Below are positions 1 through 64,000 of a stretch of DNA of 64,000 bases, piece by piece. Both the position numbers and the translations under genes were made by a program. Each line of letters opens with the position of its first letter. Within the stretch, counting starts at the first letter, position 1. The stretch is from Asterias amurensis (taxonomy: Eukaryota; Echinodermata; Asteroidea; Forcipulatida; Asteriidae), in the NCBI RefSeq assembly GCF_032118995.1, contig NC_092657.1, forward strand, positions 10,603,391 through 10,667,390, read 5' to 3'. The notes below the pieces were generated by a model that made no database searches, was not told where the DNA came from, and saw only the letters and a list, made by a program, of their open reading frames with translations.

Positions 1-2245
1 AGTGCTCTCGATCAGTTACTGGACTCTTTCATTGGGGATACTACAACTGTTGGAGATCCACTACTTTCATCTAGCCCCAAAGTTGACAGAATTTCTGGCA
101 GGAGTACCTGTAACAAAAAGAAACCGATTCTTAAAAAAGATTTCTCTACAAAACTCAAGATTGTCAATATCAACTGTTGAAGTATTAGAGCCAAATTACC
201 AGACTTCGAAGCAATGCTTGCTGCGGAAGATCCAGATATAGTCAATGGCACAGAGTCGTGGCTCACTAACGCTGTGGCAACCGGTGAAGTCTTTCCAGTA
301 ATTTACGATGTCTTTCGTCGTGACCGAACTTCTACCAACAGAGGAGGAGGGGTCTTTATAGCAGTCAAAAACATCTACATTGCATCACTTGAGTCCAACC
401 TGCAATCTGATTGTGAAAGTGTTTGGATATCCGTACAAGTGAAAGGCCTAACTCCAGTGTACATTGGGGCCTTTTACCGCCCGCAATCAACCGATTTGGA
501 CTATTTATTGCAACTAGACACATCTTTGTCAAAGATTCCCAATAATGCCTCTATTTGGCTCTTGGGCGACTTTAACCTACCCCATATTAACTGGAACTCA
601 GTTTCTTTTGTGCCAAGTGGAAGTTATCCTAGTCTGAGCAAACATATGGTTGACATCACGAATGATCATAATCTACATCAAGTCGTCAAGGAACCCACGC
701 GGGAATCCAACGTCCTGGATTTGTGTTTTACCAACAGTCCGTCTTTTGTTGACGCTGTTCGTGTGGAGAGTGGCATTAGTGATCACGACATGGTTATCAT
801 CAGTGCTTTGCTCAGACCAAAGGTGATCAGGCCGCCCAAAAGGAAAATATTCTTATACAACAAAGACAACTTTGAGAACATCAACTCAGACATGAACCAG
901 TTTAACAGTTCTTTGTCTACGAACATACTAGACACTCGCACCATTCACAACTTGTATGATGATTTCAAGGAAGCCCTTTCTAACTCCATGGACAGAAATA
1001 TACCATCGAAGTTTAGTTCTAGTCGCTTCTCCTTTCCTTGGGTGAATGGCTCTATTAAAAGAGATATTAGGAGAAAACAGAGAATCTACAACAAAGTCCG
1101 GAAATGGGGTAATGCATCCCACAAGTCTGAGTTTTGTAAGTTACGCAGAAACATAAACAGGAAAATCAGAAAATCTTATAAAACCTACATCAGGGATATC
1201 ATCGGAGGAAGCCTGAAATCGGACAACACTGAACCCTTCTGGAACTTCATTAAGTCTAAGAGAAAAGAAGCATCAGGAGTATCACCCCTTAATGTTGCAG
1301 GTGAAACTCTCTCTGGGGCAAAAGACAAGGCTGAGGCACTAAACCGTCAGTTTTGTTCAGTGTTTACAAGAGAAGATACCAACAATATTCCAGACCTGGG
1401 ACCCAGTAATGTTCCAGATATCACCAACATAATCATCACTACAGAGGGAATCTTTAAACTGCTTAATAATCTTAAAATTCACAAAGCTCCTGGTCCAGAC
1501 GGTATAACCGCACGTGTTCTAAAGAACTGCTCCCACAGTATAGCTCCGATCCTACAGAAGCTGTTCCAGAAGTCAATATCAACAGGTTCTCTTCCTTTGG
1601 ACTGGCGCTACGCTAATACAACTCCCATTTACAAGAAAAACGACAAAACCGAACCATCAAACTACCGGCCCGTGTCCTTAACATCCATCGATCATTTGTA
1701 AGTTGTTGGAACACATCATCCATGGTCACATTATGAAGCATTTTGAGAAGTTTGATATACTTGCCGACCAACAACACGGCTTTCGTAAAGGGAGATCCTG
1801 CGAAACTCAGCTATCTGTACTTGTGGATGACCTGCAGAAGATCCTCGACAGAAAAAGACAGGCGGATCTTGTAATCATGGATTTTAGCAAGGCTTTCGAC
1901 ACCGTCCCTCACCAACGCCTTCTAGCAAAGCTCCACCACAACGGAACACGAAATAACATCCTTTCATGGATTGACAGTTTTCTTACCCAACGTCATCAGA
2001 GGGTAGTGCTTGATGGGGAGTCATCAGATCAGTCTCCTGTGACTTCAGGTGTTCCTCAGGGCACAGTGTTGGGGCCCCTACTTTTTTTAGTCTACATTAA
2101 CGATTTACCAACCAACCTATCAAACAGCGTGAGGCTATTTGCTGACGACTGCATACTTTATCGAGAAGTCAACAGTAAGCAAAATACCGAATCTCTCCAA
2201 AAAGACATCAACAGCCTTAAAGATTGGGAGTCTAGCTGGCAAATG
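1..2245 (+). mobile_element. CR1/Jockey-group LINE, endonuclease plus reverse transcriptase, decayed and truncated at both ends
   Basis: Most of ORF2 of a non-LTR retrotransposon. The endonuclease reads from about 214, with GGGVFIAVK, the catalytic GDFNLPHINW and the SDHDMVI motif. A linker follows, then the reverse transcriptase with HKAPGPDGIT, NYRPVSLTS, HGFRKGRSCETQL, DFSKAFDTVPH, GVPQGTVLGPLLF and the active-site FADDC near 2140. The element was cut by the window start, so its 5' end is not visible. A stop lies near 180 within the endonuclease start region, and a one-base shift near 1695 moves the reading from one frame to the next inside the RT. The thumb region breaks off at 2245, where the tRNA-bearing repeat begins. 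The clade is inferred from the RT motifs; L2, CR1 or Rex are all possible. Confidence 0.9.
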
Positions 2246-2308
2246 TTTTGTCAATATCTTTGTTCGGGGGTGCCAGTCAGAAGCCATACAACCGTTAACT
2301 GCCGTGTA
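2246..2308 (-). repeat. Partial copy of the tRNA-bearing repeat unit, left of the piggyBac
   Basis: These bases, ending GCCGTGTA before TTAA, match the stretch at 6844-6911 almost base for base and match the reverse complement of 56107-56165. The unit continues on the other side of the piggyBac at 6602, so this is the left half of a unit split by that insertion. Confidence 0.8.
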
Positions 2309-3350
2309 TTAACCCTTTAGTTACTGTTCCGCCCGGTCGTATCGTCATTGTTACGCCTGAAACCGCCTGAGTAACCGTCCATGTTTTCAATGCATTAACC
2401 AAGCGCTTTGATAAATAGCGCCCTCACGTGTTATACATGGATAGAACAGGCGGTTGTTCCCCTATCCAATGCAATGAAAAAAAAATACTGTTGCCATTGA
2501 AAAAATGACGTCAGCTTAGTTCAAAGGTCAACTGTCGAAAAATTGTGGTGTGCGTTTACCAACCGCACCGCGGCGCGCGTCGTGCTGTACAAATTATTGG
2601 CTAAACATGGCCGCCCCCACACACCCCGACTAACGATGCAATAAACTTTGCGTGTTGTGTACATTATTCTGACGACGGCGAGTTTGGAGAAGTATAACAC
2701 TACAGGTAAATATTTAGACATCATTCACTTAATTTTTTGTGATATTCAAAGCGGATCCTTCAAAGCTTCAAATGTTGAAAGAGGCCAATGTTTTTTCGTT
2801 GAGTCGCCGTTTTTTCTTATGTTGTCATGGTCGAATGTTTACAAAACAATGTTTGGGATTTCACGTTTCCATGTTCTTAAGTTTGTAGTAAAAGTGCTAG
2901 ATACTAGTTTTATCATCCACGAAACATGTTTTTCCCCCTAAATTATACCAAATTACTTTTATCATTGAAATGGGTGTTTAGTTTAGCTTTGCCTTTACTT
3001 TAGTAATTCATGAATTTCAAAAATCACTAGTCCCAGTATTTTTCATTAGCAAACACAACAAATTATAAAAAAACAATATTTTATGAAACGTGGTTTAGTG
3101 CAATTTTGAAGAATGCTGTTTAGGGGTTTTGAGTTTCATTCACATTCATTTTTATCTCTTCACCTTGTCAACACTAAAAGCCATGAAAAGCAAATATTTA
3201 TTGTAAATTTTTCTCATTTACTGTATTCATTCAATCATTGAAAACATTTATGTTATCATCATTCAAAGGTCAAGTATCGAAACATTCCGATCGAGATCAC
3301 CTTCAGTCAAGTTTACGGCTACGCGGCGCTGTTGTCAAACATTGGTAAAC

Positions 3351-5614
3351 ATGGCCGGCGCTTCCCGACTTACATTGGACGATGCTCTGCGTCTTGTGGT
3401 GGAGGGTTCTGATGACGATGATGACAATTTGGATCTTCGGATGGATGCTAGTGACATTGATTCACAGGTAATTATTTTGCCATCATTGACTTTCTTTGGT
3501 GACTTTCAAAGCTTTTCATTTTGGAAAGATACTACGTTTACAAAACAACATTCTGGGTTTTACCTTTCCATTTTTCTTATTGGCCTATTTTTAGAAAACA
3601 TGTAAAATATACTAGTTTTATCGTCTACAAAACACCCTTTTATTTTCTAAACTATACCAATACTTTTACCATTGAAACGGGTGTTTAGTAATTTCAAAAA
3701 TTAACATGAAATCATTAGTTTTGGACATGGATTGAACCCAAGATTATTTTTAAAATTAGAAATCAGCTCAAGTTCACTGCAAGGTGATAAAAATCCCGCC
3801 GTCAGCTATAAAGAGAAAGGCTTGTTGCTTCGATATTGACATTACACAATTGAATTCGGTAGTTTAGATTCAAGTATAAATGGACAAAATGGAAACTTGC
3901 ACACCTTTTTTTTTTTTTTTAGAGTGTTTCCCGGCGAAGAGGCGGGAATGGTAGAGGTCGTGTTGACAGAGGTCAGGGTGGCGGTGCTCAAGGTGGTAGA
4001 GGCCGAGGGTGTAATGGAAGAGGAAGAGGAAGAGAGGGCCCTTAAACAACAATGGCGACACTGCCCCTCCAGCAGGATGGTCCAATACCCTGACTGCGCC
4101 CATCATCCATCCCTACACCGAAACCCCAGGGCCCCAGTGCAACCTTCCGTTTGATGCAAAAGAGTTGGAGTTTTTGCTCTGCCTTGTTGGAAATGGCTTC
4201 TTTGTTATTTTGGCTCACATTATAAATATGAATGCCGTCTGTAAAAGGCCCCCAATCATACCAGATGCTAACAACCAATATGCTACGTCTGACAAGTATT
4301 GGAAACCAACTAATGGTAATGAAATCAAGGCCTTTGTCGGTATAAATATCCATATGGGATTGAAACAAATGCCAGAGTACAATGACTACTGGAGCAATGA
4401 CCCATTGATGAATGACAGCTACATAGCTCCACGCTTGTCTAAGAACAGGTAGAGAAATTGTCACAGTTCTTTCACTGTAGCAATCCAGCTGACCCCATTG
4501 ATAACAATGACCGGATCAACAAAGTGCGTAACTTTGTTGAAACACTTGATGAGAACTTCCAACATATGTTGATCCCTGGACAAAACTTGTCTGTAGATGA
4601 AGCGATGATAAAGTACAACGGGAGACTTTCATGGAAACAGTACATGCCTAAAAAAACGACGAAATGGGGAATAAAATTGTGGTTTTTGTGCGATTCAATG
4701 ACTGGCTATTGCTTGACATTTCGTGTCTATACAGGACGTGCTGCCAACACAGACCGGGTACGAGACTTGGGTTTAGCGTATTCCGTCGTGATGGAACTTA
4801 TGCAGAACTATCTGATGCGACATCACCATGTGTTTGCAGATAACTTTTTCTCATCTTTACCTCTTGTGGAGGATCTGTTTGCTGCTGATACGTACTACTG
4901 CGGTACATTGCGGAAGGACAGGGTAGGCATACCCATACAGCTGCAGAATGTGCGTTTGCAAAGCTATGAGAGTGTCAAATGGCAGAAAGATCATTCTCAA
5001 GTAACTGTAAATAACTGGAAAGACAAGAGAAATGTGTACACCATTGCAACCAATAATGATGGCGCTGATGTTCAGAGGGCTCGTACAAGGTTTCGACAAG
5101 ATGAGATGATATCCGTTCCTTCTGTCATTGCTATGTACAACAGGTACATGGGAGGAGTTGACCACTGCGACCAATACCGTTCCTACTATAACGTTAGACG
5201 AACAGGGAGACGTTGGTGGAAGTACTTGTTTTGGGGATTGTTCAACCAGGCTCTTGTGAATGCCTTCATCTTGTGGGAGTTGTCATCAAGACCGCATAAG
5301 AAAGAAAAGCGGAGCTGGTAACTGAAGGCCTTCAAGACGTCAATTGTTCATCAGCTGATGGATGATTTCTCATCGCGTAAAAAACATCAGTGGGTCTTGT
5401 CAAGCGACCTATTTCTCGAACTCTGACAAAAGATCTACACCCTGGCCACCCCCTTGTTCAGTTTGGAGATAGAAAGCGCATATGCGCATGCTGCAAGCAC
5501 AAAGGCAGGATGACGGAAGGCAATCTAGCAGACCAGACCACATTTGGATGTTCCACATGCTCAGTGAACTTGTGCAAAATCAATTGTTTCGGTGAATGGC
5601 ATACTGAACAATGA
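3351..5614 (+). pseudogene. piggyBac transposase with C-terminal zinc finger, broken
   Basis: The start at 3351 (MAGASRLTLDDALRLV, then an acidic run) suits a piggyBac N-terminus. A GT donor follows GATTCACAG near 3467 and an acceptor sits near 3921, leading into an Arg/Gly-rich stretch. The DDE domain follows: IKAFVGINIHMGLKQMPEY, then the three catalytic aspartates in LSVDEAM, HVFADNFFS and MGGVDHCDQY. The cysteine-rich cross-brace finger CACCKHKGRM...CSTCSVNLC closes it at about 5480-5610. Visible damage is a frame change near 4035 after the RG stretch, another near 4453, an in-frame TAA near 5320 and a further shift near 5380. The terminal repeats argue against a domesticated PGBD gene. 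Confidence 0.9.
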
Positions 5615-5825
5615 ATCCTATATTTTGTACCAACATGTACTTTGCACAAGGATATGTTCATTGTTATAGTTGCTGCTTTCATGGGGGACACTAAGACGCA
5701 TGTTTTATGGTAACTTTTCAAGCCGGGTAAATTCAAGCCATAGTCAGTGTTTACATGTATTTGTTACGAAAAAGTTTGAGTAATTTTGGACGAATGTAAA
5801 CAGTGTGTAAAAAGACTATAATGTT

Positions 5826-6389
5826 AGGTCAAAGGTCAACTTTATCAAATGCAACAATACCCAGGGATAAATTCATTGCTGTATTTACTGTTTCATAGGG
5901 GACACTTAGACACATGCTAACTTTTTCAAGCAAGATAAATTCAAGCAAAGTCAGTGCGCCTTTCTATGGATACAAATTAAATGTGTTCAGTAGTTTTGGC
6001 CTTTTGAAGGTCAAAGGTCATTTGTGAATTTTAAAAAAACATCCCTTTACCTAACCAAATCTGCAGTGTGTTATATTCACTTGTTCATAAGTGAGACTAG
6101 CTGATACATTGTACCTATAAAGTGAATCACTGAGACTAACAAGAGTGCCAAGCTAGGTTTTTTATTGTAAAACTGGATTTTTGTATTATTTGACACATTT
6201 CAATGTCAAAGGTCAACCCTGGGCATAAGGTTACTCACTAATTTTGCTTTTTTTTTTAGGGTAATCATTCCACCACTTCATGAATTACATAAAAGCTGAT
6301 GAAAAAAACACAGTGAACACCAGCAGACAGGAATGTTGCAAATCATATTGTTATTTAAAGATGTTTGAAACTCAAAAGGTCAAAGGTCA
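5826..6389 (+). promoter_or_regulatory. Cluster of AGGTCA direct repeats (DR1-like) in the piggyBac 3' region
   Basis: AGGTCAAAGGTCA, two nuclear-receptor half sites one base apart, occurs exactly at 5826-5838, 6008-6020 and 6377-6389, with ATGTCAAAGGTCA at 6203-6215. Weaker TTCAAAGGTCA copies lie near 2520 and 3265. DR1 is the known site of RXR, HNF4 and COUP-TF type receptors. Any regulatory role here is inference. Confidence 0.4.
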
Positions 6390-6601
6390 ATTATTGGAGG
6401 TCAAATTGAAAAAAAATAATTCCTGTGAGTAAAAGTATCTTATGGTCTACCAAATAAATAAAACATGTAACACAAGATTATTCACAGAAAAAAAAGTATA
6501 CCGAGTTGTTTGTTGAGAGTGGTTTTCAATTATATTATATAGGATTCCATCAGTGAGCAAATGACCAATGTATACAATATGTGCAGTTTCTATTGGGTTA
6601 A

Positions 6602-6955
6602 GGGATCACACCCAAATTACGATACAACCTGGGAAGTGGCAGCTAGGGATCACCTTAAGGGGATGCGACTTTTGGTTTCAGATATCAATATAAACCACAA
6701 GGGAAACTGACTGGGTAAATTTGTAAATGATTTTTTGTGGTTAACCAAAGAATTGACTAGAGTGGGATTCGAACCAACGACCTCCGGATTAACGTGCCGG
6801 CGCTCTACCAACTGAGCTATCTAGCCCTATATTGGCGGTGTCCCTGTTTTGTCAATATCTTTGTTCGGGGGTGCCAGTCAGAAGCCATACAACCGTTAAC
6901 TGCCGTGTATTCAGGGAAGCTGCCGCTTCCCAGGTTGTATCGTAATTTGGGTGTG
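6602..6955 (-). repeat. tRNA-bearing repeat unit with inverted ends
   Basis: From left to right: a 40-odd-base arm (GGGATCACACCCAAATTACG...), a spacer, a tRNA-like body on the minus strand, a GC-rich spacer also present at 2246-2308, then the same arm inverted, ending TCGTAATTTGGGTGTGA near 6955. Taking out the piggyBac, the spacer copies at 2246 and 6844 lie about 310 bases apart. The same period separates the two tRNA-like bodies at 56186 and 56497. The unit therefore looks tandem rather than a lone SINE. Confidence 0.75.
6755..6826 (-). repeat. tRNA-like body within the repeat unit
   Basis: Read on the minus strand, GGCTAGA pairs with TCTAGTC as a seven-pair acceptor stem with one wobble. 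Box A is TAGCTCAGTTGG and box B is GTTCGAATCC. The anticodon loop ACGTTAA puts GTT (Asn) at the anticodon, but position 33 is C, not the near-universal U, and the T stem has one mismatch. This fits a tRNA-derived repeat with a pol III promoter better than a working tRNA gene. Confidence 0.75.
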
Positions 6956-8035
6956 AAGGGCTTTGATGCCACCATCAAGGTGAGAGAGTGGGCAGTCATC
7001 TATCCTGTCGCGCATCATCTGTGGTTCTCCACAATCACAAAGCGGAGATGCAAGATAGCCCCACTTGTGTAGGCTGCTGCGGCATGGCCCTGCGTCTGTA
7101 CGAAACTGATTTAAGACGCACCAATGGTTGCGCGGGAGGTCCAATCCCGGCAGTTGGATGGTGGGGTCAGCAACCAGGAACTTTTGGGGAACGTTGGTGT
7201 GGTCTCGCCACCGTGTGCGTCATAGATCTTCTGCTGTTGCTGCAATGTGGGGGACAATTGACCAAATTGGGTTTCTCGACTTTCTCTAGGGTGGAAGTCA
7301 AGGTCTCTGAGGAGAGGGAGCTCAGGGGTGGATCGGATCTTACAGACCAGCCTAGATGTGGCTACCTCTCTTCGGATGTCTTGAGGGGCAATGTTGCTCA
7401 GGACTGGAAGCCAGTCTGTCTTTGTACTGTTCTCATGGTGTTGTTGAGTTGGACGTCGAGAAGGTCGGTGTGGACAGAATTCCTCCAGACTGGAGCACAG
7501 TACTCAGCCACTGAGTAGCAGAGGGCTAGAGCAGATGTGTCCCTGTCTTAGCTTCCCATGTTGTACCCCCGAGCATGTGGATCAAGTTGTTTCTGGTCTA
7601 GATTTTGGCAGCTACTTTCTGGAGGTGAGGTTTGAAGGTGAGTCTGCGGTCCAGGGTGACGCCAAGGTAAGTCTGTTTGGGGGCGTGGCTCAAACGTTTT
7701 CCGTTGAGAAAGATGTCTAGCTCTTGTTGGCTTTTTGCATTGTGCAGGTGAAAGACACTGGATACTGTTTTAGCCACACTGGGCTGAAGTTGCCAGCGTT
7801 TACAGTATTCACTGATCTTTGCTATGTCATAATTGATAATGTCATCATTGACAGTACTGCCGAGGTCTCCAAACGTTCTTGCTTGATGGGCGAGGCAGAT
7901 ATCATCAGCAAAGATGAACTTTCCGCACATAGTGGCTGGGAGGTCACTTGTGTACAGGTTAAACAGGGTGGGTGCCAGTACCAATCCTTGTGGCAAGCCG
8001 TTCTTCTGCATTGTCTATGAGCTGCATGTGTCTCC
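6956..8035 (-). pseudogene. Jockey-like LINE, 3' part of ORF2 (RT to C-terminus)
   Basis: Minus-strand pieces read NGLPQGLVLAPTLFNLY, the active site FADD (FIFADDICLAHQ) and YLGVTLDRRLTFKPHL at 7600-8010. YSVAEYCAPVW follows near 7500-7590. The C-terminal block at 6960-7144 has HKWGYLASPLCDCGEPQ and a DCPLSHLDGG motif, the cysteine-rich tail seen in invertebrate Jockey-like ORF2. Several frame changes separate the pieces, so the gene is dead. It continues at 14979-15863 on the far side of the RAG1-like transposon. Confidence 0.88.
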
Positions 8036-8049
8036 CACGGCTGTTTCAC
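8036..8049 (+). repeat. Left terminal inverted repeat of the RAG1-like transposon
   Basis: CACGGCTGTTTCAC, identical to the inverted right end at 14961-14974, directly preceded by the target duplication CTCC. Confidence 0.88.
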
Positions 8050-8810
8050 ACGCTATGCAATGCGCGCTATCTAAGTCATGCAGTTTGTTTGTTGTGCTTT
8101 TCGATATTTACTCCACTTACGTTAACAAACGTACATTGATAGGTAGCCATTGCGCAATCAACCGTACGCTACTCGCCGCATACGCGGCAGTAAAAGTTGT
8201 CAAATTGTCCGTTTTTCTCGTTGCCTTGAACTGTTTTAGGTCTGTAATCCTTCGAAATGAGATTCCCAGTCAGATTATACGAAATGTTTCTTATAATTGT
8301 CACAATATTTCGAAGTTTAAGTATTTTTGTGGTGCTTTTTTCGATCGTAGGTTAAATCCACGGGAAAAAAACTTGCTCCAGTAAATCTTGAAATGTCATC
8401 AAGTTGAGCATAGTCAGCAAATTTAATCACTTCCACTGTATTACTACATAAATTTGACATAATAAAATACCTACTCGGACTTTGGGACATTGGGTAATAA
8501 TTTAGAAATCCTTCTTGAAAAACGTAAACATTAAGCATCCCACAACGCAGTTTTGACGAACCATGCACATCAGACGACTTTGCTCGCTGGTTAACAAAGG
8601 CATCAACTGCGGTACAACACACACAGCGCGCATGGTACCAGTTATTTTGCCGTGAGAAGCGCGGGGGTATTGAATACTACAGTATACAGTTTTGTTTATT
8701 TGTTGTGATTATGTTACGGTCTTCCGTGAAGAGAGCTGACAACAATAAAAATGCTACAAAGACTTCAGTTCATTTTAAGTGTTTCATAATGATTTATTGC
8801 TCTTTCAAAC

Positions 8811-11800
8811 ATGAGTTTCAAATTCCACCAGTTAGGATTAACAAAAATATGTAGGGTATGTACAAATCGAGTAAAAACATCAACAAGAAAACCAACAGTA
8901 TGCAAAGAATTCGTCAAGGAAATTTACAATGTATTTGATGTATGTACATGGGCTGACACTCCTGATCAACATCCCCATCATCTTTGTGAACTATGTGCGA
9001 GGAAGGTTCGTCACCAGAGAGCTGGTACTCGTGATTACGGTTTTAAGATTACTTCACTAACACAGCGGATTCAGAAAGACTGGCAAAAACATCCAAGGAC
9101 AGGGTCATGTGATGTGTGTGAACTACTCCAAAAACAATCGCAAGGAGGTCCCAAACCATCATCAACCAAACCCAAAAGAGGACAACCTGTGAAAGTCAAC
9201 GCCCAACAGATAATTCTTCCATATGACTGTTCATCAGAAAATATTTTCTGCTTTCTGCAAATGCCAACGGCTACCTTCCATCAGCAGGTCTCAGCCAGCA
9301 TAGAAATTATCGGACATATTGAACAAAGTCTGTTTACATGTGCCATTTGCCTGTGTATTTTAAGCAGACCCTGTGTACAGACACCATGCCAGCATAATTA
9401 TTGTGCAGTATGTTTGTCAGCTTACTTTACACATCACAAATTGACTGAGCTTAAATGCCCAATATGTATGAAACTGGTCAACTTCAACAAAGTAACAGCA
9501 AGTCCAAGGGTTCTTTGTGTTCAGCTTGACAGCTTGGATGTTGCATGTAACAAATGCAGCCAAATTGGCAACATCCACAAAGTTGTGGGTCACAAATGTG
9601 AAGTGACTGTTGATGTTCGGCCGAGAGTGACCATAGTAAAACATTCAAAAGTTATCGAGTCCCAGGCGAAAAGCACAACAACTTTCAGCACCAGAGTAAC
9701 CGATGCTGCAAGACTGCTAAAATCCCTTGCTAACGATCACCAACAGGGCAATCCCATTCCCCATGAAATAGAGCAAGCCGCTGATAAATGGACTTGGATC
9801 AAGCTGAACGAACACAAAGAGCACAAGGCTTATCTTCACACTGGTGGAAGAGTAAGTAATAAATTGTTATTGTTTTTAAGAAAATATTGCCACTCAAACA
9901 AACTTCAAAACTAAAATATATTTTTAACAGTAAAAGCAGGCTTAACTTTTTTTGTAAAATTTGTATGTACAGATAAGAAGGAACTTTTCACGTTTACAAA
10001 ATTTCTTTTGAAGAATAATTTAAACATCTTAAAACAGGTTTGTTAACTGAACATCATGATTGTTTTACTTGATCATGTACATGTAAGTCATTATAATATT
10101 GCACAAGTTGCTCCCAAAACATTTAAATTTAAGTTAACAAAACTAAATGTACAATAAATATATGATAGTGTTTTACAAACATTGCTAACCAGAATTGATA
10201 AAACATATAACATCACAAAAAATTTAAAAATTTAAAGAATTCAAAATGACTTAAATTGTATTTTCCAGCCTGCGTTAGTTCAGAAAGTGACAAAGACAAC
10301 CGAGTTAGAGTCTGCTGCCAAGAGTGCATCTGATACTGGGCAGAGTACGATGTCTGCGAATCAAGCATTAGCTATGATGCGTGACTGCCACCTTGCATGG
10401 GACCAGCTTCGAAAGCTGAAAAGGTACATTTGGTTTGTTTGCAAATTTATTATTTGTTTTTAGACTATTTGAGTTATATGCATCATTTTTGTAATGCTTT
10501 CCGCAATCTCCAATTACACTCTTTGATCACCGACTTAATGTACAATTTGAAATATAAGAACAAGTTAATATTGTTATGTTTGTATTTTTTGTACAGGTAT
10601 ATACCTAAAGGCTTCACAATTTCATCAGAAAGGAAAATGAGGAAGCAACAAGACATCTTCATCAAGGATAACCTGTGTGGGGAAATGATTAAGCTTGTGT
10701 TTCCTTCCACCAAGGCAGATGGCATCAATGGCTTTGAAACAAAAGAAACCCCTTTTGTTTATATCAACAACCTGCCTTCCCTAATTTTGGACTACCTTGA
10801 CCGCCTTGACAGGTACATTTACTTATAGGTACAATTTAAGCTGTGCAAGTACATTGTATGCTTGACAATGTTTTTAAATAACAAGTTTGAATTTTTTTCT
10901 CAACAGTGCTGGGCTTTTGGTGTGGCATGATGGAGTTATTCCGAAGGATGAAGTCTGGTTGAAAATTGGCGGGGACAAGGGAGGGACATCTTTTATGATG
11001 AACTTCCAGATAGTGAATGTGTCTCATCCAAATTCACTCAGCAACACAATTGTGTTCATTGTTTTTGAGGGAAGTGATTCCCTGGTCAATTTGCAATGTA
11101 CACTCCCCAAACTCATGAGACAGATAGCTGACTTGGCAACAGTAAAGTGGAGGTGAGATGTGTACTTTAACCTGTGATTTTACTACAATTAAGTTAAATA
11201 AGTTACATGTAACATTTTCTATGAGATAATATATGCAAAAAATTAACCTTGTTTACCCCTTTGTTTTCTTTGGGTGGCAATCGCTTTTGCAGAGACAAGT
11301 CCTTTCGACTTCTATGTTTTGGAGATTACGAGCTCTTGAACAAGACTTACGGCCTTTGTGGTTGCAACGGTAAGTACATGTATATTTCTGGTTAATAATA
11401 ATAAAATCATGACTTTTATAATTTTGAAAAAATAATGTAGATTTTAAATTAATTTTATTTTTTTTGCATCATTACAGCTCGTTACTGTTGCATTTATTGC
11501 AAAGCTTCCAAAGAAATGATGCAAAAACCCTTAGCTGAACGTGGACTATCCCCTGCAAGATCACTGAATGATATTAAAGACAACCACCAACACTTTCTCA
11601 AAAGTGGTGCCAAAAGGAGTCAAGCCAAAGATATTTCCTTCAGTGTTGTCAGTGAGCCGCTTATCCCCATAGAAGTTGATCATGTAAGTCAAATGTAACT
11701 TAATTAACTTTTTTAAGGGGATATGTTGTCATGATCAAAGCAGGTCTGTTGCTGTACATGGAATTATCAACTCACCAGTTACAACACCGACACGCACACT

Positions 11801-13534
11801 CTCTGCTTGAAAAGCTAACAATTCCATGTAGAGTCACAGGCCTGCTTTGTTACTATTTAATGACTTACCAGTACTAGCTTGCATGTTTATATACATGTAC
11901 ACATGTATACATCTTTTGGGAAAGTATGCAACTTTTATGTACATGTTCTTCTATCATTAGGTTATACTTCCCAGTCTTCACATCTCACTTGGAGTTTTTA
12001 AGAAGCTCTTTGACCTGTTTGAGAGTGACTGCCACAGATTAGACGAGCACCTCTTCAAGTTGCGAGCTCAAGTGGAAGATGAGGATGAAGATGAGGATGA
12101 AGATGAACATCGCGACACTAACTTTGATGTGCAAATTGCCACTTCTGTTAAGCAGCGAAACCACATTGCAGAACAACTGACGAAGAAAAAATCACGCCTT
12201 GAAGAACTCGAGGATGATCTACCCCTGTATGTATTCCAGCACACTGAGCAGCAAGATGTGGATGCTGAATTCCGTCAGATGGCAACTGAGACATATCAGT
12301 TGAGAGTCGATGTACATGGCCTGGTGAGTTTGACATGTAAAACACAATGCAGTCTCAATATTCTTGGAATAATGAATTTAGCATGCAAAATTATTGTGTC
12401 CATTTGTTTTTCGCAGGAAATCGAAATGAATCGTGCTGACCTTGCCTATGGAACTGGTCCTGTTGTCAGCTCCTTGGACAAAGTTTTGTCAAGGTTTCAT
12501 GTTCAGCGACAGGCCTACCACGGGAAGTCATTTGTGGGCAACCATGTTCATCGATGCTGCACTGTAAGTACCAGCAATATGCATTAAATCGCGAGGGCCA
12601 TCTCGCAAACTCCAAACAAAGTTCAGTTAAGTTTATAAACAAAAGCTGCATTTTCCATCAACAGGTTGAAGTCATTGAAGCATTGACTGCGGCTCCAATG
12701 AAGGTCATGCTGGAAAATATGACGGATGATGTTCCTCTTGCAGCCCACGAACGACTTCTCATGGAATCTGCGAACATAAAGAAAAAATACAGTGACATAT
12801 TTCTTAAGTTCGCAGATGTACATCATGGCATCAACCATGCGAGGGCAATCTCACCACAAGAACTTAATCAGATTGGTAATCTTTGTTTTATATTCTGCTT
12901 TGAAAAAATGTACGTTGGTTTTTATATATTTCCTGCACTTGGTTTCTGCTACACTATAGTAAACATTAATAAGCTGAAACAAAACTGAACACTCGAATTG
13001 ACCATTTTTTGGTGCATAGAAACTTTTATAGTGAGAATTTTTTCTGAGCCAACTTTGTAGCAAATTCACACAAGACAAGTGGGCATGGAACAATCTGCCG
13101 GCTGGATAATCTTTGTGAAAAGTTAACTGGTGTCAGCAACTTCATAATTTTTCACTTTCAGTCTTACACTTAGATTGTTATGATAGATAATTACCACTTA
13201 CATTTTTGTGTTTGTGCTAAATGTAGATATCTGCATCAAAGAATTCCTGAACTCATTCCGTGCATCATTCCCAAGCTCCAACATCTCACCAAAGCTCCAT
13301 CTTTTGGAAGATCATGCCGTCGAGCAGCTGAGAAAATTCCGGGTAGGATTCGGTCTGCTAAATGAACAAGGTGGCGAGCTGATACACACAGACTTCAACA
13401 GAACTGGACGAGTGGTGCACGGAATGAGGGATCCCCTTCAACGACTGATGGCTGTCATGAGAAGACACCTTGTGGGCACAACACCAGAAGTGCAGACAAA
13501 CATCGCCAAAACCTCCAGAAAGCATGAATGTTAA
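8811..13534 (+). CDS. RAG1-like transposase with N-terminal zinc region and RING finger, ten exons, open throughout
   Basis: Proposed exons: 8811-9851, 10269-10423, 10597-10812, 10907-11152, 11293-11369, 11478-11683, 11961-12323, 12417-12563, 12665-12875, 13227-13534. All introns are GT-AG, phases match, and the frame holds for 989 residues. Residues 14-103 carry CxxC, HxxxxCxxC and HxxxxxCxxC pairs laid out like the RAG1 N-terminal zinc region. A C3HC4 RING follows at C177-C219, then a CCHC-like finger at 246-263. The nuclease core shows D494 (KIGGDKGG), D564 (CFGDYE), a CxxC at 583-586 (CCIYC), and H912, H917 and E934 (PKLHLLEDH, NEQGGE). That is the order and spacing style of RAG1 D600, D708, its zinc ligands and E962. 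Residues encoded near 12080 form an acidic run. The start is the first ATG of the open exon. Likely role: cutting at the CAC ends for transposition. Confidence 0.88.
11736..11849. repeat. Short MITE in an intron of the RAG1-like gene
   Basis: CAAAGCAGGTCTGTTGCT at the left end recurs inverted at the right end as AGAGTCACAGGCCTGCTTTG, with TACATGGAATT also shared. About 114 bases, nested in the sixth intron, so it leaves the coding frame intact. Confidence 0.6.
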
Positions 13535-13792
13535 AGACAAAATTATAAATTAGTGATGCGGATCATGCCAATATTGACCAAGAAAGGGTTTTTAGTTTGA
13601 AAGTGTAAAAATCATCACTTCTTGCTTAAAATAACCTGCATGTGAACAGCAAACAAACAACAACTAACATGCGCCGAGTGATAATTAATGTTAAGTACGA
13701 AGTCTGTTCGTACAAAAAATACGACATTCAAAAACAAGATCCTATTCATTATTCTTAGTAATTAATCCCATCATCTTTCAACCAACAACGGC

Positions 13793-13972
13793 TAAAGCCC
13801 GGTTCATACTTCCTGCGAATGCGAAGCGAATTTGACGTCACAACCCTCCTTTCGCAGCTTTATTCATAAGTGAGTCAAACAGAGTTCAACTGCTGCGAAT
13901 TGTTCATTGCGAATGCGTGACGCCAACATTTGCTTCGCAATCGCATTTGCAGGAAGTATGAACCAGACTTTA
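13793..13972. repeat. Palindromic MITE in the 3' part of the RAG1-like transposon
   Basis: The left arm GGTTCATACTTCCTGCGAAT and the inverted right arm GGTTCATACTTCCTGCAAAT are near-identical, with GCGAAGCGAA and TTGCTTCGCAA further in. About 180 bases, no coding potential. Confidence 0.7.
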
Positions 13973-14164
13973 TTATGCTTCAATTCAACTGAAAACAGCG
14001 CAACAAATTCTATTTCCAAAATAAAATAAAACTAATGGACCGTCAGAAAGTGTCAGTTTATTTTCTTGAGTTGAGAGTTTTTGTTTATAATAATAAAATA
14101 AATATATTAAAATTGTTGATAAATTAAATTTTCATTTTAATTACAAAATAATTATTTTATTAAG

Positions 14165-14290
14165 TGTCCTGTAAACACAGCACAGCAAAAGCTTTTGCCC
14201 CATGAATTGTACTATATTATATAATAATTACCCAGCACAGCAATTGCTTTTGCCATGAATTGTACTATATATTATATAATAATTACCCAC
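14165..14290 (+). repeat. AT-rich tandem duplication
   Basis: A unit of about 60 bases (AGCACAGCA, then GCTTTTGCC, CATGAATTGTACTATAT and ATAATAATTACCCA) occurs twice in a row within the 3' non-coding part of the RAG1-like transposon. Confidence 0.7.
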
Positions 14291-14960
14291 CCCATCTACC
14301 CACCTATCTTTATCCATGATCCCATCAACAGACAAAAAAAAAGAAGTAGGCCTACGTTTACTCAGGTTTTTTTAGGCCCAACGTGTGTACACTGTGATGT
14401 ATGTACCAATTGTACATACATGTAGTTTACACACGAAACATGATCCCCACGTGTGCGTGTACAAAAAAAACTCAAAAAAAATCACAAAAGTTAGAAGACG
14501 ATTTGCTAATTAAAACCAAATGTCCCAGACTTACCTTTCACATATCCACTTGAAAAGGTCATTAGATGACAGACTTGCTTGAAGATAGCAACAACAAATG
14601 CTCAGGCTTTTTTTAAATGATACAAATCTCACGTCGTTTTTCACATCAGAGCAAGCCACATTTCGCGTCGCCTGGCCGCACACATCGGAGTTTCCGAAGT
14701 AGTCTCTACGTCAAGAAGTTCAGCAAACAAGCCCACTGGGATTGAAAAAAGACTGTAGCACACGTAACTCAGACAATCCCAAACAAAAATAAACGACTTG
14801 ACAGTCATAGCCAATGAACGAACAGAATTTGCAGTACGTCACAACATCGACAACTGGCGAGTTTTATCTTTCGTCCTTTAAATAAACAATGACGTCACGC
14901 GTTTTGACAAGCAAATCGCGCTAAGCAATAACAACCGCGAGAGGGCGCACTTTTTTTTGC

Positions 14961-14974
14961 GTGAAACAGCCGTG
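14961..14974 (-). repeat. Right terminal inverted repeat of the RAG1-like transposon
   Basis: GTGAAACAGCCGTG, the exact inverse of the left end, followed at once by the duplicated target CTCC. Confidence 0.88.
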
Positions 14975-14978
14975 CTCC

Positions 14979-15863
14979 CATATGGACACGAAACTGTCGT
15001 TGTTGCAACAGCAGTTCAACGATATCAACGGCCCAGCGTGGTTACCGTAGTACTTTGGAGATTTTGACTAGCAGACCTTTGTGCCAGTCTTCAGGCCTTG
15101 CTGGTATCCGTTTTCGATGTAGGTGGTGAGTGCGAGAAGTTGATCTGCTTGTTCGATTTGAAGTACTTCCTCTGTGATTGGCTTGACCCGATGGAGGATC
15201 TGCTCTAATACTTTGTAGCACATTGAGAGGAGGGAGATCGGGCGATAGCTGCAAGCCAGTTTTGGGTCTTGCCCAGGTTTTGAGATGGCGATGGTTGTAG
15301 CAGTTCTCCAAGTTTTAGGACGACTATTCACCGAGACGACTCGTGAAAGGAAGGCGGCTATTCAGTTTCTTGCTGCAGGTCCCAGATGTTTCAGGAATTT
15401 TGGGTGGATGTTGTCATACCCTGGGGCTTTACCACACTTCAGGTTTTTCAAAGCTGTATTTACTTCTTCTAAGGCGATCTGGGTTGCAGTTTCAGCATTT
15501 GGTCTTGACTTTTTGAAGGAGCGCCATTCTTGTGTGATCTCATGTTTAGTCTCTCTCTCAATCAGAGCTTTCCCCACTTTGATGAGGTGGCTAGCTACTG
15601 CATTTGGTTTGACTGATGGTCTGGTTGAGTTGGACGGTTGTTGATTAGAGCCGAGTTGGCGGATGAGGTTCCAGCTCTTCCGGCTTGAGTGTGTGAAGTT
15701 CAAGTTGCTGGTGGTTTGCTCCAATCTTAATTGGCGGGCATTGTCAAGGCACTCAATGAGGTGGTCGGCAGTGTGTGGATGATCTGAGCTAGTGAACTCT
15801 TCAAGAAGTTGTTGGCATTCAGAGTCTAGGCAGGGAATGTAGGTAGGCCGGAAGCCTCAGTCA
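14979..15863 (-). pseudogene. Jockey-like LINE, 5' part of ORF2 (linker and RT fingers)
   Basis: Minus-strand reading shows FTHSSRKSWNLIRQLG, a linker motif typical of invertebrate Jockey-like ORF2. Then come CGKAPGYDNIHPKFLKHLG, WRTATTIAISKPGQDP and SYRPISLLSMCYKVLEQ, all RT fingers motifs. The part that should hold the first catalytic aspartate is missing: the reading jumps from GLKTGT to LLVKISKVL, so an internal deletion removed it. A stop also follows ISKVLR. The gene continues at 8035 and below, across the transposon. The 5' end is lost near 15863. Confidence 0.85.
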
Positions 15864-17117
15864 CTGAGGTCCCTTTGATGGGGATGCAGACAATGCTCTT
15901 TTCAAGGTCGCCTAAATCTTGATTAAACTTACTATGGTCTTACCTTTTCGTCAAAAGATTATTAAAGATGTAAAAACAGACGATTTCTGAGCCAAGTTCA
16001 TGACGTAATAATCAAAAAATGTTCCAAATCCCATGGGACAGATAGCGAACATTCATTGAAAACACCAAATTTGGCGAGCGTCGCAAAACTTTTCACACAA
16101 CTTGCATAGCGCCACCAAGAGTACTATTGGAATGCCAAAGATTAGAGGTGTCTAAATACAGCCACCAAAAACACGTGTCATCAATGACAGGGGTTCAAAG
16201 GTCACCAAAGGCAAACCCCGTTTTATCAGCGATGACATCTCTCATTCATAAATCCAAACGCAAGATTTAGTATGGGCTCACTGACCGAGGCGTATGTTTA
16301 TCCATGAAGCGTGAGAGTCCGATCACCCCACCCGGTCTTGTTGCCAAAGCTAGTTGCAGCGCTGGTAATTCAACAATAGACACACGAAGACAAACTTTGC
16401 ACAAACTTTGCTATACACGTAAGACGTGTGGAACAGTGGACTGTTTATCAAATGTTGGGAAAACGGTGCCTAATTTCCAACATTGTTTCGTGGTTTTTCA
16501 AGGTTGAATTGTTCCAAACCCAAATAATTCTGAATGTTAAAGGAATAATCTTTCAGTTAAACTTCTTCGCTAAAATAATGAGAAACATGCATGGGGAAAT
16601 TGCGAATGTTTCCTGGACTTCAAGCCAAGTATACCCGTTGGGGTTGATGCTATGCGGTGAGTGACAGCTGTCTTTACTATGTTTTGACCTGACGGAACAA
16701 AAATTGCATTTCGAGTTGGAAATATCAACGTAAATGGCTCTAAAATTTCAGAAAACATTGTCAAACTTATTGTTGAAATTGTCTACACATTAGAATCTAA
16801 TTTCTCTTTGAGTTGTTTGTTCATTTTGGTAATTTTGTTTGGCTGACTACGGGGGGTTAAAAATTGATGTTTTCATTACGAGTGTGTGAGACGTTGCGTT
16901 TTTTCAAATTAATTTTTCTGGAGTTTGTGTTTTCCAAAACAGGTTGCAAAATTAAGCGTCAAGGTCGTCGAAAATTCCTCATTATTTCAGTGAGGAAGGT
17001 CGTATGGTCTTGATTTTTAGTTGATTTAAAATATTAAGATTTGCTGCTTAATTGGATTATTATGAAAAACGCAGAAGTGAAATTCACTAGACATGCCTCA
17101 TTATGTTAGAGCGGGTC
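15864..17117. other. No gene recognised
   Basis: Between the LINE and the foldback element. Short open stretches at 16304-16664 have no recognisable domain. TTCAAAGGTCACC near 16195 is one more half-site-rich motif. I see nothing else to annotate. Confidence 0.5.
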
Positions 17118-18016
17118 ACATATGATGCGATAGTCCAAAGGTTACTTAGTCTGAAGGTTCATCAATCCGAAGGTTTACTGGTCTGAAGGTTCGGTAGTCC
17201 GAATTTAAAAAAGGTTAGTTTGTCGGACTGTTCGATAGTTCGAAACAAAAACATGAATCAACAGTGCGAAGGTTCATTATTCCGAATTGACGATAAAGTT
17301 CGGTAGTCCGTGTCGACGATGAGGTTCGATAGTCCGAATTGACAATAAGGTTTGATAGTCCGAATTGACAATAAGGTTTGATAGTCCAAACTGACAATAA
17401 GGTTTGATAATCACGAATCGATAATAAGGTTCGATTAAGGTTGGAAAGACGCACACCGTAGGGAAACTTAAACAAGAATTTTGTTTTGTTCATAGATATA
17501 AAATTGAAATAACTGAAATAAGTAGATCGGCTGCGCGTACATACAGGGGTTCTGGCATGAGTCCGCCATTGACCTATCTCCCGTTCACTTTCTGTGCGTT
17601 GCCTAGGTCACGTGACTTGTTGCCGTCGGCACGTGACATTAAGCACGTCCAAAGCCGCGTGCACTTCCTGCGCGTCGGCTATCGAACATGAAATCATTAC
17701 CATGTCCATGGCGAACCAGAATAAGTTCTACACCTTATTGCCGATTCGGACTATCAAACCTTTGTCAATTTGGACTGTCAAACTTTATTGTCAATTCGGA
17801 CTGTCCAACCTTATTGTCGATTGGGACTATCAAACCTTATTGTCAATTCGGACTATCGAACCTTCGGAATATTTACCCTTATCATATTTTCGGACTAACA
17901 GGCCATTCGGACCATCGAACCTTCGGAATGTCGGTCAGACCTTTGTACCTTCGGACTAACGGACCTTCGAACTGTTTAACCTTCGGACAATCGAACCTTC
18001 AGACTATCAAGCGGTA
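17118..18016. mobile_element. Foldback-type element: long inverted arms built from a short tandem motif
   Basis: The left arm (about 17118-17440) repeats variants of GGTTCGATAGTCCGAATTGA and GACAATAAGG. The right arm (about 17738-18016) carries the same motif inverted (TCGGACTATCGAACCTTCGG). The arms enclose about 300 bases of unrelated sequence containing GGTCACGTGACTT. Translated, the motif yields a meaningless repeat of FGLSNL, so the open frames here are artefacts. The structure matches foldback or long-TIR DNA elements; no transposase is present. Confidence 0.75.
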
Positions 18017-18079
18017 ACCACCCAAACATGGGGATTTGATGGGGTGTGCCAACAACCGCACAATCTCACTGATTTCACA

Positions 18080-18690
18080 TGCTAGTAAGGTGATGCTTCA
18101 CATAATCGCTGAGAGAATCTGACACAAACTGGAGAGTGAGTTGCCACCAGAGCAAGCTGGATTTCGGAGCAGGAGAGGAACACGCATTCAGATTGGAAAT
18201 CTGCAAATTCTGATTAATTTAATTTAATTTAATTTAATTGCGTCCAACACCAGCGAAGATTATGGGTTGTTTCTTAGTGCAAGGAAGACGAAAGCGATGA
18301 TTTATGGAGGAACTCTCGATCAAAACCAAGCACTGCAAGCTGATGATGAGGATATTGAAGTAGTTAATAACCTCATTTTTCTGGGCTCTTTGATTGTCAA
18401 CGAAGGTGGGAGTTCTAAGGACATCAAAAGGCACCTTGCTATGGCCAGTACACCAGCTATCTTCTTGACTGACATCTGGAAGGACACAGGTATCTCCAGA
18501 ACTACAAACATTCGACTCATGAATGCTCTCGTCTTCCGAATAGCCACCTATGGGTCTGAAGCATTGACTGTGGGAAAAGCAGACAGGAACAGGATCAACG
18601 CTTTTGTGGTGCTGGAGGAGAATGCTTAGAATACCATTCATGAAAAGAAAACACTAGGACTAGATAGACCTACCTTATTATCAAAAATTA
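18080..18690 (+). pseudogene. RTE-like LINE scrap (RT and C-terminal region)
   Basis: Around 18140-18220 the plus strand reads LPPEQAGFRSRRGTR, an RT motif. After an internal deletion and an ATTTA-type run, 18267-18629 reads ARKTKAMIYGG, VVNNLIFLGSLI, WKDTGISRTTNIRLMNALVF, ATYGSEALT and KADRNRINAF. These are the post-catalytic RT block and C-terminal motif of the endonuclease-reverse transcriptase family often labelled craniofacial development protein 2-like. The YADD region is absent. Confidence 0.85.
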
Positions 18691-18791
18691 ACACAAACTA
18701 GACATAATTGCATTTGTGAACAAATGCATAGCTGTTTCGTCAATAATTTTTTTCAAAGAATGCCGCATCATTCACAATTGTAAGAACTGAC

Positions 18792-19750
18792 TGTAGCCTG
18801 TGATGCTACAGATCGTCGTTTTACTTAAGTTCAGGAATATTTTACTCAGCAATGAGACGCACCAAATTTACTGTAAAACTTTCTTTATGGTGCTTGATCC
18901 GCAGGTAGAATTACTTTATAATTACTGTGACGAACAAACTTCGATTTGACGATTGAGTTCTGATTGTATACAAGAATACTAATTAGTGTTGACTGTGTTG
19001 ACGGTTGACTGGTGAAATAGAGGTGGCAATTAACTTACTGGATGGCGGTAGTATTATACTGGTAGGTTGACGATAATTACTTTGATAGGTGGCGTACCAT
19101 AAGGTGTTTGGTGACAACGGTGTAGTTGGTGGTTGGCATAGTCTAGTGATTGGTGATAGGAGATTTTGTGGATTGGTGGTGGTTCAACTTGCTGAGCTGC
19201 CTAGGTTCTAGTGGCAATAGATGTCTAAAAATAATGGGTTTTGTCCTATATCTGGCCATTTGCTGATGTGACAATGGTACGACAAAATAAATGTGTGATG
19301 AAAAATTGCGCCCTCTATTGACTTTTTAAAGCCATTGGACCCTTTCGGTACAGAAAGAAAAATAAAAGTTTACAGATTTACAAATAACTTACAGGGTTTA
19401 CAGAAGGTAATGGTGAAAGACTTCTCTTGAAATATTAGTCCATGAAATGCTTTACTTTTTGAGAAAACGGTAAAACAATATAAATTCTCGTTAGCGAGAA
19501 TTACGGATTTGTTATAAACACATGTCATGACACGGCTAAACGCGCAAAACAGGAGTGGGTTTTCCAGTTGTTTTCTCCAGTGTTCGATGACCGATTGAGC
19601 CTAAATTTTCATAGGTTTGTTATTTTATATATAAGTTGTGATACACGAAGTGTGGGACTTGGGCAATACTGTTTACCGAAAGTGTATAACGGCTTTAAAA
19701 GGCGAGGCGCTGCACAAAAAAGGTAAACAAAAAGGATATTCTGTCGGCTA
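18792..19750 (-). repeat. BEL/Pao 3' LTR with a MITE inside
   Basis: Homologous to 27622-28195 along its length except for a 369-base block, a MITE plus its target duplication, that the other LTR lacks. Confidence 0.88.
19331..19693. repeat. MITE family B, copy 1, inserted in the LTR
   Basis: Starts GCCATTGGACCCTTTCGGTA and ends, inverted, as TACCGAAAGTGTATAACGGC, so it has terminal inverted repeats of about 24 bases. TTTAAA flanks both sides. The sister LTR keeps the empty site with a single TTTAAA. A second copy lies at 38752-39116. Confidence 0.85.
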
Positions 19751-22309
19751 AATCCCGGCCCCAATGACTGTACAGCATTACAAACAAAAGATCAACAGAA
19801 TATTAGTCAAAACATTCAGTGTCCAAAATGTTCTTAGAGAGTCAGTCCAATCCTTGCTGGTTATGCGGTCTAAATCTCAACACCCTCTAGGAGGCACAGC
19901 TTATCGATGGGTCGGGTGGAAACTCCTGACTGTGTCTTCAACTGTACGGTTCTGACCTTGCCGTCCTTGCTTTGGAAGATTTCTCTCACAAGTCCTAGAG
20001 GCCATTGGTGGTGTTCATGCATAACAAGCACCTGATCTCCAGAGCGAACGTTGTGTTGAGGATGGAGCTATTTCTGCCTCTCCTGCAGCTGTGGAAGACA
20101 CTCCTTGAGCCATCTCTGCCAAAATATGTCTGACAGATATTGTACTTGACGCCAGCGTCTCCTGTAGATGTCTTGTTTCACAAATTTGCCTGGCGGTAGT
20201 TGAGGACCCGAACGAAGAAGCAGCAGGTGATCTGGGGTAAGTGGCATCGGGTCTCGCATATCGTCCGACAGCTTGGTGATGGGTCGTCCGTTAACTATCC
20301 CTTTGACAAGGCGTATGATTGTTAGGAGCCCTTCATCATTGAGTGTCTGCTGATTAAGCAAGTTGTTGAGGATTGCTCAAACTGTTCTAATCTGCCGCTT
20401 CCCAACGCCTCCGAAGTGGCTGGCTGCAGGCGGATTGAAGATCCACTGAATCTCCTTTTAGCACAGACAGCTGTCAATCTGATGTTGGTTCCATTCCTGG
20501 ATGGCTTGACGGAGTTCTCGCATACCTCCAACAAAACTTATTCTGTTGTCTGAATAAATCTCTACTGGCTTTCCCTGACGACTGATGAATCGCTGCATTG
20601 CGTTGATGAAGGAGTCCGTGTCCAAGCTATGGCTCACTTCGATGTGAATTGCCCTGGTGGCAAGACATGTAAAGATACAATCATATCTCTTTTGCATACT
20701 TCTAGCTCGCTTTACTTTGAAAGGACCATCTGCAAGAGTACGTTCGCTTCCAGAGTTACAAGCAATGGTATGGTAGTGCCTTATCAGGGTTGTCAGCAGA
20801 TGTCTTGTTGGCAATATCCAATGGTGCTTGATGTTGTCGGTAAAGGAAGCATTGGCTAGTTGTCCGCCAACTTGGATTATACCATCACCTGACCTTGTAG
20901 GGTTCAGCTTGCAGTAGCCACCGGATTTCACAAGGGTGTCGTCAAAGTTGGCCTGCTGAACTCGTCTGGTAATTTCTTTCTGAGCAGCTTGTATCTCTGT
21001 GACAGTCAAATACCGGGAAGGCTTGAAGTCCAAGTCTGTTTTCTTCACTCTGGCAAGAAGAATGGCTTTGGCACGGAGAATCCATGCGACTGCTCTTTTA
21101 AGTCAGTACCATGAAGAATATCTCTCCAATAGGGTGTCTACAGCCTCAGGTGTATTAGTGGTTGCCTCGACTGAGAATACTTGTGTAACTGTATTAAGCT
21201 CCATGTCTACGGGCAGAGTCATCTTGTCAAATTCAGGTAGATTGGGCCATTTATCTTCCTTGAGCTGAAGAAATTGTGGTCCATGAAGCCAACGTTTGCT
21301 GTCAATGAGCTGCTGTGCTTGAAGTCCTCTGGAGACATCGTCTGCGGGATTTGAGCTCGTATCAACATGCTTCCATTGCTGCAGTGTGGAATGCTCCAGT
21401 ATCTTTGACAACGGTTGTCAACGAAGGTTTGGAATATGTTTTTCTCATTTCTCAAATACTGCAACACAATCATGCTATCGCTCCAGTAGACCCTCTCCTG
21501 CAATGGTAGTGTAAGATGACGACGCATTGTTCCATCAAGCTTGACAGAAATAACTGCTGCAGCAAGTTCAAGGCCGGGAATTGTTGTTGTCTTCAGAGGT
21601 GCCAGCTTTGCTTTGGCCATGAGCAGCACACAATGTAACAAACCACTGGAATCCTGAAGTCGCAGGTAAGTAACAGTTCCAATACCCCTTTCAGAAGCAT
21701 CCGCAAAATGGTGTAACTGCGCTGAAGTGATGGTGTCGTAATTTAGTGGCTTGACACAACAGGGTATTGATATCTTCTGAAGAAGTGTTAAATCGGCCAT
21801 TCACCGGATCCACTGCTCTTTGATGGAGTCTCGGATTGGATCGTCCCATCCAATTTTCATTCTGCACAGCGACTGGAAAAGTATTTTAGCAGTGAGTACA
21901 AACGGACTGGCATAACCTAGGGGGTTGACACAGAACTCACTGTTTCTAGCAGTCTACGTTGTGTCAACAGCTTCTCTGTCACACTCGCATTGAATGTGAA
22001 GGCATCAGACTCGATGTCCCACAGCACACCCAGTGCTCGCTCAACAGGAAGTGTCTGGTCCAGGTCCAATGTTGGCACTTCCTTCGCTCGTTCAGATTCA
22101 GGAACTGACCTCAGGACTTCCCGGGAGTTACTAATCCACTTCGTGAGACGAAATCCACCGGAGGCCAAAACCTCACAAAGCTGTCTGACAAGGCTGATGA
22201 CTTCTTGCTCTGTAGTGACTGACTTGAGGCAATCGTCGACGTAGAAGCTTTGTCTATGGTGTCTATGGTTGTGACGTGTGTACTCAAATATTTTCACCAA
22301 TGACAGAAT

Positions 22310-22975
22310 TTACTGATGTCCAACCCTTTATTACGATACCATTTGCTTGTAGCAACGTGTGATGATGGTTTGATCTGCAATTAATCAAATGAACCCAATA
22401 CAATATAAACATTTGATTTACAGCAATTACAATAACGAATTAATCCCAATTTTATGTATTTATAACAACTGATTAAATCCCTATTTACCCACAAAATGTG
22501 TGCCAAGTGTGTGATTCCCCTTTGCCTCAACTCAAGTGACTGAACTTAATCTCAAACTTTTATCCCAACTTTGACCTTTGACCCGTATCCACACACACCA
22601 CCGTGTACTGTATGCCACAATACCCCAACGTACACAGTACACGTACATGTACATGCAACCCACGTGAATCTAACTGACGACATACTTAGAAAATTAACCA
22701 CTTTTACAATCAAAATTTTACACTAATTACCCGCTTATTATCAACAATCCCTGATGCAGAGTATACTTAAACTTATAATCTGTAACTTGATTGAACTAAT
22801 TTTGTACTCACAACATTGGGCGCATCCAAAAATCAACAAAATAATGACGAAAGTATGACTGACTAGTGATGAATGTTATGATCGATCCTGGCGAAAGATG
22901 TAAAACAGGGCCCTCATTTGACCAAGAAATTTCTACGCTTCTGACGTCACGCATGAATAAATGACGTTGCCTAGC
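22310..22975. other. Non-coding block inserted within the BEL/Pao RT region
   Basis: About 0.65 kb with no pol similarity between recognisable RT segments on either side. It contains one DR1-like site in reverse (TGACCTTTGACCC near 22573). Its ends are not resolved and I could not assign a family. Confidence 0.5.
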
Positions 22976-23572
22976 CGCAACAATGGTGTTTGCCTCAAAA
23001 CTCTCCATGTTGTCTTGTGCTGTACGCTTTAAGGCAAGGTTGCACAGCTTGGTGACCAAATGCCTCCAAACAAGTGAGATGTCGTACGAAACGTCTTAGT
23101 AGAAACCCCACTTACGTCGTTGTCAGTCCACCACAGGAAATGCAGAACGTCGCGGTCAGGCTTATTCACGTGCACCTGGAGAAACATTCCTTCAACATCT
23201 GCCATCAGGGTGATGTTCTCTTGCCGGAGCTGAATCAACACTCCCACTAGCTTGTTATTCATATTCGGGCCTGATGAACCTGGTTGTTGAGTGACACACC
23301 TCGGTAACAGTTGAACACTATGCGCACCTTTCCTGGTTTGCGTGGGTGAAGGACCGGATGGTGTGGCAAATACCAAACTGCTCCATCGTCTCTGTTCAGA
23401 TCCTGCTGGGGTACCTCCTCTGCATATACTTTATTTATCAAATCTTGGATGGCTGCAATGTATTTCTCCCTCATGTCGGAGTCTCGGTCTAGTCATCTCC
23501 CCAGCAGATGGAGTCTGTGCTCGGCCACTGCCTTGTTGTCAGGTAGATGTTGAATTTGCATCGGGGATAAAG

Positions 23573-23624
23573 AATATTAATTTTTGGTTTTTACCCATAT
23601 GGGTAAAAACAAAAAATTAATATT
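23573..23624. repeat. 52-base near-perfect palindrome
   Basis: AATATTAATTTTTGG and its inverse around a centre of ACCCATATGGGT, with one mismatch. TTGTTGTCAGGTAG just upstream and TTGTTGTCGGGTAG just downstream form a short direct repeat around it. Confidence 0.75.
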
Positions 23625-24475
23625 GTTGTCGGGTAGTTGAGGTGGTCGCATTTAAAGGAAATGTTCATGCTATAGTGTGCTCCATCTCGCCAAAATGACT
23701 GCTCCCAGGTAGAGATAACTTTCTTATCACTGATTGACATACCTCTCTCATCACCTCCAATGCCGTCCAGTTTCCAGTACCTTTCTACTTGTTGCTGTAG
23801 ACTTGTGTCTGTTTCAATGAAGAAAGAAGTTGAACGGCTTAGGGGTCCAGTCTCAAATGGGCCATCGAGAGTCCATCCCAATTTAGTGCGTGTCGCATAG
23901 GGTGTTCCTACGCCTCCTTCCCGGACTTCTTTCGTGATTAAAGCAGAGGGGTTGTCTTGGCCTATGAGCGATTATACATTGTTAGCATCTGGCAAGATTA
24001 TATCGCTTAGGTGTGACAATTTGTTGATCTCCTTTTGATCTATCAAAGTGCTAATGCCCATCTGTAGTTTTGGCCTTGTCAGAACGTGTGTCATGACAAC
24101 CAGATTTTCATCACACATGTCAGTTACCTCAAGATGTACAATAAGAGTTTCAGTGAGGATATCGTGATTGTCTAGGTTGCCAGCCTCATGGTGTCTGGTT
24201 TTGCATTAACTCCAAGCTCGTTATTTAGCTTTTCTGAGCAGAAACTCTGCGTTGATCCACTGTTAAGTAGATCGTATGTTGTCACAAAGTTAGTAGCATT
24301 CTGTGGCTTCGTACTTTCACTGGAACTATGGATAGGGCTATCCTTCCACTTCCGGCCCCAGAAGTGTTGCAAGTTGCATTGGCTGAGGCAGTCGTTGGCA
24401 CAGCCTTGACGGTGACAGGATTGGCATTTTTTACAAGCTGATTTCCTTGCTTCACAGGGTAAACACTTGTTGGTG

Positions 24476-24866
24476 TTAAAGGAACACGTTGCCTTGGATC
24501 GGACGAGTTGGTCTATTAAAAGTGTTTGAAACCGTTTGTTATGAAATGCATATGGTTAGAAAGATGTTTTAAAAGTAGAATATACTGATCCACACAAGTA
24601 TCACTCAAAATTGCACGGTTTTCCTTTTACGTCGCGAACTATCACGGTCGGCCATTTATGGGAGTCAAAATTTTGACTCCCATAAATGGCCGACCGTGTT
24701 AGTCGACGAGGTAAAAAGAAATCCACGCAATTTCGAGGCATAATTGTGTAGATCATTGTATTCTACTTTTACAATATCTTTCTAACCATATGCATTTTAT
24801 AACAAACGGTTACAGAACGCTTTTCAAAGACCAACTCGACCGATCCAAGGCAACGTGTTCCTTTAA
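24476..24866. repeat. MITE family A, copy 1, long palindrome with TTAA ends
   Basis: TTAAAGGAACACGTTGCCTT at one end and its inverse at the other. The whole 390 bases fold back on themselves around CAAAATTTTGACTCCCAT. It lies within the BEL/Pao internal region. Other copies are at 43544-43933 and 59678-60067. Confidence 0.85.
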
Positions 24867-25665
24867 GGGTTGCCCGTGCAGGTGAGATGTAAGAACTTGG
24901 TATGTTTCAAACCACATCCAGGAACAGTGCATACTGCATCTCTCGAACAATCTCGGGATCTGTGTCCTGGTTACAGACAGTTGACACACAGTCGCTTTGT
25001 TTGCACAAAATTCAGTCTGTCGGGAACTTTCAGGGATTTCCAGCTATGGCAGCCGACCAGACAATGTCCAACAGGAGTGTGGAGGTGTAGTATTTCTGGC
25101 ACTCACTTCTGATGATGCATTTGCTGGCCAATCTACATTCCGATATGTACCCTTTAATATTGTTAGTGCCTTGAGGGGAGGATGCTCTCTACTTGTGTCA
25201 CAAAATTGAAGCGGAGTTTTGACACGGAAGTATCTTTGCGTTTGACATCCTTCATTGATTTGTCAGCCCGGTCTCTGCTCACGAGCTTGCTGTAGACTGG
25301 GTCATTTGCTTGATGTGATGAAATCTGTACAAAATTGATGACGTCATCTAGAGTAGGGGACCTGGATTCAACAGTTTTTATATGGTAAACCTTTTCAGCC
25401 ATGCCTTGCGAACATCCCAGGGTACATTCTCCAACATGAGCCAAACTTCTGCTGTTGTTAAGCTCACACAATTTGTCCATGGTGTCTAGCGTCTCCCGGC
25501 TCTGCTTGTTGCCCTTGAACTTCTGCTGCCAGCTTGGCTCAATGAATCCATGTACTCAAAGGTTGTCGCAATCTGGTCAGCAGAATTTGAAAGCTTGGTA
25601 TCCATCTCAGTGTCTCGCCTTACTGTCGGTACTCAAGGTAGTTGGCTATTAAATGATGAATTTCA

Positions 25666-25668
25666 TAC

Positions 25669-25699
<31 letters not shown>
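25666..25699 (+). repeat. (AAT)n microsatellite with LINE/SINE-like tail
   Basis: About ten AAT units followed by GCATTTATAATGCGCC. Read on the minus strand, GGCGCATTATAAATGC(ATT)n resembles the tail of the LINE that ends at 50740, so this may be the 3' end of a short retroposed copy. Confidence 0.6.
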
Positions 25700-25701
<2 letters not shown>

Positions 25702-27621
25702 CATTTATAATGCGCCATCTATCTAGTGTACAAGACCGCATTCCGAGGCTTCATTGAAGTACAATTCAAAGTGTCCTTGAAGCTCAATTTTAACTGATGC
25801 TGAACAGCCATTCCATGGTATTTGCGCTTCATAGTAAAAAAAATAAAATGGTTATCAGTGAAGTTTTTACATTTATTTTGAAACAAGAACACCTAGTGCT
25901 TCTATTTCTAAAAAGACTTTATAAAAATATTCTTTATTGTTTTTGTGACAGCCTTGGGAGTAAAGGGTAAAAAGTGTACACTGAAGTCTGAAAAATCCTT
26001 GAAATTCAGGTTTTGAAAAAAAAATCATGAAACAATAGGTGTTCAGATTTAATCATTATGTATAAACAACAAAGAGTCATTAGTAAGGACAGCCAAAATT
26101 AAATATACCATTTTGAACTATTGACTTTTGAAAAATGGGAGTTAATTTTAACCCTCGTTTTACTGTCACGCGAGTCACAAAAAAAATGATTATAGTACTT
26201 TTTCTGTTATAGACCCTCAACATTTTTTTTCTTCTCTCTCATAATAGTGGTCTTTTCAAAGGGTCTTTCAAGAATTTATTATTTTTTTTTTACCTAGGCA
26301 TTCTACTTTTTAAAAAAAACACCCTCGAGTTTGTCACGCGAGTCACGGCAAATGCACTTAATGCACATGGTTGGCAAAAGCTACCAAAGTATTCTGGGGA
26401 TGATGTCTACATGGAATGTTAAAAAAGCACCCCAGCCCACTGGAACATACTACTATGCCCCTGAATTTATAAATTTATGTTAGAAAAAGGAATTATTAGA
26501 GTGTACAATTATGACTTGGCACACTGTCAGCAGATCATGTTGAACTACATGTACCATGTGTACACTGCATACTGCACTGTACAGTGTATTCACATCTGCA
26601 TAATTTAAATAATACAAGGAATGATAAACTTAAAACAAGAACGAACAAAAATATTTGATGAAACTGGGTATTTTAAGACAGTATTCTTAAGTTAGATTTG
26701 GAGAGGGGCATCAATAAAGAAATTACTAAACAGATGTACATGTACTCAGCCTAACACAGTCTAATGCCATTAGAACTTGACACCAAAATTGGTTGTTTCT
26801 TATCAACCTACTCTGCCAAGCAGAGTGAGAAAAAGGTCCTTCCCCCAATCACAAAACAATATAATAATTTCTAGTAAGGGTTCTCTCTATGAGTTTGAGT
26901 GGTTCTGAAAAGAACTGGTGGTTTCACAACTCTAGGTTTCGACCAGACAGTGTTGTTGAACCACCAATTCTTTTCAGAACCGTCCCAACATTACCATGTT
27001 TAAGTCAAAGCCTCTTCAGGTTCTTAATTTTCCTTTAAATGTTGCTTCAGGTGTTTCTTCCTTTGATGAAAAGATTCAATTTCAAGTTTTAAGTGTTCTG
27101 AATGAAATAAATTGTTCTTGTTATGCAGTATCCTGTTTAGCTATTGCATATTTTCTCACTTGTCACGCGAGTCACAAACTTCTGTCACGCGAGTCACGTT
27201 GCATTTAACAAGTTTTCAATTTTTTAAAAACTTTTTATTTTGTACTTTTTATTGTAAAGTATAGTGCTTCTCTTGTACTTAAAAAAAAAGTGATCCGGGA
27301 CTAAAAAGTTTCTCTGAGTTCTCACGAATGGGCAACGGCATACAGGGATACAATACCTTTCATTTTTTGGCAGTCACGCGAGTCACATTTTTGGAACACC
27401 TATAAAAACATGTTACCTACACAATTTGTATTCGTTTTTTTATTTTTTATTATAGGGCTCTTTACTAAGTTTATATAAATTGAGTTACACGAGAGCCACG
27501 TTTTATATTTTGGAGTATAGATCTTTCAAAAGTTGAAAAACCAGTGAGATTGTCACGCGAGTCACAATGGAATGGCTGTGAAGGTCGGAAACTAATGTCG
27601 CAAAAGCCCAAATTGAACTAA
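25700..27621. other. Leader region of the BEL/Pao element or an insert in it, with a repeated 15-base motif
   Basis: No coding sequence recognised. TGTCACGCGAGTCAC occurs at 26164, 26332, 27161, 27183 and 27551, with AGTCACGCGAGTCAC at 27372 and a decayed copy near 27484. A hairpin pairs GGTTCTGAAAAGAACTGGTG (26901) with its inverse near 26962-26981. The motif holds two GTCAC half sites four bases apart. Confidence 0.6.
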
Positions 27622-28195
27622 TGTAGCCTGTGATGCTACAGATCGTCGTTTTACTTAAGTTCAGGAATATTTTACTCAGCAATGAGATGCTCCAAATTAA
27701 CTGTAAAACTTTCTTTATTGTTCTTGATCCGCAGGTAGAACTACTTTATAATTACTGTGACGAATAAACTTTGATTCAACGATTGAGTTCTGATTGTATA
27801 CAAGAATACTAATTAGTGTTGACGGTTGACTCGTGAAATAGAGGTGACTAACTGGATGGCGGTAGTATTATACTGGTAGGTTGACGGTAATTGCTTTGAT
27901 AAGGTGGCGTACCATAAGGTGTTTGGTGACAACGGTGTAGTTGGTGGTTGGCGTAGTCTAGTGATTGGTGATAGGTAATTTGGTGGATTGTTGGTGGTTC
28001 AATTTGCTGAGCTGCCTAGGTTCAAGTGGCAATAGATGTCTAAAAATAATGGGTTTTGTCCTAATGGCCATTTGCTGATGTGACAATTGTACGATAAAAA
28101 AAAAGTGTGATGAAAAATCGTGCCCTCTATTGACTTTTTAAAAGGCGAGGCGCAGCACAAAAAAGGTAAACAAAAAGGATATTCTGGCGGCTACA
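27622..28195 (-). repeat. BEL/Pao 5' LTR
   Basis: TGTAGCC...GGCTACA, 574 bases, homologous to 18792-19750. It keeps the uninterrupted site where the other LTR carries a MITE. Confidence 0.88.
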
Positions 28196-28379
28196 ATAAC
28201 TAATAACAGAAACAGCACAGTAAGAAGAATAGCTGGTTCGGCTGTGATAATGCCAATTACTTATACTGGGGGCATGCTCGTGTGCAGGAGTCAGTATTTC
28301 CACTCGCTGAAAAGTTGAGAACATTCCATTCCTGTGCCATGAGAATACCCCTTAAAATAGCAGTCATCGGACTTTTTAC

Positions 28380-28760
28380 AGGCAGTGGACACTATTGGTA
28401 AGTGTCAAAGACTAGCCTTCAGAATTGTTGTATCTAAACATATGCATACACTAACAAACCTGTAAAAATTTTACCTAAATCGGTCATCGAAGTTCCGAGA
28501 TAATAATGAAAGAAAAAACACCCTTGTCACACAAACTTGTGTGCATTTAGTTGGTTAATTTCGATACCTCAAGTTCTAAATGTGAGGTCCCAAAATAAAA
28601 TTCGTGGAAAATTACTTCTTTCTCGATAACTATGGCACTTCAGAGGGAGCCGTTTTTCATAACGTGTTATACCATCAACCTCTCCCCACTACTCATCACC
28701 AAGAAAGGTTTTATGCCAATCATTATTTCGAGTAATTACCAATAGTGTCCACTGCCTTTA
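28380..28760. repeat. MITE family C, copy 1
   Basis: Begins GGCAGTGGACACTATTGGTA and ends with the inverse, AATTACCAATAGTGTCCACTGCC, the terminal inverted repeats of a non-autonomous DNA element. Related copies are at 29556-29925, 38040-38385 and, partly, 44500-44612. Confidence 0.8.
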
Positions 28761-29555
28761 ATTGACACTGTCATAATTAAAACTAACAAGAATTGAGTTC
28801 ACCGTTAACAAACTATTCAAACACAAATACAATAACAACAAGCAGTATAACAAAGTGGCCTAGCATGCAGTAACGAAGAGATACAAAATTGTGAAAATAA
28901 GTCCCGAGCTCTGCAAATTGCATGCATCATCAGACGACCTGTGAATCCCCACAGACAATATTCAATGCCGTATTATTGCACCGGAACAAACAGCAACATC
29001 AAAACGTTTGTTAAGCATTAACAACGATGACAAATTGGACATTGAAGCAAAGTTTGGCCGTTAAAATCATCATCTCAGGCCATCTTGTTGTCTTGTAAAA
29101 TTATATTCACTTGCCCACCCTTTAATCTGCTAGGCAATAACTGTGTCGCTTGTTTTGTGATCCCTGGCATCGCCGCTTTCAACTTGGTCAGGAGCTTGAG
29201 ATTACCTTACTTGGTAACGACATACAAGTGAAAAATCAAAGCCACAAGCAGTGTAGCTCATCAACAATGATCTTAGTGATTGTTTCAGCGTTTGGCGAGT
29301 CTGATTTCAAGAACACCTATAACTTCACCGAAAATATATGAGACATCTTTGTTAAAAAAAAAGGACCTGAGGGGAAACTCTTTGAATCAAAAATAATTAC
29401 ATCCCTTTGGATGTTATTATGTCTTGATAACAAATAACAATCATTTGGGAGACGCTTAAACAGTATTAAAAAAAATATTCAGGAGACAATTCGATGGAAT
29501 CAATGTTTGTTTGTGATAATCCATTGAGCAAATGGTCTCGAATAAGGCTCATCTT
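28761..29555. other. No gene recognised
   Basis: AT-rich. A short open frame at 29150-29341 shows no domain. I see nothing else. Confidence 0.5.
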
Positions 29556-29925
29556 AAAGACACTGGACACTAACTGCTAATACTCGTTGAAGACAAGTCT
29601 TCTCGATTAGTGCAACATATGCATAAAAATGACAAACCTGTGAAAATTTGAGCTCAATTGGTCGTTTAAGTTGCGAGATAATAGTTAAAGAAAAAAAACA
29701 TTGTCACGCGAAGGTGTGTGCTTTCAGATGCTTGATTTCGACACCTCAAATTCTAATGATGAGGTCTTAAAAACAACATTGTGGAAAATAACTTTTGTCT
29801 CTAAAACTACGTCACTTCACAGGGAGCTGTTTAATACAACCACCCTCACCTCATTACTCGGTACCAATATGGTTAATTATTGTAATTATGTGGAGTAATT
29901 ACCAATATTGTCTACTGCCCTTATT
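29556..29925. repeat. MITE family C, diverged copy 2
   Basis: AAAGACACTGGACACTAACT at one end and AATTACCAATATTGTCTACTG at the other, with family-C sequence between (GTCACGCGAAGGTGTGTG). Confidence 0.65.
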
Positions 29926-30149
29926 AACCATGTATTTCGTTTCCTCAAATCTTTAATACAAAATTTCGTAAATCAATGGTGACCATTTCCATATGCACAA
30001 CAAAATAACCCTCCTGCTATTGCCATGCATGTTGTTTGAATCAAATCCAAGCAAATTCCCCTTGATACCTGACTGATGGTTTCTGCTGATAAATTTTGTG
30101 TGTTGCATGCCTAATTCCCGACAATTTCCGGTTGCGTTCGTTCCCATGC

Positions 30150-30435
30150 ACGACCGTATAGTCTTGGTGCAACCGGTCTGGTTTTCCTTTCAAACACAGC
30201 GGGGCCAACTCACCGACAGCGCCTGCATGGCCAGTGGCAAGGAACGTCTTGCACGAAGACTAGCGGAGTACCCGCTCACAACTGGTTATAAACACTGGTC
30301 ATTATCAACGGTTAAAAAACAACCTCGAAATAGCCAAACTGTGTGAAGTAATTAACTAAATTTGATAAGTCTCACATCTTTTTGTCATCATAAATTAAAC
30401 GAACACATTCTACCTTGTTATTATCTACAGGTTTC
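30150..30435 (+). repeat. Left copy of a 280-base direct repeat
   Basis: TATAGTCTTGGTGCAACCGG through CATTCTACCTTGTTATTATC and CTACAGGTTTC matches 37116-37400 in the same orientation, with a few small indels. It contains part of an open frame (30098-30346) without a known domain and ends in a splice-acceptor-like CTACAG. Confidence 0.75.
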
Positions 30436-30567
30436 TCCGGTCAAGACAACGGCTCGTTCCAAGAGGAAGGAGAAAGAACTACAAGACGGCAAAGATCCCA
30501 TCAAAAAGATAAAGTTGACACTATGGAAAGATGCTGCGGACAACAAGTGCCGCAGAACACTTTTGTG
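30432..30567 (+). CDS. Exon-like stretch encoding a short basic C-terminus
   Basis: Directly after the acceptor-like TTATCTACAG, an open frame reads VSPVKTTARSKRKEKELQ, then KKIKLTLWK, ending at a TGA near 30567. It is Lys/Arg-rich and could be a nuclear-localising tail. No upstream exon was found. Function unknown. Confidence 0.3.
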
Positions 30568-30929
30568 ATCTTCAAGAATGTGTTTTAACGAGTTCTTACA
30601 AAACAAAACCTTAACAGTACATAATACACAAGAGTTGAGGTGAGTAATACATTTTCCATAACCACAAAATATTAATTTAACTCACAACTGAATTATATTC
30701 CGCAATTATCTTCATTAAGTGTTCTTAGACAAGTTCCATTAATTGACATGTACAAATACAAAATTTAGTCTTTTATTATGCATTTCAGGAAACTACCTCC
30801 TCAAAATACTGAGTCTTTTTCTTACTACGATGTTATATTTTAGCTTTATTTACAGACTGACGAGATGCTCATACTACCTCTACAAACGATCACCAAAAAA
30901 GTGGCGTAAGCTATAACAGCTGTTGGTAA

Positions 30930-31500
30930 GGTTTTGAATGCTAGTGTAGTTAAGCAATCGCGAGGACAAGGAACCAGTTGGATATATCACAGACGAAAAA
31001 CTCTGGCTACAAATAATCAGTGCGTGGCAACACAATATAAAGAGCAGGCAGGCCACTGGGCAGCGAAAGTATGTACCAGCTGCTGACGCCGCCAAGATTA
31101 AAGGTTACTTGAAGCTATTAAAATTCGGCAAGAGTGTTCTGCATGTCGCACTAAATCAAGATTTGGTTGACGACATAACTAAGATATCTCTTGAGTTTCA
31201 GCGTGACGACCTACTTCTTTCTTCAGTGAGAACCAGTGTCGTGCTTGCTGAAGAAAGTTCAAGGAGGAAGAAGACATCTCCAGGCCCTCAACTGAGACCA
31301 GTACTTGCTGCTGTAAACGAAGCCACTGCCAATGGAACAGCCGCCTTACTCTGCAAACAACAGACAATAGACATCAACGTCTCTATTGTATCCTGCATCG
31401 GGAACTGATTTTCTAGCTCCAAGGATCATCCAGTGATCATGGCCACAGCAATCCTGGATCCTTCAAATAATTATCTGTCTGATCCATCAGCATTCACAAA
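30930..31500 (+). pseudogene. hAT transposase scrap (ZNF862-like group)
   Basis: The 31109-31408 frame reads LKLLKFGKSVLHVALNQDL, then DDITKISLEFQRDDLL and SPGPQLRPVL, a helical block of hAT transposases of the ZNF862/KIAA1586 type. The same block occurs in the hAT at 45.5-47.7 kb as MRGYFVTLKSHKFVLYFAAYLD. SRGQGTSWI upstream recalls the RGTRW motif in a shifted frame. Only a middle fragment remains, with frame changes on both sides. Confidence 0.65.
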
Positions 31501-34400
31501 TACCGGCAAAGATATGTGCTATCAATGAACAGCGGTCGTGGTCAACAGTAGGGCTTAATTTGGCATACGCAGTACTTCTACTAATGTCTTGATCCCATCC
31601 CATGATTTGTAACATATTGTTCATAAATGATAATACACCTCCCTAGAAATATAAAAATGCTAGAAGTCAAAAAAGTGTAGTTTTGTGGGATCCATTTAGT
31701 GTAATGCTAGAAAAAGTTCACAAAATAAATTGTTTTAAAGGGAAAGTATACGTTCGTTTTGTTTATACCGTTTGATCGCTTTAGTCCTATTAAATGCTGA
31801 TATACAATTAAACTAACCTGTGTACATTTCATTTCAAATGATGGAAGCGTTATTGAGATATCACTGAAAATCTGGAGCGGTTATGTCCACGCAGGATGAA
31901 TAATCTACGAATGGAATGCACAATCTGAGGAAACGTTTCTGACAGGAACGCTTCTCGGATTCATTTTTTTTAAGGGTAAAAACTTATATATTTCTCCATG
32001 ACCACATTACTCTGAAATGAACTGATTCTCAAAATGTTTTATACTATCGAAAGCTGCTGTACTTCTAACCAAGTAAGTTTTTATTGCCATTAATTGTATG
32101 GAAAAATATCTCACTTGGGGTAACACTTTGTATTTAAATTATAATATTTGTATCCGCAACAGCCAGGGTTTACTACTCACACCAGCAACTTCGCCCACTT
32201 ATCTCGGGCTCTTCATGATATACACGGAGAGGTCCAACACTAAGGGGGATGACTGAATCATGCCTTCCTTTTTGCCAAGGAATAGGGCAGATGCACATTC
32301 TGTCGATGCTATGTTTTCTCTTCAAATGAAGAGACGGCAACTTGCGAGACGAAATGGCTTTGTTAGTTTCGGACATGATTTTTAATTTCTCATATGAAAT
32401 ATAAGGATCTGCCAACACCAACAATTAAACAAATTACTGAAGACGTCCAAGACGTCATAACATTGACTTTCAATAATATGGTTAAAAAGAACATTCGCAC
32501 AATGCAAAGAGAGTTTGAAAGTGGAGAAATAAATCAAGGATCGTTTGAGGCTGTCTAAAAGTTGTGTGATATAAATTTTATGGACTGCCTGAAGTCAGAG
32601 AAGTCCCAAATGGAGAACTTGTTGAACTAAGAAGTGCTTATTCTACCAGCGAACAGATTGCTGGGACACTGTGTAGCAAGATCCACAGGGAATATGCAGC
32701 GAGTCAGAAAGCCCGAAGAGTTTCAATGATGCGCATAATTTTCGATGAAGTTAACAGGAGAAGGGGGAAAGGAACAAAACAACCCCACCGCCGTCAAGGG
32801 AAACGCCCCCCCCCCCCACCAGCGAAGGAAGAGGAAATGGGAGAGATCCCCACAAAAAGAACATGCAGATAGAAGCCGGTATGCTTGGAGCTGTTGAAGG
32901 AGATACTTATCAAGGTAACTGAGAAATATACGGTTAAGGGGAGAGTGGTCCGTCAAGACCTACGAAACACGTTTACGAGATGGCAAGAAGCTAGGAGTAA
33001 GGCCCCTTTAGGTAAAACTTAACTAGGCAACTTAAGAGTCAACATTATTAAATAATTTTGCCATTCATCCAAATCAATAAGATATCAGTTTGAAACTTGT
33101 TTTGTTTAAGAAGTTTCCCATCGAGATGCATTACCTTATTTGTACATATAAGAGCAATTTAAGAAGTGCCACCAAGTTGTTTAAATTTGAGAGAAATTTC
33201 GCAGTTGATTGAGAGGAGCCTTTCCAGACTACTTGTACTTCCATGACTTCGTTGGTCTTATTAACCATGTACTATCTTTTAGGTAACTCTATGATTATGA
33301 AGAGAGAAAGTGCCTAAAGTGGGAATATTTCAATGACTGTTATTTAATATGCCAATGTTATGTAAATGTAATAATTTAAAGTACTGAATGTTGAGGATTG
33401 TACTATTAAATTACAAATGTATTTAGGTTGAGGAATTCTGTACAGCGCGTTTTTATGTACTTTAAATTTGCTGAGGACAGCAAAGTCTAAGGGCAAGGCT
33501 GTGTGACAAAATTGTTGATTTTCGTCAGGCTTACCTTTGACCCACTCTACTTTGGATGCACTATATTTTCAGCATTTATTTCCATAAATTTTTCTGGATT
33601 TAGAGGTAATTCCGGTGTATAAATCCACTGGTGTGTAGAGGTGACATTTACACACGTGTGTTATGGCGACTGTTGGAAGCTGGTAGATAATTTTCTAGTT
33701 TGTGAATAGCCACCAAAACATCTTACTTTATGAGTAAGGATTTACAGTTTTTCGTACTAAACAAGCTTTTATGGTTTTGGTGCACATTGGAATGAAATTT
33801 TTCCGTAGATTAAATGAAGTAGAAAAACGAGGCAGATTATAGTCTGCCCAGTCACCAGTAAGGCTCATTAATGCTCATGAGGTGATGTCATCCTATTTTT
33901 ATCAATGAAAGTAAGGTTTGTTTTTATGCTGAGGAACTAAGTTTTCTTAATTAATTCTTTTATTAATGGAAAGGATTATTATCACAGAATATTTTGCCAC
34001 TTTCATTAAGAATCAAACTGTATAAAGATGTGATTCTGAGCTATGTTGTATTTTAGGGGCGTGGCGTAACTACTATGCGTGAGAACTTTTCTATGCGTAT
34101 GGAGCATAGTTCAAAGAACACTAACAGGGGAGGTTTCAGAGTGAATTTTTACCCTTACATCGACCCTTGCCCTGGCCTACAGATTATCCTTGACCTTGAC
34201 AGTTGTAGTGTATCGTATTGCTGGATCTCCTAAATTTGAGTTTGTTGGATTACTCCGCTGAGCCTGAGAGGTGTCTAAACACAGTAATGTGAAGTTCTGT
34301 TTTTTTTAACTTTAAAAGAGGAAACAATTTGGATTTATGTGAATATTTAAATTAATTACTCACCGATTTATTTGCCATTTTATGAGATGTGAATAGGGGG
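31501..34400. other. No intact gene; weak coding remnants
   Basis: A 250-base minus frame at 32173-32424 and decayed plus-strand readings at 32420-32760 (VRKPEEF, RRVSMMRIIFDEVNRRR) look like eroded coding sequence but match nothing I know. A C run lies near 32808. From 33000 to 34400 the sequence is AT-rich and featureless. Confidence 0.4.
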
Positions 34401-34590
34401 AGTTGTGCAGCCCAATATTTATTCGGGAGCTTTGGAGGAGTTCTGGAGTTATAGATTAAATATTGGGGAGCTTCATTGTAGTTCATTAGAGGAGCTGTGG
34501 AGCCAGATAGTTATTAAGGAACTGTGGAGCTATTTAAGGAGATACGTTACATTTTCTCAAGGAGAACTCTCGGGAGCCGCAAGAGTTCCA

Positions 34591-34656
34591 GGGAGCTGAA
34601 CTCCGGGGAGCTGAACTCCGGGGAGCTGAACTCTGGGGAGCTGAACTCCGGGGAGC
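34591..34656 (+). repeat. Minisatellite of about 15 bases, four units
   Basis: GGGGAGCTGAACTCC repeated four times with one substitution. Each unit is close to an inverted repeat (GGAG...CTCC). Looser GGAGCT motifs extend back to 34430. Confidence 0.85.
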
Positions 34657-36402
34657 CATTAGGATTGTGTTAAATTTGTATATAATTAGTTGTGTTATAG
34701 AATATGGGAGTCATTTTGTGTCCTGAATTATTATAATGCTCAAGTCTATCTTGTAAGGCAATGATTGGACGATATTGCGCAGTAATTTCCCCGATGCTGC
34801 GTGAAAATACCACTATAAAAATAGGGGTTTAAAATTACACTGACACGAGTGGATTAATTAAGATAAAATGAGGCAATATTTTACCAATCACCTAAGTGTA
34901 GTTTATTTGTCAGGATCTTGGAGTGGAATAATATGCAAATATTCATAAAAGACTATGTTGAAAGTGCATTCGTCCCTCCAACATTAGGCGCATAGCCAGG
35001 CAACAGCACTGTACGGTTAATCAATGTTTATATTTGCTGTGAAAGAAAATTTGAACACCCCTAAACAGTGTCACAAAACGCGAAGAAACTGAAAATTGTA
35101 CATTCTACCCCCGATATTGTTGAAGTTCTTGTTTAAAATGTACAGTTAGGTAACATTGTGCAATTTATAGAAAAAATCCAACCGTTCTATCCAATCAACT
35201 TTTATGAATTTCAAAATGTAACGTTCAAATTTAATAGTACCTTCAGTTAATGGTTTCATGTGTGGACCAGTTGCCGGTGCGTCTGAAATTTGTGTTTTGC
35301 TATGGTTGCTATGGTATATGTACCGAGCAGTCGGGGTGAGAAACCGTGTGTACATGAATTTATATGCCAGCACTTTTGTCAATACAGTGGGGCGGCATAA
35401 CACAAAATCAAATAACAATTGTGAATTTTTTTGTTTAAAGCAAGAGATTTGGTATATGTGTAATTAAATGTGTAACAAAAATAGTTTGATATTGGGCCAT
35501 TTTAGTTTTTGCTCTTAGCGGCATTGGCGGCCATTCCGCCAAAAGTCACTTTTGGCTCTATGTCAAATGCCAAACCTTCTTAGTGTGAGCTTCTATGACG
35601 CTATGATCATGTTTAACTGGTCTGCACAGGTTGCCAACTAATACTAAGTTACTAAACACGTATTACAGATAGACAGGTCCATTTGTTTGGCAAAAGTCAC
35701 CCTCCAAAATGGCCGCCATGGACCATTTGTCGCATATGCAGGTGTAAGTTCCCATAGTTGCTTACAAAATCCTTGAAAATAATCAGCGACACTACATGGA
35801 GAAGTTCTTCTGTTTATATAGTGGCAGCCACTATTCAAAATTGTCGTCAGTTACACGTTTCCCCCTATTATGGATCTGCCCAGTAATAACATAAAAGCTG
35901 ACAAACATGTTCTCTGATTTGGATCTGCCTGGTAACAGTGGGCCACTGCATGCGCACTAAAATAGATCACCAGGTCAAGTTTATGTATTACATTAAGTAA
36001 AACATGTAAATTGTATAACATTAGTGCTACATTTGTGACACGTTTACAGCAATTTTACTCGTGGGATCAGGGTATAAATACAGCAGCTTACTCTACATAC
36101 TTTTAAAGTCTTTGAAATACAGAATTTTTTAGACAGTAAAATTGTATGGTCTCTAGTTATTTGTTGGTGTTTTAATACCCATAACTGTACTGAAGTATAA
36201 TCTCAGTTATTGTGGAGGCTGTAGTTGCAGGCGGATTTGTGGTTTTGCAAATAACAAATTAGGATTAGTTCACAGGATTGTGTCACACTCTTCAGGACTA
36301 ATGCTAGGTGATTCAAAGGCCTTACATGTATTTGAGATAAAAGTGTTGCTAGTACAGCGATTGATTAACAAGTAACAGGACTAACAAGACAAAAAGTCGA
36401 AG
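34657..36402. other. No gene recognised
   Basis: AT-rich. Short open frames (35146-35418, 35258-35467, 35644-35838) overlap on both strands and show no domain. I see nothing firm. Confidence 0.5.
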
Positions 36403-37299
36403 ATGTCACTTGTTGACTCAGGGTGCTTAGCCCCTCAACTTTCAAAACATCATCCAACTCAAACACACTGGAAGCTGTGTATGATTTGTGAAGAAGTCTT
36501 AGATAATTTAGAGCCGCTGACGATTCCAACACAATCTAAAAGGAAAGACTCTGAAGATGGATACAGTTCTTTGTCAAAATACTTGGTGTTTCTAAATCAA
36601 ATTGGACAATTACCGATTCAGTTGCCAAAGCTAGATGAAGGGCATGGAATTGAAGCAGCTATGATTGCTAACAATGCTCTTTACCCATCAATCATGCAGA
36701 TTTGAATACAACAATACAAAGAGCTGAAAAAAAGAGTGTTGAAAAACGGGCAGTGTGACTAAGGGTCTTAGCAAGCGTACACGGTCTCAAAGTATCGACA
36801 AAGGCTTCCCTGTGGAGAATCTCCAGGTTCAGTTGCCAAAGCTGGATGAAGGGCATGGAATTGAAGCAGCTATGATTGATAACAATGCTCTTTACCCATC
36901 AATCATGCAGATTTGAACACAACAATACAAAGAGCTGAAAAAAAAGAGTGTGGAAAAACGGGCAGTGTGACTAAGGGTCTTTGCAAGCGTACACGGTCTC
37001 AAAGTATCGACAAAGGCTTCCCTGTGGAGAATCTCCAGGTACAGATGGTTTCCATGAAGCAGCTACACTGCGTATGGACAAACGGGTACGCAACAGTGCT
37101 GTTTTTCTCATGCAAGTATAGTCTTGGTGCAACCGGCCTGGTTTTCCCTTACAAACACAGCGTGGCCGACTCATCGACAGCGCCTGCATGGTCGTTACAA
37201 GGAACGTCTCGCACCAGGACTCGTCACAGTGGAGTACCCGCTCACAAACTGGTTAAAAACACTGGTCATTATCAAAGGTTTTTAAAAAAGAAACGTTAA
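36403..37299 (+). pseudogene. Zinc-finger-type N-terminus of an unknown invertebrate multicopy family, with internal duplication
   Basis: The frame from 36403 reads HWKLCMICEEVLDNLEPL, IPTQSKRKDSEDGYSSL, then LPKLDEGHGIEAAMIANNA. This resembles the CxxC plus GIEA N-terminus of multicopy uncharacterised proteins in corals and echinoderms, where a further Cys pair follows CKRTRSQS. Here that later motif appears at about 36978-37010 (CKRTRSQSIDKGF). A block of about 211 bases is tandemly duplicated (36618-36828 and 36829-37040), so GIEAAMI occurs twice, and a stop ends the first reading near 36705. The family function is unknown to me. Confidence 0.55.
36618..37040 (+). repeat. Tandem duplication, two units of about 211 bases
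   Basis: Both units run from TTCAGTTGCCAAAGCT through GGCTTCCCTGTGGAGAATCT, with only a few differences, so the duplication is recent relative to the decay around it. Confidence 0.88.
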
Positions 37300-37400
37300 A
37301 CAGGGAAAGTGTCTAAAGGTATTAACTTTAGAAGTCTCTTTTATTTTTGTCATCATAAATTTAACAAACACATTCTACCTTGTAATATCTACAGGTTTCA
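37116..37400 (+). repeat. Right copy of the 280-base direct repeat
   Basis: Same orientation as 30150-30435. It also ends in CTACAGGTTTC, but the sequence then diverges. Confidence 0.75.
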
Positions 37401-37698
37401 ACAACTGTTAAATAAAGTTGTTATAAAAGTTCAATTGTCCCTTTAACTCGTTATAAATGAGGTTCTGTAAGATTAATTCGTTATTGAGACTAACATTCAA
37501 GACAAAAGTTCAATAACACTCGCGCTCGTGAAATAAAGTCATATAAAAAGTACTTAAATTGTAACTTGCACTGAAACTGTTTACATTATATGTACCACTA
37601 ACACAACTGGTAGAAATTACTTACAAGTTTAATTACTCATTTTGAATTTACATGTCCTTCATGCATACTTGAAGCTTTCAATTTGAAAAAAAAAAAAA

Positions 37699-37833
37699 TC
37701 CATCGGTGAAGCTGCTGAGGAGCATTATGGTATAAACTACAATCAGCCCGCACTTGCACCACAGCCGCCACAGCCTAGTGTTGAGACCGTACTGAAGGAC
37801 AACCATAATTACGGTCTGTCAGTGCCAGATTGA
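37699..37833 (+). CDS. Exon-like open stretch, unknown
   Basis: After an A run, the frame reads SIGEAAEEHYGINYN, APQPPQPSVETVL and NYGLSVPD, then stop. The composition looks protein-like but there is no start codon, no clear acceptor and no known domain. Confidence 0.25.
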   Translation, partial: SIGEAAEEHYGINYNQPALAPQPPQPSVETVLKDNHNYGLSVPD

Positions 37834-38039
37834 TTATGTATAACAGATTACGAAGGTAATGGTGGTAAACCTCAAAGCATCACGGTTTCGGTAAAATATC
37901 AAAACTGGTTAAGGGGATTTTACATGCTAAAATATGTTTGTCAACTGATTTACTCATTTCTCAAAAACTACACAACCTTAGTTAGTAATATTTGAAGGGA
38001 AGCTTTCCATTATCATTATCTTCAAACCCTGTAAGCTTA

Positions 38040-38385
38040 AAAGCAGTGGACACTATTGGTAATTACTAAAAATAAGTATCCGCATAAAACCGCATTTGGT
38101 AATGAGAAATGGGGAGAGGTTGATGGTATAAAACAATGTGAGAAACGGCTCCCTCTGAAGTGATGTAGTTTTCGAGAAAGAAGTAATTTTCCACGAATTT
38201 GATTTGAACTTGAGGTCTCGAAATCAACCATCTAAACGCACACAACTTCGTGTGACAAGGATGTTTTTTGTCTTTCATTATAATCTCGCAACTTCGAAGA
38301 CCAATTGAGGTCAAATTTTGACAGGTTTGTTATTTCATGCATATGTTGAAATACACCAAGTGAAAAGACTGGTCCTTGACGGATG
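38040..38385. repeat. MITE family C, copy 3, one end lost
   Basis: Opens with GCAGTGGACACTATTGGTAA in the orientation opposite to copy 1 and continues through CGGCTCCCTCTGAAGTGATG and CAACTTCGTGTGACAAGG. The far end fades near 38385 without the matching inverted repeat. Confidence 0.75.
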
Positions 38386-38399
38386 GATGAATTCAGTAA

Positions 38400-38660
38400 G
38401 TTTACGTTGGCTATATCCTAACCACTGAAATCTTTGGCGAGCTCTTTTTTAACATTCATAAACATGTCTTGCCTTTCAAGCTTGTAGGTGCTTCCGATTA
38501 CTTTGAAAGGGAGGGAGTTTTCAACATCATCTATTTTTAAGTGTCATCGTCAACAAGAATGACAACATCCTCTCCCTCCTGGCTTTCTGACTCTGAAGAA
38601 TCCAGGAGTTTGGGAAATGTTACTTTTCTGCTTCCAGGAAACCAAAAAAGCAAATGTCCA
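38400..38660 (-). pseudogene. Eroded coding remnant with acidic SIM-like motif
   Basis: Minus-strand reading gives KLLDSSESESQEGEDVVILV followed by DDD, which has the form of a SUMO-interacting motif beside acidic residues. After a stop it continues ENSLPFKVIGSTYKLERQ. The second part weakly recalls HIRAN-like N-termini of some multicopy invertebrate genes. Both identifications are tentative. Confidence 0.3.
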
Positions 38661-38751
38661 CTTTTACCATCAGCTTAGGTGAACAAGTAAAGTTTGCTTT
38701 TTCTGCAATCAGAAAAGCAGAAAGTGGATGTTATTAAAACGTTCAATCCAC

Positions 38752-39116
38752 TAAAGCCATTGGACCCTTTCGGTACAGAAAAAAAAAAATCACAGATTTA
38801 CAAGTAACTTACAAGGTTTTTAGAAGGTAATGGTGAAAGACTTCTCTTGAAATTTTAGTCCATGAAATGCTTTACTTTTTGAGAAAGCGGTTAAACAATA
38901 TAAATTCTCGTTAGCGAAAATTACGGATTTGTTAAAACACATGTCATGACACGGCGAAACGCGCGAAAATAAGAGTGGGTTTTCCCGTTATTTTCTCCCG
39001 ACTCCGATGTCCGATTGAGCCTAAATTTCCACAGGATTGTTATTTTATATATAAGTTGTAAGACACGAAGTGTGGGACTTGGTCAATTCTGTTTACCGAA
39101 AGTGTATAATTTTTAA
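38752..39116. repeat. MITE family B, copy 2
   Basis: Same orientation and near-identical body as copy 1: GCCATTGGACCCTTTCGGTA at the start, TACCGAAAGTGTATAA at the end. Confidence 0.85.
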
Positions 39117-39473
39117 ATAAAAAAAATGCATCAGGAAACAACGTCGAACTTGTTTCTCTGATAGCAGAAATACAGATGTCCAATTTTGAACCTCCATAGC
39201 ATCAACTCCAAACTTGGTTTGTAGATTGGTCATGGGCTCCCTCAAAAGCCTGTTTTTGGATCTCCTCAGATAAATATTAAGCTTGTTATGGCTAAAACAA
39301 AAAAGTGTTATCCGAGCGATATCTCAAGAAGGACTTGGCGTATCAACTACAAACTTGGTTCGAGGATTGGTAATGGGATCCCCTAGTTGCAAATTTCTGT
39401 GTACAATATTAAAATGAAAAATACTTAGAATCAACAGAAATCTATTTATGGCTCTGGCACAACTACAACCCAA

Positions 39474-40513
39474 TTATTTTTCTACAGTTAAAGCCATGAA
39501 CACCTGAAGGGTGTGGCTAATGTCCTTCAAAGAAATGGTCATAGAAGAGGAGAGCCTGAGACTCTCCTTGCATATTTCAAGCCATTCCCTTTCCAGTAAA
39601 AGGTTTTCCCTCTCTATTGCCAATATGTCTGTCTCTCTTGTGCTTTTCTTTGGTCTTGCTCTTCTGCTGACGACAGGAGATGACGAACTTGCTGCCTGAC
39701 CATGATTACTCTCGCCGCCCCCTCCCTCTCCAGCATGCACCTTCACCCTCGCCTTCTTTCTCGTAGACCTCCACATCCTCCATGATAACATCACTAAAAC
39801 CTTTTGGGCAAGGAAAACATCTAAGCAACTTAGATTAACATGATTTAAACGAATTATATTAAGTTTAATGACCATTCTAAGTTTATTTTTTCGAAATAAG
39901 TTTGAACTTTTTAATGCCAACACGTCTCATTGATTGAAACAAACTAAAAACATTCAAATGTCTATTGGTAGTTTTTTGTGCTCCAGCTTCTCAATGATCC
40001 CGTCTTTCGCCACCACTGCCTTGGCCTCCAATACTACCTCGTGCGTCTCACCAATCGGTGGTTTAGGACCTCCTGAAATTGAGAGACTAAAATACCTGAA
40101 ATTAATAATCTTAAAATTAAATGTTGTACCCGATTTCTATTGGTTAGAGTTTAATTAAATTTAAGTAAAGGGGTTATACTCTCGTTTAATAGTGTTCTCT
40201 CAAACACAAGCTAGTGGACTGAATAAGTTCACTTATAACTTGTCTTGTTCATTTCCCTGTGATAACCTTTTGCAAGGCTTCGTGCATCTTGCCACTTTTT
40301 CTGCACCTTATTGTATGTCCTCTTAGCTCCTCCACATTCTTAGATTACCTCTGCGGCCTTTTTTAAGTGCGCCACCTTCACCTGGTCCAAAGCCTTGCCT
40401 CGTGTGCCGAATAACTCGACAGTGTGTCCCTTCACAAACTCGGTCAAAATGTTTGTTTCTTCAAAAGACCAGTTCGGTGCTCGGTCATGGCTAGGCCCGG
40501 CCCCTTTAGACAT
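39474..40513 (-). pseudogene. Myb/SANT-like (NAIF1 or Harbinger-partner type) gene relic
   Basis: The start ATG at 40513 opens MSKGAGPSHDRAPNWSFEET, followed by a trihelix/SANT-like block ending NKVQKKWQDARSLAKGYH. One in-frame stop lies after KAAEVI. A second exon from about 40070 follows the acceptor TTTCAG and reads GPKPPIGETHEVVLEAKAVV. A third begins after CCCAAAAG near 39800 and ends with ILAIERENLLLEREWLEI, the C-terminal helix usual in these proteins, though its frame changes within an acidic and glycine-rich stretch. PIF/Harbinger elements carry such a Myb-like partner gene. No Harbinger transposase is visible nearby. Confidence 0.6.
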
Positions 40514-42039
40514 GCGTTTAGGTATGACTAGGAGTATAGGCAGTTTCGACTGTTGAGTGTAGGCTTACTTTTTAACTGCATTTAACTGTCAAAATCGTTA
40601 TCGATGGTTTTTTACAGAGAAGTAAATTAACTCATAGGTTTTTTATATTGTCAATCTCTTCAATTTTAGTAGACTTTAACAGAACCCTTAATCCGTTACA
40701 TTCCTTCATAAAAGTTAGCGCGTTATAGCTTCCTACACTTTCTTGACGCGTTTTTTATGAAGTGGCTTGCACACTGATGTACAAATAGTTTGTTTAAGTC
40801 TTCAACCTGTGCTCCTCCAGTAATTACTCTGTAACAAGGCATGACATAATTTTCAACGAACTCGCCAGAGAAACAAAAGAACCACTAAAAGTAGCATGGG
40901 ACTTCCATCTATCATAATAAATAGAGGATTTTCGACTCCATTGTGTCCGTATGCAAAAGGAATTTAACAAATATTACACCGAGACTATACTTTGGTCCGT
41001 TGTAACTGGTGATGCAATAACAAAAGGTGGATTTCCAAGTATCGGGTGCCTGATAACAAGAAAGTATTGTTTTGAGCTACCAAAGCATTTGTTGTTTTTA
41101 AATATAGAATCTGTAGATATATAGATTGCCTCGTCTTGAAATGTAATGTGAAAATATTTATGCTCGAGTGGAAATACATAACTTTTGCGGAAGGCATCAA
41201 GTTGATTTTTCTCAGAGCACAAAGTTATTTACCTCCGTGTAAGTCCGGTTTACGTTTTATTTCTTGTAAACTGTGGTACTCATCAATTTGGAAAAATGGT
41301 ATTTGTTAAGCCTCACTAGAAATTTTCCGAACACAGACTTGCTAGTTGTTCACATCGTCCTTTTTGAAGATTGTCTTGAAATTATCTACGTTGCGTTTTG
41401 AATTTAGGTGTCTGCTTCAGTTTGTCCCTGTTGTTTAAACGAACATATCTTCCTTTAATTTCCGATTTAGAATGAGTAGGGTGACCAGTAACGTAAACTT
41501 TTTGTTTGAAACGTTACATAACAATCACTGAAGTTGCAATAGCCATTTGCCGAAAAAGCGTAAGTAGACGTCCTTCATGTTGTTTTTGCGCTTTACATAT
41601 ATGTCGTCAAAATTGGAGAGAGCAGTACGGATAAATTTTTCTCAGAGGTTTTGAAAACACAACTACCAAGCGGGCAATTTGTGTCAATTTTGGTTTCTCT
41701 TCAATTTATCCTATTTTTGGCTGTCAATGTAATTATAACAATCCTGGGATGGGGACTTAATTTTCCTGTATTTTTATTTCTTTCCGGAAGCTACCTTGTT
41801 TTTGTTTTTACTTTACTGCAAAATTCTGAAATAACTTCATGTGGTTTGTCACTGAAAATGTCGGAACTGTCATCACTGATTCCATCTTACGAAAAATGTA
41901 ATTGTTCTTCGTTTGCTCTTTAATAATCATTCTTCATTCAGTTGGATAGAGACTAGATAGTAACTAGAGATGTCACCCTAGTAATTAAATAAACTGTATT
42001 ATCAGTAGATTGAACATGAGTTGTGAAGTTGTTATCAAT
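40514..42039. other. No gene recognised
   Basis: A minus frame at 40974-41222 and a hydrophobic plus frame at 41651-41923 are open, but neither shows a domain. Otherwise AT-rich. Confidence 0.45.
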
Positions 42040-43202
42040 CGTCTTCAAAGGAACTTGATGAACGCGAAGAACAAACGTCATCACATGTATTTAAATTGTC
42101 TACAGACTGACTGTGGCTGGCTAATTTAGAAACCGATTCATTTATGTGGGCCTCTTCGTTAGATCCACAGTCATTACTCTCAGGCTGACCATCACTGTTG
42201 CGTGTTTATTTTGTTCGTTTCAGATTTCACCTCACCTTTTCGAGATGAAAATGTTTCATTTAGGTTTCCGTCTTCAGTGTGATTATCGGTGTTGTAGTGT
42301 TGTAGCTGCATCCATTTGTACCACAACCAAAATTTACATGTTCCATAAAGGAATCTTCCTTTCTCTGAGGTTTTAAAATAGACATGAATAGTGGTACCAC
42401 AAACCACAGTTATCACAAGCGTCCATGCTCTGGTCTTTACTTGTAAGTACTCTGGCATATGCAATATTGTTCATTTGCCCGTTTTGACCCACGACTTTAG
42501 GGGCAATTAGATATTGTTTCCTCGCGCTGGTTGATATCCGCCTAACTATGTCCTTAACACTACCTGTATTATTCTTCCAAATTGTTCTGATAACTTTCAT
42601 TCCATGTTTGTTGTCTCTCTTGACCCATCAAATTGATTTAATTGAAGTGACTCTTACTCTTGGAAGTGTTTTATTGTCTAGATCTGACAGGGTTATGCAT
42701 TTGCTAGTAACCCCTGCCAGTACCTGACTCTTGCTTTTACAACATTTTTACAACTCAATGGTGTGGCCCTCCTCCCACCAAATCGGTTGAGTCACTTTCA
42801 ATTCATTTGTCTGTTTAAACAAAATAATTTAACGCATTTAAGTCATCAAAGCAATTACGTCATACAGTAATTAGCCACTTAACTGAAATTCGACAAGCCT
42901 TTTCATTTGTTTTCAATGCATTGCAAATGTTTGGGAATCCCGTCCTTACTACAGTGGGAGCCGTTGTATAGCATCAACAGCTCTCAATTGCTCGTTACCT
43001 AACAAGTGTCAATGTTAAAATATTTTTCGGGCAATGACAAGTGACAAGAAAGTTGGTACATGGTACATACCTTTGAAGCAAGTTTACGGGGAAACGGTAG
43101 CCGATGCTTTGCCCCGAGGTGGTCTTGTACTCCAGCTTCGGTTCTGCACATTCTACGGCACATGGGGCACTTTAACTGAGTCTTCAATTTGCTGATGAGC
43201 AC
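42040..43202 (-). pseudogene. Exon-like pieces with C2H2 and PHD-like cysteine motifs
   Basis: On the minus strand 43202-43066 encodes CPMCRRMCRTEAGVQDHLGA followed by KH, a C2H2 finger, and ends in a strong donor (CTTCAAAG then GTATGT). Around 42600-42400 the reading ACDNCGLWYHYSC looks like half of a PHD finger, then shifts frame. A last open piece (42190-42040) reads SNDCGSNEEAHINES before a stop. Whether these belong to one gene is unknown. They could be a host gene relic or part of a mobile element. Confidence 0.35.
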
Positions 43203-43543
43203 TGTCGTTGTTTTCTTTCAGGCATTTAATGTAGTGGCACTGATATTTATTCATAATACAAAATATTCATGCTATGTCATATCCAGACTGTTGTGATCCG
43301 ATGTCCACCTTTTACATCTCGGTCGTGTAGTTGGTATGACACTGCTGAAAATAGTATTGTTATACTTAATATATATATCTACATATATATACTGCACTCC
43401 TGTCTGAGAATTTGTTTGTGGTATATTTTTAGAAATAAAAAGTAATAAACATTTTATTCTGTAACTAAGTTTACATATATTTCAATCGTTTTATATTGAT
43501 TACACTATCTCAACCCATTTTCTCCTCAAGTTCCTCAAACCTA

Positions 43544-43933
43544 TTAAAGGAACACGTTGCCTTGGATCGGACGAGTTGGTCAAAGCAAAAGCGTTTGTAA
43601 CCGTTTTTTATAAAATGCATATGGTTGGCAAGATGTTTTAAAAGTAGAATACAATGATCCACACAAGTTTGCCTCGAAATTGCGTGGTTTTCCTTCTACT
43701 GTGCGAACTAACATGGTCGGCCATTTATGGGAGTCAAAATTTTGACCCCTATAAATGGCCGACGTGTTAGTCGACGAGGTAAGAAGAAAACCACGCAATT
43801 TCGAGGCATGTTTGTGTGGATCATTGTATTCTACTTTTACAACATCTTTCTACCCATATCCATTTTATAAAAAACGGTTACAAACGCTTTTCAAAGACCA
43901 ACTCGACCGATCCAAGGCAACGTGTTCCTTTAA
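43544..43933. repeat. MITE family A, copy 2
   Basis: TTAAAGGAACACGTTGCCTT at both ends in inverted orientation, flanked by TTAA, closely matching the copy at 59678. Confidence 0.88.
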
Positions 43934-44255
43934 CTCAAAAACAACTTAAATTGCAACGAGCCCATTTTTGTTTCAAATGTATTTTGCACATCGATATGCC
44001 CGTCCCTTTGGTGATTATTTGATGAATGTGTACATTCATTGAATCCTTTTTACAGCAGCTTGCCCTTTAATGCGGAATGAGGCACTCTTTACAGACAAGG
44101 GGACTTACAAAAGATATGCAAACCACGCATAAAAATGTTGTTCATTCGACTTATTGTTGTTCCTGGGACATATTTACAATTAGGACTTCGTGATTCAAAC
44201 TAATTGTTCAAGACACAAGAAACTTATGAATGCTGTGTTTAAATGTGTAAATCTT

Positions 44256-44612
44256 AAAGGACATTGACACGTTTGGTAACTGTCAAAGACCCGTATTCAC
44301 CATTGATGAATTCCAACCTACGAATAAAATTACTAATTTGTGAAAAATTGTTACACAACATTTTGTGTCTTCAGATAAATGAACAAGTCTTGAGGACTTA
44401 AAAAGTCTTTCTCAGATTCAAATATTTGAGTGTGAAATCACCTCTTTCTCAAAAATGAGTTACCTCAGCAGAGGTAGTTGTTTTACGAACAGTGTTTAAA
44501 GGCAGTGGGCACTAATGGTAATTACTCAAAAATTACTAAAACCCTACTTGGACACAAGTAATGGGGAGAGGTCGATAGTATAAAACATTGTGAGAAAGTG
44601 GCTCCCTCCGCA
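44256..44612. repeat. Two abutting repeat scraps, the second from MITE family C
   Basis: 44256-44499 opens AAAGGACATTGACACGTTTGG and resembles a family-C-related repeat. 44500-44612 opens GGCAGTGGGCACTAATGGTA and is the first hundred bases of family C, cut off at the LINE that follows. Confidence 0.55.
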
Positions 44613-44619
44613 CCCTGCG

Positions 44620-44916
44620 TTTCCAAAACCCGCATAAACTTGTGTAGCCCAGAGCTAAAAATAGTGATAGCGCCCTCAATTGACTGGAGATGTCCCACAG
44701 ACGCCATAGCCCTTGCTCTTTACCAAACTGTCAATCAGTTTCTCTCAGTTCCGGTTGTTTCCCCGATAGCCTCAAAGTTTCCTACATCAGGCCACTCATC
44801 AAGAAACCAAACCTGGACAAGGAGATATTCAAAAACTACAGACCGGTTGCAAACTTAAAATATCTTGGAAAAGTCATCGAACGAGTAGTGTCATCACGTA
44901 TTTCTGATCACATTCA
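44620..44916 (+). pseudogene. CR1/L2-like LINE, RT fingers, left of the hAT insertion
   Basis: Reads FPDSLKVSYIRPLIKKPNLD, NYRPVANLKYLGKVIERVV and SSRISDHIH up to the insertion. It continues in frame at 49353 on the far side of the hAT once one copy of CATTCA is removed. Confidence 0.85.
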
Positions 44917-45169
44917 CAGGCCTCGAACTTCGTGTTCAAAAGGGCACGGCAATAATTACCTTGCTTTTTCTAGAGTTTGAAGGGCATCACGGCAATTTTG
45001 TAAGTGTAAAAAGGGCACCACGGCAATTTTGTTGAATTGGGGGGCACCATGGCAAAAACTTAATTTACCAAGACTACATGCAAGACAAAGGTTGAGGCTG
45101 AAGTGAAATGGTAAACAACAACAATTTAAGGTAACATTGCTTTATCTTTTCTTTACTTATCCGCTTTTA

Positions 45170-45515
45170 GACTTGGACAATTTACAAAAAGGAAATCAAA
45201 CTTGAGAATTGTTATTGTAAATATGCAGACATTGATCCCCGCCCTACAAGCTTTACCAGCGCCCCCCCCCCCCCCCCCCCCCCCAAATAGCAAGTTGTTT
45301 GGAGCCTTGGTCTCCAGGTCTCTTACTGTATGATTTGATAAGATTGGACAAATTAAAAAAAAAAAAAAAAAAAATTTCTGTCTGAATTAAACTTGAGAAG
45401 TTTACAATGTAAATATGCAGGCACTAATCCTCAACACACCCTACAAGCTTTACCAGCAGAAAAAAACATAGCAAGTGATTTGGAGCGTTGGCCTCCGGGT
45501 CTCTTACTAAATGAA
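45170..45515 (-). repeat. Tandem duplication spanning the 3' end of the hAT gene, with homopolymer runs
   Basis: Two units of about 190 bases share GTAAATATGCAG, CCCTACAAGCTTTACCAGC, and GGTCTCTTACT. The outer unit has a C run at about 45262-45284, and an A run sits between units near 45356. Run lengths may be unreliable in the assembly. Confidence 0.7.
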
Positions 45516-47711
45516 GAAGAGTTGAACCATTTGATTACACTTCTGGATGGCTCAAAGCTCTCAGTAGGTGGACTATTTACACATATTCTCAGCAGGGTCT
45601 CTATTGTGTGTAGAGAAAGAGACAGACGCCAGTCACCAAGGATTCTTTTGATGAAAGAAAACTAACGTTCAACTTGTGCAGTGGCTGCAGGGAAAACCAT
45701 CACTATTTGGACGAGGTGCAAAATGTTGGAGTAGTGATCCCACTTAGACACCATGACTTTCTCCCAGAAGATATAAAATGAACTGCCACGGTGATTTTTG
45801 AACATTTCTAGCTTGAGCATTGCCCACTCCCTCTCTAGCGCCATCCTGTTGCATCCTTGTTCATTTAGTATGACTTGAAAGTGCTCACTCAGCACGTCAA
45901 TTTCGTCGTTGCCGTACACTTCTACTTCATCTTCAGTTGCAGGCAAGTTGGTGGGGTCAAAAACATCTGCAGCCTTCAGAATTGCCCTGTCCATAAATGA
46001 TCTCATTAAATCGGCTGTCCAAGCACTGTAAGATAGCAGTCATTGTCAACTTGCGGTTTCTTTGGAACTCATCCATTGTGTTCTTGGTAGTTTTGAGTTC
46101 AACACCTCGGTACTTCCATCCTTTCTCCTTTGTGACTTCCTTCAGCACACTCTTCAGATGCAGGCCTGGCTGTTCAATCTTGCGATGTACGACAGTACAT
46201 ATAGACTCTATCTTTGCACTGACAGTCATCACTGGGAGGTCGTCTGCCTGCAGGGAACGGGAAAGGTCTGCCAGATCATCTATGATGTCCAAGTAGGCAG
46301 CAAAATACAAAACAAACTTGTGGGATTTCAGTGTGACAAAGTACCCTCTCATTTTTGCTGCATCTGCTGGTGTCACATCTTTTCGCCGACAGGATCCCCA
46401 TTCCTCAAAGTGGGTGCACAGACTCTGGTAATCCCTATCTAGTTCAAGCAAAGCTTTGCGGCGATGATCAATCCACCTTGTCCCGTGCTCTTACCAGCTT
46501 GAGTTCATGTTCATGGAGAGCATCACCAACCCTTTTCAACTCATTCCACTTCTTGGCTGACCGATGGAACATGTAGTAGATCTGCATCATTAAGTCGTCT
46601 ATTACATCTACAAAGTATGTCTTTTTGAGTGCATCTTTCAGTGCCAGCTCTAGCCTAAGGCCTACACAATGCACTGTCAGCATCCATGGCATTTCAGTTT
46701 GTAATCGAGAGAGTATCCCAGACTGTGAACCAAAGTTAACCAGCAGCTGCAGCAACACAACACTTATTTAGGTCAAGCCCCATCTCCTTGCATTTCTTTG
46801 TCACTGCTTCATGAACATCTTGGGCTTTTGAGCTTGATGGATGTGCTATATACCCACTAGCATGAACTTTGGCGATCCCTTGTGTAGTAGCTTGACAGTG
46901 ACAACTTCTTTCTCAAACAACGTCTTGTCACTACTCCCATCGAAGAGTATGGAGCAGTACAACGGCCGATTTGAGAAAGTGTCTTTCAGGTCATCAACCA
47001 GGGTATCACCAATTGCCATGATGAAGTTATGACACTGCTTGTCATTCTTGTACCTGTTCCCCATTTCACTTCCATGTTTTGCTGCCATTTTAACCAATGT
47101 CGGGAACATTGTAAATGGGAGTTCGGATTTGGCAATAGTGTATGCCCAGTCGAACAGCTTGCACATCCGATTATGAACATCATCATCCATTCTCAGCAAC
47201 TGCCTGACGATAGAATCTTTGTCTTGTTGGTCTGTCTTCCATTGAGCGTTGAGGTGAGAACGTGAAGTTGAATGACTTTTGGCATTGGCTTTCTTAACTG
47301 TAGATGTACCAGTAACGTAGGCATCAAGGTTGCACACAGACTCTTGACCTGCATTAACACTACGACAACTGTTCTGCAAAGAATACACATCTCGGCAAAC
47401 CTCGCACCATACCTTTGTTACTGTACAGTTATCAGGAGAAGTCTCGTATGCCAACCAATCAAAATCCCATAACAACAATGTCTGGAGCTTCACAGAAGTA
47501 GCTGTTTTGGATTTATTGGGGTTTGAAGCTGGACATGTTGATGGTGCTTCATCACTATCTGCTGTTACCAAGTTACTGTCATCAGCTTGTGGGGGTTGTG
47601 GTGATGACTCTTTCTCACGCTGTGGATCACAGAGGACGAATTGGTCGTTCTCATGCACTGTCGATGACGATTCAATTTGCTCTTGATGGACTTCAACACC
47701 ATTAGAATTCC
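45480..47711 (-). pseudogene. hAT transposase (KIAA1586/ZNF862-like), broken
   Basis: The exon likely begins at 47711 after the acceptor TTTGTTTAG. It reads through an acidic linker, VWCEVCRDVYSLQNSC (a BED-like Cys pair), SELPFTMFPTLVKMAAKHG, and CSILFDGSSDKTLFEK with the first catalytic aspartate. Then, in other frames, come PWMLTVHCVGLRLELALKDA, TRWIDHRRKALLELDRDYQ, the CPALE-like helical block, and the C-terminal FPAATAQVER followed after a stop by FSFIKRILGDWRLSLSLHTI. Frame changes near 46855, 46745, 46490 and 45990 and a stop near 45661 make it non-functional. The second catalytic region near 46745 is damaged. Confidence 0.85.
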
Positions 47712-49230
47712 TAAACAAACAAAACAAACATTTTAAACCGTTTAAATTTATAACTTCAGTTGTAACTTTTAACACTGCCATTGTGATACAATTTGTCAAA
47801 CCTTTGAAATGAATGCGTATGCCATAACTGCAAAATCATATTTAAAAACCAGGAAGGAATTGTTTTCACTGTCTTAAAATCTTATATATCAAATACTAAA
47901 CTAAATAAAGAATAATGATCAGTATTGAAAATAAGTTGTTCAAAAATCATTTGTTAAATTGTCATTTTATTATTCTAGGCTAGACAGAGAAATAAAAGGG
48001 GTAATTTCACATTATTTAGTTACTGCATGGAATGGAAAAATTGGCCACAGGTTCCCCTATGGGTAGTCAACCCAATAGTACAGAATAAGATTTGTTAAAA
48101 TACTTTTTCACTAACAAATTGTTAAATTATATGTAGACCTATGTAATAATAATAAATTAATAATGTTTTTCCTTTATCCTTTCGTCAGTAACAAGTAATT
48201 TAATTGACTGAAACAGAAAAACTAAAATTAGGCCAATACTATTAGTGAATAGTCGATTATATTTTAGCCCAAAAATTATAATGACAAAAATGCAACATAA
48301 AAAGACCCAAGTACCTTAAGAAGAAATCAAGCACTTTCCTTTGCTCTTTTACAGCGATCTTTTCGGGGCATTTTTGTGACTTTCTTTATTTGCTACAGTA
48401 CAGTATACTATGAGTTCAATTTATTCTGAAACTGTTGTAAATACCGCGAAAGCCTTGTCAGGCGATTGCGCATGCTCGTAGCTGCATGCCAACTGCGCTT
48501 GTTTTCAACAGTGATCCTAAAACTATGTGCTTCCTCTCGATGCCGAAAATTAATTAATACTTAAATGCTGTACAAATCATCATCTTCATTTATTTGCTAT
48601 ACGCATGCTTTACGTTAGCTAATGATTTTCTGATTCCACGCTGCACTTCGTGATGAAAGTGACACTAACTTCATTTTAAATCACTCTTCGTCGATCGCCC
48701 ACATCACGGAGGCATCGAGCCGTACATCAACAAACGCACGTGAGGGACTGTCAAACTAAACACACAGATGGTGCGCTGCCATCTTGTTCATGTGTATGCG
48801 TGTTGGCCAACTTCTACTGTACGGGTACAATTGAACGCGCACTTGAACACACACCATCACGCGTGGACACCGGTGGTTTAATTTTAGGGTTTTTTCAATG
48901 CAGTGCAGTGCAGTGTGCACTAAGCTGCTACGTAGGTTGCAACGTGGGGACCTGTTAACCGATTTTACTAATATTAATATCATGATGTTACGGGCACCAA
49001 CGGTAAGCCAATTTTCTTGTCGATCTTGGGGCCGGGATCTTATGCGTACGTCTTTTATGTGTATAGTGTGACTGTAGTGTTAGCGAAATCAACTCGGGTA
49101 TATTTTTTAAATGTTTGACAACAGCGAAAAGATTGTTTTTTCTCGCCTAATTGCGTCTTTCGAAACGAGTCTTTTGACATTGAATATATGCATGTAAATT
49201 TTACAATTTAATAAAAGGCAACCGACAGCA
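47712..49230. other. Upstream non-coding part of the hAT transposon
   Basis: AT-rich below 48500 and mixed above. A possible small upstream exon near 48370-48310 (minus, followed by AAGGTACTTG) could not be confirmed. No other gene seen. Confidence 0.4.
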
Positions 49231-49346
49231 GTTGGATAAAAAGGGCACCGCAATATATTGCCGTGAAGTGTCGGTAATTATGAGGGCATCACGACAATGG
49301 CACAGGGCACCGACGACAACGGTGCCGTCGGTAATTTCGAGGCCTG

Positions 49347-50740
49347 CATTCATACTATCAACCTGTCCGACGTGTTCCAGTCAGCAAACAAGCCTTTCCA
49401 TGGGACCGAGGCTGCACTAGTCCGTGTGAGCAACGATATTCTCTCTTCTATGGACAATGGTAACCTCACAGCACTAGTCCTGCTAGACTTGAGTGCTGTT
49501 TTTGACACTGTTGATCATAACATCCTTCTCTCTCGGCTCCAGAATCACCTTGGCATAGAGGACACAGCCCTAGCATGGTGCAAATCGTATCTCCACAATA
49601 GAACTCAGCATGTTTGTATTGGCACTGCTATATCCGACCCTGTTGTTTTGAACTACTCTGTGCCACAGGGTTCGGTACTCGGCCCGCAGTGGTTTACGCT
49701 ATACACTTTACTGATTTGTGACATCATCGTCAAATTTAATCTGAATTACCATGTGTACGCAGACGACAACCAGCTATACATCACGTTTAAATCTTCTCAA
49801 GAAAACGCCAATGCATCTATTGCAAGACTTGAGAAATGCATCCAAGAGATTCGACGTTGGACACAACAAAACTTCCTGAAGTTAAAATGATGATAAGACA
49901 GAGTTCCTTTTATTTGGGTCACGTCAACAGTTAACTAAGGTTTCAGTGCCATACATCTCCATCGTTGATGCTCGGATAGCTCCCTCGCTGAAAGATCGGA
50001 ACTTGGGGGGTTATTTTTGATTCCTCAATGACACTTCAGCCACACATCAACAATATTGTTTGTTTATCATCATATCACATCAGGTATATAGGTAAGATTT
50101 GCAAGTACTTAGGACAAAAGTGCCACTGAAAAGGTCATTCACGCATTTGTTACTTCTCGTCTTGACAATGACAATGCTCTTCTCTACAGTCTTCCTAACA
50201 ACCAGATTTCCCGACATCAACGGCTCCAAAATACTGCTACCCGCATTGTGACACTGTCTAGGAAATCCTGTTCTATCACCCCCATTCTGAAACAACTACA
50301 CTGGCTCCCTATCTCTCAACGAATCATCTTCACGCTGATGCTCATTGTCCACAAAGCTCTCAATGGCAAGGCTCCCCACTATATTTCTGAACTGCTTCAA
50401 GTTTACACTCCATCAAGGAATCTTCGATCAAGTTCCATGCTTCTCCTCATTGAACCCAAGTCTCGACACTCATGGGGTGACAAGTCTTTTTCTTCAGCCG
50501 CGCCACGCATGTGGAACTCTCTACTACTTAATCTTCGATCTTGTGTTTGTACCTCAAAATTCAAGTCTCTTCTCAAAACTTATCTTATGTCACAGGTTTT
50601 CAATGAATATTAATGTTGTTGTGTCTGTTTTTCTTTGTGGTGTGTTTTGTTTTTGTCTTGTTTTGGTTTTTACTGCGCCTTGAACACCCAGCAGGGTGGA
50701 TATGTGCGCATTACAAGTCTTATTATTATTATTATTATTA
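49347..50740 (+). pseudogene. CR1/L2-like LINE, RT palm to 3' tail, right of the hAT insertion
   Basis: Reads INLSDVFQSANKPFHGTE, LLDLSAVFDTVDHNILL with the first RT aspartate, YSVPQGSVLGPQWF and YADDNQLYI with the active site. After frame changes near 49890 and 49990-50110 it resumes at 50248 with LKQLHWLPISQRIIFTLML, and ends WGDKSFSSAAPRMWNSL and FKSLLKTYL near 50613. The 3' UTR closes with GCGCATTACAAG and (ATT)n at about 50718-50740. Confidence 0.88.
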
Positions 50741-52299
50741 ATCATCTCACCAGTGTCTCACGCCAGGACCATGACCATGACAACCCAACTGTACTTCACA
50801 TTGAGTTTGACCAGGCCATGAAGGATGTTACATTTTCGCATGATGGGAGGATCCGATTGGACATTTCTGATGAGCAACTTGTGTTCATAATTCATCAATT
50901 TGGATCTCCCCTTGAAAAAGTGACAATAGCCGGCTTAATGTCTAGAGGTTTACTGCCATCATCATCTAAAGACTTGCCATCCTCAGCAGAGAAACAACCT
51001 GAAATTCATGGAGAAGAAATTAAATCTTTTGTCCATGGGCAATTAGAAGAGGAAAGCGATGGAGGGGAGAGGAGAAAGAGACTACGGTTCAATTACTAAC
51101 TGCGTGCCCCAGCTGCAAACATGATCACTGACTATAGGATAGACAACCCACAAGCCACAGCAGCTGATTACCTAACTGCTTTAGAAATTGCATTTGGTGA
51201 CGCACAATCAGCAGAGGAGTTGGGAATCAAGTTTCACCAGCATTCTTCGGAAGCTGATTCTAAAAGGGGGTGCACCAGCGGATTCAGCAAACTCACTGCT
51301 GTTGTCTCCGTTCATTCGGGGAACACTATACAATGACATTATGCTTATCAACCTTAGACTTAAGAGTAAAGTAAAAACACCACCTACGTATCTATCTCCT
51401 CTTCAGAAAGTGAAGAAAGAAGAGGCCGAACAAGCAGAAAAGGTCAGCCATAGAGAGCCCGAGTCCGTTTCCAACCCATCTGCAGTCTCCATCCAACAAC
51501 AACCTAACACAGGCCAAAAATTGTAAGTTTGACCAGAGAGGTGATAAAGGCAGAGCAAATCAGCGTCCCAACTTATGTTGCAAGAGCGGTTTAGAAGGCC
51601 ACTACCGTCCCAATGTGCCAATCCATCCAACCCAGATAAAGTCAGCAAAAGGTTTATCCAATTCTATCTTCAGGGAAACGAGAAAGGGCATTCCAAAGAA
51701 GCCGATGCGATGCCCCAACAGAACTAAGGCCATGCAGTACAAGTTATCAATGTCAAGTCGACACGAACGTTCCAGAGGGGCTGATTGGGGGTGTTCAGAA
51801 AGAGGACTCTGTGACTAAGGGAAATTCTGTCAAACCGAGAGCTCCAGTTGGACCACGTTTGACACCAGACTGAAAAGCATTTCATACCTTGAAAGAGCGG
51901 CTTTGTACTGCACCTGTGTTAGCGTTTGCAGACATGGCCAGTCCTTTTATTCTACATACAGATACCAGTCGTGACAACCTAGGAGCAGTACTCTGTCAGG
52001 TAATAGATCACAAAGTGCGACCTATATCATATGCTAGCCGCCGTTTGAGCCCAGCGGATAAAAACTATTGTGCTGACAAGTTGGAGTACCTCGCCTTAAA
52101 GTGGGCTGTAACTGAAAAATTTAAAGACTACTTGTACTCGGCCCGAGGAACCAATATCTACACAGATAACAACCCGCTCACGTATATACTTACCTCAGCA
52201 TAATTTGATGCGACTGGACACAGGTGGCCAGCAGCACTGGCCACATTTGACTTTACAATTCACTGCAAGCTGGGTCACTGCAGCCAAAATCGCGGAGAC

Positions 52300-53226
52300 T
52301 AAGCTTGGGCGGCTCTTTCGGTTACCCGGTTCTACCCGGTTCCAAATTGAAAACCGGACCGGTGGTTCCACTCTTCTGTGGAACTGGGTACCCGCTTTTG
52401 TCGGTTCTGATTTTAAAAGACCGAGTCTCAATTTAAAAGGCTCTGTGGAGCCGATCCTGCGACAAACCGGCTCTAGAAATTGAGGATTGATGTATAAAGC
52501 GGTGACCGCAGATACAGTGTGCAAAGGCCTTAAGCCGACATGAGTATCAACTGTCACGTGTGGCTGCATACACAGTGCACAGCCCCCTCCAATGCATAGA
52601 CATCTACAACCACCACATGTATACATGTACATCTCATGCATATACATGTGCATGTATAGACAGCACGTTGTGATTGGCTGCCGATATATCCATATTCATA
52701 AAAGCTTGCCCCACGCACAAAACACACAGTACTGTATGCATGTACAGGCATGTACACTTGTATGTACAGAGACGACACACTGCATGCACTGCGGACGTAC
52801 TGCATTGCGGATGTATTGCACTATGGACGTACTGCACTACGGACATCATGCACTACGGACATGCTGTGCACTACAGAATTACTGTACTGCTACACAACGG
52901 ACGTACTGCCGGCTAAATTAAAGACTTGTTTAAATGCAGGGAGAATAGGTGCTCGGTGGCACAATGTCTGATTGACTTGGGGTGGGTATTCTGGTATTTT
53001 CGTTAAAAATAGATCGGCTCCAATTGTGTGTGTGTGAGCTCGGGCCCGATGTCTGATTAACGTGGTTATTTTCAGTTAAAATAGATCAGCTCAATTGTGT
53101 GTGTGTGTGAGCTCGGGACGGGCGGCATATGTTTTATGCTGAATTGGAACCGGGTATGTCTCAGAACCGAGCTTTTTTTCGGAACCGGAATCGAGCCCCA
53201 AATTTCTGGAACCGCCCAAGCTTAAT
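52300..53226. mobile_element. Non-autonomous DNA transposon inserted in the gypsy fossil
   Basis: TAAGCTTGGGCGGCTC at the left end and, inverted, GGAACCGCCCAAGCTTA at the right. GGAGAC stands directly outside both ends (52294-52299 and 53227-53232). Inside are an 18-base-scale minisatellite (ACTACGGACATCATGC and variants, about 52775-52910) and a tandem duplication with TG runs (about 53005-53115). No transposase. Confidence 0.75.
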
Positions 53227-53599
53227 GGAGACCTGACCCAAATTCTGTCGGTAGTGGAGAGTTTAACCAGGACGAGATGATCCGTGATCTAGAGGCACGG
53301 TTGAAAGAGGACAGTGAGGAGAGATACCGTACTTGTGGCAAGGAACTGGTGATGCGATCTGTGCTCGTTATCTTGCCTGTGATGTTTTTAGTCCATCTTC
53401 AAATGCAGATGATGATCCTAACCTCTTGTGTACTCCATGGCAATGAGTGCTGAAGCAGTTCCGTCACTCTTCTGCAATCCAGACACTGAGACAAAGATGG
53501 TCGGTCTGGATAATGTTGATTGAAGGAAGGAGCAAGAAGCTGTTGCAGATATTAGTCAACTTATCAAGTCTGTCAAAGATGGCGGTACGACAAAACTGG

Positions 53600-54548
53600 T
53601 ATGTTTCACTTTTATGCAGATGACACGCAATTGTACATTTCGTTTGACCCTCGTAATCAATGTGAAGTTAATGATGCCCTGTCTTCCCTTTCCAACTATA
53701 TTCTGAGCATAAAGAGGTGGATGGCAAATACCATGCTTCAGTTAAATGAAACTAAAACAGAGTTCTTCATTGCTGCGAGTCCCTTTTTCACGGACTTGCT
53801 AACTTCTGCGACATTTAAGGTTGGCTCTGAAGTAATTCTTCCGGCTTCAACAACAAAGAACCTCAGTGTTGTATTCGACCAATCAATGCGCATGTCAAAC
53901 AAGGTTTTTTCTATATCCAGTGCTGTCAATGTTCACCTTCGCAATTTGTCTCGGATAAGATCTTTCCTTAGTCAACCAGCCTGCCGGTACGCAGTAAGAG
54001 CAATTGTAACATCAAGGATCAACTACGTTAACTCTCTGCTTGCGGGTCTCTCCTCCAAAGACACCAAACGGCTTCAACATCTACAAAACCGGGCTGCAAA
54101 GCTCATTTTCCACGCCAAGAAATATGACCACGTCTCTCCACTTATCCGTGAACTTCATTGGCTCTGTATTTCAAAACGCATCCATTGAAAACTTATCACA
54201 ATTGTTTTTAAATGTATCACTGACACATATGCTCTGCTATATCTCAAAGAATTAATCCATATGTTCCAACTAAAGGAGGACTGCAATCTGTCAAACATAA
54301 CAGAGTTCTGATCATCCCCCTGGTGACCGGTGTTTCTCTGCTGCAGGGCCTACTTTGTGGAACCGACTACCCTATAACATACGCCAATCATCTTCATTAG
54401 CAGTCTTCAGAAAAGCCCTCAAAACATATTTATATTACTCTAAATTTTGTTGTATGTTTGTCATTTTTTTTTCTTTTCTTTTTTCTCTCTGTGTAAAGCA
54501 CTGTGATACATTTTTTGTAAGTGCGCTTTATAAATGCGTTTGTAATAG
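53600..54548 (+). pseudogene. CR1/L2-like LINE, 5'-truncated, inserted in the gypsy fossil
   Basis: Begins at the RT active site (FHFYADDTQLYISFDP) and reads through SIKRWMANTMLQLNETKTEF, LHLRNLSRIR-type thumb motifs, RINYVNSLLAGL and LQHLQNRAAKLIF. After a stop near 54186 and frame change it ends GPTLWNRLPYNIRQSSSLAV and FRKALKTYL near 54430. The 3' UTR ends GTGCGCTTTATAAATGCG, the usual L2-like tail. Five-prime truncation is normal for a retroposed LINE copy. Confidence 0.87.
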
Positions 54549-54985
54549 AGTGTAGTTTAGTATCTGATGATTTCTCCAAGAACTTGAGCATTATGCTCGG
54601 CCAGTTCAATCGTCTTGTTCTGAGAGATGAAATATTGCATCGAAGATCGATAGATTCCAACGGTCATGCCAGATTCCAGTTAGTGTTACCAAAGAACTAT
54701 AGAACCAAAGCAATGAAAGGCCTGCACTTGGACTTCAGACATCTAGGTGTGGAGAGGGTAGTCACTTTAGTTAGACCAAGATTCTACTGGCCAAAGATGG
54801 TGTCTGGCGTAGAGGAGTGGATCCGATGTTGCAAAAGATGTGTTACGCATAAGACACCCATCAAGATCTCCGCTCCTTTGATCATTATCTCAACTACTTA
54901 CCCATTGGAGTTGGTTTGCATAGATTTTTTTAAACTGGAACAGGAACGAAGTGGTGCTCAGTACACTTTAGTCATCTCCTCATCC

Positions 54986-55740
54986 CTCCAGATGTCCAGA
55001 CACGGAGTTGCAACTTGGCCAAGTCGTTCATCCACTCGTAGGGAAGCATCCTTTTCTTGACAAACATCAATGTTCTCGTTCGCTTGATGCGAAAATCAAT
55101 GGGGTCCGTTAGCTGCAACCTACGGTACAAGAAGTGTTTGATGAGATTGAAGTCATACGACCCCAAGTAAAAGTCAAGCTCAGGAATTTGTTGAGATACT
55201 CCTTCACTTTTTCGAGCGCAGATATTTTCTTGTTCTCTTCTTCCGTAACCTGTGGCGTAGCGTGGTTCTGGTCAACGCCGCCGTTTTCTTGATCAACGGC
55301 ATCATTCAAGTGCCAACACACCCTCAAACTGTTCCAACATACAGTAGTAGGCCGCTTGGCGTACTTCTTAGAGGTAGTCCACCATCTGTGACACAAGCTC
55401 TTCAGTATTTCCCCTTTTCACAAAACATCTGGGAGCCTCGAGGTTTAGGATGTTATTGGCCATGACGCTGACTTTCAAAGGGACATGTTGCCAACTTTCA
55501 CTGTAAATTGGCGTCTGCATTGGGCTATATATTGCCGGGGATTGGTTGAAAGTAACTTTCAAAATCAAAGTAGCTCTGTAGGGGTAGTAAAGCAGCGCTT
55601 CATCGATGTCGATTCCCTTGTGGTAGGCGCCATCAGGGAATTGGTGCAACACACTGACGTTGCAAAAGACTTTGTGTTGGTGTGGTCGTGGGAGCGTGTA
55701 AATGCTTGGTTGCATTTGGAGCATGTGTAGCACCTACTGT
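54986..55740 (-). pseudogene. Polinton-type family-B DNA polymerase fragment, fossil
   Basis: Minus-strand pieces resemble the region before and inside the 3'-5' exonuclease domain of protein-primed polymerases of Polinton/Maverick elements (SYDFNLIKHFL near 55165 and SVMANNILNLEAPRCFV near 55440). Broken, with a few breaks. No capsid, integrase or terminal repeat of such an element was seen nearby, so only a fragment is present. Confidence 0.6.
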
Positions 55741-56106
55741 AGTTGTCCTTGTCCCTTTAGAAGTGACTGAAAGTGTTCTTTTCGACAAGTGTTGATACTG
55801 AATTGTGAATCGGGGTTGTACCATGAAGGGAACGCAGGTCCTCGGGAGCTAGGTGTTACACAGCTTTTGTTGCACTGAAGAAGTAACAAGTATCATGATT
55901 ATCAGCGAAGTGTTGGATCAGCGAATTGTTGGATCTCTCTGGCTCTAAGTTGCCACCAGTTGTTTTTTATTTCTCTGATTTTTTGGGGGGCATAAGTTCT
56001 TTGTAGGTTGTTTCTGGAGTTGACACATGTTTTGTGAATGGTAGTTTTTAGATACTGCCAGTCATCCACAATGCTTTTGCACTGACGATTTGAAGGTAAG
56101 CAAGTC
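55741..56106 (-). pseudogene. RTE-like LINE fragment, endonuclease to RT linker
   Basis: Minus-strand reading: CKSIVDDWQYLKTTIHKTC, then IREIKNNWWQLRARE and a CYFFSATKAV motif, the linker seen after the endonuclease in endonuclease-reverse transcriptase LINEs. It is the downstream continuation of 56596-56990, from which it is separated by the tRNA-bearing repeat pair. The lower boundary against the polymerase fragment is not sharp. Confidence 0.6.
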
Positions 56107-56185
56107 TGTCAGTTGACAGTTGTATGGCTTCTGACTGGCACCCCCGAACAAAGATATTGACAAAATAGGGACACCGCCAATATAG

Positions 56186-56257
56186 GGCTAGATAGCTCAG
56201 TTGGTAGAGCGTCGGCACATTAATCCGTAGGTCGTTGGTTCGAATCCAACTCTAGTC
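56186..56257 (+). repeat. tRNA-like body, copy 2
   Basis: GGCTAGA/TCTAGTC acceptor stem, TAGCTCAGTTGG box A, GTTCGAATCC box B, and a perfect five-pair T stem (GTTGG/CCAAC). The anticodon position reads ATT, unlike the GTT of the other two, and pairing in the anticodon stem is incomplete. Probably a pol III promoter relic. Confidence 0.72.
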
Positions 56258-56496
56258 AATTCTTTGTTCAACCACAAAAATCATTTACAAATTTACCCAG
56301 TCAGTTTTCCTTGTGGTTTCTATTGATATCTGAACAAAAAGTCGCATCCCCTTAAGGTGATCCCCTAGCTGCCGCTTCCCAGGTTGTATCGTAATTTGGG
56401 TGTGATCCCTGGCTACACGGCAGTTAAGGGTTGTTTGGCTTCTGACTGGCACCCCCAAACAATGATATTGACAAAATAGGGACACTGCCAATATTG

Positions 56497-56568
56497 GGCT
56501 AGATAGCTCAGTTGGTAGAGCGCCGGCAAGTTAATCCGGAGGTCGTTGGTTCGACTCACACTCTAGTC
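56497..56568 (+). repeat. tRNA-like body, copy 3
   Basis: Same acceptor stem and box A. The anticodon loop AAGTTAA gives GTT. Box B is weakened (GGTTCGACTCAC). Confidence 0.7.
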
Positions 56569-56595
56569 GATTCTTTGTTCAACCACAAAAATCTG

Positions 56596-56990
56596 TGATA
56601 GTTTGTGTTAGAATAATCCGCAGCTGAGGATCTTGACGACTCTGAGTATTGTATATCCTCTGAAGACTTTTGGTTTGACAATGTTGTTTCCTTGCGGAGC
56701 TAATGAACAATATAGATCTCACTACACGATGATCATTCCAGCGATCAGCCGCAACTCTCCAGGAAATCTGACATGTCGTCTCCATGCATCCTGAGATCTC
56801 GTGCATTCCTTGGCCATGTGGGCTTTGTCAATGCTTTTCGAGATATATGATGGTGGGCGTATATGATGAAACTAAGGCCTTGCAGGCTCGAGCCTTGTGC
56901 TGAACCCACCTGGCACCATTGCCTTCTGCGGTTTTCTGACACTTTCGTGCATGGTCTTAGCTTCCTTTAAATAAGATAACAGGGACCTTT
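56596..56990 (-). pseudogene. RTE-like LINE fragment, end of endonuclease
   Basis: Minus-strand reading shows AADRWNDHRVVRSILFISSA, the conserved TDHRLVRS-type motif at the end of the endonuclease, followed by a basic linker that runs into the repeat pair. Upstream, SENRRRQWCQ and nearby readings are too eroded to place. Confidence 0.6.
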
Positions 56991-57322
56991 AGATTCAAGT
57001 TGTCACGAAGTGAATTAGTTTTGAGAAACGACTATTTTGTACAAAGTTAAGTTTGCGTTACAGAGTAACAAGATTTTGGGTTTTATGGCCAATGGGCCCG
57101 TAACGTTCGTAGACTTCATTTTTATGAATGAGAGTTACGTAAGGTTGACAGAATCGTCTGTGATTGGCTGTAATTTATATGGGGCCAGTAGTGCTTCTGT
57201 TTCGATGATGCACCCCTTTTTGTAACAATACATTGAAGTCACGGGGTACACCTTTTCGCGGGTTTCAAAAATCTTTCGTCTGGAGAAAATGTTAATTGGG
57301 TTGGCACTTGCGACTTGAGATC

Positions 57323-57568
57323 GGGGCCCAATTTCATAGAGCTGCTTAAGCAAAAGATTTTGCTTAAGCAAAAAAAATCATTGCTTAGTAAAATCAGATT
57401 ACCGGCCAAGACTCCACTCAATTGTAATGCTAAGTAAACAACAGCTTAATACTAGTCATAAGCAATGTATATAGCAGGAAATTTTGGCCAGTAACATGTG
57501 TAAAATAAGGGAGCTATTTTCGTGCTTAAGCAAATTTTTTGCTTAAGCAGCTCTATGAAATTGGCCCC
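57323..57568. repeat. Palindromic MITE with GCTTAAGC arms
   Basis: GGGGCCCAATTTCATAGAGC TGCTTAAGC at the left and GCTTAAGCAGCTCTATGAAA TTGGCCCC at the right are inverse copies, about 30 bases each, with further inverted AAGCAAAA repeats inside. Confidence 0.85.
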
Positions 57569-58689
57569 AGAGGAGAGGACGTGGTGTTTGTCAGCCTCGA
57601 TATTAAGAGCCAGTTAGTGAGAACTGAGCTGTTGCCAGATTAAATTCTGTGTATTCTACTGTTTGAGCAATTGAGTGCTACGAGTGTATCAAGTGCGACC
57701 TATTTTTCAACTTATCATTAAGCATTTCCATTGGCGTACAACTACTATACTACTCATAGGCCAGGATCGAAAGAATGACCTGGTCCCAATCTGGGAGAAG
57801 AAACCCCACTATTACCCGTGAAGGGAGAACCGCACATGGTGGAAGAGAGAGATAGATGTAGACAAACCGGAAGGACGAAACGAAAGAGTTGTTGTAGACG
57901 AGAAGGACTTTTGGTATTCGGCGGGCCTGGTGCCGACACTCCACGTACCGCACCCCCAAAAAACACTACGGGTGGAGCCTCCGTGGTGACAACGTCTATA
58001 AGCAAATTGTGTTTTAGTATTGCTCTCTTGTATAAATAATAATTATTGTGTTGTAAATAGGGAGATTTGTGAATAAATGTAAATAGTTTCATTCATAAAT
58101 GCATCTGTGGATATTGTGTGTGATTGACCCTCTCCTGTGTGTGTATCAAACAAAACTACAGAAGGTTATGTCTTTGCTAAATTCAAATTCCGGGATGTGA
58201 CACAAGTGAACGTAGACCTCGTTCACGTCGACCACAGTTGTGTTTTTTTCCAAGTGACGTCATAACCATAGTTTAGGGGTCATGACGCTATGGGGCGCGA
58301 ATGTAAAAAAAAAATATTAAACGCAATTGTTTACATACAATTAATTATAAAACACATACTTATTCATGCATTATTATTTTTTACCTTTATTAACAATAAA
58401 TGTTAAACCACACAATAATACATGACACACACCGAAAGCATAGAGAATCACACCGGATTCACCAACTAAAGACAGTCCAACACATTGCAACAAACAAACA
58501 CTGGTGTTGAATAGCTCACCATTACCCTCCATTTTATTATAGCTGAATAATTTTTGTATATTTATTTTCCATAAATAAAGTGTAAAATAACACAGGATTT
58601 TTTCGTTTTTGTTTTGTTGGTAATTATATAGGCCCTGGTTATAAATACTGTCTCCATTTGCAGCTGTATGTGGTAACCAGATTTGTCTA
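57569..58689. other. No gene; possibly a solo LTR at its core
   Basis: A TATAAATAATA near 58031, AATAAA near 58072 and an end GGGATGTGACA near 58202 have the look of an LTR, but no second copy or element interior is present, so the call is weak. The rest is AT-rich. Confidence 0.25.
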
Positions 58690-59510
58690 CAGCCCCAAAC
58701 CCAATACCTCTTTTGAAAACACCCTACCTTTTAACGTGTTGTTTAACTTGTCCATTAGTTGCATCATGCAAATTGCTCTGTAATCCAATCCTTTCACGTT
58801 TCCCTGCATTGTTATACGTACATGCGTCAAGTCGTCACCAACGTTATCTGCACAAGTTGAGAACCCATAATATATGGTGAGGACATACGTTCTAAAAACC
58901 ACAGCCGTGTTCGACGTGAAGGAAGCCTTTATAAAGGCGCACGCGGCACCCATGTCACTAATGCCACTCAAGAAAAGAGACCAGCGAGAGTAGCGACCCA
59001 GCGAAGCATGTTACAATGTGAACTAAGTCCGCGTTCACCCAAATCTAAAGGTCCCTGCTAACAATTTCAAAATCTTACATCAGCTGTTCACCATTTCATT
59101 CTTGACTTCGGAGCTCAGTACTTACTGAAACAAAGATCAATTAACACCGACGAGTTATGAAGAGAAATGTATTGTAACACTCACCCTTTGCCACTCTCTT
59201 CATCGTTTAGCACTCTTCTCTTAAAGGAAATACAATGAATTAAGCATTTCCACCACAATCTCAACCCCAGTATCGTTGGCTGCCAACTCCACGACATGGT
59301 TCACACAACGGTTTGAAACGAGTCAAGGTGAACCCTTCTGAAGTAAAGCAGCAACTCCTCTCGATGGCCCATGTTCACTGCAGCCCCCATCTGAGCAGAA
59401 CGCAATCATAAGCTTGCTCTGGATGTTAAACTCCCCAAAGCTTCGTGGACGCTCGCTGTGACACCAACTGCTCTCGCATGTTCAACACTGGACAGCCCTA
59501 AAAACCTTGC
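58690..59510 (-). pseudogene. hAT transposase scrap and an adjoining unknown open frame
   Basis: About 59260-59450 on the minus strand reads SKLMIAFCSDGGCSEHG, then GVAALLQKGSP and CVNHVVELAAND in changing frames. This is the second catalytic aspartate and the following CxxH region of hAT transposases. The open frame 58687-58971 on the same strand (VVFRTYVLTIYYGFSTCADN) shows no known domain and may or may not belong with it. Confidence 0.5.
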
Positions 59511-59523
59511 GGCCGGAATCCCA

Positions 59524-60260
59524 TCTTAATAATAATAATAACCCGTTTTTATATAGCGCTTTTCACACCTGGAGGGCGTCCCAAAGCACTTCACATGTTT
59601 ACCCCTGGTCACTGGGTCTTAATTCACTCCTTAAACCATCTCAGCTCCCTGGTAGGGAGTATGCAGCCTGTGCAACATTAAAGGAACACGTTGCCTTGGA
59701 TCGGACGAGTTGGTCAAAACAAAAGCGTTTGTAACCGTTTTTTATAAAATGCATATGGTTGGAAAGATGTTTTAAAAGTAGAATACAATGATCCACACAA
59801 GTTTGCCTCGAAATTGCGTGGTTTTCCTTCTACTGTGCGAACTAACATGGTCGGCCATTTATGGGAGTCAAAATTTTGACCCCCATAAATGGCCGACGTG
59901 ATAGTCGTCGAGGTAAAAGGAAAACCACGCAATTTCGAAGCATGTTTGTGTGGATCATTGTATTCTACTTTTACAACATCTTTCTACCCATATGCATTTT
60001 ATAAAAAACGGTTACAAACGCTTTTCAAAGACCAACTCGACCGATCCAAGGCAACGTGTTCCTTTAATATGCGCTACTCGGCTAAATCAACCACAAGAAC
60101 CATCTCTGCCCTCACAGGTACCCATTTACCCCTGGGTGGAGAGAAGCAATTATAGTCAAGTGTCTTGCTCAGAGACACAAGTGTCACGACCGGGATTCGA
60201 ACCCACACTCATCTTTCAGCAGCATGACAGATCATTTTCCTCTCCGTGTTGGCAACCTCA
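59524..60260 (-). repeat. SINE-like dispersed repeat, split by a MITE
   Basis: Starts with AAT units and CCCGTTTTTATATAGCGC, and ends past CAGAGACACAAGTGTCACGA and CCGGGATTCGAACCC. The last is a box-B-like motif read in reverse, so the repeat is probably tRNA-derived and on the minus strand. MITE A copy 3 sits in its middle. Confidence 0.6.
59678..60067. repeat. MITE family A, copy 3
   Basis: TTAA-flanked palindrome, near-identical to copy 2 at 43544. The host repeat continues on both sides. Confidence 0.88.
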
Positions 60261-60267
60261 ATTGAGC

Positions 60268-61100
60268 CATCATTGAAAATGCTAAAAATGGGACTCATGC
60301 CAAGGGTCGCTTGTTATTTATCTCTAATAACCTTGGGGATGGAAGACAGAAGGTTCTTGCATTTATGTTGCTAATGACATTCCCAATTAGGTAACTATTT
60401 AGATGTACACCATTCAAGGGTTTCCATACCATTCCAAGTTAAAACAAGTTTATCTAGTAATGAACGAGTTAAACTATTCAGTACAAGACAAGATATGCTC
60501 ATTAAAAAGGGGGAATTCGAAGGGAAAAACAGAAGAAAAATAATAATAATCGGCCATAAATACAAATAATAGTAAGGGGACATATAGGTTGATCCCTTGG
60601 GCAAGTTGAAAAAAATGTGTTGATGTATTAATATGTAAATAGGGCTCGCATACTCGCATCTGTAATTGCTGTGTGTACAAAATCACTACGCTCTGCACAA
60701 CCACCAATTCCTAATATCATTTACGGACCAACCCAAATTCCAAGCTATATATCTCAAAAAGTTCTAAAGTTATTCAACGCTTGAGCTACTGCATTATGTT
60801 TTCACGTGTCGGACTCGTTTCGCCCAACGTGCATGGGTTTGACAGAGCACTGCTGTCAGCTATATCCAATCTAGCGTTATTCCAACCTCCACTGAAAGGA
60901 GGCCCTCTATCGGGAGAGTGTATCCGAGCGGATACTAGTCTGGGTCCCAGAACCAACAATCTCCGACTAGGCTCTGTCAACATTCGGACAGTATCGTTGA
61001 TGTTCGGTATGGAATCAAAATGTCAGTCCTGTCAGGCTAAATCCAGCAATTTTTTAGTTTACGCTCAAGTCGAAGCTGGCCTTGGCCAATATCAATACTA
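60268..61100. other. No gene recognised
   Basis: An open plus frame at 60781-61101 has no recognisable domain. The rest is AT-rich. Confidence 0.45.
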
Positions 61101-61106
61101 GTCGTA

Positions 61107-61292
61107 ATGCCATTGTTATTTAAAGCCTATGCAGGCGCTGTGCTGAAAAAAGCAGTTACAGAGGATACTCTCGCAGTTTTACCGACTGGATTTGGCAGCA
61201 ATCTACTATTCAAAATGTTACCACAGATGTCAACATGGACGAAGGCGAGTGCCATCATCATATGCACTCCGTTGAATTCCATAATCGAATAG
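61107..61292 (+). pseudogene. RecQ-like helicase fragment, motif I region
   Basis: Reads EDTLAVLPTGFGSNLLFKML followed by ASAIIICTPLNSIIE, which lines up with the Walker A block (PTGFGKS) and motif Ia of RecQ-like helicases. The catalytic lysine and serine of GKS are replaced by SN, so ATP binding would be lost. Only this block is present. Such helicase copies are often multicopy in marine invertebrates. Confidence 0.6.
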
Positions 61293-61294
61293 CA

Positions 61295-62010
61295 GCTATC
61301 CAGGTAACAAGTAAATAAGCCTCTGACAGAGCCTCGTAAAAGGCGTATTTCACTTCGGCTGTGGGTGGAGTGATTTGCTTCCGTTTTGTGATTCTTTCTG
61401 TACTTGTACTTGTAGTGGTGCAAGGCTTTGGTTTCTTCGGGTTGCTGAAATTAATACTTGATCCTACCGCATACTCAACTGCATAACTTGATCGTTTAAG
61501 CCACTGACATGGTAGTGTGTACAGGTTATACTTGATTTCATCCTAATGGTTTCAAGAGCAATTATGGATGCAGCAGCATGCGAACATGTCTCTCCTAGTC
61601 CAGCCATTCAGGTGCAGTGACAACATATGATTTGTTTGTCTTTCTGCAGTGCAACCCATGGTCTCAGTGATGGCCTGTTTACACAAGGAATGCTTCACCT
61701 GAGACAGACAGAAACAATGCACTGTCAAAGAGGTATTTACGCTGTGTAAGGTTGCATGCTTGGTATTGCCGAATTCAACAGCAATTTGTATTGTGGACGC
61801 TGAATTACAACCTTCAAATCATTCTCGGCAGTAGGTTTGCCAAACCTTCAACGAACAATTCGGGTGACTTCAGACATCCTTCGGGAGCTTCCCAGGCTAG
61901 GTAATGTCATGAAGGCAAGTTCCACAGTGTCAGAAAAGTGACCTGATGCATTTATAAGCGGTGGCTTGATATCACTCCGAAGAAAGTTCATTTCCTCTTC
62001 GGTAAGCTGT
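61295..62010 (-). pseudogene. SWIM zinc-finger gene fragment of the multicopy YqaJ-associated type
   Basis: On the minus strand: LTEEEMNFLRSDIKPPLI and TLPSLGSSRRMSEVT near 61990-61860, then CCHCT with one stop and MAGLGETCSHAAASIIALET near 61620-61560. This is the CxCx(n)CxH SWIM finger. The tail FSNPKKPKP and KQITPPTAEVKYAFYEALSE follows near 61460-61330. The same order is known in multicopy invertebrate genes that carry a YqaJ recombinase domain further on, which is absent here. Stops and frame changes show it is dead. Confidence 0.6.
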
Positions 62011-62267
62011 TAATCACTCTTCAGATGTTTTGTCTCAACTCCTTCAGCTTTGCCAGGAGATGCGTGCTTGCGTGCGTGATGTTGTCGGTATTCTTTGTAT
62101 TTATTCGTATGATATTCTTTGTAGCTGTGCATTGAAGTTTTCCCACCGTTTGCCGGAGAGATTTTAGTTCTAGTTTTTTAGTTTTAGTATTTTTCTGGAG
62201 CAAGCTGTTTTTATTGTTCAGTGCACGATTGAAACTTTGTACCTTTTTTTCATTTTGTTGAAGTTCT

Positions 62268-63430
62268 TCTTATAATAATAGTAAATCTTATAAAGCGCTG
62301 GTATCTAGAATATTCACTGCGCCAAAATATGACCAAGGGAAAAATTAATGGTAGGCTTGACTGAAGAGGTAAGTTTTGAGATTGGATTTGAATGAAGAAA
62401 TGTCAGGTTGTGATCTAAGGGTGAGAGGCAGGCCGTTCCACAGGCGGGGGGCTGCAACCGAGAAACTTCTATCCCATAGGTTTTCAACCTGGAAGGTGGA
62501 ACGGCAAGCAAGTTGGCATCACTGGACCTTAGCTGGCAAACGGGCTTATACGACAGGAGAAGCCTCTGCAAGTACAACGGGGATGAAGTCTCTGTCATAC
62601 AACGGTATGTTGTACAAAGGAGTTTGAAGATGATGCGTTGCTCAACAGGGAGCCAGTGTATTGCTTGAAGAACCGGGGTGATATGCTAAAACTTTTTTGA
62701 GCGTGTTAGGATACGAGCTGCAATGTTCTGGATTCTCTGAAGGTGATGCAAGGTGGAAGCTGGAAGTGCATATAAGAGTGAGTTGCAGTAGTCGAGCCGA
62801 GACGTTACAAGTGCGTGAATGAGTTGCTCTGCTGTTTTGTCAGAGAGCAATGAGCGGATGTGGTTTATGTTCTTCAAGTGGTACATGGCGATGCGGGAGG
62901 AGTTTTTGACGTTGGTTGTGAAGTTCATGTGCCTGTCAAAGATGACACCAAGGTTTCTAGCTGTGTTGCTACAAGGAATGACATGGCCATCAATCGGGAT
63001 GCTGTGAATGGTGTTGTGGTGATGTTGACTTTGGGAGTTCAGCAAGAGGATGACTGTCTTGTCGCTATTGAGTTGAAGTTTGTTTGCGACCATCCATTCC
63101 TTAACTTCGGCAACACACGCTTCTGTAGGAGCAACTGCAGTGTTTGCGTCCGTGGAGACAAATGGCAGATATAGTTGTGCGTCATCCCCGAAAAGCTGAA
63201 CGGACAGACCGTGGTTACGAGCAATGTTCGCAACAGGTGAAAAGTACAAGGAAAATAACACTGGACCGAGCACCGACCCCTGAGGGACGCCAAAACGTGG
63301 TGTAGTGTTGGATGAGAAGGACCCGTCAATTTTTACATTTTGGGTGCGATTTCCAGATATGAAGTAAACCACTTCAAAGCAGTTCCAGTGATACCGAAAT
63401 TGTAGTGAAGACGTTGAAGAACTCAAAGCT
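62268..63430 (-). pseudogene. CR1/L2-like LINE, 5'-truncated
   Basis: Reads FGITGTALKWFTSYLE, GVPQGSVLGPVLFSLYF, the active-site region LFGDDAQLYLPF (GDD in place of ADD), LQLNSDKTVILLLN, NLGVIFDRHMNF, SRLDYCNSLLYALP and LQRIQNIAARI on the minus strand. After a stop near 62686 it continues ITPVLQAIHWLPVEQRIIF and ends WDRSFSVAAPRLWNGLPL and FKSNLKTYLFSQAY near 62350. The tail has CAGCGCTTTATAAGATTT near 62290. It begins just upstream of the palm, a usual 5' truncation. Confidence 0.88.
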
Positions 63431-64000
63431 AGACACAGCACGTCTGTATAAACTGGACACACTCTTAAGTAGGACGTTTTACCAAATCCTGTGCCAGATG
63501 AGATGCAAGCACCTTGTGTGCATATTTTGTATGCTGCGGTACATAATGCCCTCACTACCGAACATTATGTACCCTGCCATGATTCGTGGCGGGTCATACT
63601 CGTACCAGTGCCAAAAGTGTGGTGTTTTGAAAAGTGCACAATGTTTCTAATCTAACTTTCCCCTAGTTCTAGAGTTGTTGTTTTAAATCATAAACATTAA
63701 TTCGCCGCAATTTCCACCACTCGACTGTAAATATGGTGATTAGTTTTCTTAAGAGTCAGTTTAGGTAAATAGTTGACATAGTTGCTCACGGTCAAAAAAT
63801 GAATTTTTTTTATACTTTGTGGGTGGAAGGGCCTTGTGGTGCAAGTAAACAAAATTGCATTTTCAATTCTATATATAGCCCGTTGCCATAGTTACGGCTC
63901 ATTTTAATTGTTTGCCATTTTAGGTCGATTTTGGGGTCTGAAAAACTGGTTTTTAGCTCATATTTACAACTCCACCCCACAAAAATGCAATATTAATTCA
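63431..64000. other. No gene recognised
   Basis: The plus frame 63405-63650 has two CxxC pairs (CKHLVCIFC, CQKCGV) but no known domain. The rest is AT-rich up to the window end. Confidence 0.4.

Follow-up and report, generated by a model that had tools for sequence, protein, structure and literature searches.

The element and its gene

The window, a 64,000-nucleotide stretch of the Asterias amurensis genome (C10:10603391-10667390), contains a 6939-bp unit that is very probably a Chapaev-group DNA transposon carrying one ten-exon gene. Its features are given below by window coordinates and strand, with the evidence for each in brackets.

8032..8035, no strand: left target-site duplication (TSD) CTCC (sequence; single copy in the paralogous empty sites L057 and L058)
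8036..14974, + strand: whole element, 6939 bp, very probable Chapaev transposon (ends, other copies, empty sites)
8036..8049, + strand: left terminal inverted repeat (TIR), 14/14 (end comparison)
8811..9851, + strand: exon 1, with the start codon, N-terminal zinc region, RING and second zinc motif (exon model; NCBI protein)
8811..9143, + strand: RAG1-type N-terminal zinc region ("Chapa" region), residues 1-111 (hhalign against RAG1; shuffles)
9339..9467, + strand: C3HC4 RING finger, residues 177-219 (Pfam, ligand conservation, RAG1 RING match)
9546..9599, + strand: post-RING zinc motif, residues 246-263 (profile comparison, alignment)
10269..10423, + strand: exon 2 (exon model)
10597..10812, + strand: exon 3 (exon model)
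10907..11152, + strand: exon 4, with the proposed first catalytic Asp D494, codon 10974-10976 (exon model, alignment)
11293..11369, + strand: exon 5, with the proposed second Asp D564, codon 11324-11326 (exon model, alignment)
11478..11683, + strand: exon 6, with the C(2)C motif C583/C586 (exon model, alignment)
11961..12323, + strand: exon 7, with the LH motif L653-H654 (exon model, alignment)
12417..12563, + strand: exon 8 (exon model)
12665..12875, + strand: exon 9 (exon model)
13227..13534, + strand: exon 10 and stop, with H(4)H (H912/H917) and the candidate catalytic Glu E934/E938 (exon model, alignment)
13792..13972, no strand: nested ~180-bp high-copy repeat within the element (covered in 3/3 full-length copies)
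14961..14974, - strand: right TIR, 14/14 (end comparison)
14975..14978, no strand: right TSD CTCC (sequence; empty sites)

The TIR reads CACGGCTGTTTCAC, with no mismatch between the left (+) and right (-) ends, and CTCC stands on either side, as the first-pass annotation of this DNA had described. By themselves, the 14-mers are mildly improbable: when up to 2 mismatches are allowed, 2 matches occur in the window where 0.34 are expected, and 5 of 100 shuffled windows had at least two such near-matches. The TIR pair was thus dropped as decisive evidence in its own right, and the weight of the evidence for a transposon lies in the TIRs, the duplications and the other copies combined. In the whole A. 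amurensis genome (491,506,623 bases, 23 contigs), exact TIR matches numbered 21, against 2 for a reversed control pattern; seven of the 21 lie on contig C10. Six of 10 distinct ends carry a second box, TGCG near base 26, against a background of 0.05 per 26-mer, but this is a hint at most, since the word was chosen after the ends had been inspected.

The ten-exon model comprises 2970 nt and encodes 989 aa, with one stop, at the end. All nine introns are GT-AG, and eight of them would bring in-frame stops if retained. An NCBI A. amurensis protein model, named isoform X2, is identical over its 989 aa and agrees with the unbroken 989-codon gene with nine consensus introns that had been read from the DNA.

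Copies, empty sites and recent movement

A genome search found three full-length copies: the window copy, one at C21:8082466-8089405 and another on C10, at 10352222-10359303. Each is flanked by a 4-bp TSD of its own (CTCC, TCCT and ACAG, respectively), and the presence of further copies with the same ends and 4-base duplications, on which the first-pass reading of a transposon depended, is thereby established. The C21 copy differs from the window copy by 14 mismatches and one 1-base gap in 6939 positions; for the other C10 copy the count is 21 mismatches and 5 gap blocks, one of which covers 137 columns. An open 989-aa frame is present in both the window and C21 copies, with 4 amino acids differing between them, whereas the other C10 copy is broken, with 34 stops in the joined frame and a GC splice donor at intron 6.

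Two paralogous empty sites were also found. The LINE-like loci L057 and L058 cross the insertion junction with a single CTCC each, and over aligned bases they are 92% and 91% identical to the window in the left flank and 95% and 89% in the right flank, respectively. The LINE of the window is without ~40 bases of right flank relative to these two loci. Near-identical copies at three sites, differing 4-bp TSDs and empty sites together indicate a recently mobile DNA transposon.

The same observations bear on the idea that the gene is a domesticated host gene lying between repeats by chance. An open ten-exon gene amid broken elements would suit it, as would the isoform X2 label at NCBI. However, a TIR-bounded unit stands at three sites with differing TSDs, one copy is broken, and the synonymous to non-synonymous codon differences in the three copy pairs (2:4, 4:5 and 4:5, which are tiny numbers) give no sign of purifying selection. 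With three sites and three duplications, we rejected domestication, which we regard as extremely improbable.

The element had also been called "apparently intact". This holds for the open frame, the ends and the duplication, but one of the amino-acid differences between the window and C21 copies falls at a column that is invariant in the 25 other aligned proteins; the change is in the window copy, seven residues downstream of D494, the putative first catalytic Asp. Though open, the window copy may be weakened by this change, and its activity is therefore not to be assumed.

Duplications were further tallied at 10 element-sized end pairs whose ends have up to 3 mismatches (the window, L039-L043, L046, L048, L050 and L051). 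A 4-bp duplication was present in six of the ten and absent at L041, L042, L046 and L051. When six Chapaev proteins were compared with 18 loci by tblastn at 1e-4, ten loci (L041-L043, L047, L048 and L052-L056) gave no match; these may be non-autonomous relatives. The longest ORF in L043 is 137 aa.

Assignment to the Chapaev group

The window protein matches the Pfam family DUF1280 (PF06918) with 69.2 bits against a cut-off of 25, and DUF1280 corresponds to the Chapaev transposase according to PMC3985635. Chapaev hallmarks, as described in PMC4079192, are a 3- to 4-bp TSD, CAC...GTG ends and C(2)C, LH and H(4)H motifs. The TIRs of the element have the CAC...GTG form, its TSDs are 4 bp long at all three copies, and the core motifs are well conserved in a 26-protein alignment that includes the window protein itself: D494 in 26/26, D564 in 25/26 (1 gap), C583 and C586 each in 24/26, H654 in 22/26 (4 gaps), H912 in 26/26, H917 in 25/26, and E934 and E938 each in 25/26. 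The earlier suggestion that the element was possibly Chapaev-related is thus upheld by its DUF1280 score, ends, TSD and motifs. Chapaev3, defined in PMC4079192 by a 3-bp TWA duplication, was ruled out by the 4-bp duplications.

A search with the core (residues 440-989) gave 26 proteins including the query, among the 7991 scored candidates listed, all 26 with DUF1280; the full-length window protein gave 2. The named sources are echinoderms, a lancelet, Hydra and the sponge Ephydatia, and P0020 and P0021, which carry an "Em" code, were read as Ephydatia because they are alike to P0023. A maximum-likelihood tree of the cores, built from 23 of the 26 proteins, placed the two Asterias proteins in a four-member echinoderm clade (100/99 support) alongside single proteins from Antedon and Lytechinus. 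In the A. amurensis genome, 13 of 19 DUF1280 hits lie on C10. Compared by published description, the element also has the architecture of the Chapa plus RING subgroups, with an N-terminal zinc region and then a RING before the core.

A RAG1-type head on the Chapaev family

RAG1 is the enzyme that cuts antibody genes. We compared its N-terminal part with the head of the Chapaev proteins as profiles (11 Chapaev and 13 RAG1 rows for the pre-RING region). By hhalign, the pre-RING regions aligned over 104 collinear columns with a probability of 99.0 (P 2.3e-18), the RING and post-RING zinc motif with a probability of 99.0 (P 7e-18), and the pre-RING and RING regions together with a probability of 99.8 (P 3.6e-30), while two mismatched comparisons stayed below a probability of 1. 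None of 60 RAG1-column shuffles scored as high in any of six tests, two of them on the core, with controls run both with the Cys/His columns fixed and without. A RAG1-type zinc region and a RING in one chain, as claimed from the sequence, are thus well supported, and on these profile comparisons the head of the Chapaev family is clearly homologous to the RAG1 N-terminus and RING.

Searches against solved structures agreed at the family level. The best match of the 26-protein profile was RAG1 (6oem, E 4.3e-24, RAG1 residues 141-408), against E 3.9e-10 for the best non-RAG1 chain, and the profile also found the RAG1 N-terminal piece 21wb (E 1.3e-6), with the match ahead of the RING. The window protein alone was closest to the TRIM2 RING (8e-6), with RAG1 chains at E 0.012. 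In Pfam scans of 12 of the 26 homologues, the RAG1 N-terminal family PF12560 was over its cut-off in three (sea urchin P0004, crinoid P0010 and, putatively, sponge P0020) and below it in two (P0018 and P0021); it was not found in the window protein or in P0002, the second A. amurensis Chapaev. Pfam RING models match the window protein at E 4e-4, under the curated cut-offs, and two are over cut-off in P0002, which is 52% identical to it over its full length.

The core is of Chapaev type

The annotation had proposed a RAG1-like nuclease core. A DDE-type core is present, but it is of the Chapaev (DUF1280) type: the RAG1-core Pfam family had no match in the 12 proteins scanned, which gave DUF1280 instead. 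Aligned core against core by hhalign, the two families reached a probability of 40 (P 3e-4); the 165 aligned columns surround the second Asp and the CxxC. In this alignment, D564 lies opposite the Asp of RAG1 GTGYD. The choice of Glu facing RAG1 E962 (E934 or E938) hangs on another alignment, of 0.5 bits. "RAG1-like" accordingly fits the head and not the core, where the similarity is marginal: faint, yet not absent.

Head and core differ sharply in single-sequence comparisons as well. At E<1e-3, matches between the families were seen for 119 of the 156 pairs of heads and for 9 of the 208 pairs of cores, with none of 156 and none of 208 in the mismatched controls. The Chapaev head profile matched 13/13 RAG1 heads and the RAG1 head profile 11/12 Chapaev heads; for the cores, the Chapaev profile matched 3/13 RAG1 proteins (E<1e-3) and the RAG1 profile 0/16 Chapaev proteins. 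Within families the order is reversed. Mean identity among Chapaevs is 25% for the head and 33% for the core (core higher in 34/36 pairs), and among RAG1 proteins it is 42% and 81% (core higher in 78/78 pairs).

These results also address the possibility that the element is RAG-like (RAGL/ProtoRAG) or a Transib, and so directly related to the engine of the V(D)J recombinase. The match of the family-profile head to RAG1 above the other solved proteins listed speaks for it, as do the marginal likeness of the core profiles where the second Asp and CxxC lie, which exceeds 60/60 shuffles in two controls, the 9/208 core pairs and the 3/13 RAG1 cores reached by the Chapaev core profile. Against it, the TSD is 4 bp at all three copies and not the 5 bp of Transib (PMC8355894), 14 further ORFs that lie within the element or overlap it gave no kelch Pfam match, and separate RAG1-like cores occur on C2 of A. 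amurensis. Given the 4-bp duplication and the lack of a RAG1-core Pfam match in 12 proteins, we rejected membership in RAGL or Transib as highly unlikely.

Origin of the head

For the non-core N-terminus of RAG1, two answers have been published: joint ancestry, as set out in PMC4411706, or recombination, as set out in PMC8355894. Under the former, the scenario of Kapitonov and Koonin 2015 (PMC4411706), a joint ancestor gave RAG1 and Chapaev both head and core, Transib lost the head, and the likeness of the heads is vertical. The head is found in sponge, Hydra and echinoderm Chapaevs and must for this reason be old, and the faint Chapaev-RAG1 core similarity does exceed the shuffles. However, had the two parts never been separated, the core, which each family conserves better than the head, should be the easier to recognise between families, and the opposite was seen. 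We consider joint inheritance evenly poised between true and false.

That the head is far closer between families though the core is better kept within them favours module exchange over joint inheritance. The N-terminal third of RAG1 might then have come from a Chapaev transposase of this kind and been grafted onto an engine of Transib type, or the reverse, long after the engines had diverged, in line with the N-RAG-TP idea that the RAG1 N-terminus came by recombination with an N-terminal-like element (PMC8355894). If so, the RAG1 head and core would have different ages and different parents, and the A. amurensis element would be a living descendant of the donor line. We hold this graft tentatively, as a possibility short of probable, because the profile of the RAG1 core has little depth, being built from 13 proteins, all of vertebrates, small zinc domains can remain recognisable through their fixed ligands, and a core may evolve fast on adopting new ends.

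The element provides a young, nearly unbroken example from the Chapaev side, with two open-frame copies, and, with RAGL and Transib sequences included, the mismatch between head and core makes the origin a computable question. The contribution of a RAG1-type N-terminus and RING to a transposase might also be studied in this element.

Proposed mechanism

The reading we favour, with high confidence, is that of a young, autonomous-looking cut-and-paste Chapaev-group transposon whose single gene encodes a 989-aa head-plus-DDE-core transposase. This protein would consist, in order, of the RAG1-type zinc region, the RING, the second zinc motif and a DUF1280/RNase-H-like DDE core. The core would pair the two 14-bp CAC...GTG ends, perhaps aided by the second box ~25 bp inside them; the element would be excised and joined to a staggered 4-bp target, and repair would produce the 4-bp duplication. 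By analogy with RAG1, the RING probably has an accessory role in dimerisation and/or as a ubiquitin ligase. The element may still be active today. Several observations count against the favoured reading: the change near the first catalytic Asp in the window copy, the finding of only three close full-length copies, the RING scores of the window protein under the Pfam cut-offs, and the search with that protein alone, in which the TRIM2 RING came ahead of RAG1.

Comparison with known systems

With vertebrate RAG1, the element shares the collinear N-terminal zinc region, RING and following zinc motif, and also C(2)C and H(4)H between the second D and the E, a signature described as common to the CMC/Transib group (PMC12730594). 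It differs in a core that is marginally alignable and in a 4-bp rather than 5-bp duplication. RAGL, ProtoRAG and TransibSU are likewise DNA transposons with RAG1-type N-terminal zinc motifs and, in some, a RING, but they have a RAG2L partner and a RAG1/Transib-type core, unlike the element, for which the kelch scan of the 14 further ORFs revealed no RAG2-like partner. A 5-bp TSD is given as that of Transib and RAG in PMC8355894, and echinoderm RAG1L is described as being without a RING in PMC7204232. N-RAG-TP of Aplysia has RAG1 N-terminus-like sequence in a transposon, as does the element; by the description in PMC8355894, however, it consists wholly of N-terminal-like sequence.

The second A. 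amurensis Chapaev, P0002 (1025 aa), is encoded at L050 and near-identically at L051; it shares head and core with the window protein but forms a separate family. L050 has a 4-bp TSD (AGCC) and one end that departs from the 14-mer at 3 positions; the flanks of L051 showed no TSD. Six of the eight tblastn pieces of P0002 match L050 at 97-100%, and the two lower ones span introns.

A literature search found no report of the A. amurensis element, for which a Repbase entry may exist, and a term search did not find "Chapaev" in the main text of the 2023 A. amurensis assembly paper (PMC10625585). The closest known systems are the two Chapaev subgroups with a Chapa domain and RING described by Kapitonov and Koonin 2015 (PMC4411706), which share with the element the CAC...GTG ends, the 3- to 4-bp TSD, the DUF1280-type core and the zinc region followed by a RING. 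What sets the element apart is its starfish family, whose copies are as much as 99.8% alike. On that published account, a Chapaev with a RAG1-type head was already known, and the starfish element is a further example.

Distribution of Chapaev cores in the genome

Chapaev transposase cores (DUF1280) are strongly clustered on C10, the contig carrying the window: with the whole genome counted, 13 of the 19 DUF1280 matches lie on this contig, which makes up 4.6% of the genome. Eleven of these 13 fall between 8.5 and 12.6 Mb, an interval that includes the window itself (10.60–10.67 Mb). The binomial probability of such an excess is 8e-14, a value that assumes independent and evenly spread matches, which is untrue of copies. 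For comparison, C10 holds 9 of the 70 piggyBac matches in the genome (P 0.005) and 2 of the 18 hAT matches (P 0.2), so that a general transposon sink would account for at most part of the Chapaev clustering. Local hopping or a low-recombination refuge is a possible explanation.

Remains of other transposons were also recognized in the window:
181–2320, LINE-like pieces: an endonuclease frame (PF14529) and a reverse-transcriptase-like frame
4264–5321, piggyBac-type transposase remnant (PF13843, 206 bits)

The reverse-transcriptase-like frame spans two overlapping ORFs and was recognized by eye only. The first part of the piggyBac remnant is a separate piece, and a stop is listed in both pieces.

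Nested repeat and possible non-autonomous relatives

Within the Chapaev element, window positions 13792–13972 hold a high-copy repeat of ~180 bp that is partly self-complementary. It is covered in all three full-length copies of the element, and was therefore probably present before the element spread.

Four other loci (L041, L042, L043, and L048) are units of 4.5 kb and 6.4 kb with 14-bp ends common to the element, one L048 end having one mismatch. No transposase was detectable in them by tblastn at 1e-4 with six Chapaev proteins as queries. Duplications of 4 bp flank L043 (GGCG) and L048 (GGGT); no target duplication was found on reading the flanks of L041 and L042. These four loci are possibly non-autonomous riders.

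Other RAG1-like sequences in the starfish genome

On contig C15 (119711–120559, minus strand), a match to the RAG1 N-terminal family (PF12560) over the cut-off and a RAG1 RING-like match lie in one open frame of 587 aa, with no DUF1280 nearby among the listed genome matches. This frame could be a gene for the RAG1-type N-terminal part ("head") only.

Two RAG1-like cores, with 32% identity to Xenopus RAG1 471–1010, were found on contig C2, each in a 609-aa open frame:
C2:9156702–9158372, minus strand, RAG1-like core
C2:20538204–20539874, minus strand, RAG1-like core

A. amurensis thus has RAG1-like cores alongside RAG1-headed Chapaevs.
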